From: an uncultured Bacteriovoracaceae bacterium
Lineage (GTDB): Bacteria; Bdellovibrionota; Bacteriovoracia; Bacteriovoracales; Bacteriovoracaceae
Assembly: GCA_937931205.1 (NCBI GenBank)
Contig: CALHBF010000001.1
Coordinates: 186,001-250,000 of the forward strand
Length of the DNA: 64,000 nucleotides
Direction of reading: 5' to 3'
Positions 1 through 64,000 of this stretch are shown here, one piece after another; position 1 is the first letter of the stretch, and every line of letters starts with the position of its first letter. Under the pieces are notes generated by a model that was not told the DNA's origin, searched no databases, and saw only the letters and a list, made by a program, of their open reading frames with translations. A program made the translations under genes and the position numbers.

Positions 1-937
1 GGTTAAAAAGATAATCAGCAATTGTACCGCCGAAATATCCACCAATAGTCACTTCATATTTTCGTCGAACGTTTTTAATCTCATTCACATCAAGTGGACA
101 CACATATTGATTTTGAGGATCTTTGGCACTCAGCTCGCTCAATGCTCTCTTCACTCCTTGATAACCGTTCTTCGTCACAACCATGGCACAGTTGTAGGCT
201 TCATCAAAACCAGCATCGATATAATTTCTAAAATCAACTTCTTTAACAAGTTTCCACTGATCATCAACACAAGAAATATAAGGTCCTAAGTTTTCATTTA
301 AAAGATCCGGCCCTTCAACTAAAAGATCGTTCCAGAATCTCATCCCTTGAAAATTTGCTACCAGATCGGCCGGAGTAAAAACTCCAGTCGCAATCGGATT
401 TCCACCTAAATGAAGCCTCTCATTGGCCATTCCCACGTAGAGAACACGCTTCAGAGTAAAACCTTTGTAATAGAATCTTTTAAAATAATGGTAGCCTTGA
501 CCAAACATGTGCTCAAACTTATCTGAGCCAATATAGTGTCCGTCAAAATTCATCGTTGTACCGATTCCAATTCCATCCATATCAGCAGCAGGGCGAGCAA
601 GCAGATATCCGTCAGTTATTTTATGATATTTAAAAATAGAATCACTTCGAGAGATTTGATGTTTCGGAATATCAGTAGATGAGACGATCTCATTGATGAA
701 GTTTCCTTTTCTCAAAATGATATTAAAATCTTTTCTGATCTCAGTGTAGAGATCATCTTTTTTACAAACTGATTTTTGATTAACTCTTACAATCGCATCA
801 CGAAGATAGTCATTGGCACGTTGATTAATGATTGATCTGGCATCTTCCAGCGGCTCATACCTTAAAGTATAGGAATCAATCTCGGAAGCAGAGGCTCCCA
901 TTGATAGAGCAAGACCTAAAAGAATCATTTTATTCAT
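1..937 (-). CDS. Exported hypothetical protein, 3' end outside the window (partial)
   Basis: Open minus-strand frame to the window edge; start ATG at 937, translation begins MNKMILLGLALSMGASASEIDSYTLRYEPLEDARS (signal peptide); contains IGSDKFEHMFGQGYHYFKRFY. Confidence 0.8.
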   Translation of the reverse strand, partial: MNKMILLGLALSMGASASEIDSYTLRYEPLEDARSIINQRANDYLRDAIVRVNQKSVCKKDDLYTEIRKDFNIILRKGNFINEIVSSTDIPKHQISRSDSIFKYHKITDGYLLARPAADMDGIGIGTTMNFDGHYIGSDKFEHMFGQGYHYFKRFYYKGFTLKRVLYVGMANERLHLGGNPIATGVFTPADLVANFQGMRFWNDLLVEGPDLLNENLGPYISCVDDQWKLVKEVDFRNYIDAGFDEAYNCAMVVTKNGYQGVKRALSELSAKDPQNQYVCPLDVNEIKNVRRKYEVTIGGYFGGTIADYLFN

Positions 938-1137
938 ACGAACCTCTCTAAATTTACCCAAGCTCTATCGAAGAGCAAGCTTGAAAACAACTTGAAGTCG
1001 CAAGAACTGTAAATAATTCAATAACTTTGATTCAAAACAGCGGGCTAAACCACTGAAATCAGTATCATTCTTCTCTTCTTTAGAATTAGTCAAGAGTGAC
1101 CTAAACAAATGCCAGCAATCACCCGAGAAGGTGAAAT

Positions 1138-1818
1138 ATGAATCAATGGCAACCACGGGTACTTTCCCCAGAAGAAATTCAAGAAACACTTACCAAATCC
1201 CTCACTTTCGGAGGAGTGGTTGAGCGACCCCTGATTTTCTCTAGAGAGTCCTTTCAAATCACAAGAATGTCCATTAATGGCGAAGATCTCGTGATTGAAG
1301 TGAATGAATTTATCCCTCCTCATGAGGAATCAAGACATCTTTGCATTGATCTTCGTTATCGTAGAATGAGCTTCATTCTAAAAGTAAACAGCTACACCGT
1401 TGAAGGTAATGTCATTAGGGCGAAGATCCCTGTTAATGCTAAGGCGATCATGGAGAGACCTACTCCACGCTATAAATTAGACTACAAAGAATTCCCAAGC
1501 TTTATTTCACGTGCTGAAAGAAGAGGCGGAAATCACGAGCACCAATGCTTCGTAGAAGATATTTCGTTGTCGGGAATTTGTCTTCTTCTGAAAAAAACGG
1601 ATGAAGGTGATGAGTTAAAAATTCATGATCACATTTGGATCAAGTCAATCGCTGACAAAGAAATGACCTCACCCTTCTTTGCCAAAGTCATCTATACAAA
1701 GATTGTTCGTTTGGAAGGACATGACTACATCAAGGTAGGAGCAGAACTTGATCAGCAATTTGATGAAGAGTTCTTTAGTGATTTTATAAAAAGCGCTCTT
1801 AAAACTCTTGTTGCTTAA
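1138..1818 (+). CDS. PilZ-domain-like protein
   Basis: 226 aa; PilZ-like signature RPTPRYKLD ... VEDISLSGICLLL (RxxxR and D/NxSxxG). Confidence 0.65.
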   Translation: MNQWQPRVLSPEEIQETLTKSLTFGGVVERPLIFSRESFQITRMSINGEDLVIEVNEFIPPHEESRHLCIDLRYRRMSFILKVNSYTVEGNVIRAKIPVNAKAIMERPTPRYKLDYKEFPSFISRAERRGGNHEHQCFVEDISLSGICLLLKKTDEGDELKIHDHIWIKSIADKEMTSPFFAKVIYTKIVRLEGHDYIKVGAELDQQFDEEFFSDFIKSALKTLVA

Positions 1819-2975
1819 AATTGATAATTAGTCATCTCACATCTAAAGCTATCTAGTTTTCTTCGATACTCATCTTCAAATTCTTCACTTGAAACTTGAG
1901 AAAGCGTGTAGAATGTCGACCTTTTCAAATCATTCATAAAATCAAATGGCAGAACTCTTTCAAGACTATCCATTCCACCCATTGATTTCAACATTCCTCT
2001 GAAGGCCCGGACATATCCACGCGCCAGATCCTGACGAGAATATCCTTCATGAAGGGCAACTATAATTTCAGCTTTTTCTTCAGCACTTAATTTCTGGGAA
2101 CTTCCTAATGTCTCTCCCCACTCTTCCATGAAAGGTCCAACCGGAACAAGGAAATCATGAGAGCGGCGCAAGCACTTGGGTTGTCTCAGCGACATATGAC
2201 GATGGTTTTCAACTGAAAGGAAAGCTTTATTCACATTTCCAGTGAAGGCCAGAATTTTTGAATAGCTCTCATTAGGCTTGTGGCCTAATTTATAAATTCT
2301 CTTCACAGCAGGATCATCGTGATCCATCTCCCACTGATCAATCACTCGATCAAGATCTCCAAAGTTATGGGCCATCAAGGCACTTGAGCGTAAGAAATTA
2401 ATATGATCGCGAGAATCCTGAAGCTCAAGCAAAAGCTTCTCTTCTTTTTGAACCTCAGCAAGAATGACATCATAAACTTCATCGGCCAGAGCTTCTCGCT
2501 TATTTCTCTTAAGAGCACAATACGCTCCAATGGCAACCGAAAGCCAAGTTCCCTCATGAGTACTTATCACTTGATTGGCCTTAAGATTATATGATTTACG
2601 ATTGGTTACATCCTCATAATCCCACAACCATGAATCAATCGTAATTCTTGCCATCTTTTCTAAATGACGGCCGACTTCTCCATGACGCCAAAGACCTTCA
2701 CGGATTTGGTTATCAACATTGGTAGGAACAAAAGTTCCCGCAGTCGCCCAGTGAGCAGACATACAAAGATAAAAATATTCAGAGAGATTAATATGTCCAA
2801 GAAGCTTCAGATTCTTTTTATAAAAAACGAGTTTTTTTAAATACTCTTTTTTCTCACCTTCTGTAGAGATTTCACCTTGGAAAAGCCAAGGTGCTGTGAC
2901 TTCTACATCTTTGAGTAGAAGATTTGGAGCAATCCCGTTAAGAACTAATTTAGACTGGAGAACTTTCTTGCTCAT
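1815..2975 (-). CDS. Hypothetical protein (386 aa), last gene of the GH15 operon
   Basis: Long ORF; start codon overlaps the stop of the upstream gene by 1 nt. Confidence 0.75.
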   Translation of the reverse strand: MSKKVLQSKLVLNGIAPNLLLKDVEVTAPWLFQGEISTEGEKKEYLKKLVFYKKNLKLLGHINLSEYFYLCMSAHWATAGTFVPTNVDNQIREGLWRHGEVGRHLEKMARITIDSWLWDYEDVTNRKSYNLKANQVISTHEGTWLSVAIGAYCALKRNKREALADEVYDVILAEVQKEEKLLLELQDSRDHINFLRSSALMAHNFGDLDRVIDQWEMDHDDPAVKRIYKLGHKPNESYSKILAFTGNVNKAFLSVENHRHMSLRQPKCLRRSHDFLVPVGPFMEEWGETLGSSQKLSAEEKAEIIVALHEGYSRQDLARGYVRAFRGMLKSMGGMDSLERVLPFDFMNDLKRSTFYTLSQVSSEEFEDEYRRKLDSFRCEMTNYQF

Positions 2976-3451
2976 TACTCTTCTTTCTTCGTAAATTCGG
3001 CTTCAAAAACATTCTTATCATCAAGGGTCGATTTTTCAGAAGTCGATCTTCCTCCAAAGCCTCCACCTCGATAAACATTAAACTGAAATCCCTGCCTCAT
3101 GCTTCGAGGTCCAGTGAATTTCCATTTCTCTAAAATCTCACCGAAAATCGCAACAAACCAACTCATGGTCACAAGTCCTGGATTCGTTTTCCAATAAGCC
3201 GCTGTCGCAAGAGTTGCAACAAGAACACGTGGAAGAAAGAAGAAGCCCAACCACCAAAGAAATCCTCCAGTAACAACAGAAGAAAAAAGCAAAGTTAGTC
3301 TTGGGAAGAAAGTAATAAAAATTAAAAAGAATGGGCCTCTTTTTTGCCAATAATCAATTTCGCCAAATTGAGCAGCAAAAAGATCAGACATAATTGTCGT
3401 GGCAAGAGTCAGCACCATAAAGATTGCAAATAATCGTAAAAAAAGTGTCAT
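2975..3451 (-). CDS. Small integral membrane protein
   Basis: 158 aa with hydrophobic segments; ATGA overlap with the upstream GH15 gene. Confidence 0.75.
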   Translation of the reverse strand: MTLFLRLFAIFMVLTLATTIMSDLFAAQFGEIDYWQKRGPFFLIFITFFPRLTLLFSSVVTGGFLWWLGFFFLPRVLVATLATAAYWKTNPGLVTMSWFVAIFGEILEKWKFTGPRSMRQGFQFNVYRGGGFGGRSTSEKSTLDDKNVFEAEFTKKEE

Positions 3452-5226
3452 TCAAAAACCATCAAGTCTTGCTTGCGCGCAAGTCGGCAAGCGGTGTTAA
3501 TAAGACCAACATGAGAATAGTTCTGTGGGAAGTTCCCCCACTGGCCGCCATCCTCCGAGCTTAAGTCTTCTGATAGTAACCCTAAATGATTCGAATGTTG
3601 AATGACATTTTTAAGCGAATCGTAAGCTTCTTTCAAGAAACCCAGCACAATGAGACACTCTATGTACCAGTAAGTACAAATAAGAAATGTTGCATGGGTT
3701 TCACCAAAATCATCTAAGGCCCGATAGCGATAAATCATTCCTTCTGGAGTAAGGAGTTCTTTTTGTAAACGCTGGAAATGTTTATGAGTACGCTCGTCTT
3801 CTGGATTGAGGTAATTCATGATGATTAACAGAAAGGCCGAGGCATCAAAATACTGGAGATCCTGATCACTCATGTAACATTCATTTTCTGGACTATAACA
3901 TTTCTCGATATTCATCTCAGAAATCTTGGCCACTTCCGAGGCTTCCTGACATAGTTTTCCATCATTATAGTGAGTAGCTATTTTCATGGCAGCCTTAGCT
4001 CCGGCCCAATGAAAGATATAAGTCTCTAGATGCTTCGCTGTCTTTCCTCTAAACTCCCAAATCCCAGCATCAGGAAGATCCATACAATTTTTTATTTCAG
4101 AAATTAATTCACTGATAATATCCAGAGATCTAATCTTTTCACGATTAATAATTCGCTCATCCAGATATAGAGGAAGCAAGGAGAGAATCACTTGCCCGTA
4201 AGAATCATATTGCTTTTGAAAGTAAGCCGCATTTCCAATTCTAACAGGATCGGAATTCATATAACCTTTAAGTGGAATAATTCTTTCAGTAATGTCTGTT
4301 GACCCGTTTAAGCGATATACCGGCTGGAGCTTGGCGACATCTTGGGTCACATTATGAATAAAATGAAGATATCTTTCGGCCTCATCAAAATGCCCTAGGG
4401 AATTCATCGCCGCCAGTGAAAAATAAGAATCCCTGATCCAGCAATATCGATAATCCCAATTTCTTCCTGAATAAGGATACTCGGGCAGTGAAGTCGTTCC
4501 ACTGGCAAGAATCGCGCCTGTATCTTCAAATTGATGCATCTTAATGGTGATGGCCGAACGAATAATTTCTTTTTGAAAGATGTTGGGAACATAACTCGCC
4601 TTAATCCACTCCCTCCAATAAAGAATTGTTCGCTGTAAAAACTCTTCAAAAGTATCTTTGAGAGGAGCTTCGAAAGGTTCTCCCCCCGATAAAATAAGAT
4701 AGAGATCCTCAGTCAGAAAAAATTCTCGATTCTCTAACAGATATGTTTTCGAAGCATTAGTGGTCAGTCGCATCGGCATGTGAAGGCCAGTGAAACAGAT
4801 ATGGTTTGACCCCGTAAAGTTTCCAGGAATTGTCTCTCCATAATGCCCTCTTGGCTCACAAATAATTTTGATTCGAGGTTTACCACTCAAATATTTTATT
4901 TTCCGGAAAAACTGCATCGGTTTAAAATAACGATCAGTTCTTTTAAATCGAGGAGCAAAGTCGATGACTTCAAAAGAGCCATCTTCACAAAAAAAACGCG
5001 TGGTCAGAACTGCAGTATTATCCACATAACGTTGCTCAGTGTGAAAGCGACTCAAAGGAAGAACTTGAAAATTCCCTCCCTTAACATCATCTAAAAGATT
5101 TCCAAAGACAAAAGAAGAATCCATGGATGGCCAACACATCCAGCTCACAGAACTCTGTGTATCAATGTAGGCCATGTAATGACAGTTTCCAATAACACCA
5201 AGGTTGTAACGATGTGCCTTTTTCAT
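3448..5226 (-). CDS. Glycoside hydrolase family 15 protein (glucoamylase / GH15-type trehalase-like)
   Basis: 592 aa; GH15 motifs NWDYRYCWIRDSYFSL and GLLSEDLSSEDGGQWGNFPQNYSHVGLINTA. Confidence 0.9.
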   Translation of the reverse strand: MKKAHRYNLGVIGNCHYMAYIDTQSSVSWMCWPSMDSSFVFGNLLDDVKGGNFQVLPLSRFHTEQRYVDNTAVLTTRFFCEDGSFEVIDFAPRFKRTDRYFKPMQFFRKIKYLSGKPRIKIICEPRGHYGETIPGNFTGSNHICFTGLHMPMRLTTNASKTYLLENREFFLTEDLYLILSGGEPFEAPLKDTFEEFLQRTILYWREWIKASYVPNIFQKEIIRSAITIKMHQFEDTGAILASGTTSLPEYPYSGRNWDYRYCWIRDSYFSLAAMNSLGHFDEAERYLHFIHNVTQDVAKLQPVYRLNGSTDITERIIPLKGYMNSDPVRIGNAAYFQKQYDSYGQVILSLLPLYLDERIINREKIRSLDIISELISEIKNCMDLPDAGIWEFRGKTAKHLETYIFHWAGAKAAMKIATHYNDGKLCQEASEVAKISEMNIEKCYSPENECYMSDQDLQYFDASAFLLIIMNYLNPEDERTHKHFQRLQKELLTPEGMIYRYRALDDFGETHATFLICTYWYIECLIVLGFLKEAYDSLKNVIQHSNHLGLLSEDLSSEDGGQWGNFPQNYSHVGLINTACRLARKQDLMVFE

Positions 5227-5294
5227 GGAGAGATTCTAATTTATAAAAGGCTCAAGTTTCAATTCACTCCACGTCGTACTACCAGGAGAAATCA

Positions 5295-7493
5295 ATGACT
5301 CGATGTCTTATTATTTCCAATCGTCTTCCTATGAATTACGACCAACAAAAAAAATCATTTATCCCCTCAGCAGGAGGACTTGTCTCTGCCATTATGGGTT
5401 TAGATGCAGAAAAAGTGGGCCAGGAATTTCATTGGCTTGGTCTGATGACTGATGATGTGGATTCATCTCAGATTGAGAAGATGAAAGAAACGAAATTTGA
5501 TGATATCACCTGTCACCCTATCGTTGTCCCTAAACAGGCCTATGATTCTTATTACAACAAGTATTGTAATAATGTGATTTGGCCACTGTTTCACTATGAA
5601 AGAAATCTCGTTTACTACTCTCCTTCAGGTTGGAAAAATTATGTTTTAATTAATAAACTCATTGCTAAAAGCATTGCTGATTATGCTCAAAATTCAGATA
5701 ACATTTGGATTCATGATTTTCACTTGATGTTGGTGCCAGGAATGCTCAAAGAATTAAGACCTGAACTAAAGATTGGTTTTTTTCTTCATATTCCATTTCC
5801 CAGTTCAGAGATTTTCCGTGAACTTCCGCAACGAGAAGAAATCCTCAGATCTCTCAACCAATGTGATCTGGTGGGCTTTCATGATCTCTCCTACCTGAAT
5901 CATTTCAAATCCAGCATGTCTCGCATTATTGGCGAAGACGGCAACGATAATCGTGATCGCAAATGGGGCGTCTACCCTATCTCTATTGATACTCCACGTT
6001 TTAAACGAATTGCCCAAGATCAGCGAACAAAAGAAAAACTAATGGAGTACTTGAAGCACAAAGGTAATGGCCAATGGATCTTGGGGGTTGATCGACTCGA
6101 TTATATCAAAGGGCTTATTCTTAAACTGCGTGCATTCAAAGATTTCTTAAAAAAGAATCCAGATCAAGTAGGCTTAGTCCAATTGATTCAAGTAGTGATT
6201 CCTTCAAGAACTGATGTTCAGGAATACCAAAACCTTAAAGATAAAATTGAGCAGCTTGTTTCAAGTATCAATGGAGAATTTGGAACTCCGACTTACATGC
6301 CGGTACAATATCTTTATCATGGAGTGAACAACTTTGAGCTGGCCGCTCTTTATCAGGCAAGCGATGTTCTTTTTATCTCTTCCCGACGAGATGGAATGAA
6401 TCTGGTGAGTCTAGAATATGTTGTCAGCCAGATAGAGGATTTTGAAGGAAGCATTCTTCTCTCTGAATTTGCAGGAGCACACTCCACTTTAAGTTATGCC
6501 ATTTCCATAAATCCTTGGGATATCGAAAATACCTCGGCAAAAATTAAAGAAGCACTTCTATCACCTCAGGAGGTTCGCACAAGTCGAATGAAGCCGATGA
6601 TGAAATTCCTGGAACAATACACCTCTAGCGACTGGGCCAGAATTTATCTGCGTGATTTAACGATAGAATATCTTCCGAAAGAAGAAAGTCAGATTCTTAA
6701 GAAAGAAAACTTCTTTGAGTGGATTCAACATTTTTCTGATAAAAAGATACTCTTCTTCTGTGACCTTGATGGAACACTTCTTCCCATTGCCGGCCATCCT
6801 TCTCAAGTCTCCATTTCTATGGAGACACTGATGCTTTTAGAAGAGATCTCTCACAACGATAAGTTCTCATTTGTGATCGTCTCAGGAAGAGATAAAGAGT
6901 TTTTGCAAAAATATTTTCTCGACAATGATCTTCATCTCTCATTTGGGGCCTGTCATGGGGCCTATGCGTATGATGATCGTATTGGTGTTTGGCAAGACCT
7001 CATCAACAGCGACAATCTCAAATGGAAAGAGTTGGTTGAGGAAATTCTCAAGCTTTATACCATCAGAACTCCTGGGAGCTTTATAGAAGACAAGGGACAT
7101 GCTCTGACTTGGCATTATCGCTCCTCTCCTGCCAATTTTGCAGAATTCCTGGCCCATAAACTTTTTAATGAATTAGAGGAAAACCTTCAGTCATTTCCAG
7201 TAAAAGTCGTGCGGGGAAAAAAGATCATCGAAGTAAAATCCGTTCAGGCCAATAAGGGAGCCTTCGTCGCTCATTGGCTTAATAATCTTACCCCTGAGAA
7301 TAAACCCGATATTATTGTGGCCCTTGGTGATGATACGACTGATGAGGACATGTTTCATGCTCTTCAGGAGCAAAAAGAATTTGTCACATACTGTATTAAA
7401 GTCGGTCAGTCTCCCACTGTGGCCAAATACTTTGTCCATGATCAAACGACTGTGACTCCCTTACTTAAAAATATTGTTGAGCAGATGATGTAG
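5295..7493 (+). CDS. otsA: Bifunctional trehalose-6-phosphate synthase / trehalose-6-phosphate phosphatase (OtsA-OtsB fusion)
   Basis: 732 aa; GT20 motifs (SNRLP, WIHDFHLMLVPGML, GVDRLDYIKGL, RDGMNLVSLEYV) followed by a HAD phosphatase (FFCDLDGTLLPI, ALGDDTTDEDMF). Confidence 0.95.
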   Translation: MTRCLIISNRLPMNYDQQKKSFIPSAGGLVSAIMGLDAEKVGQEFHWLGLMTDDVDSSQIEKMKETKFDDITCHPIVVPKQAYDSYYNKYCNNVIWPLFHYERNLVYYSPSGWKNYVLINKLIAKSIADYAQNSDNIWIHDFHLMLVPGMLKELRPELKIGFFLHIPFPSSEIFRELPQREEILRSLNQCDLVGFHDLSYLNHFKSSMSRIIGEDGNDNRDRKWGVYPISIDTPRFKRIAQDQRTKEKLMEYLKHKGNGQWILGVDRLDYIKGLILKLRAFKDFLKKNPDQVGLVQLIQVVIPSRTDVQEYQNLKDKIEQLVSSINGEFGTPTYMPVQYLYHGVNNFELAALYQASDVLFISSRRDGMNLVSLEYVVSQIEDFEGSILLSEFAGAHSTLSYAISINPWDIENTSAKIKEALLSPQEVRTSRMKPMMKFLEQYTSSDWARIYLRDLTIEYLPKEESQILKKENFFEWIQHFSDKKILFFCDLDGTLLPIAGHPSQVSISMETLMLLEEISHNDKFSFVIVSGRDKEFLQKYFLDNDLHLSFGACHGAYAYDDRIGVWQDLINSDNLKWKELVEEILKLYTIRTPGSFIEDKGHALTWHYRSSPANFAEFLAHKLFNELEENLQSFPVKVVRGKKIIEVKSVQANKGAFVAHWLNNLTPENKPDIIVALGDDTTDEDMFHALQEQKEFVTYCIKVGQSPTVAKYFVHDQTTVTPLLKNIVEQMM

Positions 7494-7500
7494 AAGAGAA

Positions 7501-7532
7501 CAAGGTCCGACTCGCAAATGAGTCGGACCTTG
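7501..7532. terminator. Perfect 13-bp hairpin between convergent genes
   Basis: CAAGGTCCGACTC-GCAAAT-GAGTCGGACCTTG; no U-tract. Confidence 0.6.
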
Positions 7533-7539
7533 TGATTGA

Positions 7540-10254
7540 TTAATGAGGTCTTAGTTCAATTTTTTCAGTTTGGATAATTTTCCCTTTACGGACAAATTCC
7601 ATTGTCAGCTCAATCACTTCAGATTTCGCACTGTCTTTAAAGACATAACTGAATTTGATATTTTTCTTTGCACCCATATTCATTGGGGCAACTCCTTCAA
7701 GAGAGTTTTTAAGATCAATGTGCTCACTTCCCTTCACGACATTTAATCTTACTTCCAGCTCATCTTTAAGGCCTTCAAAGCGAGGGCTTAAATCAGCACT
7801 GAGAGTATGGATTAAAAATCTGCGCAGCACACTTCTAATCGCAGGCGTTTGATCCACATTAAGAGCAACAGTCTGAGTCGGATTGGCCGCTACTTTTTTC
7901 TCAAAAGTAATGACCTCAGTTCTCATACTTCTATACTTATCCCCTGGAAGTGTTGCCTCCACTTGAACCTTAACCGTCTGAGCAGTTAGGGCATTGGAAG
8001 AGATACGAACAACTGGACCATTAACGTTCACGACACTTGATCCAGGAATTTCAGCAGTTCGCACATTCGAAGAAACTGTTTGTGCCAATTCTGTATTTAA
8101 GATTTTAAAAGTTGCGACCCCAGATTTGCCTTTACCTAAGTTTCTTAAAGATACTCCTAAGGTAATTTCTGAGCCAGCAATAAGCTCTTCATCAAACTTG
8201 ATACCTGTCATCGTAAGAAGAGCATTTTTACTTAAAAATTCTCTTAACTCGGCCGGAACTTCACTTTTCACACGACGCTTTTCACTTTCAACAAACTCTG
8301 GGTAAGAGTGATCAAACTGTGCACGATATGCTTCTTTAAACATAACGGCCTTACCTTGCTCAACACCAAAATCGTGAGTAACGGCATAGGCCTTATCATA
8401 AGAACTCTTATAATGAGCGCCGATCACTTCCCCATATTTTGTCTCAAAAGACTTTTCAAAAAAGTCAGAGAAACTATCTAGATATGTTTCATAAGCGTGT
8501 TCTTCGAAAACATTAGCGTAATGAGTTTTAAAACTATCCTCACAGGCCTTCTTAAAATCACTCACACCTTTATAAACGGCCGAGCAGTTCACTTGATCAA
8601 GTGGATACTTCGTTTGCTGAGCATAAGAAGTCGTGGCATTGGCAGCTTCTTGGTGCTTCGTCTTGGCCTGCTTCTCATCTTTTTGAAACTGAACAATCAC
8701 AGGATCATAATCAGTTAAAAGATCTAAAGAAGCTTCTCTTTCATCATCACTTAACTCAAATTGCTTCTTGGAAACTTCACGATACATCAACGACTCTTGC
8801 GAACGAGTCAGAAGTGCTTTTTGGATACTTGATGGTTTCTGAATCTCCAGACGTACTTCTTCTTCAAAATACTGAGGACGAATGACTGATTCAACAAAAC
8901 TTTGAGCAGAATTAAAGGCATCTTTTTTGGCCTCTTCTTGAGCTTCAGTTTTCGGAGAATTGTAACCAGTTTGATAACCGATCTGATACCCTTCTACTTC
9001 CGCTCTCATCGCTCCCCAAAGATTCCCTTGGGCCTTTGAGAGCATATCCCCCATGGTCCTACCTAGAGACTCACCACGAGTTTTAGCATCTTTTACACCT
9101 TGTTCACTACCACGGTTGGCGGCAGTAACAACTTGCCCCTGACCTAAACTTTGTGCTTCCTCATGGTAGCGAGAGTAAAGATTAAAACGATTTAAATATT
9201 GATCATAGGCCGCTTCTGCTACTGTTGTCTGAGAACGTACATCATTTTCAGCAACTCTTAACTCATTAGCTGCTTGGCGTAGACGATTTTGAGCATTGCG
9301 AATTTCCTGATCCAGCTGATATTGGTTTTGCTCAACACTTCTTCTTCTAGACTCGAGGTTACTCACCTCAATGCGGATACTCGACATTCTTCTTTCAGTA
9401 TTTGTGAGGTTATTTCTAGTAATACGAAGAGAATCATTGAGCTGATTATATTCTCTTTGAATTTGCGCCAACTGTTGCTCTAACACTCTCAATCTTTGAG
9501 ACTCACGATCGAATTGAGCTTGAGCCATTCTCACTTCGTTTTCTTTTCCTGAAACTTGCATAGTCAATTGCTGTGCACGCATCTGATGATTGCTGACTGC
9601 ACTTGATTTGCGAGAAACATCTGATTCTAGAGAAAACTGCCTCTGTCTAAGTCCAGATAACTGGGCCTCCTGATGAGGAGTCCTGTTAGGAGTTGAAGAC
9701 AGGCGCATCACTTCAGATCGAACTTGATTCAATTCATTTTGAGCAGTACGAAGTTCATATTGAGCAGAGTTAAGCTGGCGAACTTCATTATTGAGGGTAT
9801 TACGAATACTTTGTAATTCGCGATCAGCACGTCCAATCTGATCTCTCAGAGGACTTAGTCGTCTCGTCTCAATGTCTACATCTCGGCGCATACGCTCATA
9901 ATCAGATTGTGATCTGCTCGCTCGAGCTGCCAGCTCTCTCTCCTCTCTTCTTAAACGATCAAACTGATAGTTAAGCTGAGTAGATTCTTGAGAGAGATTA
10001 CGAAGGGAAATGTTGATGTTATTAAGCTCAGTAGAGTTATTTTGATAAGTCGAATTCAAGCGATTCAACTGATCTGACAAAGACCTAACTTCACTTACGA
10101 GTGCATTCATCTGACGGGTCAAAGACTCCAGAGTTTGATTTTCCTGCTGATACAGTCTTTCAAAATAAGGGTAGTTAATTTCATCTGGATAAGTGGAAGC
10201 AAAGACAGGAAGGCAAAAGAGACTCAGAACAGCTAGACGTGATAATTGTTTCAT
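7540..10254 (-). CDS. Exported long coiled-coil protein with a C-terminal Ig/CARDB-like region
   Basis: 904 aa; signal peptide (LAVLSLFCLPVFA), long Q/R/N-rich heptad region, then ITLGVSLRNLGKGKSGVATFKI. Confidence 0.85.
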   Translation of the reverse strand: MKQLSRLAVLSLFCLPVFASTYPDEINYPYFERLYQQENQTLESLTRQMNALVSEVRSLSDQLNRLNSTYQNNSTELNNINISLRNLSQESTQLNYQFDRLRREERELAARASRSQSDYERMRRDVDIETRRLSPLRDQIGRADRELQSIRNTLNNEVRQLNSAQYELRTAQNELNQVRSEVMRLSSTPNRTPHQEAQLSGLRQRQFSLESDVSRKSSAVSNHQMRAQQLTMQVSGKENEVRMAQAQFDRESQRLRVLEQQLAQIQREYNQLNDSLRITRNNLTNTERRMSSIRIEVSNLESRRRSVEQNQYQLDQEIRNAQNRLRQAANELRVAENDVRSQTTVAEAAYDQYLNRFNLYSRYHEEAQSLGQGQVVTAANRGSEQGVKDAKTRGESLGRTMGDMLSKAQGNLWGAMRAEVEGYQIGYQTGYNSPKTEAQEEAKKDAFNSAQSFVESVIRPQYFEEEVRLEIQKPSSIQKALLTRSQESLMYREVSKKQFELSDDEREASLDLLTDYDPVIVQFQKDEKQAKTKHQEAANATTSYAQQTKYPLDQVNCSAVYKGVSDFKKACEDSFKTHYANVFEEHAYETYLDSFSDFFEKSFETKYGEVIGAHYKSSYDKAYAVTHDFGVEQGKAVMFKEAYRAQFDHSYPEFVESEKRRVKSEVPAELREFLSKNALLTMTGIKFDEELIAGSEITLGVSLRNLGKGKSGVATFKILNTELAQTVSSNVRTAEIPGSSVVNVNGPVVRISSNALTAQTVKVQVEATLPGDKYRSMRTEVITFEKKVAANPTQTVALNVDQTPAIRSVLRRFLIHTLSADLSPRFEGLKDELEVRLNVVKGSEHIDLKNSLEGVAPMNMGAKKNIKFSYVFKDSAKSEVIELTMEFVRKGKIIQTEKIELRPH

Positions 10255-10333
10255 CTATCCTCCGGAATAAGATCTGCTACTTCCCTTATTTCACATGGAA
10301 AATCGTTTTTCAAACACTATAACATCTAGAATT

Positions 10334-11128
10334 TTAAAATTGTCTTACACTGAAAATTTGAAATGGTTTTTCGAGACGTCCTTCATGAAGGAGTTCAAAA
10401 GATGAGAGCTGATTTTCGATGATTTCTCGAGTCCATTTGCCTCGAACAACCACTCTGATAGGCCTGCGGGCACTTAACCCTTCGATTTCTCTTAAGGTTT
10501 TGAGGATATCCTCTACTCTTCCAAAGTCATAGATAAAATAAACATCGGCCAAAGGAAGACTAAATTGTGAACTGCCCAGATCCACACTTAAGAGTTTAGA
10601 GTTTTTAAATCCATACTTGGCAAAAACTCGATTCCCTTCGTTAACCCTCTCTTTAACAAACTCATAGCCCGTAAAAAAATTCTTCGGATACAAACCTCCG
10701 ATAAGAACCCCAATTCTTCCATAGGCAGCCCCTAAATCTACCACTTCCTGATAAGGACGAAGTTTTAGGAGAGCAAGGATTCGGTAGATATCACAGTAAG
10801 GAGTTTGCAAGGTTTCGTTATCAAGACCCACCCATGTCTGCACACCTTCATGGAGTTTGGGCCCCCAGGTCTCGTGATTGCCATCTGGATCAAATCCACT
10901 GGCCTCGTAAACCAGCATCTCCTCAACAAAGGAAACCCTGAAATCTAAAATCTTATCGATGTATTTGGAATGCTGAAGTTTAAAAGCTGTATTGGTTTTT
11001 GGGCTTTTAAAAAAATCGTGATCCATGAGGGAACTCAGAATTTCCTCATGACTTGCCCCTCGCTGAATCATATTCTGAAAGTCAGCGAGAGACTTGAATC
11101 TTTTTTTATCAAAAAGACTTAATTGCAT
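10334..11128 (-). CDS. Class I SAM-dependent methyltransferase-like protein
   Basis: 264 aa; motif I-like VVDLGAAYGRIGVLIG, later YFIYDFGRVEDIL. Confidence 0.6.
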   Translation of the reverse strand: MQLSLFDKKRFKSLADFQNMIQRGASHEEILSSLMDHDFFKSPKTNTAFKLQHSKYIDKILDFRVSFVEEMLVYEASGFDPDGNHETWGPKLHEGVQTWVGLDNETLQTPYCDIYRILALLKLRPYQEVVDLGAAYGRIGVLIGGLYPKNFFTGYEFVKERVNEGNRVFAKYGFKNSKLLSVDLGSSQFSLPLADVYFIYDFGRVEDILKTLREIEGLSARRPIRVVVRGKWTREIIENQLSSFELLHEGRLEKPFQIFSVRQF

Positions 11129-11307
11129 ACAGTGGCGTCAAATCCGATTTCACTTAGAGCGCGAATAACCTCTTCTGGTTTCTTATTCTCCACCTCAATA
11201 ACCTTATTCTTTAAATCAACTTTTACAGTCGTATCTTTTAGTTTCTCTTTAATCGATTTTTCACAGTGTCCACAATTCATATCCGGTACACTAAATTTAG
11301 TCGCCAT
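11119..11307 (-). CDS. Heavy-metal-associated (HMA) domain protein
   Basis: MATKFSVPDMNCGHCEKSIKEKL; CxxC metal-binding motif; start at 11307 preferred (CAGGAG upstream). Confidence 0.85.
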   Translation of the reverse strand: MATKFSVPDMNCGHCEKSIKEKLKDTTVKVDLKNKVIEVENKKPEEVIRALSEIGFDATVCN

Positions 11308-11617
11308 TTTTTTTCTCCTGTTCATTTTCCAGTTCAATTAAAAATCTACGCAGTTTCTGAACTCCACTTAAAGTCGCTTCCTCTGCACTGCTTAATCTAT
11401 AAATAATGGCCACATGCTTAAAAATTTTATGAGATTCTTTATGTATAATATCAACTTCTGCATGGTACTCTCGGGCCACTCGATTCACGGTGATCCTACC
11501 CATCAGATAGGGATTATTTTCGAGATCAATATAGTTTTCTAAAGGAAATTCTACCATAGATTCATCTGATACTTTAGACTTAAAATTGTCAATGAGATTG
11601 CTTGAAGGAGAAATCAT
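11297..11617 (-). CDS. Hypothetical protein
   Basis: 106 aa ORF directly upstream of the HMA gene; start uncertain (11617 or about 11557). Confidence 0.6.
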   Translation of the reverse strand: MISPSSNLIDNFKSKVSDESMVEFPLENYIDLENNPYLMGRITVNRVAREYHAEVDIIHKESHKIFKHVAIIYRLSSAEEATLSGVQKLRRFLIELENEQEKKNGD

Positions 11618-12140
11618 GAATTCATTAGAATCCCAGTTTCAAAATCTTAATTTGTTTTGCCAAATGAATTGGGACGAAGTGACAACAGAGTATGAAAATT
11701 TTTATCTAGAACTCTCCTTTCCTGAGTATCTTCAGCAAAAGGCGCAAGAAGGCGATTGTCCAGATTACCTTTATGAATTGGCCTATTTTGAAATGGCGCT
11801 CTATCAAGTGAAAAATGAGAAACTGGTCTACCCTTATATTCCTGGTATTTACCTAAATCCTTCCTGCGTTTTTTTAAGTTTTGAATACAACATCCCTTCG
11901 ATGATTGACTTGGCCCGTAATGGCTCACCTGCCCTTATTGAAAAGGACTGCTTCATCTGCTGTTTTCAAAATACCCTAGGTGAAGTGAAGGCATTGGAAT
12001 TAACAGAACAGGATCTGCAGGCACTAAAACTGCTGGAGGATGGACCGGCCTTTGATTATGGAGTTTTTGAAAGCATTAATCCTGAGCTTTTAAGACAACT
12101 ATCCTCTAAAGAAATCATTCTCGATCTGTTAAAACTCTAA
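11616..12140 (+). CDS. Hypothetical protein
   Basis: ATG at 11616 preceded by AAGGAG; acidic ~174 aa protein. Confidence 0.7.
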   Translation: MNSLESQFQNLNLFCQMNWDEVTTEYENFYLELSFPEYLQQKAQEGDCPDYLYELAYFEMALYQVKNEKLVYPYIPGIYLNPSCVFLSFEYNIPSMIDLARNGSPALIEKDCFICCFQNTLGEVKALELTEQDLQALKLLEDGPAFDYGVFESINPELLRQLSSKEIILDLLKL

Positions 12141-12202
12141 TTTTATCAATTTTCCTATTATTCCCCCGTCATTTTTTCCGATAGGAATATGACGGGGAAT
12201 TC

Positions 12203-12724
12203 ATGAAACTTATCTTCTCTCTTACATGTCTTTTATTAAGTTGCTCAGCACTAGCAATGGAACTCAAATATGAGGGCCACTCGCTGTTCGTTGAAATTCC
12301 TCAAAAATGGCAAATGGGTAAAGATCTTTTCGGCATCCCTTATACTTTTTTCTCTCCCCAGGAAAATGGCCAGCGCTCAAACATCTCTTTTGCGCCAACG
12401 GGAGCTGAGCTTGAGTTGGATGTAGCAGTACTCAAAAAAAATCAAAAAGATTACCAGGAAAATAAAAAGAAATGGTCTGAAACCCATAGCGCAACTCTCC
12501 TAGGCTTTATTCCCTATCAGAGTTACCTCAACAAAAATGATCATCGGGTTCACACCATTGGATTTAGTTACAGTCATCGTGAAAAAAAATACATTGAGAA
12601 TAGTTTTTATCTTGAATGCAAAGGAAAAATTATTTTCTCAAAGAGTCTTCGCTTAGATGTTAATCAATCCCATCAGAAGTTTTTTGCAGAGATGATTAAT
12701 AGTCTTGATTGTGGAGTGATCTAA
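12203..12724 (+). CDS. Exported hypothetical protein
   Basis: Signal peptide MKLIFSLTCLLLSCSALA; SD GGGGA. Confidence 0.8.
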   Translation: MKLIFSLTCLLLSCSALAMELKYEGHSLFVEIPQKWQMGKDLFGIPYTFFSPQENGQRSNISFAPTGAELELDVAVLKKNQKDYQENKKKWSETHSATLLGFIPYQSYLNKNDHRVHTIGFSYSHREKKYIENSFYLECKGKIIFSKSLRLDVNQSHQKFFAEMINSLDCGVI

Positions 12725-14760
12725 TGAATATCATTTCATTACTCCTCACTTTCATTCTACTTACCAATTCTCTTCCTCTATGGGCAGACAATTCTAAAAA
12801 GACAGATGACTTGATCATTAAACTTGATCTCCTATCAAAGAATTTTCAGAAGAACTGTTTACCTGCCAACACAAAAAACATTGAACTTCATCTCAAACAG
12901 TACGGCCTGACCGAAGTTTGCTGGCAGATGATTACTGAAATTAATCATCTTGAATCTCAGCTCTCCCAACTTCATCCTGAACTTCAAGATAAGGTTAACT
13001 GCTCATCAGGAAACTGTGCTAATTACTCTGCTCCGTTAGTTAATCTTCCTAATTTGCCACTCACAACAGGCCCAGCTTGTTCAAGTGCCACGATCAAACA
13101 AAATCTTGCTGATTGCCCGGGTGATCTGGCCTGCTCGCTCTTAAGTACGACAACGACAATTCCCTATACTGATATTCAGCTGATCAAACCTGCTGATGTC
13201 TTTCCAAAGGGTTTAAATCCGGATCGCTGTACATCAAATGATAGCTGCACAACCCAAATTGCAACGGCCTTTGTGAGTTCAATCACTAAATTTTTCACCG
13301 GTACTTGGGATCTTCTTGTTTCGGCAGGAGGATACGCCAAAGAAAAAGTGGGAGACTTTTGGAAATGGGTCAGTAGTGCAGAAGACACATCTTCGGCCGC
13401 TCAGCTCGCTCTCGCGCAAGCTTCTGAAGACGAGGGTCTCTTTCAAATGCTTCGTAAAGATTTTACGGGAACGCTTTTTAAAATCTGGCAGGGCTTAATC
13501 GGCGGGATAAAAACCTGGCTTAAAGAAGATATCTTTTGCCAAAGATGGGAAGGTACTGCACACCGAAGTAAGTGTCTACAACCTACAGATGCTTTTGAAT
13601 GTGTGAGCTGTAAGGCCATGGTCAATGGAGTGTGTGCAATTGGAGGGGTTTTTGTCTCTGAAATTCTTCCCAGCTTCATTACTGGTGGACTTACCACTGC
13701 TGCAAAACATGGGGCCAATGCTGCAGCTCACTTTCTCAAAAACACTTTTAAAATAAGTGATAAAGCGATTGCTACCATTAAGACTTCCAAGGCTCTTAAA
13801 TCGAGCTTAGGAATCGCTGCCAAGATTGATCAGGCCGCTAAAGTAGGAACAATTCTTGCTAAGATTAACCAGTACTTCATTTCTCCAGCTCGAAAAGTGG
13901 CCAAAGTCTCTTTCATGCTTCTCTCTGGTATGATCAGAAACTCGAAGGCCTATATGGCGCAAACTTCAAGTGGTAAGTATATTGTTTTTGCCCAAGATGG
14001 ATTAAAGATGGCCGGTAAAGTGGCCCTTTATCCAATCGAAAATAACATGACCATTCTTTCATTCAAGCTTGGTCAACGAACATTTGATAAGGCCTTTAAG
14101 CTAGCGGCTCCGAGTCTGGCCAACAAAACAAGTGTGGCCTTGGCAGTGACATCTCACACCCCTGCTCTTGATGGAGTCCTCACTCGAATTGAAATTGGGC
14201 ATTTAAGAAAAACTAATACACTGGAACTTGAACGAGAACAGATTCGAATTATTCAAGGGAAACGTCCTGCCCTGGCAGCACGTGCCTTTGACACAAAAAA
14301 TCCAAGTTTTCCTGAGATCATCAGGACTGTTTATCCAGAACTCAATTACAGTGACCTTGCACGCTCTCTTAAACCTGAGCAAATCTTAGCGCAAGAAAAA
14401 GATCTTTATTTACAGATAACCAAAATAAAATCCACTGAGCTTCAAAAAAGCATGATGCACAAATATCAAAAGCTCATCGTTGAATCGAAACAGCGCAAAG
14501 CTCTTCTCAAAGATCAACCCAACTATAAAGAAGTCATTGATAATACCCACCTCAGTCCTATTACCAGAGGGGCCCGAGGAATCCAGATTACCGGGAAATT
14601 GATTACCAATGCCCAACATCGAAAAAAGCTAGAAGAAGGAATTCGTAATGCGATGAATTTCTCTTGGGGGAAAAAAGAGTCGGTTCTTGTTGGCGCTGGC
14701 TTTACTGTCCCAGAAGCGCAAAAACTGATGAGATATGGTATCGTCGGCATGCCTCCCTAA
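12724..14760 (+). CDS. Large exported protein with Ala/Gly-rich hydrophobic core (toxin-like architecture, function unknown)
   Basis: Start ATG 12724 overlaps upstream stop (TAATG); signal peptide MNIISLLLTFILLTNSLPLWA; GGLTTAAKHGANAAAHFLKNTF region. Confidence 0.75.
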   Translation: MNIISLLLTFILLTNSLPLWADNSKKTDDLIIKLDLLSKNFQKNCLPANTKNIELHLKQYGLTEVCWQMITEINHLESQLSQLHPELQDKVNCSSGNCANYSAPLVNLPNLPLTTGPACSSATIKQNLADCPGDLACSLLSTTTTIPYTDIQLIKPADVFPKGLNPDRCTSNDSCTTQIATAFVSSITKFFTGTWDLLVSAGGYAKEKVGDFWKWVSSAEDTSSAAQLALAQASEDEGLFQMLRKDFTGTLFKIWQGLIGGIKTWLKEDIFCQRWEGTAHRSKCLQPTDAFECVSCKAMVNGVCAIGGVFVSEILPSFITGGLTTAAKHGANAAAHFLKNTFKISDKAIATIKTSKALKSSLGIAAKIDQAAKVGTILAKINQYFISPARKVAKVSFMLLSGMIRNSKAYMAQTSSGKYIVFAQDGLKMAGKVALYPIENNMTILSFKLGQRTFDKAFKLAAPSLANKTSVALAVTSHTPALDGVLTRIEIGHLRKTNTLELEREQIRIIQGKRPALAARAFDTKNPSFPEIIRTVYPELNYSDLARSLKPEQILAQEKDLYLQITKIKSTELQKSMMHKYQKLIVESKQRKALLKDQPNYKEVIDNTHLSPITRGARGIQITGKLITNAQHRKKLEEGIRNAMNFSWGKKESVLVGAGFTVPEAQKLMRYGIVGMPP

Positions 14761-14861
14761 CTAGCTGATTTTTTGCTTCTGTCTCTGAGGTGAAAAATCG
14801 TTTCATACCTCAAACAATTTCTACAAAATGAGGCATTTTTAGCCCTATTTGTTTTCTTAAT

Positions 14862-14895
14862 TTGTACCTGACATCTTGTACAAATCTGGTACTCT
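14862..14895 (+). promoter_or_regulatory. Candidate sigma70-like promoter for sdhCAB with embedded TTGTACAA palindrome
   Basis: CTGACA (14868-14873) - 16 nt - TACTCT (14890-14895); GTAC at 14864, 14878 and 14889. Confidence 0.35.
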
Positions 14896-14959
14896 AGTTT
14901 CAATTATTCCTTAAAGTTATCAATCCGAAATTTTTTCATTTTGAAAGGGAGCTCTCTGT

Positions 14960-15640
14960 ATGATGACAAATGCTGTTAGTCATTACTGTCGATCTTCCAT
15001 CGGTAGAAAACATCTTATGGCCCTCACTGGTCTTGCCCTTTGCGGATTCCTTGTTGGTCACCTTGCTGGAAACTTTCTACTCATGGTTGGTCCCGATGCC
15101 TTTAACCTCTACGGTTACAAATTATTCTCTTTAGGATCTTTGTTGTACGTAATTGAGGCTGGTCTTGGTCTAGTTTTTCTTGTTCACTTAGGTCTTGCTA
15201 TCAAGTTAACAATTGAAAATAAAAAGGCCCGTGGTCCTCAAGCTTACCACATGAAAGTGAGAACTGGTCGTGGAACGACGTTCATGTCTCAGACAATGCC
15301 ATACACTGGTCTTGTTCTTCTTGTTTTCATCATTCTTCACCTTATGAATCTTAAATTTGGTGCTTACTACTCAACAACAGTTGATGGCATCGAGATGAGA
15401 GATCTTTATCGTGTGACGATGGAATTCTTTACAAGCATCGGAAACGTTGTTTGGTACTCATTTGCAATGATCTGTGCTGCCCTTCACACGGCCCACGGTT
15501 TTGCTTCTGCTTTCCAATCTCTTGGACTAAACCACCCTCGTTTCTATCCAGCTATTAAAAAAATTAGTTACCTATACGCTATCGTGATTGGTGGAGGCTT
15601 TGCTTTCATTTCAATTTGGGCGCACTTAAAGGGAGTTTAA
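14960..15640 (+). CDS. sdhC: Succinate dehydrogenase / fumarate reductase cytochrome b subunit
   Basis: 226 aa membrane protein, [27 protein letters not shown]; followed by sdhA and sdhB. Confidence 0.93.
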
Positions 15641-15641
15641 G

Positions 15642-17561
15642 ATGGGTATTAAATTAGATTCAAAAATCCCAAGCGGACCTTTGGCCGATAAATGGGATAA
15701 CTATAAGTTTGATGCAAAACTTATCAACCCTGCTAACAAAAGAAAATTCACAGTTATCGTTGTTGGTACAGGTCTAGCTGGAGCTTCTGCTTCTGCTACT
15801 CTTGCTGAACTTGGTTACAATGTTCTTTCATTCTGTATTCAAGATTCTCCACGTCGCGCTCACTCAATTGCAGCACAAGGTGGTATCAACGCAGCTAAAA
15901 ACTATCCAAACGACGGAGACTCTGTTCGTCGCCTTTTCTACGATACTGTAAAAGGTGGAGATTACCGTGCTCGTGAAGCAAACGTTTATCGTCTTGCTCA
16001 AGTGTCAAACAACATCATCGATCAGATGGTTTCTCAAGGTGTACCTTTCGCTCGTGAATACGGCGGTCTTCTTGATAACCGTTCATTCGGTGGATCTCAA
16101 GTATCACGTACGTTCTACGCTCGTGGACAAACAGGTCAACAACTTCTTCTTGGTGCCTACTCTGGTATGATGAAGATGATCAACAAAGGTAAAATTAAGC
16201 AATTTAACCGTCGTGAGATGATGGATCTTGTTCTTGTGAACGGCCAAGCTCGCGGGATCATCGTTCGTGATCTAGTAACTGGTAAAATAGAAAGATACGC
16301 TGCAGATGCTGTTCTTATGTGTACTGGTGGATACGGTAACGTATTCTATCTTTCTACAAATGCCAAAGTTTCTAACGGCTCTGCTGCTTGGAGATGTTAT
16401 AAGAAAGGTGCAGCGTTTGCTAACCCTTGTTTCACTCAGATTCACCCTACTTGTATTCCTGTTCACGGAGATTTCCAGTCTAAGCTAACACTTATGTCTG
16501 AGTCACTTCGTAATGATGGACGTGTATGGGTTCCTAAAAAACCAAACGATCCTCGTAAACCAGCTGATATTCCTGATGAAGATCGCGACTACTACCTTGA
16601 GCGTGTTTACCCATCATTCGGTAACCTTGCTCCACGTGACGTATCTTCTCGCCAAGCGAAGTATCGTTGTGATGAAGGTCTAGGCGTAGGTCCAACTGGG
16701 CGTGCAGTATATCTAGATTTCCGTGATGCGATTAAACGTGATGGAAAAGAAACTATTGCAGCTAAGTACGGTAACCTTTTTGAAATGTATGAGCGTATTA
16801 CAGCTGATAACCCGTATGAAACTCCGATGATGATCTACCCTGCTGTTCACTACACAATGGGTGGTCTATGGGTGGATTACAACCTTCAGTCAACAATCCC
16901 AGGACTTCACGTTCTAGGAGAAGCAAACTTCTCTGACCACGGTGCAAACCGTCTAGGTGCTTCGGCACTTATGCAAGGTCTAGCAGATGGTTACTTCGTG
17001 ATTCCATACACTCTTGGTAACTATTTTGGTTCAACAAAACTTGAAAAAGTAACTACTGATCACCAAGCTTTTGTTGATGCTGAAGCTGCTGTAAAACAGC
17101 AGACAGAAAAACTTCTAAGCATTAAAGGGACAAGAACTGTTGATGACTTCCATAAAGCTCTTGGCCACATTATGTGGGAAAAAGTTGGAATGGGTCGTAC
17201 GGAAGCAGGTCTTAAAGAAGCTATTTCTGGTATCAGAAAACTTCGTGAAGAGTACTGGCAAGATGTTAACGTTCTTGGTGGTGAAGATAACTTCAACGTT
17301 GAACTTCACAAAGCAACACGTGTTGCTGATTTCCTAGAACTTGGTGAGCTTATGGCACTTGATGCTCTTGAGCGTAACGAGTCTTGTGGAGGTCACTTCC
17401 GTGAAGAATTCCAAACTGCAGATGGCGAAGCTCTTCGTAATGATGAGACTTTTGCTCACGCAGCTGTTTGGGAATACACTGGTGCAAATTCAAGCCCTAT
17501 CCGTCACAAGGAAGAACTTGTATTTGAAAACGTAAAACTTGCTACTCGCTCGTACAAATAA
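15642..17561 (+). CDS. sdhA: Succinate dehydrogenase / fumarate reductase flavoprotein subunit
   Basis: 639 aa; [68 protein letters not shown]. Confidence 0.97.
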
Positions 17562-17576
17562 TAAGGAGAAGTTCAC

Positions 17577-18356
17577 ATGGCTTCTGGAAATATGACTTTA
17601 AACCTGAAGATTTGGCGTCAAAAGCACGGCGAAGCTCAAGGTAAATTAGTTGATTATAAAGTAAATAACGTACTACCTGAAATGTCTTTCCTTGAAATGA
17701 TCGATGTTCTTAACGAACAACTGGTAAGCAAGGGTGAAGACGCAATCGCATTTGACCACGACTGCCGTGAAGGTATCTGTGGTATGTGTTCAATGATGAT
17801 TGATGGTAAAGCTCACGGTGGTTTCAAGAACACAACAACTTGTCAGGTTCACATGCGTCTTTATAAAGACGGTGACACAATTGTTGTTGAGCCATTCCGC
17901 GCTCAAGCTTTCCCAGTTGTAAAAGACTTAACTGTTGATCGTTCTGCTCTTGATGGAATCATGGCCGCTGGTGGTTACACTTCTGCCAATACTGGTAACG
18001 CTCAAGATGCAAACTCAATTCTTATCCCTAAGCCAATTGCTGATGAAGCAATGGATGCAGCTGCTTGTATTGGTTGTGGAGCATGTGTTGCTTCTTGCCC
18101 GAACGGTTCTGCAATGCTTTTCATGGGTGCAAAGGTTTCTCAGCTTGCTCTTCTTCCTCAAGGTAAGCCAGAGGCTCCTAAGCGTGCGCTTAATATGGTT
18201 ATGACTCACGACCATCTTGGATTTGGTAACTGTACTACTCACGCTGAGTGTGAAGCTACTTGTCCAAAAGGTATTTCAATCGAGCACATCGCTCGTATGA
18301 ACCGTGAATACCTCAAAGCGGCGTTCACTTACTTTGAAAAGAAAAGAGACGAATAA
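17577..18356 (+). CDS. sdhB: Succinate dehydrogenase / fumarate reductase iron-sulfur subunit
   Basis: 259 aa; CREGICGMC 2Fe-2S and CIGCGACVASCPNG / CEATCPKGI cluster motifs. Confidence 0.97.
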   Translation: MASGNMTLNLKIWRQKHGEAQGKLVDYKVNNVLPEMSFLEMIDVLNEQLVSKGEDAIAFDHDCREGICGMCSMMIDGKAHGGFKNTTTCQVHMRLYKDGDTIVVEPFRAQAFPVVKDLTVDRSALDGIMAAGGYTSANTGNAQDANSILIPKPIADEAMDAAACIGCGACVASCPNGSAMLFMGAKVSQLALLPQGKPEAPKRALNMVMTHDHLGFGNCTTHAECEATCPKGISIEHIARMNREYLKAAFTYFEKKRDE

Positions 18357-18368
18357 TCTTTCGACTTC

Positions 18369-18396
18369 AAGGCCCCGCTAGTCGGGGCCTTTTTTT
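18369..18396 (+). terminator. Rho-independent terminator of sdhCAB
   Basis: AAGGCCCCG-CTAGT-CGGGGCCTT followed by a T-tract. Confidence 0.92.
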
Positions 18397-18405
18397 ATGG
18401 TGAAT

Positions 18406-19242
18406 ATGAATAAATCCCTTACAGGCCTTCTCACTCTTATTACTGCTATGATTACTTTGCAATATGGCTCAAGCCTAGCAAAGAATCTCTTCTCAATATC
18501 AGGAGTTGCTGGGGCCACGGGACTTCGTCTTATTTTTGCTTCTCTTTGCCTTCTTCTTTTTTTGCGACCTTGGAAGCTTCCCTTTAAAAAAAGCTATATC
18601 GTTCCTCTTCTCTGCTACGGCCTTGCTCTTGGATTCATGAACCTGACGTTCTATTTTTCACTGGCAAGAATTCCATTAGGGATTGCTGTGGCGCTAGAAT
18701 TTACTGGGCCTCTGTTATTGGCGGTAATCCTCTCAAAAAATAAATGGGATTACTTATGGGTGCTCTTTGCTGCTATTGGAATCTTCTTTCTTCTTCCTGA
18801 TGGAAAGTCAGGAGCACTTGATATCTGGGGAATTATTTTTGCTCTTATTGCTGGGGCCTGCTGGGCGCTTTATATTATTTTTGGAAAACGCTTATCAGAT
18901 AAACTGCCGACAAAGATTGGTATTAGTTATGGAATGAGTGTTGCTGCCTTGGTGGTGCTTCCCTTCTCTCTTACTCTCAATTTAAAGCAGATTCTTCATC
19001 CTCAAGTCCTCCTTCCAGGTCTGATGGTCGGAATTTTTGCCAGTGCTATTCCCTATGCCCTTGAACTTCGGGCCATGAAGAATTTAAGCCAAAAAAGTTT
19101 TTCAATTCTTATGAGTCTGGAGCCAGCAGTGGCCACCATGATAGGAGTTATTTTCTTAGGCGAGTTTTTGAATTGGACGCAAATGACAGCTATTATTCTC
19201 ATCAGCGTTGCAAGCCTTGGAACAAGCATCAGTAACAGGTAA
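18406..19242 (+). CDS. EamA/RhtA-type transporter
   Basis: About 10 TM helices, GVAGATGLRLIFASL, EFTGPLLLAV, SLEPAVATMIGVIFLGE; start 18406 preferred over 18397, which abuts the terminator. Confidence 0.85.
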   Translation: MNKSLTGLLTLITAMITLQYGSSLAKNLFSISGVAGATGLRLIFASLCLLLFLRPWKLPFKKSYIVPLLCYGLALGFMNLTFYFSLARIPLGIAVALEFTGPLLLAVILSKNKWDYLWVLFAAIGIFFLLPDGKSGALDIWGIIFALIAGACWALYIIFGKRLSDKLPTKIGISYGMSVAALVVLPFSLTLNLKQILHPQVLLPGLMVGIFASAIPYALELRAMKNLSQKSFSILMSLEPAVATMIGVIFLGEFLNWTQMTAIILISVASLGTSISNR

Positions 19243-19581
19243 TTAGTTACAAGAAATATCACCAACCTGCTGCTTGATATTGTCGATCAAAATACCTTCG
19301 AACTGAGCATCTGCCGAACAAGATTTCAAGATCACTTGATATCCATCAGCATGTCCATCGAAGCGAAGCTGACGGCCAAAATTAGAACAATTGATTTCAG
19401 ATTTTTCTAAGGGGATTTGAACTGTTTCATTAATAAAGATGGCATCCTCACGGATTACGACGGACTCAACACCTTCTACGACTCTATCTGAAAACTTACA
19501 CTGTAATTCAAGAGCAAACGCTTTAGAATTTAGGATTGCAAGGACCATGATGAGAAAAGTAGCAGTCATGAGTTTTTTCAT
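19243..19581 (-). CDS. Small exported hypothetical protein
   Basis: Signal peptide MKKLMTATFLIMVLAILNSKAFA. Confidence 0.75.
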   Translation of the reverse strand: MKKLMTATFLIMVLAILNSKAFALELQCKFSDRVVEGVESVVIREDAIFINETVQIPLEKSEINCSNFGRQLRFDGHADGYQVILKSCSADAQFEGILIDNIKQQVGDISCN

Positions 19582-19723
19582 CGCTTAAACCTCCCGTGAA
19601 CATTCGACTGAGGCAATATAACAACTGGATTATTATATTGAAATAACTGTGTATTTAATTCTCTCAAATATTTCCTTACAAACTCCAGTAGACCTAAAGA
19701 TTACCAGTGGGTAGACTCATTTT

Positions 19724-20815
19724 ATGATGGTTTTTGACCGCACTTCCCTCGCTTTTATTCAAAAATGCGAAGAGATGGCACGTAATATTTTCACACAAAT
19801 TGGCTTCAAAGTTCTTCGTTCACGCTTTGAGTTCAATAAGTATTTGTACCCCATTTCCATCGTGGTTTTCGAAGGAAGGGAACTTGGTTTCTTTGATTCA
19901 AAATTCTATCAAATTGGCCTCAATAAAAAATTGATCTATTCAGCGAAGGACTCAGTCATTCGCGATATTCTTCGTCACGAGATCGCCCACTACCTCACTT
20001 TTCTTCATTACCCTAATTTCTCTGGCCCTCATGGTTCAGAGTTCAAAGAGATCTGCCAGCGTTTTGGTTTTGAAGATGAGATCGCTAAGGCCACCATTGA
20101 TCTGTTGAGTGCTAATGAAAATAAGGAAGGAGATCTTGAGAGTGAGCGAGTCTTAGATAAAGTGCAAAAGCTTTTAAAGCTTGCTGAAAGCTCCAATACT
20201 CACGAGGCGGAGCTTGCTACTATCAAGGCCAATGAACTGCTTATCAAACACTCACTTAATCATCTTGATACCAAGGTGGATGAAACAATCTATCTGGATC
20301 GTCCCTTAGTTTATCCACGCAGTAACTCTAAGCTAGTTGCCATCTATGAGATTCTTACTCATTTTCTAGTACGTCCAGTGATCAGTCACGGACACAAGCA
20401 GTGTTCTCTTGAAATCTGCGGTCCTAAAACCAATGTTATTCTTGCCCGATACGTGGCGGAATTTTTAGACCGCCAACTTGAACATCTGTGGCTGGAAACA
20501 AAAAAAGAATCAGGCCTTCAAGGGCAACGGGCAAAAAATTCTTTTATGCTAGGTGTGGCCTCAGGCTTTCATGAGAAAATGAAAAGAAGTGAAGAATCAC
20601 TTGAGCCTACCAATAAGAAGGCCCTGACCGTTGTCAAAAAACAGCTCGAAGTAAATTTAAACATTGTTTATAAAAGACTAGGTTCGACCCGATCAACTCA
20701 TCAAATGGATCACGAAGCCCGGAATGCGGGAATCGAGAAAGGTAAAAAACTATCCATCAATAAAGGCGTTGAAACGAGTGGACCGAAACTCACACTTGGT
20801 TGGAGAAAATCATGA
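19724..20815 (+). CDS. SprT-like / DUF2786 domain protein
   Basis: HEIAHYLTFLHYPNFSGPHGSEFKEICQRFG (SprT-like HExxH) and KVQKLLKLAESSNTHEAELATIKANELL (DUF2786-like). Confidence 0.75.
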   Translation: MMVFDRTSLAFIQKCEEMARNIFTQIGFKVLRSRFEFNKYLYPISIVVFEGRELGFFDSKFYQIGLNKKLIYSAKDSVIRDILRHEIAHYLTFLHYPNFSGPHGSEFKEICQRFGFEDEIAKATIDLLSANENKEGDLESERVLDKVQKLLKLAESSNTHEAELATIKANELLIKHSLNHLDTKVDETIYLDRPLVYPRSNSKLVAIYEILTHFLVRPVISHGHKQCSLEICGPKTNVILARYVAEFLDRQLEHLWLETKKESGLQGQRAKNSFMLGVASGFHEKMKRSEESLEPTNKKALTVVKKQLEVNLNIVYKRLGSTRSTHQMDHEARNAGIEKGKKLSINKGVETSGPKLTLGWRKS

Positions 20816-21186
20816 ACGCGAAATCTGGAATTATTTACGGCTCACTTTTACTTGCTTTGGGTGTAATCATTGGAGCTTTCGGGGCCCATGGATTAGAGAA
20901 AATGGTCGAAGCCTCTAAGCTTGCTACCTTTGAGACAGGAGTGCGCTATCACTTCTATCATGCCTTTGCCATTCTTCTTACCAGCATCATCGCCCTGATT
21001 AAGCCTCAGATGAATATCACAAGACCAATCCTCTTTTTCTCCATTGGAATTCTTCTCTTCTCTTTTGGTTGCTACAGCTATGTCGTAACAGGAGTTAAAG
21101 CAATTGCGATAATCGTGCCATTTGGCGGAGTTAGTTTCATTGTTGGATGGGTAATGCTAGCGATGGGCGCGAGAAAATTAAACTAG
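20812..21186 (+). CDS. DUF423 family membrane protein
   Basis: GSLLLALGVIIGAFGAHGLEKM ... FETGVRYHFYHAFAIL; ATGA overlap with upstream gene. Confidence 0.88.
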   Translation: MNAKSGIIYGSLLLALGVIIGAFGAHGLEKMVEASKLATFETGVRYHFYHAFAILLTSIIALIKPQMNITRPILFFSIGILLFSFGCYSYVVTGVKAIAIIVPFGGVSFIVGWVMLAMGARKLN

Positions 21187-21879
21187 ACGCTCTTCCGGCC
21201 CAAACACCCATTTGTGCTGTTGACCGATAACTCGGAATGGAAGTCCAAAATCTTCATTGAGGCGAATCACTTGCTGGAAGCGATTCATCGGGAACGGTTC
21301 GCCTGGCTCATAACATGGAGTAAGACACCAAGACGGTTTAAAACGAACACTCTCTGGAACACTCTTATAAAAATCAAAAACGTATTCGAAATCTTTCTTA
21401 TCAAAAACCACGGCCTTCACTTGAGCTTTTTGCCCGTAAGCTTCAACAAAACGTGAAAGAACATCACGAGAAGTCTTCACTTGAGTTGAAGGAGTTTTGA
21501 TATCAAAAGAGACGAAATCAACCAGATCAAAAACTTCTGGAACAATACGCGTTCCGGCCGCTTCAAGATTCACAAAATAGTTTCTTGCTTTCAATTCTTG
21601 AACCAGTGCTTTGAGCGAAGGAACATGAGATGGGTGAAGAGGATCTCCACCGGTAATAGAAACACGTTTGATCAAATTCTGAGAAAGAACTTCCACCTTC
21701 TCCATCACTTCATCTAGCTCCATAGTGAATGCTGGATCAAAGTCCCAAGATTCTTTGGTATCACAGTTCACGCAACCAATATGGCAGCCTTGAAAACGTA
21801 CAAAGATTTGCGGAATCCCAATGTGGATTCCCTCACCTTCAGTAGCGCGATAAATGGAGTTAATAAGAAGTGTAACCAT
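21178..21879 (-). CDS. queE: 7-carboxy-7-deazaguanine synthase (radical SAM)
   Basis: SIYRATEGEGIHIGIPQIFVRFQGCHIGCVNCDTKESW, VSITGGDPL. Confidence 0.92.
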   Translation of the reverse strand: MVTLLINSIYRATEGEGIHIGIPQIFVRFQGCHIGCVNCDTKESWDFDPAFTMELDEVMEKVEVLSQNLIKRVSITGGDPLHPSHVPSLKALVQELKARNYFVNLEAAGTRIVPEVFDLVDFVSFDIKTPSTQVKTSRDVLSRFVEAYGQKAQVKAVVFDKKDFEYVFDFYKSVPESVRFKPSWCLTPCYEPGEPFPMNRFQQVIRLNEDFGLPFRVIGQQHKWVFGPEERLV

Positions 21880-21989
21880 TGGCGCGCACTATAGCACGGA
21901 GGGCCCATCCTGAAAACAAAGAGTTAATACTAAATTGGAAGCTTGCGTAAATTTTACAACTCACTGACTTTATAGAGATAATAAAGGGC

Positions 21990-22511
21990 ATGGAAATCAA
22001 CACTATCTATAAAGATATTTTAGAGGATTTAAAGCTCGGCGGTCGTGCTCTTCGCCGCTTTAATACACAAGAACTCAAGGAGTTAGAGGGAATTCTTGCT
22101 ACTTCCCAAGGAGAAGAACTTCAAAAAGTCCTCTGTATTATTGAGCACTCCATGAGTTTTCACCCCGCTTTTGAGCCTCTTTTACTCAAGATACTGAATG
22201 CAGAGACTGATTCAGAAATACTAGTATTTGCACTCAATGCTTCTCGCAAACATATTCTGAGCTCATATCAGCAACAAGGTAAACGAGTTGAATTTAGTTT
22301 TTTAGAAGCTCTTCAAAAACTTCTCTATTCCAAATCTCCTGAAGTAGTAGAATGGACACTAAGAACAATTGAAGAAATGGGTTCGCAGGGAATCTTTTTT
22401 AAGAAAGACTTAAATAATATTAAGCCTGCTCCGTGGAAATGGTTCAATGAACATCAAAGAAGTGTGCGCGAAATTATCGCTATGCTTGAGCATCGTTGGA
22501 GTGAGAAATGA
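21990..22511 (+). CDS. HEAT-repeat-like hypothetical protein
   Basis: 173 aa, helical repeat-like sequence. Confidence 0.6.
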   Translation: MEINTIYKDILEDLKLGGRALRRFNTQELKELEGILATSQGEELQKVLCIIEHSMSFHPAFEPLLLKILNAETDSEILVFALNASRKHILSSYQQQGKRVEFSFLEALQKLLYSKSPEVVEWTLRTIEEMGSQGIFFKKDLNNIKPAPWKWFNEHQRSVREIIAMLEHRWSEK

Positions 22512-22846
22512 AAGACTTAAAAAATCCTAATTCGCTGCTTGAAGAGATTAAAAAAATTCAAAATCATATTGAGCAGCCTAACTTCGATTTAGCAGAACGC
22601 GAAGATATTCAAGTCAAGATTCGAGTAGACGAAAAGATCTCTCCTGCCATGTTTAAGCCCGACCCTCTTATACCAGGAGGATACATAGCTAATTCCCTTA
22701 CCGTCAGGGCCATGCGGGCCGACATCTTTGTTTTAGGAGATTCTTTCGAGGATTTCGAAACAAACATTGAATGCGGTTGTGGCAAAACACTTGATGCTCA
22801 ATTCTGGAAACTTTGTCCATACTGTGCAAAAGAAATTTCACTCTAG
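22508..22846 (+). CDS. Small C-terminal zinc-ribbon protein
   Basis: CGCGKTLDAQFWKLCPYCAK; ATGA overlap with upstream gene. Confidence 0.7.
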   Translation: MKDLKNPNSLLEEIKKIQNHIEQPNFDLAEREDIQVKIRVDEKISPAMFKPDPLIPGGYIANSLTVRAMRADIFVLGDSFEDFETNIECGCGKTLDAQFWKLCPYCAKEISL

Positions 22847-22885
22847 GCCTTTGACTCTATAGGTGAATTCATTCACAATTAAGAC

Positions 22886-23911
22886 ATGCTTATTGTTCAG
22901 CAATATCACTCTATTCACGAAATCGAACAGGAATTTATTCCTAGTATCGAGCTATTGCTCGAAGAGGAAATTCCTCATTTTGATTTTCTTATCAAAAAGC
23001 ATGATGAATCTCCTGAATCAGAGATGTTTACCTACTATCTTTTTTTTGGTCCAACTCAAAATCAACCAGTAGGATTTGCTCATATCGGACTTCAGTTTCT
23101 CACCGGAGATTTTCGTACATTCTCGGAAAAGATGAAGTTCTGGAACAAGGATCACAAACACTGGAAACAGCTTGATTGGAATCTCAAAGGAACAAGTCTT
23201 GGAACTGATGTTTTCGGCCAAAAGGCTGGCATTGGCAGTCGTGAGAAGATTCAGGAAATTCTTGGTAAATACCTGACTCGTGAAGATATTGTCGCCTTTA
23301 ATATTTTTCACCATAAGACCACACAGGAAGGATACCTACTGGAGAATGCCCAGCATTCTTTTAAAAAGGATCATTATCACCTGGGTCCTTTGGTAAAAAC
23401 GTCGAATACTTATCAGGAGTACTTGCTCAGCCTTGAGAGAGAAACTCAAAACGAAATCAAGAATCTCTGGAAAAATCTTCATCGCACTCATCAAATTGAG
23501 CTGGGAGAATATCCTCACATTCTTGAAGCCCCAAAATCTATTCCTTTTGATGAAAAGACTCTCGAGATCTGGAATAAGATGAATGCGGGCCTCCTTACCT
23601 TTGAAAAAGAAGGAAAAGTTTTAGGCTGCATCCTGATGATTGAAGGGAAAAATGGTAACTTCTTCTTTGAACCATTTCCTTTCGAGGCCATGAATGAATC
23701 TCAAGTGAGTGATACACTCTATATCCAATACGCTCTTCTTAAATTTTTTGAACACTCATATTCTCGTAAGTGTCATATCTTAAAAAACTTAAATAAATTG
23801 AGCTTTCAGGAAAAAGAAGACCTTTCATTTTTTGCAGATCAGGGCTTTACTTCGAAGCATCTGGTTCAATGTTTTTCTTCAAGGCTCGGCACCCTGAAGG
23901 AACCGGTATGA
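22886..23911 (+). CDS. Hypothetical protein (possible GNAT-like fold)
   Basis: 341 aa ORF, translationally coupled to the downstream globin gene. Confidence 0.65.
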   Translation: MLIVQQYHSIHEIEQEFIPSIELLLEEEIPHFDFLIKKHDESPESEMFTYYLFFGPTQNQPVGFAHIGLQFLTGDFRTFSEKMKFWNKDHKHWKQLDWNLKGTSLGTDVFGQKAGIGSREKIQEILGKYLTREDIVAFNIFHHKTTQEGYLLENAQHSFKKDHYHLGPLVKTSNTYQEYLLSLERETQNEIKNLWKNLHRTHQIELGEYPHILEAPKSIPFDEKTLEIWNKMNAGLLTFEKEGKVLGCILMIEGKNGNFFFEPFPFEAMNESQVSDTLYIQYALLKFFEHSYSRKCHILKNLNKLSFQEKEDLSFFADQGFTSKHLVQCFSSRLGTLKEPV

Positions 23912-24264
23912 GTCCGGAAGAATACATTCTTAAAGTAACACAATCATTTTATGCCAAGGCCCGAGTAGATATTCTTATCGGTTATCACTTCTGGCGCATT
24001 CAAGATTTTGATACCCATATTCCACGCATTGCTCTGTTCTGGGAAACTCAACTCTTAAATCGAAGTGTTAAATCTATCACCCCACCACTTGATCTGATGG
24101 GCGTTCATATTCCAATGAATATTCATAAGGGAGAATTAGCACGTTGGCTTATTCTTTTTAGAAAGACGTTGGAGGAATTTAGCGAATACCCTGAACTCAA
24201 AGATGTGTGGCTTGAGCGATTAGTTTTTTTTGAGAAAAACTTCTCAAGGTTTCTTGGCTTCTAA
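23908..24264 (+). CDS. Group III truncated hemoglobin-like protein
   Basis: MSPEEYILKVTQSFYAKARVDILIGYHFWRIQDFDTHIPRIALFWETQLLN ... GVHIPMNIHKGELARWLILF; ATGA overlap with upstream gene. Confidence 0.75.
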   Translation: MSPEEYILKVTQSFYAKARVDILIGYHFWRIQDFDTHIPRIALFWETQLLNRSVKSITPPLDLMGVHIPMNIHKGELARWLILFRKTLEEFSEYPELKDVWLERLVFFEKNFSRFLGF

Positions 24265-24618
24265 CTTTACCATTAATTCTTCTAGTGCCGGCTCTCCGCT
24301 CACATCATCAAAGAACCAGTTACGATAAAAATACCCACGATATTTTTTGGCAGCATTTTGTGCGCCCTCTTCAGTCTGAAACTCAACGGCCTGAAAATAA
24401 ATCATTCCTAATTTGACGCCAAAAACATTAATGCAGTCACCGACATAATTCTCACAAGTTGAAAGCTTGCCTTCAAAAGTACTTCCTAAAACAAATTCAA
24501 CTCGCTCATCCTTGCCAGTTGCATATCGGTACAGATCCTCTTTAAAGAGTCTGACTTTTTTGCTGCAAGACACAGATAGTATCGACAAAATCAATATTTT
24601 TAGGAGAATGATCTTCAT
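24244..24618 (-). CDS. Small lipoprotein
   Basis: Lipobox LSVSC after a hydrophobic N-terminus. Confidence 0.75.
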   Translation of the reverse strand: MKIILLKILILSILSVSCSKKVRLFKEDLYRYATGKDERVEFVLGSTFEGKLSTCENYVGDCINVFGVKLGMIYFQAVEFQTEEGAQNAAKKYRGYFYRNWFFDDVSGEPALEELMVKLEAKKP

Positions 24619-24660
24619 AGTTAATAGTGTAAACGAGACGCTTTAATAAGGACAAGTTGT

Positions 24661-26094
24661 ATGTTTGAAATCAATCAGAAGTATCCCCTCCTTTTTACCA
24701 AATCAAATGGCAAATACCAGGAACTTCACTCTCCCAATGATTTAAAAACTATGACAAATATTCAATTGGCCAATGCTGAAGATATTGGCCTTCTTATGAA
24801 TGAACTTAAAAATTTTCAGAAGACATTTCAGAAGGTCAGTAAACTTGATGTCTCCCTGGCCCTCAAGCATATCGCTAAAAGAATTCTGGAAGAGAAAGAT
24901 AACTTTGCTCACCTCATTGCAATCGAAGGTGGAAAACCGCTCAAAGATGCTCTCATTGAAGTCGAACGTGCAGCTCTTACCTTCACTCTTTGTGCTGAAG
25001 AGGCCACTCGTATTCATGGTGAAATGATCCCTATGGAGCGCTCAAGTGCAGCACTTGGTAAAATCGCTTTCACAATGAAGGAACCTATCGGACCAGTTCT
25101 TGCAATTTCGGCCTTTAACCATCCCCTAAATCTCTTGGCCCACCAAGTAGGATGTGCGCTAGCAAGTGGATGTGTCGTGGTTTTAAAACCGTCTCCAGGA
25201 ACTCCTCTTAACGCCTATCAATTAAAAAAATTATTTCTTGAAACAAATCTTCCCCCTGAAGTTTTAACTATTGCTCCCTGTGACGTTGCTGAAATTGAAC
25301 AGATGGTGGCAAATAAAGCATTTGGATATGTCTCATTCATTGGATCGGCCAAAGTGGGCTGGAGTCTTCGCAGTAAGCTCGCAGCAGGTACACGACTTGC
25401 TCTTGAGCATGGAGGAATTGCTCCCGCTATTGTATGCGCTGATGCAGATATTGAGCGTGCAGTGAAAAGTCTGATCAAAGGGGCCTTCTATCACGCAGGT
25501 CAGGTTTGTATTTCCACTCAAAGAATTTTTGTTCATCAGAGTATTCGAGAAGTATTTGTGAATCGCTTTTTAGAGGAAACTAAAAAACTGAAAACTCAAA
25601 GTGCTACTCTTGCTGATACAGATGTGGGCCCGCTCATTCGTCCCTCAGAAGTAGTACGCATTAAATCCTGGATTGAGGAAGCTGTTCATCTTGGGGCCAA
25701 ACTTCTCATTGGTAACTCAACTGAAGGGTCTCATCAGCAATTTCTCCACCCGACAGTACTGTTTAATGTGAGTGAGAAGAGCAAGTTAATGAATGAGGAA
25801 GTTTTTGGGCCGGTGGTTTGTATTAATGAATTTGAAAATCTTGATATACTGATGGACTCACTAAGTGAAACAGAACTTGTTTTTGAAAGCAGCATCTTCA
25901 CTAACGATATGAACATCTTTATGAAGGCCATTAAAGCTCTTCCAGCAATGAGTCTGGTGATTAATGAGCATACAGCGTTTAGAGTGGATTGGATGCCTTT
26001 TGGAGGTCACAAAGCATCAGGACTAGGGATGGGCGGAGTCAAATACTCTATCGAGGAGATGACTCGCACCAAACAAATTATTATCTCAACTTAA
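24661..26094 (+). CDS. NAD(P)-dependent aldehyde dehydrogenase
   Basis: LEHGGIAPAIVCADADIERAVKSLIKGAFYHAGQVC, EEVFGPVVCINEF, MPFGGHKASGLG. Confidence 0.93.
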   Translation: MFEINQKYPLLFTKSNGKYQELHSPNDLKTMTNIQLANAEDIGLLMNELKNFQKTFQKVSKLDVSLALKHIAKRILEEKDNFAHLIAIEGGKPLKDALIEVERAALTFTLCAEEATRIHGEMIPMERSSAALGKIAFTMKEPIGPVLAISAFNHPLNLLAHQVGCALASGCVVVLKPSPGTPLNAYQLKKLFLETNLPPEVLTIAPCDVAEIEQMVANKAFGYVSFIGSAKVGWSLRSKLAAGTRLALEHGGIAPAIVCADADIERAVKSLIKGAFYHAGQVCISTQRIFVHQSIREVFVNRFLEETKKLKTQSATLADTDVGPLIRPSEVVRIKSWIEEAVHLGAKLLIGNSTEGSHQQFLHPTVLFNVSEKSKLMNEEVFGPVVCINEFENLDILMDSLSETELVFESSIFTNDMNIFMKAIKALPAMSLVINEHTAFRVDWMPFGGHKASGLGMGGVKYSIEEMTRTKQIIIST

Positions 26095-27002
26095 TAGGCA
26101 GTTTCTTTTAATGCCATTTCAAGGGTTGGGTAACGATAGCGGAAACGCTCTGTTTTAATTTTGGCCGGAAGAACTTTCTGGCCATCTAAAACAAGTGTTG
26201 CCATCTCACCCAATAGCTTTTTAAGAACAAAAGTAGGAACCTTAACGAATGTAGGACGCTTTAAAACTTTACCAAGAGATCTGGTAAACTCGGCATTAGT
26301 TGCAGGATAAGGTGCCGTTGCGTTTAGTACACCTTGAATATGAGGATTTGTGATGGCCTCAACATACATACTTGCTAGATCCTCAACATGGATCCAACTC
26401 ATGTACTGAGTCCCCTCACCCATAACTCCACCAAGATAGCCTTTAAATACTGGAAGCATTTTATGAAGTGCCCCGCCTCCGCGACCAAGAACAACGCCTG
26501 TTCTAAGAACGACAGTGCGTACATTCAGGGCCTGAGCTTTGAAAGCCTCCGCTTCCCAATCCTTACAAACGTAAGATAAGAAATCCTGACCAAGATCAGA
26601 ACTTTCCACTAGTTCTTCGCTGCCTCTTACTCCGTAAATACCGATAGCAGAGGCAGAAGCGAATACCAGTGGTTTATTTTTTAAGGTTTTGATTCTATCA
26701 ACAAGACGTGCAGTACCATCTACTCTTGAATTGTAGATCACTTTCTTCTGCTCTGGGCTCCATCTTTTAGCTCCGATATTTTCACCCATTAGGTTAATCA
26801 CACCAGCGACACCTTCGAATGCTTCCGTCGGCGGAAGTTCATTCGTGTCTGCCCATTGAAAGAACTGACATTTACTTCCTAGAATGAGGACAGCTTTAGT
26901 TATGTTTCTAGTAAGAACAACCACTTCATGATTCTGAGCAATCAACTGTTGAACCACAACCTGACCTACAAAACCCGTCGCACCAGTAACTAGAATTTTC
27001 AT
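26091..27002 (-). CDS. TIGR01777-type NAD-dependent epimerase (SDR39U1 family)
   Basis: MKILVTGATGFVGQVV, GVINLMGENIGAKRWSPEQKKVIYNSRV; start 27002 or 27008. Confidence 0.9.
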   Translation of the reverse strand: MKILVTGATGFVGQVVVQQLIAQNHEVVVLTRNITKAVLILGSKCQFFQWADTNELPPTEAFEGVAGVINLMGENIGAKRWSPEQKKVIYNSRVDGTARLVDRIKTLKNKPLVFASASAIGIYGVRGSEELVESSDLGQDFLSYVCKDWEAEAFKAQALNVRTVVLRTGVVLGRGGGALHKMLPVFKGYLGGVMGEGTQYMSWIHVEDLASMYVEAITNPHIQGVLNATAPYPATNAEFTRSLGKVLKRPTFVKVPTFVLKKLLGEMATLVLDGQKVLPAKIKTERFRYRYPTLEMALKETAY

Positions 27003-27062
27003 CTTCATCCGCCTCTCTAACAAATTCACGTACCTCTATTTTAGTGAGTTCCGCTTATCTGT

Positions 27063-28370
27063 CTATCTTCTTCTAATTCCGCGGTTTCTTTTCGGAGCTG
27101 CAGGCACTTCTTGTTTACCACCTGAATTCCTTGAAGCTCCTCTGCGAGGCGCTGGGGCCGCTTTTTTAGCAGTTTGGCCCTTATCTTTCTTAGGCTCCCC
27201 TTGCTTTTTCATTTTTTCTTCAGGAATGATATCTAAATTTAGATGCTTTTGATTTTTGATCGCATCGTTTACCTGAGCAATCATCTTAGAATCGTGACTT
27301 GCCACTAAGTTATAAACAATACCCTTACGTCCACCACGTGCCACACGACCGCATCTGTGAAGGTAATAGATCGCCGTTTTAGGAAGACCATAGTTAAGAA
27401 CCCAAACAAGGTCTTGAATATCAATTCCACGGGCAGCAACATCAGTGGCGACCAGTACCTGCGATTTTTTTTCTACGAATGATCTAATCGCTGCTTCACG
27501 CTCTTTCTTCTCAAGATCACCATGAAGTAACTTCATTTTAAGCTTTGGCATTTTTTCAGAAAGATACTTGAATAGATCTTCTGCCTGATTTTTTTGGTTA
27601 GTGAAGATGATCCCTCTTCCCTGCGCCTGCTTCTCTAGGAACATGCGAACAACCATGTCTTTTTCAGCTGGAGCGACGCGAACGTTATATGTCTCAATTC
27701 GACTCTGAGGAGCATGAGAAACGTCTGAAGCAATTTTAGTAAATTTAGCCTCACTGAATTTTTCGATAAGATATTCTTCAATTTCCTGCGGCAGAGTTGC
27801 TGTAATAAAAGCAAGACCTGTTTGATTTAAGTCAAAGTATTCAGAAACGAAATCGAGATCTTTTTTAAATCCCATATCAAACAGCTGATCTGCTTCATCA
27901 AAGACAACATACTTTAGCTGTGAAAGTGAAAGTTCTTTTTTCTGAATCGCCGATTTAATTCGAGATGGAGTTGCTACAAGGATTTCATAGCTTGTTGCTG
28001 CTACTGACTTCATCTTAGCGTGAGTGTCACCACCGGTTAAATCTCTAATTCTCAGTTTAGCGTGATGTGAAATTCCTTTGAAAACTTGGAAGATCTGACT
28101 AGCAAGCTCACGAGTCGGAGCAACCACTAAAATAAGCGGAGCACCTTTTACTGAGTTTGCACCCTTTTGCTCTTCTCTCTCTTTCATTTTACTTACCAGC
28201 GGAAGTGCATAAGAAAGAGTTTTACCAGAACCAGTCTCACCTAATACGATGACTGATTTCATATCTAGAATTTCAGGAATAACCTTACGTTGAATAGCAG
28301 TTGGAGTTTTCAATCCAGATTCTGCAAAGTAGCCCTCAAGTTGAGGATGGAGTTCTTTCATAAAGGGCAT
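27063..28370 (-). CDS. DEAD-box RNA helicase with basic C-terminal tail
   Basis: GETGSGKT, VVAPTRELASQ, VFDEADQ, ITATLP, VATDVAARGIDI, HRCGRVARGG. Confidence 0.94.
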   Translation of the reverse strand: MPFMKELHPQLEGYFAESGLKTPTAIQRKVIPEILDMKSVIVLGETGSGKTLSYALPLVSKMKEREEQKGANSVKGAPLILVVAPTRELASQIFQVFKGISHHAKLRIRDLTGGDTHAKMKSVAATSYEILVATPSRIKSAIQKKELSLSQLKYVVFDEADQLFDMGFKKDLDFVSEYFDLNQTGLAFITATLPQEIEEYLIEKFSEAKFTKIASDVSHAPQSRIETYNVRVAPAEKDMVVRMFLEKQAQGRGIIFTNQKNQAEDLFKYLSEKMPKLKMKLLHGDLEKKEREAAIRSFVEKKSQVLVATDVAARGIDIQDLVWVLNYGLPKTAIYYLHRCGRVARGGRKGIVYNLVASHDSKMIAQVNDAIKNQKHLNLDIIPEEKMKKQGEPKKDKGQTAKKAAPAPRRGASRNSGGKQEVPAAPKRNRGIRRR

Positions 28371-28453
28371 GGTGGCCTCGTTTTCACTTTTAGAGTTTTA
28401 ATTGCACTCAATTACCATGGCCCCATTTCTTTGTCAGTCTTAAAGGGTAATTT

Positions 28454-28948
28454 TTACTGGAACTTAGCCCTGCTTTTTCGATAATCTCGAGGATTTAACA
28501 CCTTGAAATTCCAGAGACCTCTCTTTAAACGACGAGCGCGCTCTTGAGCACGAAGGTAATCACCCTTCTGCCGCAGGTGATAGAAACGGGCATAGGGATA
28601 AAGATAGGCGCAACCCTCTTGAATAAGATGAATTGATACCCCATTCACATCCCCTAAAATTCTTCTATATAAATCAAATCCATCGACTTTTATCATCCAC
28701 GGAAAGGAGAGATTTTTCTTCAAACAATTGGCCGATATTGATCCCACTTCCTGCTGTCCTAACTCCGGAGCATCGATGAAATTTAGTCTTACTTTCTGCC
28801 ACCCTCCCCCTAACTTAACTCGTACAGTATCGCCATCAAGGACTTGTAATTCCGATGCTTCTAAATAAAGCGGATGAAGGTCTGTAAGATCTACTCTAAC
28901 TAGAAATATGCTCAACAAAGGAATAATAAAATGATAGATTCGGGCCAT
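28454..28948 (-). CDS. Thermonuclease (SNase-like) family protein
   Basis: LQVLDGDTVRVKLGGGWQKVRLNFIDAPELGQ ... REDR-like QERARRLKRGLW. Confidence 0.85.
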   Translation of the reverse strand: MARIYHFIIPLLSIFLVRVDLTDLHPLYLEASELQVLDGDTVRVKLGGGWQKVRLNFIDAPELGQQEVGSISANCLKKNLSFPWMIKVDGFDLYRRILGDVNGVSIHLIQEGCAYLYPYARFYHLRQKGDYLRAQERARRLKRGLWNFKVLNPRDYRKSRAKFQ

Positions 28949-29018
28949 ATCACTTTCCTACTGGAAATGCCGGGGTACTGTCCTCTGGAAAACTCAAGCC
29001 GTAAAAGGAAATTCACTC

Positions 29019-30152
29019 ATGAATGTTCGTTCTGAAGTAAACAACAATTTTAAATTCACCCTTCAACACGTTGATAAACACTGTGGTGCCAGAGCAGGTA
29101 TTATTCATACTCCACACGGAGATATTGAAACACCCGTCTTCATGCCGGTGGGAACTCATGGTGCGATCAAAGCACTTCAGCCTAAAGAGTTAGTTGATCT
29201 AGATATTCATATTCTTCTCTCAAACACTTATCACCTGCATTTAACACCTGGCTCTGACTTGATTGCCAAGGCCGGAGGTCTTCATAAATTCATGGCATGG
29301 GATAGACCAATCCTTACTGACTCAGGCGGCTTCCAGGTTTTCTCATTACAGAAAAACTCGATTACTGAAGAAGGTGCAAACTTCAAGGGAGCAAAAGGAG
29401 AAAATATTCTTCTTACTCCAGAAACTTCTATTCAAATTCAGCAGAACCTAGGTTCTGATATTATGATGGCCTTTGATGAGTGTATTCCCTATCCGGCCAC
29501 AGAGAAATATGTTGAAAACTCAATCGCTAGAACTCACCGCTGGTTAGATCGTTGTATTGAGACTTGGGATAAACCTAATCAAGCTCTCTTTGGGATTATC
29601 CAGGGTGGAGTTTATGAGAAGTATAGAAAGATCTGTGTTGAGGAAGTAACTAAACGTGATCTGCCAGGATATGCTATCGGTGGAGTATCTGTTGGTGAAG
29701 GTCCAGAACATATGGAGCAAATCGTTCGCTATACAGCTCCAATTATGCCGAAGGATAAACCACGCTATGTAATGGGTGTTGGTATGCCGGAAGATCTACT
29801 GATGATCTGGGAACACGGTGTTGATATGAGTGACTGTATCATTCCTACGAAGTTTGCTCGTGGTGGAACCCTATTCACGAACCGCGGTAAAATTAGAATT
29901 GAACATAAGAACTATCGTCGAGATTTCTTCCCGATTGAGCCAAATCTAAAAGATTATGTGAATACGAACTTTACCCGTTCATATATCAAACATCTTTTTG
30001 ATTCGAATGAAATTCTAGGACAAATTCTAGCAACAGCTCACAATATTTCATTCTATAAATCGATGGCCACTCGCGCTCGTCAGGCCATTTTGGAAGATCG
30101 TTATTTAGAATTTAAAAATGAATTCCTCGCAGGATACAACAAAAACTCTTAA
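29019..30152 (+). CDS. tgt: tRNA-guanine (queuine) transglycosylase
   Basis: VFMPVGTHGAIKAL, LLSNTYHLHLTPG, LTDSGGFQVFSL, GGVSVGEG. Confidence 0.96.
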   Translation: MNVRSEVNNNFKFTLQHVDKHCGARAGIIHTPHGDIETPVFMPVGTHGAIKALQPKELVDLDIHILLSNTYHLHLTPGSDLIAKAGGLHKFMAWDRPILTDSGGFQVFSLQKNSITEEGANFKGAKGENILLTPETSIQIQQNLGSDIMMAFDECIPYPATEKYVENSIARTHRWLDRCIETWDKPNQALFGIIQGGVYEKYRKICVEEVTKRDLPGYAIGGVSVGEGPEHMEQIVRYTAPIMPKDKPRYVMGVGMPEDLLMIWEHGVDMSDCIIPTKFARGGTLFTNRGKIRIEHKNYRRDFFPIEPNLKDYVNTNFTRSYIKHLFDSNEILGQILATAHNISFYKSMATRARQAILEDRYLEFKNEFLAGYNKNS

Positions 30153-30159
30153 AAATAAG

Positions 30160-30185
30160 AAGGCCCTCATTCGAGGGCCTTTTCT
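30160..30185. terminator. Rho-independent terminator, probably bidirectional
   Basis: AAGGCCCTC-ATTC-GAGGGCCTT then TTCTTTT. Confidence 0.9.
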
Positions 30186-30207
30186 TTTGCAGGGAACTTG
30201 TTTTCAA

Positions 30208-32856
30208 TTAGAAATGCTTTTCAGAAATTCTTTCTTTCACAACATCTTCATAAGAAGAAACCTTTTGCTCGATATCTGATTTCTTCATATTAAATCTTTT
30301 TGCTACCGAATCATTTAATAGCTCTTCAACTGTTTTCTTCTCCACTTCTTTCCATCCCATTGAAAGACAGGCCTTACGTGGAAGTCTCACAGTCACTCTT
30401 GTTTTCTCCCATTTCCAAGGGATAACACTCTTACAGTGAAGCGCTCTCTCATCGGCCTTTGCCTCTAACAGAGCTTCCACCCTTGAGAAGATCTGGTTAT
30501 CAACTTCCTTTTGAGAAGCTTCAACAAATTTCTTATACCCTTCATCTCCCAGAGCATCCTGACAAGGGCCACTCATAATCAATGAACTGAAAGCTTCACG
30601 CTTTAGATGGTAAAGAGGTAGAAATGTCACTTGTCCTAAAGCAAGATTTCGACAAGAACTCATCACTGAAGATTTATCAGTTAAGCTACTCACCCACGAA
30701 AAGTCAGAAACAAGAAACTCACGGATTTTATCTGCATCTTGAGAGAAGATAACCGGGAGCTCTTGTGCTTCTTCGGCCATTGATGTCTCATGATAACCTC
30801 TCATCAGAGTTACCATTTTCGGTTTTAAAAACTCGAGGATAATTTGTTCTTCGATTGGATGAACGACCTTCTGTCCGTTGAAATCTAGTTCACGAACAAA
30901 TTCAGTCATCGCAGTCGGCATCTGAGCGTTCAAACAATTAAAGAATGAACTCACAAGGTAGCCTTTCGCCGGGGTAAAGAGGGTGCCTGCGGGAGCAGCA
31001 TCATCATTATGATTCATGTTCAAACACATCTGCCATGTGTCTTCTGACTTCAAAGTAATCAATTCTTCATTAGCATCAAGAAGATTCTTATAGCTGTTAT
31101 AAAGATCACTCGATACTCGAGAATAAGCATGAGCATTTGAATACAAGACGCCTAGCTCTTGAGCATGAGATTCCGGCAGTCCCATGTTAATAGCTTCTGC
31201 TGAAGCAACACGAGTAACTTTTCCATCGTAACAAGATTTTAGGTCATCAAAGACACTGCCTTTAAAACATTGAAAGAATGCTTCGTTAGCTAGTCTGCGA
31301 GAACTAAGCAAATTATTGAAAGATTTCATCTTTTCAACATAAGCAGGATCTTTAGACATTTCTGTCACATAAGTTTTAAAGCTTTCACGTAGAGAATTTT
31401 TAACAAGAACATTCCATTGATTTTGATCTTGTGCCGAATCAAGTGTATTACAACCATCTGGTTCATAAATTTTAACCATCGAAGTGACTTCGCTGGCCAT
31501 CAATTGAGCCTCATGACTTAAACAACGTAATACCCATGGACTAACAGAGCTGACACTAAAGTCTGCTGCAGAAAAATAATTTGACTGATATGCCTTCTCG
31601 CTTGCTGTACAGTCCATCACTTTCGTTAAAGCTTTGCCAGCGAAAGAGGATTCGTATTTTTTAAGAAGTCTTTCTCTGTTACCTATTTTGTCATAGCTAT
31701 CGCCATGAAAATAATTGCCACTAATCCAATTATATTGAACATCGTCAATTTTAGTTTTGGTTCTGTCACCTTCTTGTCTAAAGTAGGCCAGAGTGTCTGC
31801 AAAGTTCTCTACTGGAGAAGTTGCTGCATAATCACGAATTGTTCTCGCTTCAGGTTTTAACTTCCACTCAGATACAAACTTACCTTCGGCATTCGTGTAC
31901 TCATGCTTGTAAAAGCCAACGAGATCTAGATAATCTTTGTCATATGAACGGTAGTACTGATTACTTCTTTTCTCACGGGCCTGAAGGTTGTCCAGCATGT
32001 GAGTCATTTCGTGAATCACACCTACATACAAGAACCCTTCATCTTTATTCATCATCGAAGTTGTTAAACAACCATCTTGAAGTCTAATATGCCCAGCAGT
32101 ACTGGCCAGACCACAAGCACCTACTTTGTAACCTTCAAAGTTCTCAACTCCGCGTGGAATACGTTGAACCTCATTTAAGTTTGTTAGGTTGGTATAAGGT
32201 TCCTTCAGGAGATGCGTGATTCTCCATAAAGCATAAAGTTCTGTCTCATTATAGAGATAAGATGAAATGGGAAAACTTTTATCAGCATAGACTTCAGCGG
32301 CCGGAGCTGGAGGTCTGCTGACGACAACCTGGTATACACCAGGATTAGGAGATCGCTGATCAGGAATCATATTATCAGCTGAGAGATAATGTCCAAATTT
32401 GAGAAACCAAATATAGTGGACATATCCAGCTACATTATTATTTCCCTTATTATAAATTCGGTTAAAAATACAAGGAACATCACCGCAACCTGAATAATCA
32501 ATACTCTCAGGGTTGGCCAGATCACCAATTTTATCACCATACTTTTTCAGGAAATTGGCCTGTGGTATCGGTAGAGTTGATAAATCCAGATGCTTCCAAG
32601 TCCCCGATACAGCTCTTCCAGAAACCTTGGATTCGTATTGAGCAATTTCTTTTTTCAGAGTATCAACAGTAAAGATGTTACTTAAACACATCCCTTTTTG
32701 ATTATTTGAAGCAATAGACCTTACAAGAGTATCCTCACTCGATTGCAGATGCATATCTTGCCAAGCAGTCGCAATCGACTTAGGTGCTTTGGGTTTTGAG
32801 CAAGCAACAAGTGCCAATGCACCCATCGCATATATGATGTAATTACTTCGTTTCAT
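30208..32856 (-). CDS. Large lipoprotein with HExxH zinc-metallopeptidase motif, paralog A
   Basis: 882 aa; lipobox ALVACS; GVIHEMTHMLDN; extensive similarity to the 33412-36021 product, e.g. IPWKWEKTRVTVRLPRKACLSMGWK. Confidence 0.85.
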   Translation of the reverse strand: MKRSNYIIYAMGALALVACSKPKAPKSIATAWQDMHLQSSEDTLVRSIASNNQKGMCLSNIFTVDTLKKEIAQYESKVSGRAVSGTWKHLDLSTLPIPQANFLKKYGDKIGDLANPESIDYSGCGDVPCIFNRIYNKGNNNVAGYVHYIWFLKFGHYLSADNMIPDQRSPNPGVYQVVVSRPPAPAAEVYADKSFPISSYLYNETELYALWRITHLLKEPYTNLTNLNEVQRIPRGVENFEGYKVGACGLASTAGHIRLQDGCLTTSMMNKDEGFLYVGVIHEMTHMLDNLQAREKRSNQYYRSYDKDYLDLVGFYKHEYTNAEGKFVSEWKLKPEARTIRDYAATSPVENFADTLAYFRQEGDRTKTKIDDVQYNWISGNYFHGDSYDKIGNRERLLKKYESSFAGKALTKVMDCTASEKAYQSNYFSAADFSVSSVSPWVLRCLSHEAQLMASEVTSMVKIYEPDGCNTLDSAQDQNQWNVLVKNSLRESFKTYVTEMSKDPAYVEKMKSFNNLLSSRRLANEAFFQCFKGSVFDDLKSCYDGKVTRVASAEAINMGLPESHAQELGVLYSNAHAYSRVSSDLYNSYKNLLDANEELITLKSEDTWQMCLNMNHNDDAAPAGTLFTPAKGYLVSSFFNCLNAQMPTAMTEFVRELDFNGQKVVHPIEEQIILEFLKPKMVTLMRGYHETSMAEEAQELPVIFSQDADKIREFLVSDFSWVSSLTDKSSVMSSCRNLALGQVTFLPLYHLKREAFSSLIMSGPCQDALGDEGYKKFVEASQKEVDNQIFSRVEALLEAKADERALHCKSVIPWKWEKTRVTVRLPRKACLSMGWKEVEKKTVEELLNDSVAKRFNMKKSDIEQKVSSYEDVVKERISEKHF

Positions 32857-33265
32857 ACTTAATCACCCTTAATACAATATCCGAGTCTTCGGTATAAACG
32901 ACCCCAGTCCCCTTCGCATCACATTTCATGACGAACTCAGGCTTCTCATGGCCAACAATTTTCTCTGTGATTTTCTGAATTTTCACATCGCAATCTTTGA
33001 AAGCATGCTTCCAATAAATAAGAGTTCTCTCTTCATTGGTAGGATTGATGTAACCATTAGTGACGACACCATTCTGCACCTGATACTTTTCATCATTTTT
33101 GTAGTGAAGAATTTTGGAATCATCTACCGGAATGACTTCCTCTTTGATGGGTTCTCCCTTCACATCAATTAGTTCTTTGATTGTTGTGGTTCCATAATGA
33201 GGATCATTTTTTTGGGCCCCACAAGAAATAAGAAATAATGCTGATAAAAATAGTATTGGTTTCAT
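32843..33265 (-). CDS. Small lipoprotein, first gene of the paralog A operon
   Basis: 140 aa; lipobox FLISCG; overlaps start of the downstream gene. Confidence 0.8.
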   Translation of the reverse strand: MKPILFLSALFLISCGAQKNDPHYGTTTIKELIDVKGEPIKEEVIPVDDSKILHYKNDEKYQVQNGVVTNGYINPTNEERTLIYWKHAFKDCDVKIQKITEKIVGHEKPEFVMKCDAKGTGVVYTEDSDIVLRVIKYETK

Positions 33266-33285
33266 GGTTTATTCTCCATATGTGC

Positions 33286-33313
33286 TATTCGGCTGGTCAT
33301 AAACAAGACTTAA
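33286..33313 (-). promoter_or_regulatory. Sigma28/FliA-like promoter
   Basis: Minus strand TTAAGTCT-N12-GCCGAATA, ending 20 nt before ATG 33265. Confidence 0.65.
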
Positions 33314-33383
33314 AAGATAAAACGGAGACTTCCCTATATTCAGCATCTTAGGAGTCCTTAATTTTTTAGCAATTCTGAATATA

Positions 33384-33410
33384 AAAGGGCCCTCTTTTCA
33401 AGGGCCCTTT
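33384..33410 (-). terminator. Rho-independent terminator after paralog B
   Basis: AAAGGGCCCT-7 nt-AGGGCCCTTT immediately after the 33412 stop; T-rich on the minus strand. Confidence 0.85.
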
Positions 33411-33411
33411 A

Positions 33412-36006
33412 TTAGAAATGTTTTTCTTCAACTGCAGCTCTTATTCGTGGAGCTCTTGAACTAATCTCAGCTTTGAGTTCTTCAGTGCTTAATTTCAATT
33501 TCTTTAAGTCAGAACTTCTCATAAGCTCGTTAACAACTGTCTCTTCTACATCTTTCCAACCCATAGTTAAACAGGCCTGGCGTGGAATTCTAACAGTTGC
33601 TCTCGTTCTTTCCCACTTCCAAGGAATGATAGTCCTACAATGTAGTGCTCTCTCCTCTGCGGCAGTATTGAATATTTGATCAATTCTTGAATAAACTTCT
33701 GCTTCTATTTTTGACTTACTATTTTCAACAAATTTCGTGAAGGTAGGATCTTGTAAAATGTCACGACAGACTTCACTTGATAGTAGATTACCAAAAACTT
33801 CTCGCTTCACGTGGAATCGAGGAAGATAGTCGATTTTCTTTAATCCATAGTCACGACAGCTTAGTAGTAGTGTCGTTTGATTATTCAGAGTTGTGACCCA
33901 AGAAAAATCACTTAAAAGATCCTGACGAATTCCTCCATAGTACTGTTTGACAATGCCGGATAGCTCGACCTTCTCCTCAGCTGTGGCCTTTAGATGAAGA
34001 GTCGTAATCAAATCACTAATACGAGGAACGAGGAATTCAACAAGAATTTCCTCTTCTTTAGAATGAGTCACTTTCTGCCCTTCCAGTTCAAGGGCCCTTG
34101 TCACTTGGGTAACAAGAGATGGGAAACCATCATTCACACAATTGACAATTGAGCTGACAGCATATCCTCTGACTGGATTAAAATATTTTCCTCTTGGACG
34201 GTAAGTATCATCTGCCGGAACATCAACACATGCCTGCCAAAAATATTGAGTTTCATTTTCAATCATTTCTGCATTTTGATCTAAAATCCCTTTGAATGAT
34301 GAGAACAACTCATTCACAACAACCGAGTACGGATGGGCCTCTCCATAAAGACGAACTAACTCGACAGCTTGCTCATCTGGAAGCCTTAGCCCAACTCCTA
34401 TTTCGGAAATAATCTGATTGATTTTTTCTTGATAGCAACTACTCATATCTTTAAGGCTACTACCTTGATAACAAGCATAAATAGCTTCATTGGCATACTG
34501 GCGGCTAGCAACGATATTTTCAAGATTACCAATTTTTTCTAGATACTTAGGATCTTTTGTCATTTCACTGACATAAACAGAGAATTGTCCTTTGAGATAT
34601 TCTTTTAAATCTTCATCCCAGAATCTTTTTTCTGATCTTGAAAGTAATCCGCAACCATCTGGTTCATAAACCTTCACACGTGCAGTGATCATCTCTGCGA
34701 TTTCTTTTGCTTCATGTCCGAGGCAGCGAAGCATCCAAGGAGCGATTTGAGCATCCTGAAAATCTCTCATCGTGAAATAATCAGAATGATAAGATTTAGA
34801 ATTCTTTGAACAATCTACAACTTTACCTAAAATACCTCGGCTCGCTACAGAACCATGCTGCTTGATCAAACGACTTCTGTTTCCAGTCGTATCATAAGTT
34901 TCGTTGGCAAAATAATTTCTTGATACCCAAGAAAAGTGTTCATTCGAAATTTTACTTTTTGTCTCATCTCCACTTTGTCTAAAATAGGCTAAGGTATCAG
35001 CAAAGCTCTCTGCAGGACTTGCCGTCGCGTAGTCTCTGATTGCTTTAGCCCCTGGCCTTACTTTCCACTGATAAACGAGCTTCCCGTTAGCATCTGTATA
35101 CTCTTCACGATAAAATCCCGCGACATTTGTATAGTCAGGCTCATATGAGCGATAAGTTTTACCAACATAACGTGTTCTTGCTTCATGATAATCAAGAATA
35201 TGGGACATTTCATGAACAACACCTATATAGAGGAATCCATCATCGTTATTGAGATTTTCAACCTTCAAACATCCATCAGAAACAAATACATTTCCGATTG
35301 AAGAAGCAATTCCACAAGTTAAGGGACTCGCATTCTCAAAATTAGCTCCACGAGGAAGCCTTTGTAGTTCGCGAAAGAGAGTCATTGTTGTAAATGGTTC
35401 TTTTAAAAGATGAGTTACTCTCCAAAGCCCATAGAGTTCAGCATCATTAAAAAGATACGCACTCAAAGGCCAGCTGCGACCACCATAAACACCTACTCTA
35501 TCAGGGCTGTAGTCATAGCTTGGAATAGAGTTATCAGCTGCAAGATAGCTACCAAATTTGAGATACCACAAATAGTGAACATATCCGCCGATGTAATCAT
35601 CACCCTTCTTATAAATGCGATTGAAAATACATGGAAGATCTCCACAACCAGAATAGTCGATACTATCTTTGTATTGCAGGTCTCCTATTTTATCTCCGAA
35701 CTGGCGCAAGAATTGAGCTTGAGGAAACGGTAACATACTCAATTCGAGATGTTTCCAAAATCCGGCAGATGCACTCTTGTTGCTGAATGTTTTTTCGTAG
35801 TTAGCAATCTCGCTCTTGAGTGCCGGAACATTAAAATTACTCTGCAAGCACATGGCCGTACCATTAACTGAGGCGACACTACGAACGAGTTCATCAGATT
35901 GCGATGACGATTTCTGCTGCCACACCAATGCTAAGCTTTTGGGTGATTTTTTTTCACCTGTACAAGACAGCAAAATAAGAAAAGAAAGTAGAAAAATAGG
36001 TCTCAT
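33412..36006 (-). CDS. Large lipoprotein with HExxH zinc-metallopeptidase motif, paralog B
   Basis: About 864 aa from MRPIFLLSFLILLSC (lipobox); GVVHEMSHILDY; IPWKWERTRATVRIPRQACLTMGWK; start 36006 preferred (GGAG upstream) over 36021. Confidence 0.85.
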   Translation of the reverse strand: MRPIFLLSFLILLSCTGEKKSPKSLALVWQQKSSSQSDELVRSVASVNGTAMCLQSNFNVPALKSEIANYEKTFSNKSASAGFWKHLELSMLPFPQAQFLRQFGDKIGDLQYKDSIDYSGCGDLPCIFNRIYKKGDDYIGGYVHYLWYLKFGSYLAADNSIPSYDYSPDRVGVYGGRSWPLSAYLFNDAELYGLWRVTHLLKEPFTTMTLFRELQRLPRGANFENASPLTCGIASSIGNVFVSDGCLKVENLNNDDGFLYIGVVHEMSHILDYHEARTRYVGKTYRSYEPDYTNVAGFYREEYTDANGKLVYQWKVRPGAKAIRDYATASPAESFADTLAYFRQSGDETKSKISNEHFSWVSRNYFANETYDTTGNRSRLIKQHGSVASRGILGKVVDCSKNSKSYHSDYFTMRDFQDAQIAPWMLRCLGHEAKEIAEMITARVKVYEPDGCGLLSRSEKRFWDEDLKEYLKGQFSVYVSEMTKDPKYLEKIGNLENIVASRQYANEAIYACYQGSSLKDMSSCYQEKINQIISEIGVGLRLPDEQAVELVRLYGEAHPYSVVVNELFSSFKGILDQNAEMIENETQYFWQACVDVPADDTYRPRGKYFNPVRGYAVSSIVNCVNDGFPSLVTQVTRALELEGQKVTHSKEEEILVEFLVPRISDLITTLHLKATAEEKVELSGIVKQYYGGIRQDLLSDFSWVTTLNNQTTLLLSCRDYGLKKIDYLPRFHVKREVFGNLLSSEVCRDILQDPTFTKFVENSKSKIEAEVYSRIDQIFNTAAEERALHCRTIIPWKWERTRATVRIPRQACLTMGWKDVEETVVNELMRSSDLKKLKLSTEELKAEISSRAPRIRAAVEEKHF

Positions 36007-36027
36007 GGGTTTTTTCTCCATGAGACC

Positions 36028-36055
36028 TATTCGGCTAAGCTTTTGAAAGACTTGA
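36028..36055 (-). promoter_or_regulatory. Sigma28/FliA-like promoter
   Basis: Minus strand TCAAGTCT-N12-GCCGAATA, ending 21 nt before ATG 36006. Confidence 0.65.
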
Positions 36056-36066
36056 AAATAAAGGAA

Positions 36067-36729
36067 TTAAATTGGCCTAATCACACCACAAGATATGGGA
36101 ACACTGATATGAGGTTCAAGATTTTCAATACTTGCTACTGTACTAGGAAGATGTCCTGATGCCGAAGTCCCTTGAACTAGGATCACTCGGTTTTCCAGAC
36201 TTAAACTGTCTCCTTTGAGCAAGTAATGATCAGGACCATAAGGCATTTGCAGATCTTTTAAAATATCTGACCAGTTGGCCTTCTTATTATAGGTAAAACT
36301 CGGCCCCTTAGGATATTGTCCCTCGCCCTCTTTCCTGGAGGTAATGTCATTATCCAAAGGAATTAAAACACTACCTAAAGCAACGTGGGCTTCTTTAATA
36401 TCAATGATGCCATCTTTATTCCTGTCATCAGCTGGTGTTGGGCATTTCGAAGCAGAGAAAATGTTCTGCATATGCATCACTCTCTGATCATCATCCAAGT
36501 AAGTTGTTATGTTTAATACATCCGCCTGGAGAGACAATTCCGCTCTACCGAAAGGAATAAAACCATTAACCGTCGAGTTAATCGGTCTAAGAAACGCCAC
36601 ATATTTCCCCTCCTTCATAACAATTTCTTCTTTCTCAATACTGTTAATCACCTGCCCTCCAGATCCTCCGCTGCTTTTTCCACACGAAGAAACTAAAAGC
36701 AATAACATCATAGGGACTAATGTTTTCAT
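36067..36729 (-). CDS. Lipoprotein with an EF-hand calcium-binding loop
   Basis: Lipobox LLLLVSSC; loop DRNKDGIIDIKE; ATGA overlap with the upstream gene. Confidence 0.75.
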   Translation of the reverse strand: MKTLVPMMLLLLVSSCGKSSGGSGGQVINSIEKEEIVMKEGKYVAFLRPINSTVNGFIPFGRAELSLQADVLNITTYLDDDQRVMHMQNIFSASKCPTPADDRNKDGIIDIKEAHVALGSVLIPLDNDITSRKEGEGQYPKGPSFTYNKKANWSDILKDLQMPYGPDHYLLKGDSLSLENRVILVQGTSASGHLPSTVASIENLEPHISVPISCGVIRPI

Positions 36730-37544
36730 AGCGAATCAGCTCCTGTTTTAAACCCCAGGCCATAAGACATTCTTACCTCGCCTGCATTAAATTCTGTTTT
36801 ATGAACATTCTTTTTTTCTTTATCTGAAAGATAGGCCGGGATGCGATAGTACATGCTATCAATCATCAGGTAGCAATCTTCAGTTTGAGGGTTCACATCG
36901 TATTCAGAAAATTTATCAGTCGGTTTACATTCACGTTTCGAAAATACCATCAGATCGGTCCACTCTCTGATAGGTACTGGACGATCAAGGAATTGATGAT
37001 CAACGACATATTTTTCAATTTTATCTCCTACTTTCACAGAGAGAAGAGGTGCTACGTGAAACCACCACTTAAAACGATTTCGATTTATGTATGAAGCGGT
37101 AAAAAAGGCATAAACCATCTCTGTCTGATAGCCATATTTTTTCCAGCCTTCAAATGCCCAAATAAAAGCACGATCACTGCATTCTGATTTTCTCGTATAA
37201 TCAGTCTTTAAGTTTTTCCAAAAATCTTGAAGCTGATCTTGAGTTAAGACTGACGGCTGATAATTCTCAGTCGAAGGCTCAAGACTTAATGGAGTAGGAA
37301 CAGCATCCTCCCCTTCTGAGAGAACTTTATAAGAAGTTAATTCAAGCTTTTTATTAAGTTGCCCCTTTATGGCGTGGCCCTTATTTAAAACTCCTGCATC
37401 TTTAGTGAAAGCAACACGCCCATTCTCAAATTTGATGAGATACTCACCTGTTTCTTTTACTTCTTCTATCGAGTGGATTTTACCTTGAAGGACATCTGCA
37501 AATGATGGCAGAGAGACGAGAAATGCTAATAGAACAAACTTCAT
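36726..37544 (-). CDS. Exported protein-glutaminase-like protein
   Basis: Signal peptide; Cys-His-Asp pattern SECSDRAFIWAFEGWKKYG / WWFHVAPLL / KYVVDHQFLDRPVPIREW. Confidence 0.7.
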   Translation of the reverse strand: MKFVLLAFLVSLPSFADVLQGKIHSIEEVKETGEYLIKFENGRVAFTKDAGVLNKGHAIKGQLNKKLELTSYKVLSEGEDAVPTPLSLEPSTENYQPSVLTQDQLQDFWKNLKTDYTRKSECSDRAFIWAFEGWKKYGYQTEMVYAFFTASYINRNRFKWWFHVAPLLSVKVGDKIEKYVVDHQFLDRPVPIREWTDLMVFSKRECKPTDKFSEYDVNPQTEDCYLMIDSMYYRIPAYLSDKEKKNVHKTEFNAGEVRMSYGLGFKTGADSL

Positions 37545-37689
37545 AACAAACTCCTTGAACTCATCAATTCAAACGGAGCTTGTATAACTTGAAATTTCTT
37601 CTCTCAGCAAGAAGAGAAAGTGTTTGATATTTTTATTTTACATATTGAGAGCAAACTATTGAAAGATTGCTCTCAAACTTAAGGTAAAA

Positions 37690-38802
37690 CTAACAGTTCT
37701 CTATAGCGTAAGAAACGATTTGCGTTAATTTTTTTAGATCATCTTTAGAAACGTTGTGAAATAAAGCGATGCGTAGCTGATTGCGGCCTAAACGACGATA
37801 AGCTTCAATATCAAATGCAATTTCTAATTCTCTTAGCCTCTGAGCGAGCTCACTCATCGGATATTTATCATCAACATCAATAGTGGCAACACTAATAGAT
37901 CTTGCAGATACTTCCTTCACAAAGTGAGAAAGATATTTTTTCTCACTTGCCCAGTCATAAAGAATGGCCGCTTTTTCTTGGGCTTCTTTAATCACTTCTT
38001 CCTCTCCTAGATTATTCATCAGTTTTACTTGTTCATTCAAATAAAAGAGTGAAGATAAACAAGGAGTGTTATATGTCTGGTGAAGTCGAGAAATCTCAAT
38101 AGCCGTTTTTAGATTAAGAGCAATCGGGATAAAACGATCTGCTTGAGAACTTACCTTCATTGCCTGCTCAATCGCCTGCGGCGACATGATCGCAATATAC
38201 GTTCCTCCCTCAGAAGCAAAAACTTTCTGTGGAGAGAAATAATAAACATCAATTTTTTTGAAGTCGGCCTTAATCTGTCCGGCCCCTGAAGTGGCATCAA
38301 CACAGAGAAGGTGACCTTCTTTTCTTTCCGGAAGATAAGTGTTCATCACTCCTGTGCTCGTTTCATTAAGAACACAACAAGTCAGATCAAAACCCTCTTT
38401 ATGAAAAGGCTTGATACTTTCTCCAAAGGCCACATCTTCACGAACAGCTTTAATCCATGGAATGTTGGCATGGGCCTTATAGGCCTTCTCAGAAAACTCT
38501 CCGCACACAAAATGCGAAGAACCTTGTGAGACAAGACTGAGACCCATAATCTCCCAAAAAAGAGTGGCCCCGCCATTGCCGATAACAACTTCGTAACCCT
38601 CAGGAAGATTAAAATATTTTTTCAAACCAAGTTGAAGCTCACGCACAAGCTTAACCACATTGTCTTTTCGGTGGGATGTCCCAAGATAATTTTTTGACTG
38701 GGCCAACTTCTCTACAAAGGCCTGTGGGATTAAGGAAGGACCTACACCAAAACGAGGATCTTTAGGAATGAGATGGGCAGGTATTTCTAAATTTTTAAAC
38801 AT
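37690..38802 (-). CDS. serC: Phosphoserine aminotransferase
   Basis: 370 aa; RFGVGPSLIP, GTSHRKDNV, VDATSGAGQI, YFSPQKVFASEGG. Confidence 0.85.
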   Translation of the reverse strand: MFKNLEIPAHLIPKDPRFGVGPSLIPQAFVEKLAQSKNYLGTSHRKDNVVKLVRELQLGLKKYFNLPEGYEVVIGNGGATLFWEIMGLSLVSQGSSHFVCGEFSEKAYKAHANIPWIKAVREDVAFGESIKPFHKEGFDLTCCVLNETSTGVMNTYLPERKEGHLLCVDATSGAGQIKADFKKIDVYYFSPQKVFASEGGTYIAIMSPQAIEQAMKVSSQADRFIPIALNLKTAIEISRLHQTYNTPCLSSLFYLNEQVKLMNNLGEEEVIKEAQEKAAILYDWASEKKYLSHFVKEVSARSISVATIDVDDKYPMSELAQRLRELEIAFDIEAYRRLGRNQLRIALFHNVSKDDLKKLTQIVSYAIENC

Positions 38803-38872
38803 TGGAATTTACCTCAATTAACGTCTATTCTTATCATAACTAGACTTGAACAACTTTATAATAAGAATTCTC

Positions 38873-39466
38873 ATGAAGCCCTTTTTATTCCTGATCCTTT
38901 TGCTAAACTTATCCATCGCTTCTGCCCAAATCAAAGGGCCTGATAAAATTGATGGTTGGCAACTTCATGCCGGATCTCATACCCAAAATTACAATGCCGT
39001 CCAAACCAATGGCCAAGGCGAAATCAGAAAGTTCGAATTCACTCCAGTTATCGGTGGTGGATTAAACATTCCCCTTTCTGATAACTGGAAATTCCTACCG
39101 GAAATTTCTTGGGTTCTTCCTAAATTTAATGAAGATTCAAAAATCATTAAGAACATTTTCTTTTTTAGAGCAGACTTTGCTTACACTCTTACAGAGTGGA
39201 TGTGGCTAAGGCTCGGAACAAGTGTTTCTGTCTTAAATCAGCATGGACGAGGTGGGAAGGCCCAACTCAATAATGGTAATGATACCACTGAGTTTTATTA
39301 TCCAGATGAAAACCACTCAAGCGTAAACAATACTCTCGATCTTGGAGTTGAATTTCTTTACGACAATTGGTCTCTTCGTTTACAAACCTACACATACCAA
39401 ATTTTTAAAGAAGAAAGCAGACAAGTTTCCTACTCACTCTTTCTTACTCGCTATTGGGGTCTTTAA
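38873..39466 (+). CDS. Outer-membrane beta-barrel-like protein
   Basis: Signal peptide MKPFLFLILLLNLSIASAQ; alternating amphipathic strands, C-terminal LTRYWGL; start 38873. Confidence 0.65.
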   Translation: MKPFLFLILLLNLSIASAQIKGPDKIDGWQLHAGSHTQNYNAVQTNGQGEIRKFEFTPVIGGGLNIPLSDNWKFLPEISWVLPKFNEDSKIIKNIFFFRADFAYTLTEWMWLRLGTSVSVLNQHGRGGKAQLNNGNDTTEFYYPDENHSSVNNTLDLGVEFLYDNWSLRLQTYTYQIFKEESRQVSYSLFLTRYWGL

Positions 39467-39467
39467 T

Positions 39468-40256
39468 ATGAAAGCAATCATTGCTCTTTTTATTTTAACT
39501 TTTGCCTCTCAAAGTTTTTCATTCACACTGAACAACAACTTTGGTGCTGCTTTTAAAAATGATAATGTAAAGGTAAGCGTTGCTGGAAATACCACTTGTA
39601 CTGGGATTACTCCAGAAGAACTAAAATCTCTTATTAAACCTTCTATTAGTGATTTTTGGAATTCCGTTTCAACCAGTGCTCTTAGACTAAAAGATGGCGG
39701 TTTCTCAGCTTCTATCGCCAATATTCAATCAGGTTTCCTTTGTCCTCCAACTGATTCGACTTGTATTGCTCAAGGAGCGACGATCCCTCCTGTTAAAGAC
39801 ATTATTATTGCCTGTAATAATCAGGCCGCAAACTTTTCCAACTCAAGCAACGTACTAGCAGTAACTGTTCCCAATAATTTTTCAAAAGATAAAATTGTCG
39901 GAGCGGTCATTCTCATTAATGACACCTCTAATGCATTTTATTCATTGAATAGAAATGAGCAGATTTCAGTTATTGCCCATGAGATCGGTCACGCCATTGG
40001 CCTTGGTCATTCAGAAAATCAAGCAGCACTCATGTACTACCGTACAGTCGATATGAGAGAGAAACTCGGTCAGGATGATGTGGATGGAGTGAGTTATCTT
40101 TATCCTGTGAAGATGGATGGATGCGGATTACTGGGAACAATTGAAGAAACCAAGACCCCGCCGTTTTTTACAACTTTGGGTGCCTTGGTTCTTATGATTT
40201 TATTAAGTGAACTTGGTCGCTTATTTAAGCGCGCGAAGGCTCGTGCCTCTCTTTAA
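39468..40256 (+). CDS. Matrixin-type (M10-like) zinc metalloprotease with C-terminal TM and basic tail
   Basis: Signal peptide MKAIIALFILTFASQSFS; VIAHEIGHAIGLGHSENQAALMYY (HExxHxxGxxH plus Met-turn-like); tail ALVLMILLSELGRLFKRAKARASL. Confidence 0.85.
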   Translation: MKAIIALFILTFASQSFSFTLNNNFGAAFKNDNVKVSVAGNTTCTGITPEELKSLIKPSISDFWNSVSTSALRLKDGGFSASIANIQSGFLCPPTDSTCIAQGATIPPVKDIIIACNNQAANFSNSSNVLAVTVPNNFSKDKIVGAVILINDTSNAFYSLNRNEQISVIAHEIGHAIGLGHSENQAALMYYRTVDMREKLGQDDVDGVSYLYPVKMDGCGLLGTIEETKTPPFFTTLGALVLMILLSELGRLFKRAKARASL

Positions 40257-41987
40257 ACACTCAGCTTCGTACTCATCAAGCTGAGCTCTTTCTTCTTCGT
40301 TAAGAAGATTCATATCGATTAGAGCAGGATCAAATCCAATGTAGACGAACGTTCTGAAATGAAGCATCCCTTTAAACTTCGGGTGCTTCTCTACTGTTAC
40401 AACGTTCTCTAAACGAACACCACCAAAGCCCGGAATATAAATTCCTGGCTCGATTGAACACACTTGACCCTCTTTCATTGGAATTTGAGAGATCGTTGAA
40501 ATCCTTGCTCCTGGCTCATGCACATGTACACCTACTCCGTGTCCTGTCCCATGACCAAAATCATAACCACGTTTTCTCATAGCTCCACGTGCGTAGCCGT
40601 CAAGAACCATTCCTTTTGTTCCTTCAGGAAATACAGCTCCAATACAAGCAAGGAAACCTTTAAGTGTAAGTGTGTACATCTCAACCATCTTAGGGTCTGC
40701 CTTTGATTTATCAGTGCAGCCCAAGAAAGTTCTTGTTGTATCTGTTGCCCATCCACCATTGAAGTAACCACCAGAATCAAGGAGAATCATGTGTTCTGGT
40801 TTAATGGTAATTTTATCTGTTGGACTTCCGTAGTGCATGATTGAAGCATTCGGACCAACAGCTGCAATCGTATTAAAGCTTTGATCAAAAGCACCCTGCT
40901 CTTTATAGAAAACTGTTGTTTGGTTATAAAGATCAAGCTCAGTAATTGTCTTGCCGGCCTTAAGTGATTCTTTCACCCACTTCATTGTATTGAAAATGGC
41001 CTTATCAGATCTCTTGAAAGATTCTTCCACTTGAGCAAGCTCGACTGGCTCTTTAATACACTGGTATTCGTAAAGGCCACCTGGGTACTCTTGCACTCTT
41101 TGGGCCCCAAAAACTTTAAGAAGAACTGAGTAATCGCTTGAGTTAAGCATTCCAGGATCAAAACGAAGGTTCTCCAAATGAAGAGTGTTTTGTAGACGCT
41201 CTAATTCACGAGCAAGATCTGCATAATCAATATAGATCCATTCTAGACCAATTTCTTGTTTTGCTTTTTGAGAGATTGGAGTTTTTGGATCAACAAAGAC
41301 ATAAACTTTTTCTTTCGTCACAAGAGCTTTAGCATAGAAGCTTGAAAGGAATGGTAAATGGTATCCACGACAGTTTGTGATCCAAGCGATCGTATCAAGA
41401 GCTGTTACAAACATACCCTCTTTATTTGTTTTAAAAATATCTCTCGTTTTTTCTAGAGTATCTCTTCCACGCCATTCACGAGGAACAAACTGAACTTCTT
41501 TTAATTCAGGAAGAGTAACGAAATCAATAATCTTTGAAAGAGCACCTGTCTCAAGTGGAACTGTTTCATCAGCAACTTCAGATAGCTTCTTCAAAAAACC
41601 AAGAGCAGTTCTATCTGCTTCGTAACCGAGTTTCTTAATTCCAAGATTTTTTACATCTAATGCAAGTGAAGCTGTCGTAGAAATATCTCCGCCAACTTTC
41701 ATCACTTCAATTTCGTCATGGTTAACTTCAAGATCGGCCTGCTCATGATAGCGACCATCGACATAAAGACGAACTTTACCTGTGGTAGGAACAAGAACTT
41801 CGGCCATAGAGCCAGTGAAACCAGTAATGTAGTAACGGTGGTTATCCTCAAGAGGCACATATTCATTTAAGAATTGATCGAAACTAGAAATATAAATTCC
41901 ATCCAGACCTTTCTGGGATAACAACTTTTTTAAGTTATGGATATTGGCCTTAATTGTATCAGGACCTAAATCAAAAGCTTTTTTCAT
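40221..41987 (-). CDS. M24 family aminopeptidase P (Xaa-Pro aminopeptidase)
   Basis: 588 aa; LLDSGGYFNGGWATDTTRTF, GHGTGHGVGVHVHEPG, GQVCSIEPGIYIPGFGGVRLENVV. Confidence 0.94.
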   Translation of the reverse strand: MKKAFDLGPDTIKANIHNLKKLLSQKGLDGIYISSFDQFLNEYVPLEDNHRYYITGFTGSMAEVLVPTTGKVRLYVDGRYHEQADLEVNHDEIEVMKVGGDISTTASLALDVKNLGIKKLGYEADRTALGFLKKLSEVADETVPLETGALSKIIDFVTLPELKEVQFVPREWRGRDTLEKTRDIFKTNKEGMFVTALDTIAWITNCRGYHLPFLSSFYAKALVTKEKVYVFVDPKTPISQKAKQEIGLEWIYIDYADLARELERLQNTLHLENLRFDPGMLNSSDYSVLLKVFGAQRVQEYPGGLYEYQCIKEPVELAQVEESFKRSDKAIFNTMKWVKESLKAGKTITELDLYNQTTVFYKEQGAFDQSFNTIAAVGPNASIMHYGSPTDKITIKPEHMILLDSGGYFNGGWATDTTRTFLGCTDKSKADPKMVEMYTLTLKGFLACIGAVFPEGTKGMVLDGYARGAMRKRGYDFGHGTGHGVGVHVHEPGARISTISQIPMKEGQVCSIEPGIYIPGFGGVRLENVVTVEKHPKFKGMLHFRTFVYIGFDPALIDMNLLNEEERAQLDEYEAECLKRGTSLRALK

Positions 41988-42065
41988 AGAGATAACCTAA
42001 CCTTTTGCATTTATAAAAAAGACCCCAGCACTATATCCTAAAACAGGCCCCTTCGCATAATTTAT

Positions 42066-42093
42066 TTAATGCGCGAGCAATTTTGTCCGATAA
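42066..42093 (+). promoter_or_regulatory. Possible sigma28/FliA-like promoter
   Basis: TTAATGCG-N12-TCCGATAA, 7 nt before ATG 42101 or 19 nt before ATG 42113. Confidence 0.4.
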
Positions 42094-42100
42094 GCTGGCC

Positions 42101-42439
42101 ATGCACTATTTCATGCTGATCCTACTATCCGTTTCAACCCACGCCTTGGAGCTCAAAACCCAAGAAAAAACAGTACTTAAGTTCATTACCAAGGGGGAAA
42201 TGAGGGTATCAGAACACTGCCAAAAAGAGTGCCTGGCCCTGAAGGATTATCAGTCCCAGTGGAAGACATTTAAACGAAAGCAGGGAAATCCTGCCAGTGA
42301 GTTTTGTTTCCATGTGGGAGGAACAGATAAGATTGTCTCTCATCCTAATTTAGATCAAGACAGTGTCTGTATCTTCAAAGATGGCTCTTACATTTTAAGC
42401 TGGGATCTCTGGCGAAAAAATACGGATGCCAAAAAATGA
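42101..42439 (+). CDS. Small exported protein upstream of the papain-like protease
   Basis: MHYFMLILLSVSTHALEL signal-like N-terminus; ATGA overlap with the downstream gene. Confidence 0.65.
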   Translation: MHYFMLILLSVSTHALELKTQEKTVLKFITKGEMRVSEHCQKECLALKDYQSQWKTFKRKQGNPASEFCFHVGGTDKIVSHPNLDQDSVCIFKDGSYILSWDLWRKNTDAKK

Positions 42440-43536
42440 AATGGCCCTTTCTATTCTTATTTATCAGTTCTCAAGTCTTCGCTTACGATGCCTATGAATC
42501 ACGAGGCACGCGAAAACCGGTCTGTGATCCAAGTTATCTGGAACTGCAAAACCTTCCTCCTCTGAGAGATCAAGGGGCCATCGGTATTTGTTATTCTTTT
42601 TCTTCATTGCTTTTACTTGAGCATCTCAAGTGCTCTCAAGCGACAGATCCTCAGAAATGTTATGCCCAAAATCGGGCTTCCGCTGTTGATCTCACAAAGT
42701 TTTATAAAGGAAAGGAATACAATCAAATCTCTGTTGGTGGGGAACCTGAAAAACTTCTAAAAAATTTTTCACAAACTCGCTCTGCTGTTAATGATGCTTG
42801 TACCTACTTTGATGCTTGGGCAAGACTTCCCTACAGTCAGCCTTTTGAAGACTTTTTCCATCAAATGAAAACTGACCTAAACAGCGGCTTCAGCGACAGT
42901 ATGCTAACTTGTCATGCCGAAGATATGGCCAGTCAAAATATGGGAAATGTTCAAGAATTGCTCAGTCTCATGAACACAAGTCGCAATCTAAAAGTGGAAG
43001 AACTCCGTTCAAAGTTTCTTTATAAAAAAAATTGTCAGGACCCAAATATCAGTTTTCCGACCTACGATCTTCATCGTTATCCCTCTTATGGCTCTCAAGC
43101 AAATAATGATGGCATCTTAAAATTTGTAAAAGGAAACCTCGAGCAGCAACAACCTGTAGAAGTCTCCTTTTGTGCAGAAAAGAATAGCGACGGCCAATGT
43201 TACTATCACTCAACCACCATCGTAGGAATGAGGAATGTCTGTGATGCCACTGGATGTAACGTGCAATATCGACTGCAAAACTCTTATGGTAAAACATGGC
43301 AAGATAACCACGATGATGGATGGGTAAACACCAAGGTGATTAATCAAAGTATTATCTCAACCTCTCAGCTCTCTTTAACAAGTATTTCCCCTAAGGGAAC
43401 AAAGCCGAATACCCAAACTTCTTATCAACAGCATCAAAAGATTCCTTTTAAAGTAGCGGCACAAACCCCATTAAGTTCCCAGAATCGTTTTGGTTCGTCA
43501 CAGTGCTACGTTGAACTGCCCGATATCGGTCAATAA
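42436..43536 (+). CDS. Exported papain-family (C1A-like) cysteine protease
   Basis: LPPLRDQGAIGICYSFSSL (Gln-Cys), CYYHSTTIVGM (His), RLQNSYGKTWQDNHDDGWV (Asn). Confidence 0.85.
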   Translation: MKWPFLFLFISSQVFAYDAYESRGTRKPVCDPSYLELQNLPPLRDQGAIGICYSFSSLLLLEHLKCSQATDPQKCYAQNRASAVDLTKFYKGKEYNQISVGGEPEKLLKNFSQTRSAVNDACTYFDAWARLPYSQPFEDFFHQMKTDLNSGFSDSMLTCHAEDMASQNMGNVQELLSLMNTSRNLKVEELRSKFLYKKNCQDPNISFPTYDLHRYPSYGSQANNDGILKFVKGNLEQQQPVEVSFCAEKNSDGQCYYHSTTIVGMRNVCDATGCNVQYRLQNSYGKTWQDNHDDGWVNTKVINQSIISTSQLSLTSISPKGTKPNTQTSYQQHQKIPFKVAAQTPLSSQNRFGSSQCYVELPDIGQ

Positions 43537-43616
43537 CTCTCAAAAAATGGCGACAATTCACGGGAAAGTTGAGAACATATCCACCTGTTTGGTTCAATTA
43601 TCGAAGAGGTGTCAGA

Positions 43617-44714
43617 GTGAAAATTCAATCTCCCGTTTATTATGGCGATTATCTCCAGTTAGATAAAATCATTGATGCTCAGGCACCAGAAAGTGCTAAA
43701 TATGGTCCTGCAGCCCATGATGAAACACTCTTCATTATTATTCACCAAACTTATGAGCTTTGGTTTAAGCAGATCATTCATGAAATCAGTTCTGTTATTG
43801 AGTTAATGAAGCAAAGTTTCCTTCCGTCAGGAGATCTGGCGACGATTCACCATCGTCTTGAGAGAGTGACTAAAATTCAAAAAATTCTGATTGATCAGAT
43901 GAATGTTATGGAGACAATGACAACTCTGGATTTCATGGAATTTCGTGATTACCTTGTTCCGGCTTCCGGTTTTCAGAGCCTTCAGTTTAGAATGATTGAA
44001 GCAATGTTAGGCATTAAACCGGAACACAGAATGGAAGTTGAAAAACAGTTTTTTACTTCACGACTAAAGGCTGAAGATAGAGCAAAACTTGATACTGTAG
44101 AGAGCAGCCTATCAGTTTTTGAACTTGTTGAAGCATGGCTTGAGCGCATGCCTTTTCCGAATGAAGATCAGTTCAATTTTTGGCAGCAGTATTCTGAAGC
44201 TGTTGAAAAAATGCTCAAACAAGATCATCAAATTATTTCAACCAATCCTTCTTTAAGTGACAAAGTAAGAGAGATGGAACTTAAAAATCTTGAATTCTCT
44301 CGCCAGAGCTTCAATTCACTTATTGATAAAAATATCTACGATGAATTTATCAAAAACGGCAAAGTAAGACTTGGCCATAAAGCAATGCTCTCGGCTGTTT
44401 TCATTTATCTCTACCGAGATTTACCGGCACTGCAGATGCCTTTTAGAATTCTTAATACGATGGTTGAGATTGATCAGAACTTTACCACTTGGAGATATCG
44501 TCATGCTCTAATGGTTCAGAGGATTCTCGGGACAAAAATTGGAACTGGTGGTTCTTCAGGTCATGAATATTTGAAATCAACGACAGAACGTAACCGTGCT
44601 TTTGTGGATTTCTTTAATCTGGCCGGATACCTCATTCCTAAGCATATGATTCCTGTTTTACCAAAAACTCTCCAAAACAAACTGGATATCGCTTATGACA
44701 GTTTTAGATCTTAA
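43617..44714 (+). CDS. kynA: Tryptophan 2,3-dioxygenase
   Basis: YGDYLQLDKIIDAQ, HDETLFIIIHQTYELWFKQIIHE, GTKIGTGGSSGHEYLKST; GTG start 43617 preferred. Confidence 0.92.
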   Translation: MKIQSPVYYGDYLQLDKIIDAQAPESAKYGPAAHDETLFIIIHQTYELWFKQIIHEISSVIELMKQSFLPSGDLATIHHRLERVTKIQKILIDQMNVMETMTTLDFMEFRDYLVPASGFQSLQFRMIEAMLGIKPEHRMEVEKQFFTSRLKAEDRAKLDTVESSLSVFELVEAWLERMPFPNEDQFNFWQQYSEAVEKMLKQDHQIISTNPSLSDKVREMELKNLEFSRQSFNSLIDKNIYDEFIKNGKVRLGHKAMLSAVFIYLYRDLPALQMPFRILNTMVEIDQNFTTWRYRHALMVQRILGTKIGTGGSSGHEYLKSTTERNRAFVDFFNLAGYLIPKHMIPVLPKTLQNKLDIAYDSFRS

Positions 44715-45879
44715 GAAGCACTACTCTCGATTTCTCCAGGGCCATGGTGATAAAATTCATCTGGCGGCCCATTCTCATCATTTCTGGCCGGACGTATCGC
44801 GCGCGGGCCATCTGGAATACTGGGATGATTGTGCTAAGACAAGTGATCATAAGTGGGATAAAATTTTTGGTGAAATTATTCCTTATGCCCAAAATAAAAT
44901 TGCAGAATTATTAAAAATTAAAAATCCACAGCAAATTGTTTTTGCTCCAAATACTCATGAGCTGACAACCAGACTTCTTTCACTCTATCTGGGAAAAGAA
45001 TCTCTTAAAATTCTGACAACTGACTCCGAATTTCACTCTTGGAAAAGACAAGTCAGACGTCTTGAAGAATTGGCTAATGTTCAAGTGACGTGGATAAAAA
45101 CAGACAATCTTCTTCATGATCGCGAAGCATTCTTCGCGGAGCTTGAAACAGAATTAAAAAAACACCCCGATCTTTTTTTTATCAGCCAAGTCTTCTTTGA
45201 TTCAGGTCTTGCGATTTCAATGGAAGAGTTTGAAGACCTTGTTAGTGAAGTTTCTCCTGATACGACAGTAGTGATCGATGGCTATCATGGCTTTGCAGCG
45301 ATTCCCACTGATCTATCTCGCCTCGAAGGAAAAGTATTTTATCTGGCAGGTGGCTACAAATATGCCCAGAGCGGAGAAGGAGCTGCCTTTATGGTAATTC
45401 CGCAAAACTCCTATCGACCAAGCTATACCGGCTGGTTTGCTCAGTTTGCCAATCTCTCTCAGAGTGGAACTCAGCTAGTAGGCTACTCTCAGGACTTCAT
45501 GAGCTTTATGGGTTCAACCCAAGACATGAGTGGTCTTTACCGCTTCAAAAGCGTCTGGACTCTTTTTACTGAACTCAATCTGAGTATTGAGACCATTCAC
45601 CAGCACGTGAAGACTTTGCAGCAAGAGTTTCTTTCCCTCTTCAATAATTCCCTTACAAATCAAGGTCTTAAGCTTCTTGCCTCGGATGAGCAGGCCGAGC
45701 ATGGCCACTTCATCACCTATCTGGCCAGCGACGAAAATACAGCTCAAGCTATTGAAATAAGGCTAAAAAAGCTGGGAATTCTTATTGATCGCCGAAATGA
45801 TCGGCTTAGATTTGGTTTTGGACTCTACCATACGAAAGAAACTTTAAAGGAACTTGCTGTTAGACTTCAAAATTTTTAA
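44695..45879 (+). CDS. PLP-dependent class V aminotransferase-fold enzyme (possible kynureninase-like)
   Basis: 394 aa; VVIDGYHGFAAIP and LAGGYKYAQSGEGAAFM (PLP Lys region); overlaps the tryptophan dioxygenase gene by 20 nt. Confidence 0.75.
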   Translation: MTVLDLKKHYSRFLQGHGDKIHLAAHSHHFWPDVSRAGHLEYWDDCAKTSDHKWDKIFGEIIPYAQNKIAELLKIKNPQQIVFAPNTHELTTRLLSLYLGKESLKILTTDSEFHSWKRQVRRLEELANVQVTWIKTDNLLHDREAFFAELETELKKHPDLFFISQVFFDSGLAISMEEFEDLVSEVSPDTTVVIDGYHGFAAIPTDLSRLEGKVFYLAGGYKYAQSGEGAAFMVIPQNSYRPSYTGWFAQFANLSQSGTQLVGYSQDFMSFMGSTQDMSGLYRFKSVWTLFTELNLSIETIHQHVKTLQQEFLSLFNNSLTNQGLKLLASDEQAEHGHFITYLASDENTAQAIEIRLKKLGILIDRRNDRLRFGFGLYHTKETLKELAVRLQNF

Positions 45880-45894
45880 GAATCCAAAATAAAT

Positions 45895-45922
45895 TAAACG
45901 TTTACTGAGATTATTCCGATAA
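45895..45922 (+). promoter_or_regulatory. Sigma28/FliA-like promoter
   Basis: TAAACGTT-N12-TCCGATAA upstream of small ORF 45963. Confidence 0.55.
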
Positions 45923-45962
45923 AAAAGCTGTGTTCCAAACAATATGCACTTGAGGGAGTGGT

Positions 45963-46124
45963 ATGCAGTTCAAAATCGGTCCGGTTGTTGTTGTACTCAT
46001 CGTTTGTTTCGTTGTTAAAATCTCATTCGAAACGGCCATGGCCGAAAAAGTACCTCACCACTCAGTGGAAAGAATTCCGGCTTCCATTGATAAAAATTAT
46101 AACGACTACATGGCAAGACGCTAA
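45963..46124 (+). CDS. Small single-TM membrane protein (53 aa), absent from the supplied ORF track
   Basis: MQFKIGPVVVVLIVCFVVKISFETAMAEKVPHHSVERIPASIDKNYNDYMARR; GAGGG upstream. Confidence 0.6.
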   Translation: MQFKIGPVVVVLIVCFVVKISFETAMAEKVPHHSVERIPASIDKNYNDYMARR

Positions 46125-47419
46125 TTTAAAATTTCTCTTGTCCAAGTCTTAAAGCACTCACCTCTATTGACGTAACTTGTGAATTGATCAAATGAAGGAT
46201 GGGCCGGTGAAAAAACGAGTTCTCCTTTTAGGTGACTCTCTCGGGCCCTCTTCAATACCATTTTTAAATCAAAACATTCTTCAACACTAAAATCACTCCC
46301 CAATTCTTTTGCAAGTCTTTGAGTAACCTCACCAATAAGAAAAATGGTTTTAATTTTATCTTTGAAAGGAAGTAGTTCTGGAAGAAGACGATCACTTTCA
46401 TTGCGAAGTTTTCCACCGATAATGAGATAGATCGGCTCAGCAAATGCACGAATTGCTGTTTGTGTGGCCAGCGAATTTGTTGATTTGGCATCATTGTAAA
46501 CTTTCAGTCCATTGAACTCTCCGACAAACTCCAAACGATGCTCCACCCCCTTAAAATCCTCAATAAAGCGCTGAAAGAAATCCTTAGAGTATAAATCAAG
46601 AGCTGTTAGAGTTAGTTTTGTTGCCAAAAAGTTGGCCTTATTGTGATCCCCTTTCAGGTAAGCACGAGAGAAATCCAATTCGGTTTCAATTGCAGTAAGC
46701 TCATGAATTGAAAACTTATTGGTCTTTGCAGTTGTTTGAATCAGATCTGGATAAGCATTTTCTTTACCTAAAATGAGAACATCTTTATCCGTCATATTTT
46801 TAAAAATATTATTTTTCGCAACAGCATAATCTTTCACATCACTATATCTCTCTGAATGGTTAGGAAAAACATTCAGGATCAAAGCAACTTTAGGATGAAA
46901 AGAAGTGATACTTTCCAGTTGAAAGCTTGAAACTTCAATAACGGCAAAATCAGGTGTTTCTTCTTCAAAAGCGATATCACAATACGGAATTCCAATATTT
47001 CCTCCGCAGAAAACTTTTTTACCAAGCTTCGTGAGAGCTTCGGAAATCATTGTGGTCGTTGTGGTTTTCCCATTGGTGCCAGTAATCGCAATCACCGGAA
47101 TATGCGAATGAAATCGATAAGCAAATTCAATTTCAGAAATCAGAGAAATATTCTTTTTTAAGGCCTCTTCAAGGACTTTGTGCTCTCTAGGAATTCCAGG
47201 TGAAAGAACAATAAGCTCAACTTCACAAAAGATACCGCTCGCCTCATCCTCAGAATAACAATTTTGTCGCTCAACCAGTCCCTGAGTGTCTTTAAACCAC
47301 GAGTCTACAGATCCGCGATTAACGACGACAGCTTCTATGTTCATCTTTTTAGCAAGCCTCAAGGCCGAAAGACCAGAACGAGCTAAACCGAAAATGGCGA
47401 TCTTATTTATATTATTCAT
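46121..47419 (-). CDS. murD: UDP-N-acetylmuramoylalanine--D-glutamate ligase
   Basis: AITGTNGKTTTTTMI, VEHRLEFVGEFNGLKVYNDAKSTNSLAT. Confidence 0.95.
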   Translation of the reverse strand: MNNINKIAIFGLARSGLSALRLAKKMNIEAVVVNRGSVDSWFKDTQGLVERQNCYSEDEASGIFCEVELIVLSPGIPREHKVLEEALKKNISLISEIEFAYRFHSHIPVIAITGTNGKTTTTTMISEALTKLGKKVFCGGNIGIPYCDIAFEEETPDFAVIEVSSFQLESITSFHPKVALILNVFPNHSERYSDVKDYAVAKNNIFKNMTDKDVLILGKENAYPDLIQTTAKTNKFSIHELTAIETELDFSRAYLKGDHNKANFLATKLTLTALDLYSKDFFQRFIEDFKGVEHRLEFVGEFNGLKVYNDAKSTNSLATQTAIRAFAEPIYLIIGGKLRNESDRLLPELLPFKDKIKTIFLIGEVTQRLAKELGSDFSVEECFDLKMVLKRARESHLKGELVFSPAHPSFDQFTSYVNRGECFKTWTREILN

Positions 47420-47440
47420 AAGCTGTGTTATATCCTTTAT

Positions 47441-48670
47441 ATGAATTTACAGGCTCGAATGAAGGAAATTGTTTCTTTTTTAAAACCATATCAAAGTATA
47501 TGGCAAAACGAAATAATGCTTCTTTATCCTCAATCATTTGATAATTTTAATCCCGAATGGCTTGATGAAATCAATCAGATTGAAGACATGGAACTTTTAC
47601 TGCAATTGGAAAAAAAGCTACACCAAAATGTAGTGAAGGGTAAAAGCCTTTATGATTTTTACGAGGGGGTAGAAAACCTCACTCGCTTTCCGGCTTCCCC
47701 TCAACTCCCTGAGATGCCTGAGAATAAATATAGTTGGCTATATATTATTCCCAAAAAGAAGCATGAGATTAAGCAATTAGGTCCCTTGATCAGCCACTTC
47801 TATCACCAAAATCAGATTGAGCGAATGATTGATATTGGCGGCGGAATTGGCCTACTGTCACAGACGGTCAGCAATGCTTATCAAATTAAGATAACCAGCG
47901 TTGATATGGATGGGAAGCTTCAGGAGACTGGTAGAAAGAGACATGAGAAGAATGCTCAAGGACTGGAAAAGGTAGAGTTCAAACAAATCAAAGTCTCCAA
48001 AGACGAACCTAGCTTTCTGGCAGAGCTCAACTCTAAAAGAATGACCGTGGGACTTCATACCTGTGGGCCTCTGGCAGTTTCTCAAATCCAGGCCTCCGTC
48101 GCTCAAAAAGTAAAAACCGTCATTAATCTTGGTTGCTGCTATTTAAAACTTAATGACGGTGATGATCAGAACCTTTCAGAGTTTGCTAAAATAGATCCCC
48201 TCCACATGAATCCCTATGCCCTGACTCTTGCCTGCGGCCCCCATCGTAAGGTGAGCCTGGATAGCGTGGCCTTCAAGCGATCAGTAAAATACTATCGTTA
48301 TTCGCTTCATGCTCTCCTTATCGATAAATACCAAAGAGATGACATTCTCGTTTTTGGTAACTCCAGCGATAAAGTTTATGATGGAAGTTTCGCTCAGTAT
48401 GTAAGAGGCCAGTTTGAAAAAGTAGGACTTGCTGTTACTCAGGCAGATGAGGAACTTCAATCTTTCTACGAAGAAAAATTTCCTATTGTAAAAAAAATGT
48501 ATGCGGCCGGATTTATCAGAGATGCTTTAAGCAGATTACTAGAAGTGTATCTACTCTTAGATCGTGCAATCTATTTGGAAGAAAATAATTATCAGGTAGA
48601 GATTCTAGAAGTTTTTGATGAGAATATTTCGCCGAGAAATTTAGCAATCATTGCTCACCTTCGAGGATGA
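47441..48670 (+). CDS. METTL25/RRNAD1-like methyltransferase-domain protein
   Basis: 409 aa; MIDIGGGIGLLSQTVS, VGLHTCGPLAVSQI, VINLGCCYLKLN. Confidence 0.75.
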   Translation: MNLQARMKEIVSFLKPYQSIWQNEIMLLYPQSFDNFNPEWLDEINQIEDMELLLQLEKKLHQNVVKGKSLYDFYEGVENLTRFPASPQLPEMPENKYSWLYIIPKKKHEIKQLGPLISHFYHQNQIERMIDIGGGIGLLSQTVSNAYQIKITSVDMDGKLQETGRKRHEKNAQGLEKVEFKQIKVSKDEPSFLAELNSKRMTVGLHTCGPLAVSQIQASVAQKVKTVINLGCCYLKLNDGDDQNLSEFAKIDPLHMNPYALTLACGPHRKVSLDSVAFKRSVKYYRYSLHALLIDKYQRDDILVFGNSSDKVYDGSFAQYVRGQFEKVGLAVTQADEELQSFYEEKFPIVKKMYAAGFIRDALSRLLEVYLLLDRAIYLEENNYQVEILEVFDENISPRNLAIIAHLRG

Positions 48671-48691
48671 GCAATGATTGAATGTTTTTTT
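48645..48691 (+). terminator. Rho-independent terminator overlapping the CDS 3' end
   Basis: CAATCATTGCTCA / TGAGCAATGATTG with following T7; stem includes last codons and the stop. Confidence 0.85.
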
Positions 48692-49478
48692 AGTTAAGGT
48701 GGAAAACTTCTCTCATCTCTTGAGTAAGAAGTTCCATTTTATGATCAAGCTCAGGATGATTAATATCTTTTGGATCAAAAAGATAATTCTCAGGACCCAT
48801 TGGTTTCACCATAAGCTTAGTTTGCCAGATATTGTCATTGGCCATGTTAATGTCTTGGCGATACTGATACTTATCAAGAGTTTCTTTCTTGATATAATCT
48901 TGAATAGAGTTGAAGTAATGATCGTTATAGATCTTCTTGCCGTTCTCCAGGCGTGTATACCCACGAACAACATAATCAATATAAACAACGTCACACTCAA
49001 AAACTTCGAACATATAGTTAAGAGCGTTCAGAGGAATAATATCCCCACAAGTAGCAACATCTAAATCCAAACGGAAAGTACAGATACCTTCAGGATCTGA
49101 GGCATCAGGATATGTGTGAGTTGTTATGTGAGATTTATCAAGGTGCATTTTCACCGAAGCATTAGCAGATTCAGCAGTGACAGTTACCTGCTCATCCCAC
49201 TTTCCACCTTTAATATCTGACATAAGAGTCATTGTCGAAGCACCAACCGGATCATAATCCTGAATTGATTCATTAAGAATGTTAGCCTCGATGATCTCGC
49301 ATACTCTACGAGCGATATCACGGATATTGGCAGCACAATACTTCGTATGGATATATTTGATATATTCCTGCTTTTGATCGTCATTCATTGCAATACAAAA
49401 GTCATAGAAGTTAAAAGATAAAATCTTTGTAAGATTATTGAAGCCTGAAAGCTTAATAGTGTCCTGAGGGTTTGCCAT
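48690..49478 (-). CDS. speD: S-adenosylmethionine decarboxylase (E. coli-type)
   Basis: LDKSHITTHTYPDASDPEGICTFRLDLDVATCGDIIPLNALNYMFE. Confidence 0.93.
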   Translation of the reverse strand: MANPQDTIKLSGFNNLTKILSFNFYDFCIAMNDDQKQEYIKYIHTKYCAANIRDIARRVCEIIEANILNESIQDYDPVGASTMTLMSDIKGGKWDEQVTVTAESANASVKMHLDKSHITTHTYPDASDPEGICTFRLDLDVATCGDIIPLNALNYMFEVFECDVVYIDYVVRGYTRLENGKKIYNDHYFNSIQDYIKKETLDKYQYRQDINMANDNIWQTKLMVKPMGPENYLFDPKDINHPELDHKMELLTQEMREVFHLN

Positions 49479-49568
49479 AGCAACAACTCCGCCTTTTAAC
49501 GTTAGGAATAAAACTTAAATTTTAACCCCCACTTATAAGGGAGTATTGAGGTTCTGACAATAGAAAAG

Positions 49569-49593
49569 AGGGTCTGATGGTGAATCAGACCCT
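49569..49593 (-). terminator. Hairpin terminator downstream of mdh
   Basis: AGGGTCTGA-7 nt-TCAGACCCT; minus strand continues CTTTTCT. Confidence 0.75.
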
Positions 49594-49607
49594 TTAAGGT
49601 GATGAAA

Positions 49608-50600
49608 TTAGATTAAGCCTAGAGATTTTACAGTATCTCTTTCTTCACGAAGCTCGTTTAGAGTTTTGTTGAACTTTTCAGTCGCGAATTGATTGTGTTC
49701 AACACCTTCAACGACTACTAGTTTTCCGTTCTCTGTACGGCATGGGAAAGAGAAAATAAGACCAGCATCAACACCATACTGACCTGTAGAAGCTAGACAC
49801 ATTGAATATGTCTCACCAGCTTTAGTGTCATGAGTAAGGTGATAAATACCGTCTACAACTGCGTTTGCAGCAGAAGCAGCTGAAGAAAGACCACGGGCCT
49901 TAATAATAGCAGCTCCACGCTTCTGAACTGTTTCAATGAATTCACCTTGTAACCAAGCTGTATCAGTGATCACTTCGTGAGCTTTTTTTCCATTGATTTT
50001 AGCATTATAGAAATCTGGATATTGGGTAGCTGAGTGGTTACCCCAGATCGTCATATTTGAAATAGCTGTAACATCAACTCCAGCTTTTTGTGCAAGCTGA
50101 GTACGAGCTCTGTTTTCATCCAGAGTTGTCATAGCAAAGAAACGATCAGCTGGAACTTTTGCTTTAGCTGCGTTCATAGCGATAAGAGCGTTTGTGTTAC
50201 AAGGGTTACCAACTACGAATACACGTACGTCTGAAGCTGCGTTTTCAGCAATTGCCTTACCTTGAGCAGTAAAGATTCCACCATTGATTTTAAGAAGATC
50301 ACTTCTCTCCATTCCATCTTTTCTTGGAACAGAACCAACGAGAACGGCCCAGTTAACATCTTTAAAACCTACAGCAAGCTCAGAAGTACAAGTTACCTTT
50401 TTAAGAAGTGGGAAAGCACAGTCATCAAGCTCCATTGCTACACCTTTAAGGGCGCCAAGGGCCTGCTCAAGCTCAATTAATTGAAGCTCAACCTCTGTCT
50501 CTGGTCCAAACATTTGCCCAGAAGCAATTCTGAAAAGAAGTGCATATCCAATTTGTCCTGCAGCACCAGTTACTGCAACTTTTACTCTTTTATTGGCCAC
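49608..50600 (-). CDS. mdh: Malate dehydrogenase
   Basis: [51 protein letters not shown] start 50600 with GGAGG upstream preferred. Confidence 0.95.
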
Positions 50601-50740
50601 AAAAACCTCCAAGTACGGGAATATTTAATTGACTGTATTATAGTTCAAACAATTCCCTTTAACACTCAATTTATTCGCCTTCCCTAGACAAAATAACACT
50701 CCAGAAGCATAGTATTATAAAACAGTCTTAGGAGATTATC

Positions 50741-51310
50741 GTGCGCAACGAGCAAGGCCCAAAAACAGGCCAAGGAAATAATAGAAGACGTAGAAGACCT
50801 TTTAATCGAAATCAAGGTCAGGGAAAACCGCAGGCAAATCAAGAGGCACGTCCTCAAGGTCCGAACAGTGGTGCTCCTAGAAGACGTTCTGGACGAGTTT
50901 TAACAGCGAACCAAGTACTTGTTAAATATGACAATCTTCTTGAGCAGCATCTTATTATGAGAAGAAAATACTACGATTATTTCAATCGTGTTGATGATCG
51001 ACAGCTCAAAAAACTTGAAAAGAACTTCTTTGCCAGTATTGAACATTTACGCCGTTTTGAGGCAGGACTTGAAACATGGCAAAGAGAGGCCCTGGAAAAA
51101 AGAAGAACCGAGCGCTACGGGCTTGATCTGACTTATTCCACCAATCATGAATTAGACCCTGCTGCTGGCAATGTGGAAATTTCAGACGAAGAAATCGAAG
51201 ATCCTCATTTTAAAGAGTCTCAAGCCGAGGCATTTGATGAGTATAAGGATGATACTGAGGAGTCTGAGGGTACTTTCGAAGATTACTTAAAACTCAAGGG
51301 TCTAGCTTAA
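50741..51310 (+). CDS. Hypothetical protein with highly basic disordered N-terminus (possible RNA binding)
   Basis: GTG start with AGGAG; NNRRRRRPFNRNQGQGKPQANQEARPQGPNSGAPRRRSGR; acidic C-terminus. Confidence 0.7.
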   Translation: MRNEQGPKTGQGNNRRRRRPFNRNQGQGKPQANQEARPQGPNSGAPRRRSGRVLTANQVLVKYDNLLEQHLIMRRKYYDYFNRVDDRQLKKLEKNFFASIEHLRRFEAGLETWQREALEKRRTERYGLDLTYSTNHELDPAAGNVEISDEEIEDPHFKESQAEAFDEYKDDTEESEGTFEDYLKLKGLA

Positions 51311-51338
51311 ACTAGACCCTCTCTTGATCTGACACTTA

Positions 51339-51668
51339 TTAAGCGTCAGTTCCTGTTAAATCAACATCAAAATCAGTGTCCATAGCAACACTGCCCTTAG
51401 CAGGCTTAATGTTGTAGAGATAGTTATTTAACGTCTCTTCCTGGTCTTTAAGGATAGCTCCTTTAAGCTCTTCTGGAGAGATATCTAAAACTTCAGAAAC
51501 TCGACGAAGCATTTTAAGTGGAATATTACAAAGTGCACGTTCAACGTTTGAGATGAACTGACCATTTTTATAACCAAGCAAGTGCGATAGTTCTGATTGA
51601 GAATAACCTTTTGGATGATTCATTCTTTTAGTACGAATAAGTTGAGCAATGTTCTTAAAGCAACGCAT
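51339..51668 (-). CDS. XRE-family HTH transcriptional regulator
   Basis: YSQSELSHLLGYKNGQFISNVERALCNIPLKMLRRVSEVL; start 51668 preceded by GGAGAATAC. Confidence 0.88.
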   Translation of the reverse strand: MRCFKNIAQLIRTKRMNHPKGYSQSELSHLLGYKNGQFISNVERALCNIPLKMLRRVSEVLDISPEELKGAILKDQEETLNNYLYNIKPAKGSVAMDTDFDVDLTGTDA

Positions 51669-51720
51669 GTATTCTCCGATCTGGGTTGTGACGAGATTGA
51701 AAATAATATTCATTTTTTTT

Positions 51721-51770
51721 AGAATGTCATTCTAACATTAAAAAAAATTTATGTTAGATAATAACTAACA
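51721..51770. promoter_or_regulatory. Cluster of inverted repeats in the XRE/xth divergent intergenic region
   Basis: AGAATGTCATTCT; TCTAACAT-N12-ATGTTAGA; TGTTAG-N7-CTAACA. Confidence 0.5.
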
Positions 51771-51801
51771 AACAGGTTAATTCTATCTAGGAAAAAATTT
51801 T

Positions 51802-52563
51802 ATGAAGCTAATTTCGTGGAACGTCAACGGTATCAGGGCCGTTATGAACAAGGGATTTCTCGAGTGGTACAGTTCAGAACTACCAGAAATCCTATGCCTA
51901 CAAGAGACCAAGGCCCAATTTGATCAATTTCCTAAGGAGATTTTGGAGCTCACCTCCACTGTGGAATATTCCTCCGCGATAAAAAAGGGCTACTCAGGAG
52001 TTGCTACTTTTTTTTCAGAAAAACCCCTTGACACAAAAAAAATGGGCAACGAGGAGTTTGACAGTGAAGGACGTGTGCTCATTCATGAGCTTGAGCATTT
52101 CTTCCTCGTAAACTGCTACTTTCCAAATTCAAGCAGAGATCATAAACGACTCGGTTATAAAATTGATTTTAATAAGGCGATCTTAAAAAAAATCAACGAA
52201 CTTGAAAAAAAGAAACCAGTTGTTATCACAGGTGACTTCAATGTTGCTCATAGAGAAATTGATCTTGCAAACCCGAAGACAAATATTAAAACAGCAGGAT
52301 TTCTTCCAGAAGAAAGAGAGTGGTTTTCTGAGCTATTAGAGAATGGCTGGGTGGATATTTTCAGAAAAAGAAATCCGCAGCTTGAAGGAGCCTATACTTG
52401 GTGGAGTGTAATGAATCCAAGTGTGCGTGAAAGGAATATTGGTTGGAGAATTGATTATTTTGTTATCAGTCCAAAACTGGAAGCTCATGTAAAAAGAGCA
52501 GAGATCCTTCACACTATTCGTGGTTCAGATCACTGCCCTATTCTACTTGAACTAGATTTTTAA
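51802..52563 (+). CDS. xthA: Exodeoxyribonuclease III
   Basis: MKLISWNVNGIRAVMNKGF, LCLQETKAQ, ITGDFNVAHREIDLANPK, GSDHCPILLEL. Confidence 0.95.
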   Translation: MKLISWNVNGIRAVMNKGFLEWYSSELPEILCLQETKAQFDQFPKEILELTSTVEYSSAIKKGYSGVATFFSEKPLDTKKMGNEEFDSEGRVLIHELEHFFLVNCYFPNSSRDHKRLGYKIDFNKAILKKINELEKKKPVVITGDFNVAHREIDLANPKTNIKTAGFLPEEREWFSELLENGWVDIFRKRNPQLEGAYTWWSVMNPSVRERNIGWRIDYFVISPKLEAHVKRAEILHTIRGSDHCPILLELDF

Positions 52564-52564
52564 A

Positions 52565-53881
52565 TTATTTCTTTGAGAAGAGAAGTTTACCATCAAGATA
52601 AACATGGCTCACCATTTTATCGTAATCTTCTCTTTTCTTTTTATGAGTGTTTACGACTTTCTCAAGCATAAGCTCAGCATTCTTTGCTGCTTCACCTTTA
52701 AATGGAACAACAATAAAGTTTGCTGATTTCCCTGGAGAAATGTTTCCTGTCTTTTTATCAAGGCCAAGAATTTCTGCTCCTGCAAGAGTTGAACGGTAAA
52801 GACCTTTCGTATGAGTTGCCCCTGTCACTTTTTTCTTGGCGTTCTGATCAACGAAACTTCTGATCACATCAAACATTGATAGAATCGGTCCGCCTCCGAT
52901 ATCACTTCCTAGTGCCCAGCGAACTTTTGCTTTTTCAGTTTTCTTGAAATCAAAAAGTCCTGAACCTAATCCACGCTCTTTAATGGGAGCATTAGATGTT
53001 GGACAGTGGATCACTGACGTTTTCGTTTTAGAAAGCGTTTTTAGCTCTTTATCTGAGAGGTAAATCCCATGCCCCATTAATGATCTCTCACCTAGCATTC
53101 CTGATCTCTCGTAAATATCGGTATAAGTTTTTACATCTTCAAAACCAGGGATATTTTTATAAATACTTAAAACGAATTCGATTTCGTTCGGAGTTTCAGA
53201 AAGATGGGTTTGCTTAAAGCACTTCGCTTTATCGGCCATTTTAGCACCCTTGCTCATCACTTCTGGAGTTGTTGTGATCGCAAAACGTGGAGTAAAGGCG
53301 TGTTTTGTTTTAAATTTCTGAATAAGTCTCTTCGTGATTTCCAGAGATTCCGTTTCCGTTTGAGTTAGCTTCTTAGGCGAATACATATTCATCAGAACGT
53401 TGCCAATAACAAAGTGACCTTGCACATTATCAATAGCTGCCTCTACTGCATGCTCATGAATAGAAGAATAACAAGCTCCACCGATAGTTCCTGTCGTAGT
53501 TAAACGCGCAAAGAATTCTTTCGCTCTCTTCTTAGCGTAAGTTTTATTGGCAAATTTTGTTTCTGTTGGGAAAGTATAATTTTCAAGCCACGTCAGGAGA
53601 TTATCTTTTGGCATTTCGCGCACATCATCTTGAACCCAGTGAAAGTGCATATCAAAAAAGCCTGGCATAATGATGGCATCTTCAAAGTGAGTCGTATTCT
53701 CATCACTCATGAAGTCTTCATACTTATCTAGCCCTTTGCCCAACTGCAGAAGGTCTTTAATCACGACACCTTTTTTCTTCTCTTCAACAACCAATAGGCC
53801 TGGATTGAAGTATTCACATTTTTTATCATTGATAGGATTCAGGATAGTAGCTACATAGAATCTTAAATTTTGCTTTGACAT
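52565..53881 (-). CDS. Amidohydrolase / guanine deaminase-like metal-dependent hydrolase
   Basis: IIMPGFFDMHFHWVQ, CFKQTHLSE, LMGHGIYLSD, VIHCPTSNAPIKERGLG, LGSDIGGG. Confidence 0.85.
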   Translation of the reverse strand: MSKQNLRFYVATILNPINDKKCEYFNPGLLVVEEKKKGVVIKDLLQLGKGLDKYEDFMSDENTTHFEDAIIMPGFFDMHFHWVQDDVREMPKDNLLTWLENYTFPTETKFANKTYAKKRAKEFFARLTTTGTIGGACYSSIHEHAVEAAIDNVQGHFVIGNVLMNMYSPKKLTQTETESLEITKRLIQKFKTKHAFTPRFAITTTPEVMSKGAKMADKAKCFKQTHLSETPNEIEFVLSIYKNIPGFEDVKTYTDIYERSGMLGERSLMGHGIYLSDKELKTLSKTKTSVIHCPTSNAPIKERGLGSGLFDFKKTEKAKVRWALGSDIGGGPILSMFDVIRSFVDQNAKKKVTGATHTKGLYRSTLAGAEILGLDKKTGNISPGKSANFIVVPFKGEAAKNAELMLEKVVNTHKKKREDYDKMVSHVYLDGKLLFSKK

Positions 53882-53936
53882 AGTAATTCTGTCCTTTTTA
53901 CTGGCCCTGCTATTCTTATTTTTTTAATCTTAGTTT

Positions 53937-55247
53937 ATGAGAAACCAATCTATACTGAAATTAATGCTCTTTGTCTCGATTCTTCTTAAGGTTTCTATCC
54001 TAGGGGCCAAAACATTAGACTATAATGTTCACCAATTAAATTATCTTGATATCAATTCGGCCATCACTCCCGCCACCTTGGAATATTTACAGACTAACCT
54101 CAAGCAGATCCCCCAAAAAGGCCTGATTGTTATTCGTCTCAATACCCCAGGAGGGCTGGTCACAACCACCAAAGAAATTATCAGTGTTCTCAATGGGCAT
54201 GATGCTCCCAAAGTAATCTGGGTTACTCCTTCAGGAGCAAGTGCGGCCAGTGCTGGTGCTATTATCAGCTCTGCTGCGGACTTTATTGTTATGACCCCTG
54301 GAACAACTATTGGTGCGGCAACTCCGGTTGGCATCAACGAGGATATGAAAGAGTCAGATGGAAAAAACAAGGTCCTCAATGATCTGGTTGCTCTCATCGA
54401 AGGACTTTCAGAATTAAGAAAACGAGATGCGGCACCTTTCCGAGATATGATTCGCACAGCGAAATCATTCAGCAATGTTGATGCTCAAAAAAAAGGTATC
54501 AGTATCGGTGATGCTCAAACGACTCAAGAATTGATTGATCTTCTTCAAGGGAGAATTTTTCACCGTAAAGATAGTTCGTATCAATTAAGTTTCTCACCAA
54601 ATCTCGATTACAAACAGCATGAGCAAACTTTAGGACAAGAGATTTTGAGTCTCCTAGCTCAACCACAATTGGCCTACATTCTTTTTTTAGTAGGTGCAGC
54701 CCTTATTTACTTTGAACTACAGGCCCCAGGTGGTTTTATTGCGGGAGGATTGGGCGCTATCAGTCTTCTGATCGCTGCTATTTCTTTTCAAGTCCTGCCA
54801 CTAAATTGGGGAGCACTCTTGTTGGTGATCCTTGGTCTCATACTCTTTGTTCTGGAGATCTATATTACAAGCTACGGGCTACTCACTATAGGCGCAATTG
54901 CCGCTTTAACACTTGGTTCACTTTTCTTATTCCAACCTGAGAATGCTCTTATAGTTCCTCCCATGAACATCATACTGTCGACCCTTGCTAGTGTTATCGT
55001 CGTGATGGTCGGCTTTTCACTCTTTCTTTTTAAAACTCGAAGAAAAGGCAAAGAGAATTTCTTTTCCCCTCTTCATAAAGAAGGGGTCGTTATTGACGTG
55101 ACTTCACAATTTATTCAAGTCAAAGTGGAAGGACAAATCTGGAGAGCAATTAGTGACGATACTCTTCTGATCAATGACCTCATCACGGTAACTCATGTTG
55201 ATAATGAAAAACTTCAATTAACCATAGAAAAAATCTCAAGGAGCTGA
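53937..55247 (+). CDS. NfeD-family membrane serine protease (ClpP-class)
   Basis: [51 protein letters not shown]-terminal TM/NfeD region. Confidence 0.92.
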
Positions 55248-55249
55248 TT

Positions 55250-55987
55250 ATGGCATTAACGTTTCTCCCTTTTATCGTCATCATTGCGATGATCTTATTC
55301 AGTGCTGTTAAAATTCTTAATGAATACGAACGTGGTGTCGTTTTCCGCTTAGGAAAATTTACAGATGTTCGTGGTCCAGGACTTATTCTTCTTATTCCAG
55401 GACTTGAGAAGATGGCCAAAATCGATCTTCGTCTCATTACTATGGATGTGCCTTCTCAAGATATTATCTCAAAAGATAACGTGACACTTAAAGTGAATGG
55501 AGTTGTATACTTTAAAGTAAGCAATCCAGAGAGAGCCATTATATCTGTAGAGAACTACTATCACGCAACAGCTCAAATTGCTCAAACAACACTTCGTTCT
55601 GTTATCGGACAATATGAGCTTGATGAGATTCTTGCACAAAGAGATAGAATCAATGCCCGCCTTCAAGAGATTCTTGATGAGTTAACTGAGCCATGGGGAG
55701 TAAAAATAACAAACGTGGAAGTAAAAGCGATTGATCTTCCAAGCGAAATGCAAAGAGCGATGGCCAAGCAGGCCGAGGCAGAAAGAGAAAAAAGAGCAAA
55801 AATCATTTCTGCTCAAGGAGAATTTGAAGCGGCCCAAAAACTTTCTGAAGCTGCGAAAGTTCTATCAAGTGAAAAAGATGCGATTACGCTTAGATTTTTA
55901 GAAACAATGAGAGAGATGTCTGGAAATGGAAATTCGACGACGTTCCTTCCTATTCCTGTTGATTTTTTAAATAAATTCATCAAATAA
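55250..55987 (+). CDS. SPFH/band 7 stomatin-like protein
   Basis: [37 protein letters not shown]; follows NfeD. Confidence 0.94.
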
Positions 55988-56015
55988 AAAAAGGGGCCTT
56001 AGAGGCCCCTTTTTA
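55987..56015. terminator. Rho-independent terminator, bidirectional
   Basis: AAAAAGGGGCCT-TAG-AGGCCCCTTTTT. Confidence 0.92.
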
Positions 56016-56016
56016 A

Positions 56017-56253
56017 TTACCATTTTTCGTGGAGCCCATTGACTCGATTTTTTCGTTGAAGTTCTTTTTGATCCATCACCTCTTCACGCTCAATTGAAGC
56101 AGGCTTTCTCATAATATCGCGACTCTTCTCTTGATATCGCTCTTGTTTAACATCTTCACGCACATCCAGCATAAGTTCCTTATTAAACTCTTTTGGCGAC
56201 ACGGCCAGTGCAGTCTGTGAGCAAACAATGAATATGAAGGCTATCTTTTTCAT
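56017..56253 (-). CDS. Small exported protein
   Basis: 78 aa; signal peptide MKKIAFIFIVCSQTALA. Confidence 0.75.
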   Translation of the reverse strand: MKKIAFIFIVCSQTALAVSPKEFNKELMLDVREDVKQERYQEKSRDIMRKPASIEREEVMDQKELQRKNRVNGLHEKW

Positions 56254-56272
56254 GGCCCCCTCCCTGATACTC

Positions 56273-56300
56273 GTATCGGAATATCGAAAGAGGATCTTTA
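56273..56300 (-). promoter_or_regulatory. Sigma28/FliA-like promoter
   Basis: Minus strand TAAAGATC-N12-TCCGATAC ending 19 nt before ATG 56253. Confidence 0.6.
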
Positions 56301-56332
56301 GGCCAAAAGATCAGTTTCTTAAGGGTTGATTA

Positions 56333-56683
56333 TTACTCAAGTAGCTTTTCGCGTAACTTTTCCTTCTTATCTTGCTGATCCTTATTAGGATAGGTCATCT
56401 TCCCTTTCTGGTCATAGGGCCCAATCAGATAATTATCTTCAACCTTTTCTTCTTCTTCTTTCTGAATGCTTTGAGCATCACCTGATGGCGTAACTTCTTC
56501 CTGTGCCTCTTTAACATCAAAGTCGGTTGTCAGTTCTTCTTCCTCTTTTTGCATTTCTTCATGTTGATGTTCATCAACTGCTCGATCTATTGTCTCTGGG
56601 GCCTTCAATCCGTCATTTTTCAAATACTCAACAGCGGAACTAGAAAACGGAAGTAAGCAAAGTGAAATAATGAACAATTTCAT
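56333..56683 (-). CDS. Small exported Glu-rich acidic protein
   Basis: Signal peptide MKLFIISLCLLPFSSSA then E/D-rich sequence. Confidence 0.75.
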   Translation of the reverse strand: MKLFIISLCLLPFSSSAVEYLKNDGLKAPETIDRAVDEHQHEEMQKEEEELTTDFDVKEAQEEVTPSGDAQSIQKEEEEKVEDNYLIGPYDQKGKMTYPNKDQQDKKEKLREKLLE

Positions 56684-56819
56684 AAAAACCTCCCGGTTTT
56701 AATGACTCATTATAAAACGTCCAAAAATAACTCGTCTTTCTTACGGACAAGAATTGATGAAAGATTAATTTAGATAAAAAATGTCAGATGATTAATTGAG
56801 AAGAAAAGTTCACATAAGA

Positions 56820-56851
56820 AACATTGGGAAAGGAAAACCTTTCCCAATGTT
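56820..56851. terminator. Perfect 14-bp hairpin downstream of typA
   Basis: AACATTGGGAAAGG-AAAA-CCTTTCCCAATGTT; weak U-tract. Confidence 0.65.
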
Positions 56852-56860
56852 ATGAACGAA

Positions 56861-58669
56861 TTAACGAACGACTGAACGTTTATTAGATGCAAGCTCTTTT
56901 TTACGAATACGAATCGATTGTGGAGTTACTTCAACCCACTCATCATCATCAATCCAATCAAGTGCCCAATCAAGAGTACGAGAAGGAATTGGTGGAAGAA
57001 TGATGTTCTCATCTTTACCAGCTGTACGAACTGAAGTGAGATGTTTTTCACGGCAGCAGTTAACAACAAGGTCATTGGGACGAGTATGCTCGCCGATTAC
57101 TTGACCTTCGTAAGCTTGCTCCCCAGGAAGAACGAATTGTCTACCAGATGAAAGAAGATTGAAGAGTGCGTAAGGAGTAATTTTACCAGCACGGTCAGAA
57201 ATAAGAGCTCCGTTGGTACGTGCAAGCATTTTACCTACGTGTGGCTCATATCCAACGAAGTAAGAAGACATTAGTCCTTGACCCTTAGTATCAGTAAGGA
57301 ATGTAGAACGATATCCAATGAGTCCGCGTGAAGGGACATGGAACTCCATACGAGTACGACCTTCACCGAATGGTTGCATAGCTTGGAGAAGACCTTTACG
57401 GCTTGCCATTTTTTCAGTGATCGCACCTGTTGAATCATCAGGAACATCAAGAACCAGTCTCTCGAATGGCTCCATCATTTGACCATCAATCTCTTTCATA
57501 ATTACTTGCGGACGAGCAATCATCAACTCGTAACCGGCACGACGAATTTCTTCGAATACTACAGCAACTTGAAGCTCTCCACGAGCTTTAAGAATAAATA
57601 CTTTGGGATCTTCAGTTGGTTCATATTTAAGAGATACGTTCTTTCTGATAGCATCAATTAAGAATTCTTCTAGACGACGAGAAGTTAAGTACTCTCCTTC
57701 ACGACCTGATAGAGGTGAAGTAGAAACTGAAACTTGTACTGAAACTGTAGGTGGTTCAACTTCAATTCTCTCTAATTGTTCAGGCTTTGAAGCGTCTGCA
57801 AGAGTATCACCAATATCTCCATTCTCGAAACCAGAGATAATTACGATTTCGCCAGCCTCAGCTGAATCAACAGTGGCCATACCTAACCCTTCATAAATTT
57901 GAAGGGAAGTTACCTTGAATGGTTTCGTTTTATTGTCCTTACCCATCCACATGATTTGCTTTCCGTTGTGGATCACACCTCTTTGAATACGACCTACCAT
58001 GAGAGAACCGAGGTAGTTTGAGTAAGCAAGGTTAGTAACAAGAAGTTGTGAAGGAGCTGCTTTATCAAATTCTGGAGCTTCAAAGTAATCACTTACTAAG
58101 AAATCAAGAAGAGGCTCAAGAGTCCCTTCTCTTCTCGTTTTGTCATTTGATGCATAACCGTTTCTTCCTGAACCATAGAAGAATGGAATATCAAGATCGA
58201 TGTCTTTTCCTGATTGAGAAGCAAGTTCTAATAATAGATCTTCCACTTCACCACGAACCTCATCAATTCGCTCATCTTGACGATCAACTTTATTGATGAA
58301 AACAGCAACTCTTAGACCGCGCTCCATTGCTTTGGAAAGTACGAAACGAGTTTGAGGAAGCGGACCTTCAGAAGAATCTACTAGAAGTACAATACCATCA
58401 ACCATCATTAATGAACGCTCTACTTCACCACCGAAGTCGGCGTGTCCTGGAGTATCCAGAAGGTTAATTTTTGTGCCTTTCCAACGAATAGCACAGTTTT
58501 TGGCCTTAATTGTGATCCCTCTTTCTCTTTCAATATCTCCTGAGTCCATTACACGCTCAGTTATCTGTTCATGCTCTGAAAATAGTCCTGATTGCTTTAA
58601 TAGTGCGTCCACCATTGTGGTTTTACCGTGGTCAACGTGGGCCACGACGGCAATGTTCTTTAAACTCAT
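56861..58669 (-). CDS. typA: Translational GTPase TypA/BipA
   Basis: VAHVDHGKTTMVDALLKQSG, DSGDIERERGITIKAKN, LDTPGHADFGGEVER. Confidence 0.97.
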   Translation of the reverse strand: MSLKNIAVVAHVDHGKTTMVDALLKQSGLFSEHEQITERVMDSGDIERERGITIKAKNCAIRWKGTKINLLDTPGHADFGGEVERSLMMVDGIVLLVDSSEGPLPQTRFVLSKAMERGLRVAVFINKVDRQDERIDEVRGEVEDLLLELASQSGKDIDLDIPFFYGSGRNGYASNDKTRREGTLEPLLDFLVSDYFEAPEFDKAAPSQLLVTNLAYSNYLGSLMVGRIQRGVIHNGKQIMWMGKDNKTKPFKVTSLQIYEGLGMATVDSAEAGEIVIISGFENGDIGDTLADASKPEQLERIEVEPPTVSVQVSVSTSPLSGREGEYLTSRRLEEFLIDAIRKNVSLKYEPTEDPKVFILKARGELQVAVVFEEIRRAGYELMIARPQVIMKEIDGQMMEPFERLVLDVPDDSTGAITEKMASRKGLLQAMQPFGEGRTRMEFHVPSRGLIGYRSTFLTDTKGQGLMSSYFVGYEPHVGKMLARTNGALISDRAGKITPYALFNLLSSGRQFVLPGEQAYEGQVIGEHTRPNDLVVNCCREKHLTSVRTAGKDENIILPPIPSRTLDWALDWIDDDEWVEVTPQSIRIRKKELASNKRSVVR

Positions 58670-60261
58670 TTTTTGTCCTTATGAATGTGAGGGGCCTTAT
58701 CCCCTAATATTTTGTTACCTGATTGTTCTAAAATACTTATCGCGATCTTTACGCCATCAACAGCAGCACTGGTAATTCCCCCAGCGTAACCGGCACCTTC
58801 TCCGCAAGGATAGAGCCCTTTGTGACTTAAAGATTCAAATGTTGTTTTATCTCTTAAGATTGTAATCGGTGCAGAGGTTCTTGTCTCTGGTGCAATCAAA
58901 AGACCATCTTCGTGAATAAACCCTGGCATTACTTTATCAAATTCTCTTAAGCCATCTTTGATATGCTCAATAATGAAAGGAGGAAAGATCTCTGAAAAAT
59001 CTGCTTTAAATACACCTGAAGGTGAAGATGTTTTTGGAAGTTCACGCTTATCTAGCTTTCCATTTAAAAACTCTGTGATTCTCATTGCTGGCAGTTCTCG
59101 TCCAGTCGCATGCTTCTTGGATAGGGCAAAAGCCTTGTTCTCAATGTCATGCTGAAAATTTAGGCCATTCATTAACTTATCGGTCTTAAAATCTTCACCG
59201 GCCTTTACTGACACAACAAGAGCAGCATTAGACCACTTTGAATTTCGGTGATAGTTACTCATTCCGTTGACAACAATACCTTCCACTTCAGTACCACTTG
59301 ATAGCACATATCCGCCTGGACACATGCAAAAACTGTAAACACCGTGGTCCGTAGATTTATCGTGCCAACTTAGGCGGTATCTGGCAGCTCCAAGCTCCGT
59401 ATTTAAACAAAACTCTCCGTGCTGAATTCTATCAATGTAAGATCTGGGATGTTCAACTCGAACACCAACAGCAAAATCTTTTGGCTTCATCGCCACTTTT
59501 TGACTTTCAAGATGGTGATACATTTCCTCAGCAGAATGTCCTGTAGCTAGAATCACGTGATCTGAATAAATTTCTTCACCCGTGCTAAGCTTTACTCCAA
59601 TAACTTTATCACCATTGTAGAGAAGCTCATCCACTCGAGAATTATAACGAATTTCAGTTCCCTTCTCAGTTAACCAAGTTGCAATTTTGGTAATAATCCC
59701 TCTGATCTTATTTGAACCGAGATGAGGATTTGAGACATAAGCAGTTTCTTCTGGAGCACCAAAATCAACAAACTTTTTCATCACATAACCAACAAGATCC
59801 GACTTAATTCGAGTAATTAATTTTCCGTCAGAAAAGAGGCCTGCACCACCTTCTCCGTAACAGACGTTAGTCTCTGCATCCATTTCTCCGTAACGCCAGA
59901 ACTTAGCAATTTTAAGCATACGGCGATTGGCCTCATCACCTCGTTCAAGTAAAATACTTGGAACACCATGCTCCGCGAATCTTACCGCACAAAACAAACC
60001 ACCCGGACCTGCGCCAATGATGATTGGTTTTTTATTAAGCGGTCGACATTCTTGTAAGGGAAGAAGTTGGGGATACGAGTCTTGCTTACTCGTTAAAGCT
60101 TCGATGATATAAAGAAAAGTAGGAACTCTCCCTTTAGGGGCTCCTCTTGCGTCCAAACTTTTTGAGATAGTTCTATACTCCCTGATTTCAGGGTATGCTT
60201 TTTTGATATGTGAATCTAAATCCACATTAAGTTTAAGTTGGAACTGATACGTTTTGGCCAT
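58666..60261 (-). CDS. FAD-dependent dehydrogenase (COG2509-like)
   Basis: PIIIGAGPGGLFCAVRFAEHG, YGEGGAGLFSDGKLITR, PCGEGAGYAGGITSAAVDG; ATGA overlap with typA. Confidence 0.9.
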   Translation of the reverse strand: MAKTYQFQLKLNVDLDSHIKKAYPEIREYRTISKSLDARGAPKGRVPTFLYIIEALTSKQDSYPQLLPLQECRPLNKKPIIIGAGPGGLFCAVRFAEHGVPSILLERGDEANRRMLKIAKFWRYGEMDAETNVCYGEGGAGLFSDGKLITRIKSDLVGYVMKKFVDFGAPEETAYVSNPHLGSNKIRGIITKIATWLTEKGTEIRYNSRVDELLYNGDKVIGVKLSTGEEIYSDHVILATGHSAEEMYHHLESQKVAMKPKDFAVGVRVEHPRSYIDRIQHGEFCLNTELGAARYRLSWHDKSTDHGVYSFCMCPGGYVLSSGTEVEGIVVNGMSNYHRNSKWSNAALVVSVKAGEDFKTDKLMNGLNFQHDIENKAFALSKKHATGRELPAMRITEFLNGKLDKRELPKTSSPSGVFKADFSEIFPPFIIEHIKDGLREFDKVMPGFIHEDGLLIAPETRTSAPITILRDKTTFESLSHKGLYPCGEGAGYAGGITSAAVDGVKIAISILEQSGNKILGDKAPHIHKDKK

Positions 60262-60350
60262 GAGTTCAGATTTTTATCGCGTCATAGAGAAAAAATCAAA
60301 AGAAAACCGCGAAGTTACTGTTATATTTAAAGCTACTTTGGAGTTTTTTC

Positions 60351-61607
60351 ATGAAAGTTTCACTTCTGATTATTGCTTCTGAGATTCTTGAGGCCAAAAT
60401 CCAAGATCTCAATGCCCACACTCTTGCCAAGCTACTGAAATCACACAATCATTCGCTAAGTAAAGTTATTATTGTGGCCGACCAAGAAAATCACATCCTA
60501 AAGGCCCTCGAAGAACTTAGTGACTCAGATTTTATTGTTACTTCTGGAGGAATGGGACCTACTCCCGATGATTTAACTAAATCTTGTCTTGCTCACTACT
60601 TCCAGAGCATTTTGGAGAAAAACTCACTTTCGGTGGAAGTGGTGAAAAAAAATTATGAAAATTTCGGAAGAACTGCTCCAGAAGATCATGGGTACATGCA
60701 TATCCCAAAAGATTCAACACCACTTTTTAACCCACAAGGTTTTGCACCAGGGCTTCTTTTCAAAAAAAATAAACTCACACTTCTCGCGCTCGCAGGTGTA
60801 CCTCGCGAATTTAAATCGATGCTGGAACTTTATTTGCCAAATATTTTAAGTAAACCAACTGATCATATTTTTGATTTCATCATCAGAACACGCGGGATTG
60901 GTGAAGAAAAAATTTTTAATTCACTCGACAACACTCTTTGGGCAAAACTCAGTGAGTTCGGCTCGCTTGCCTCTTTGCCTCACCTTTACGGAGTGGATCT
61001 CACCATTCGTCTTCGAGAAAATTCGCAAAGCGAACTAAAACAAAAGCAAGACGCTATTCACGCTTTCATTCAAAGCCACCCTATCAAAGAGTATGTGTGG
61101 CATATTGGTGAAGAGTCATTGGAAGAATGTATTATCAATAAGGCCCTATCTCTTAATTTACGTTTTGCTTTTGCTGAATCTGCCACTGCGGGCCTTTGTT
61201 CAAGTCGCATTACCAACATTAATGGTTCTAGTCAGGTATTTTATGGATCTGTGATTTGTTATCATTCGGACATTAAAACAAAACTTCTCGGCGTTAAAAC
61301 AGCAACGATCGAGCAGTATGATGTGGTCAGTGAGAAAGTTGCCCAAGAAATGGCAGCTGGCCTCTCCCAACTCTACCCAGTCGATGTGGCCATCGGAATC
61401 ACCGGTTATGCCGGCCCTCACGCAAAAGAAGAAGAAATACCCATCGGAACTGTCTGCATTGGAGTCAGTTCACCCCTCGGAATAACTGCACATAAGTTCC
61501 AATTCAGAGGAGATCGACTCCGCCTTAAGGATTACTTCGCTCAAATCGCCTTATTTCAACTACTTGAGACGTTGGAAAAGCTTTCCCCTACATTGCCCAG
61601 AACTTAG
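60351..61607 (+). CDS. cinA: CinA family protein (MoCF-like N-terminus plus CinA C-terminal amidase)
   Basis: VTSGGMGPTPDDLT, FAESATAGLCSSRITNINGSSQVFYGSVICY, GITGYAGP. Confidence 0.92.
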   Translation: MKVSLLIIASEILEAKIQDLNAHTLAKLLKSHNHSLSKVIIVADQENHILKALEELSDSDFIVTSGGMGPTPDDLTKSCLAHYFQSILEKNSLSVEVVKKNYENFGRTAPEDHGYMHIPKDSTPLFNPQGFAPGLLFKKNKLTLLALAGVPREFKSMLELYLPNILSKPTDHIFDFIIRTRGIGEEKIFNSLDNTLWAKLSEFGSLASLPHLYGVDLTIRLRENSQSELKQKQDAIHAFIQSHPIKEYVWHIGEESLEECIINKALSLNLRFAFAESATAGLCSSRITNINGSSQVFYGSVICYHSDIKTKLLGVKTATIEQYDVVSEKVAQEMAAGLSQLYPVDVAIGITGYAGPHAKEEEIPIGTVCIGVSSPLGITAHKFQFRGDRLRLKDYFAQIALFQLLETLEKLSPTLPRT

Positions 61608-61626
61608 CTCCTCTATAAACTAAATA

Positions 61627-61655
61627 AGAGGGAATAACATAAGGTTATTCCCTCT
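61627..61655. terminator. Perfect 12-bp hairpin downstream of cinA
   Basis: AGAGGGAATAAC-ATAAG-GTTATTCCCTCT; no immediate U-tract. Confidence 0.6.
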
Positions 61656-61663
61656 GAACTAAT

Positions 61664-61691
61664 CAAATTTTTACAGGAAAAACTCCGATTA
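61664..61691 (+). promoter_or_regulatory. Sigma28/FliA-like promoter
   Basis: CAAATTTT-N12-TCCGATTA ending 20 nt before ATG 61712. Confidence 0.45.
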
Positions 61692-61711
61692 TTCCCTATA
61701 AGAGGAACAGG

Positions 61712-64000
61712 ATGCTTCACTCATATTCTCAATCAATTCGTTACGGCCTGCAGGGAGTTCTCCTCTTCTGTCTGCTTTTTCTCGCTTCTTGTTTACCCAC
61801 GAGCCCAACCAGTGTGAACTCAAGTAATCAATCAACGGATAACGGAACAGATACCAATACAGGTTCAACACAATTTACCCAGCCAACTTTTCCTCACTCG
61901 CAAAACTTTATTCAAGAAGGAAGTACGACTACAGTTAATTCTTTAGCTGTTGGTTTGAACTTTAATGATTATTTTTTAATTAGAGGTTCTAGTCTTTCAA
62001 CTTATCTTTCAAAAATTTCTACTTCTACTGTCATGTGTTTAGTTGGCCGCTACACCTACTCACCTGGACAAGATCGCTATCTTGTTATGAGTGCTAAGCC
62101 GATGATCTTTACTGATGTCATAAAAAAAACTCGGGAATATTATCTCCAAGTACAGCCGGCAAACGATATCGCTAACCAGAATGATTGCTTAACCTATAAC
62201 CTTCAATCTATTCTGCAAGCAAATCCTGCCAATACTCTTCACTTCAGCTTGCAACAGCTTTGTACAAATTGTGCCACTTCTGTTTCCTCTACTCCCCTAA
62301 AGGTTTATTTCTCAACAGGTGAAGAAGCAGCTGCGATTAATCTCGGACAAGCTCGTCTCGTTGTCTCTGGGAACACTTCGCAAAATGGCTCATCTTGCAA
62401 TAGCAATTCTTACTGCCAATCTATCGGCTTTAATTGTTGTCTAGAATCTCAGTGTGCCAACAATGGCGCCATCAGACCTTCAGCTTATACTCAGTCAGGA
62501 TTTGCCAGTGCGCAGGAAGATGTCAAAAACAATCCTGATCATTTTAGAAAGTACCCCGAATTTTATTTTGTTTGTACTGACCAATCAGTTCCAACACCTA
62601 CTCCAGAGCCTGAGTTGCCTGATACCGATTATCAAGCAACTGTTCGTTTACGTGAATTAAAACATATTCATGATTGTCTTAATCAAGTCGATGGCGAGTT
62701 TTCATACTGTACAGTTAAATTCAGCGATGTCTCTCACAGAACAAATAAAACATTCTCCTCATCCGAGCTAGGTTTCACTAGTGACGTTAACTTCTCTAGT
62801 TTAAATCCTCATTTTGCTGGAACAAAATATGAGAACAACATCGTTGAAGTCATCTATGCCAATGAAGTTCTTTATAATCAAAAGACGTCCACTGCCGCGA
62901 CCGGCGGGAATTTTGTTGCCTTAACTAATAATGATAACCTACTCAATGCTCAAGCATTCAATCTTACAAAGGTGAAAGCAGATAACGCCAAAGATGATAA
63001 TCTCTACCTCACTTACAAAATTGATGGCAGCTGCAAAAAGATCACTGATAACCTTGCTCAATGTACTAAAAAGTATATTTACGACTCATTAGCTTCAGAT
63101 AATCTGAAAACTACTTTCCATGACAATTCCATGATTTTCAAACTTCCGACATATGCAGATGTAAGTACTACTGCAACGATCAAGGTTGAAGTCAGCGGCA
63201 TCATTGTTTCAGAAGATAGCTCTACTTGGTCAAGATCCCTCACTTCCGAAGTTGTGAATGGAGTCTCTGAAGCAAGACCTAGAATTGTTTTTAACAACAC
63301 TTATAGGCTCTATCAGAATCAAGAAGTCAAAATTACGTATTTTGTTAACTCCAATGTCTCAAAACTCATGAGCATGAAATTAAAGGCCCAGGAGAAAGTA
63401 AATACTGCCTGCCAATGCTCTGGGATCAACTGTAATTTTAAACCTATCTATAGCGATGCAACCAATTCAAGCATCGTTAATTTTGAATGTGTTTTCCCTG
63501 GACCAGGAGATACAACTCCGCCGGCCAATCAAACAGTCTATGTTTCAAACCGTAATGCTCCTCATCGCTACTATGACTCTAATGGAGTTAATTACGATGA
63601 AAACTTTGAGACGGCACCTGCGCAAGAAGGCAATCTCTTCAAATATGATAACAATGATGTGCTAAAACCAAATAATAACACTTGTACCAGTGGTGAGTGC
63701 TATGTGGGTTTCAATGAAATCTACGGAAGCTTTGATGTCAACTCTACTCGTAAATCTCTTCCTGCTAAACGAGTGAGAGTTAAAAAAGATACTTCTTACG
63801 ATTTGATTACCATCAATGGGATTTTCTCAAGTTGTACAACTTGTGGTTCCGACTATTACAACTCTCTCCAAAAAATCTTCCCAAATAGTTTTGATAACTT
63901 TGGAGCGGGATACACTCCAGATGTTCTTAATAGTTCTCGCATCGGTTCAACAGGTTCAATGCGCTCTGATGATTTACTTTTTGGACGTGCTTGTTTTGTT
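61712..64000 (+). CDS. Large Ser/Thr/Asn-rich lipoprotein, 3' end outside the window (partial)
   Basis: Frame open from ATG 61712 to the window end; MLHSYSQSIRYGLQGVLLFCLLFLASC lipobox; Cys pairs and a TPTPEPELPDTD linker. Confidence 0.85.
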   Translation, partial: MLHSYSQSIRYGLQGVLLFCLLFLASCLPTSPTSVNSSNQSTDNGTDTNTGSTQFTQPTFPHSQNFIQEGSTTTVNSLAVGLNFNDYFLIRGSSLSTYLSKISTSTVMCLVGRYTYSPGQDRYLVMSAKPMIFTDVIKKTREYYLQVQPANDIANQNDCLTYNLQSILQANPANTLHFSLQQLCTNCATSVSSTPLKVYFSTGEEAAAINLGQARLVVSGNTSQNGSSCNSNSYCQSIGFNCCLESQCANNGAIRPSAYTQSGFASAQEDVKNNPDHFRKYPEFYFVCTDQSVPTPTPEPELPDTDYQATVRLRELKHIHDCLNQVDGEFSYCTVKFSDVSHRTNKTFSSSELGFTSDVNFSSLNPHFAGTKYENNIVEVIYANEVLYNQKTSTAATGGNFVALTNNDNLLNAQAFNLTKVKADNAKDDNLYLTYKIDGSCKKITDNLAQCTKKYIYDSLASDNLKTTFHDNSMIFKLPTYADVSTTATIKVEVSGIIVSEDSSTWSRSLTSEVVNGVSEARPRIVFNNTYRLYQNQEVKITYFVNSNVSKLMSMKLKAQEKVNTACQCSGINCNFKPIYSDATNSSIVNFECVFPGPGDTTPPANQTVYVSNRNAPHRYYDSNGVNYDENFETAPAQEGNLFKYDNNDVLKPNNNTCTSGECYVGFNEIYGSFDVNSTRKSLPAKRVRVKKDTSYDLITINGIFSSCTTCGSDYYNSLQKIFPNSFDNFGAGYTPDVLNSSRIGSTGSMRSDDLLFGRACFV

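Follow-up and report, generated by a model that had tools for sequence, protein, structure and literature searches.

A gene pair for a predicted exported protein-glutaminase and an EF-hand lipoprotein in the genus Bacteriovorax

We analysed a 64,000-nucleotide stretch of DNA (the window) from a genome of the genus Bacteriovorax, phylum Bdellovibrionota (3.08 Mb in 30 contigs). Bacteriovorax species prey on Gram-negative bacteria, in agreement with an earlier reading of the sequence alone that had suspected a predator as the host. The locus of interest consists of two genes on the minus strand, the strand of all features of this pair given below. The first encodes an exported protein-glutaminase-like enzyme of 272 aa (36726..37544) and the second a lipoprotein of 220 aa (36067..36729). 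As the sequence-only reading had described, the two open reading frames are coupled: they overlap by 4 bp at 36726-36729 (tcat on the plus strand, ATGA in the coding sense). A Shine-Dalgarno-like AGGAG precedes both of them.

The neighbourhood of the pair contains several further genes. A class-V aminotransferase (PF00266; 37690..38802, minus strand) lies upstream, and a homologue of it adjoins the pair in three other orthologous loci. On the downstream side, two large M90-like proteins are encoded close together on the minus strand (30208-32856 and 33412-36021), both scoring below the Pfam cut-off. The nearer of them is an exported metallopeptidase-like lipoprotein with an HEMSH motif (HExxH at residues 270-274; 20.9 bits against PF06167, cut-off 26.2 bits). 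Several orthologous loci likewise encode homologues of the M90-like proteins in the vicinity of the pair. A metalloprotease resembling the matrixins (M10) is encoded on the plus strand at 39342-40256; it contains HEIGHAIGLGHS and ends in a tail of hydrophobic and basic character. In two related loci, small exported proteins with HEWLH and a weak resemblance to SprT are encoded close to protein-glutaminase genes (L041:9936-11268, minus strand, and L040:7433-8221, plus strand).

The enzyme starts with a hydrophobic N-terminus, read by us as a Sec signal peptide of residues 1-16 (37497..37544) with probable cleavage after ...PSFA. A hydrophobic 10-mer within the first 60 aa is present in 83 of 87 members of the enzyme family. 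Residues 17-95 (37260..37496) would occupy the place of a protein-glutaminase pro-region: the family profile alignment, built from 37 relatives, reaches partly into the pro-region of the structures 3a54 and 3a56, where the posterior is low and the homology weak. The catalytic domain begins at about residue 97 and takes up the remainder of the protein (36729..37256), as seen from the PF18626 match at residues 107-197 and from the alignment of paralogues. Within it lie the predicted nucleophile Cys122 (37179..37181), the predicted catalytic histidine His163 (37056..37058) and the predicted catalytic aspartate Asp182 (36999..37001). Their spacings of 41 and 19 residues are those that had been noted beforehand along with the surrounding motifs. 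Among 90 distinct homologues the three residues are conserved in 88, 88 and 89 sequences, respectively. The exceptions are both halves of one split gene (L038) and one degenerate paralogue that has lost the Cys and the His; the latter (L043:2701-3345, minus strand) adjoins an intact copy at 3717-4505 and may be a pseudoenzyme. Five columns of the mixed enzyme alignment are invariant (C122, W160, H163, D182 and W195), and a pattern RA...WxxHVAP...D...EW is common to the window enzyme and canonical PF18626 members.

The enzyme matched the Pfam family PF18626 (Gln_deamidase_2) with 48.3 bits and an E-value of 1.2e-12, well above the gathering cut-off of 25 bits. In a classification of papain-like proteins this family comprises the protein glutaminases (PMC10318531). 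The NCBIfam equivalog for the Chryseobacterium-type protein-glutaminase (NF040782) gave only 12.3 bits against a cut-off of 250 bits, which places the window enzyme in a distant subfamily. In a single-sequence phmmer search against the PDB the enzyme had no match, such that profiles were required. The profile of the 37 relatives matched 8z3i, 3a56, 3a54, 2ksv and 2zk9 with E-values of 3e-26 to 9e-24. Since this alignment includes canonical members, a profile built from only the ten paralogues of the own genome is the stricter test; it matched 2ksv alone (E 2.4e-4). In the profile alignments the triad of the enzyme is aligned with that of 2ksv and 3a54, Cys122 falling on the catalytic Cys.

Structure prediction with AF2 used the window proteins and the proteins of two related loci, so that the alignments held three sequences and the models were weak (for the enzyme pLDDT 46, pTM 0.45). 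Foldseek with this low-confidence model returned as its top four PDB matches 2ksv, 3a56 (two chains) and 3a54, i.e. protein-glutaminase and pro-protein-glutaminase, at probabilities of 0.99-1.00 and TM values of about 0.3-0.5. Compared to the Chryseobacterium proteolyticum protein-glutaminase (EC 3.5.1.44; 2zk9/2ksv, pro-form 3a54/3a56), the window enzyme shares the Cys-His-Asp triad with its spacing, the fold match and the export by a signal peptide followed by an N-terminal region ahead of the catalytic domain. It differs in its low identity, its shorter length of 272 aa, two extra conserved cysteines (C206 and C224), its occurrence in multiple copies and its gene pairing with a lipoprotein. 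The proposed likeness to the Chryseobacterium-type enzyme thus holds at the level of the family, the structures and the aligned triad, while it does not extend to the equivalog. The outcome by which the sequence-only reading would have fallen, a lack of HMM and structural matches to the protein-glutaminase fold, did not occur. As judged from its sequence, the 272 aa protein belongs to the protein-glutaminases of PF18626, has its triad intact and carries a Sec-type signal, and it probably strips ammonia from glutamines of other proteins.

Ten PF18626 matches were found in the own genome, and between 2 and 14 per genome in all 26 same-genus genomes that were searched (the own and 25 others). Across a set of 58 relatives at least one match was present in 38. 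At the level of the phylum, 180 of 291 Bdellovibrionota genomes carry the family (146 of the 222 good ones); copy numbers outside the genus are mostly 1-3, with a few genomes at 4-10. None of the 14 control genomes contained a match. In some Bdellovibrionota, seen in two related loci (L012, L013) and in other relatives, the domain resides inside much longer proteins (frames of 500-700 aa) of different architecture.

The partner had been read as an EF-hand lipoprotein, and comparison with 48 homologues bears this out. The lipobox Cys16 (VSSC|G; 36682..36684) is a Cys in all 48 sequences, with Gly at position +2 in 33 of them. The EF-hand loop DRNKDGIIDIKE comprises residues 102-113 (36391..36426), and every one of the 48 homologues carries D, N, D, D and E at its positions 1, 3, 5, 9 and 12, respectively. 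Overall, conserved residues are C16, Q88, C96, P97, D102, N104, D106, D110, E113, D126, C214 and G215; the six lipoproteins of the own genome have C16, the EF-hand residues, C96 and C214-G215 in common. The loop follows the canonical 12-residue form D-x-N-x-D-G-x-[IVL]-D-x-x-E of EF-hand calcium sites (PF00036). Unlike typical members of that family, the lipoprotein has a single loop within an otherwise beta-rich protein, and scores stay below the Pfam EF-hand cut-off: the window protein had no match, the best member reached E 0.0058 and one homologue 16.4 against 25.4 bits. The nearest PDB sequence matches were troponin C sites (E 0.05). The family matched no Pfam family, with EF-hand matches below threshold only. 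It was found in 22 of 22 same-genus genomes searched and was absent from 13 genomes elsewhere in the phylum in the same search, while 16 further relatives contained one strong match (G034). The family is thus nearly confined to the genus Bacteriovorax. It is previously undescribed and probably binds calcium.

The AF2 model of the lipoprotein (pTM 0.62) provided an indication of its fold. All 50 Foldseek matches listed were Cu/Zn superoxide dismutases (SOD) or SOD-fold relatives (probability 0.92-1.00, E 1.4e-3 to 5.5e-2, TM about 0.35-0.6). A global profile alignment to SodC scored 20.4, compared to 3.5 ± 2.7 (maximum 12.4) for 60 column shuffles. It places H86 to C96 on the HGFHIHExGDC segment and the C-terminal CGV on ACGVI. 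Accordingly aligned are the two invariant cysteines, Cys96 (36442..36444) and Cys214 (36088..36090), which are predicted to form the SOD-type disulfide; the latter belongs to a C-terminal (I/V)xCGV(I/L) motif whose Cys-Gly is invariant in the 48 homologues. Also the His-to-Cys spacing of 10 agrees with the dismutases. In a local profile comparison to SOD the score did not exceed that of reversed controls, such that support comes from the global alignment and the fold. Taken at this moderate strength, the model points to a Cu/Zn-SOD-like beta-barrel. We do not regard the lipoprotein as a superoxide dismutase itself: it does not match PF00080, and the positions of the Cu/Zn ligands are variable within the family (N/T/G/F; H/Y; Q/L/H/T). 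A further difference to the dismutases is the EF-hand loop in the region of the zinc loop.

In ten genus genomes, 40 of 91 enzyme genes have a lipoprotein gene at a distance of at most 200 bp, where about 0.5 would be expected by chance. All 40 of these lipoprotein genes are on the same strand as the enzyme gene and 38 are downstream of it. For 51 distinct pairs the spacing as called ranged from -71 to +23 bp (the choice of the upstream start being uncertain), with 31 at or below zero. Evolutionary distances of enzymes and lipoproteins correlate in a mirror-tree comparison with r 0.875 for 51 pairs and 0.815 for 35 non-redundant pairs, and 0 of 5000 permutations were as high. Such a correlation would be expected from co-inheritance alone and is no proof of contact. 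Copy numbers of both families are likewise correlated (r 0.86, 22 genomes). In the enzyme tree the window enzyme belongs to a well-supported clade of 21 rows, every one of which is paired; a second, deeply separate lineage nearer the canonical protein-glutaminases is also paired in two genomes (G003 and G011). The two genes are arranged as one transcription unit and are co-inherited across the genus. Since 51 of the 91 enzymes and 57 of the 97 lipoproteins in the ten genomes are unpaired, the partnership is not obligatory. Solo EF-hand lipoproteins (L147, L148, L149 and L155) were seen by eye among BON-domain-like, response-regulator, VIT1-like and flavin-reductase-like genes. These surroundings, in which solo copies often lie, suggest a stress island and are as compatible with a role in the envelope as with one in predation.

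A transglutaminase of the elicitor family PF16683 adjoins the pair in 12 orthologous loci in varied orientation; the family was identified in L044 and L045. It is not beside the window copy. Transglutaminases act on protein-bound glutamine, such that this separate protein family has the type of substrate in common with the enzyme. Genomes of the genus carry 4-10 PF16683 genes. A general clustering of these genes with the pairs was only weakly seen (5 compared to 2.1 expected), while it holds at the orthologous locus. In one further locus (L152:1767-2966 and 3071-3916, minus strand) a solo lipoprotein gene immediately precedes a transglutaminase-elicitor gene of the same orientation, with no protein-glutaminase between them.

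We favour, at a probability only slightly above one half (roughly 0.55), a reading in which the pair consists of an exported protein-glutaminase and a lipoprotein partner of its own, the zymogenic enzyme being held and regulated in a calcium-dependent manner at the surface or in the periplasm of the predator. The enzyme would be synthesized in a zymogen form, with its active site blocked by the N-terminal region. Known protein-glutaminases have pro-regions of 108-118 aa (PMC9396377), and pro-protein-glutaminases are secreted and subsequently activated by extracellular peptidases (PMC13139226). Based on the latter, the M90-like neighbours can be proposed as candidate zymogen activators. In the window system an extracellular peptidase may likewise free the enzyme from its inhibitory N-terminal region. 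The freed enzyme would then turn glutamine side chains of nearby proteins, from the prey or from the own envelope, into glutamate under release of ammonia. The lipoprotein is expected to reside in the outer membrane, given the Gly at +2. It could bind its cognate enzyme via the SOD-like beta-sandwich that lacks conserved metal ligands, and the EF-hand could render this binding calcium-dependent, by which the enzyme would be held and regulated at the predator surface or in the periplasm. More generally, the many enzyme copies in the genus that are encoded together with a membrane-anchored partner suggest a regulated protein-modifying toolkit.

One may ask whether such enzymes serve the predator's own envelope or stress response, including the limitation of transglutaminase cross-links, rather than the killing or digestion of prey. 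The transglutaminase genes adjoining the 12 orthologous loci, encoding enzymes that likewise use protein glutamine, and the solo lipoproteins in stress-like gene islands are consistent with this. However, transglutaminase genes at other loci show no clear proximity to the pairs, and the enzyme domain is present in 146 of the 222 good genomes from a predator-rich phylum and amplified in Bacteriovorax. We regard such a domestic role as possible but not probable.

Alternatively, the lipoprotein could be a cognate inhibitor that shields proteins of the predator's own periplasm and envelope, similar to the immunity proteins of toxin-immunity systems. Nearly all pairs have the enzyme gene followed by the partner gene with overlap or tight spacing, both are co-inherited one-to-one, and orphan partner genes are numerous, as is common for immunity genes. 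Such a role is nonetheless doubtful: more than half of the enzymes, with intact triad, have no adjacent partner, the enzyme may have an inhibitory pro-region of its own, and the partner sequences share an invariant core and are not very diverse. That the fold is common while the chemistry differs, the enzyme being a transglutaminase or a cysteine peptidase of the same superfamily, is quite improbable, since, even though papain-like and transglutaminase-like families also have a Cys-His-Asp triad and the enzyme shows low identity to protein-glutaminase and misses the NCBIfam equivalog, the best structural and profile matches were specifically protein-glutaminases, with no transglutaminases or peptidases, and the RA...WxxHVAP...D...EW pattern is shared with the canonical members.

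The favoured reading of an enzyme held by its lipoprotein can be taken further. Each exported protein-glutaminase might be held or switched by its own outer-membrane lipoprotein, in which a SOD fold would have shed its metals and acquired a calcium switch; predators might use the amplified pairs together with transglutaminases on prey glutamines during invasion. We consider this extended scenario unlikely and put it forward as speculation.

In the literature searched, protein-glutaminases appear mainly as food enzymes. We found no work that links protein-glutaminase with Bdellovibrio or predatory bacteria, nor any that combines Bacteriovorax with transglutaminase, which is weak evidence as subscription papers were mostly outside the search. 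The sequence-only reading was largely right and its interpretation is supported, with the enzyme as a putative effector; new beyond it are the amplified, paired enzyme system and the new lipoprotein family. The presence of the enzymes in two thirds of the good genomes of the phylum, their amplification in Bacteriovorax and their tie to a lipoprotein turn them into a system with a testable biological role. A candidate for this role is the deamidation of glutamines in proteins, used either in predation or to control the envelope. In addition, the system would supply many diverse new protein-glutaminases.
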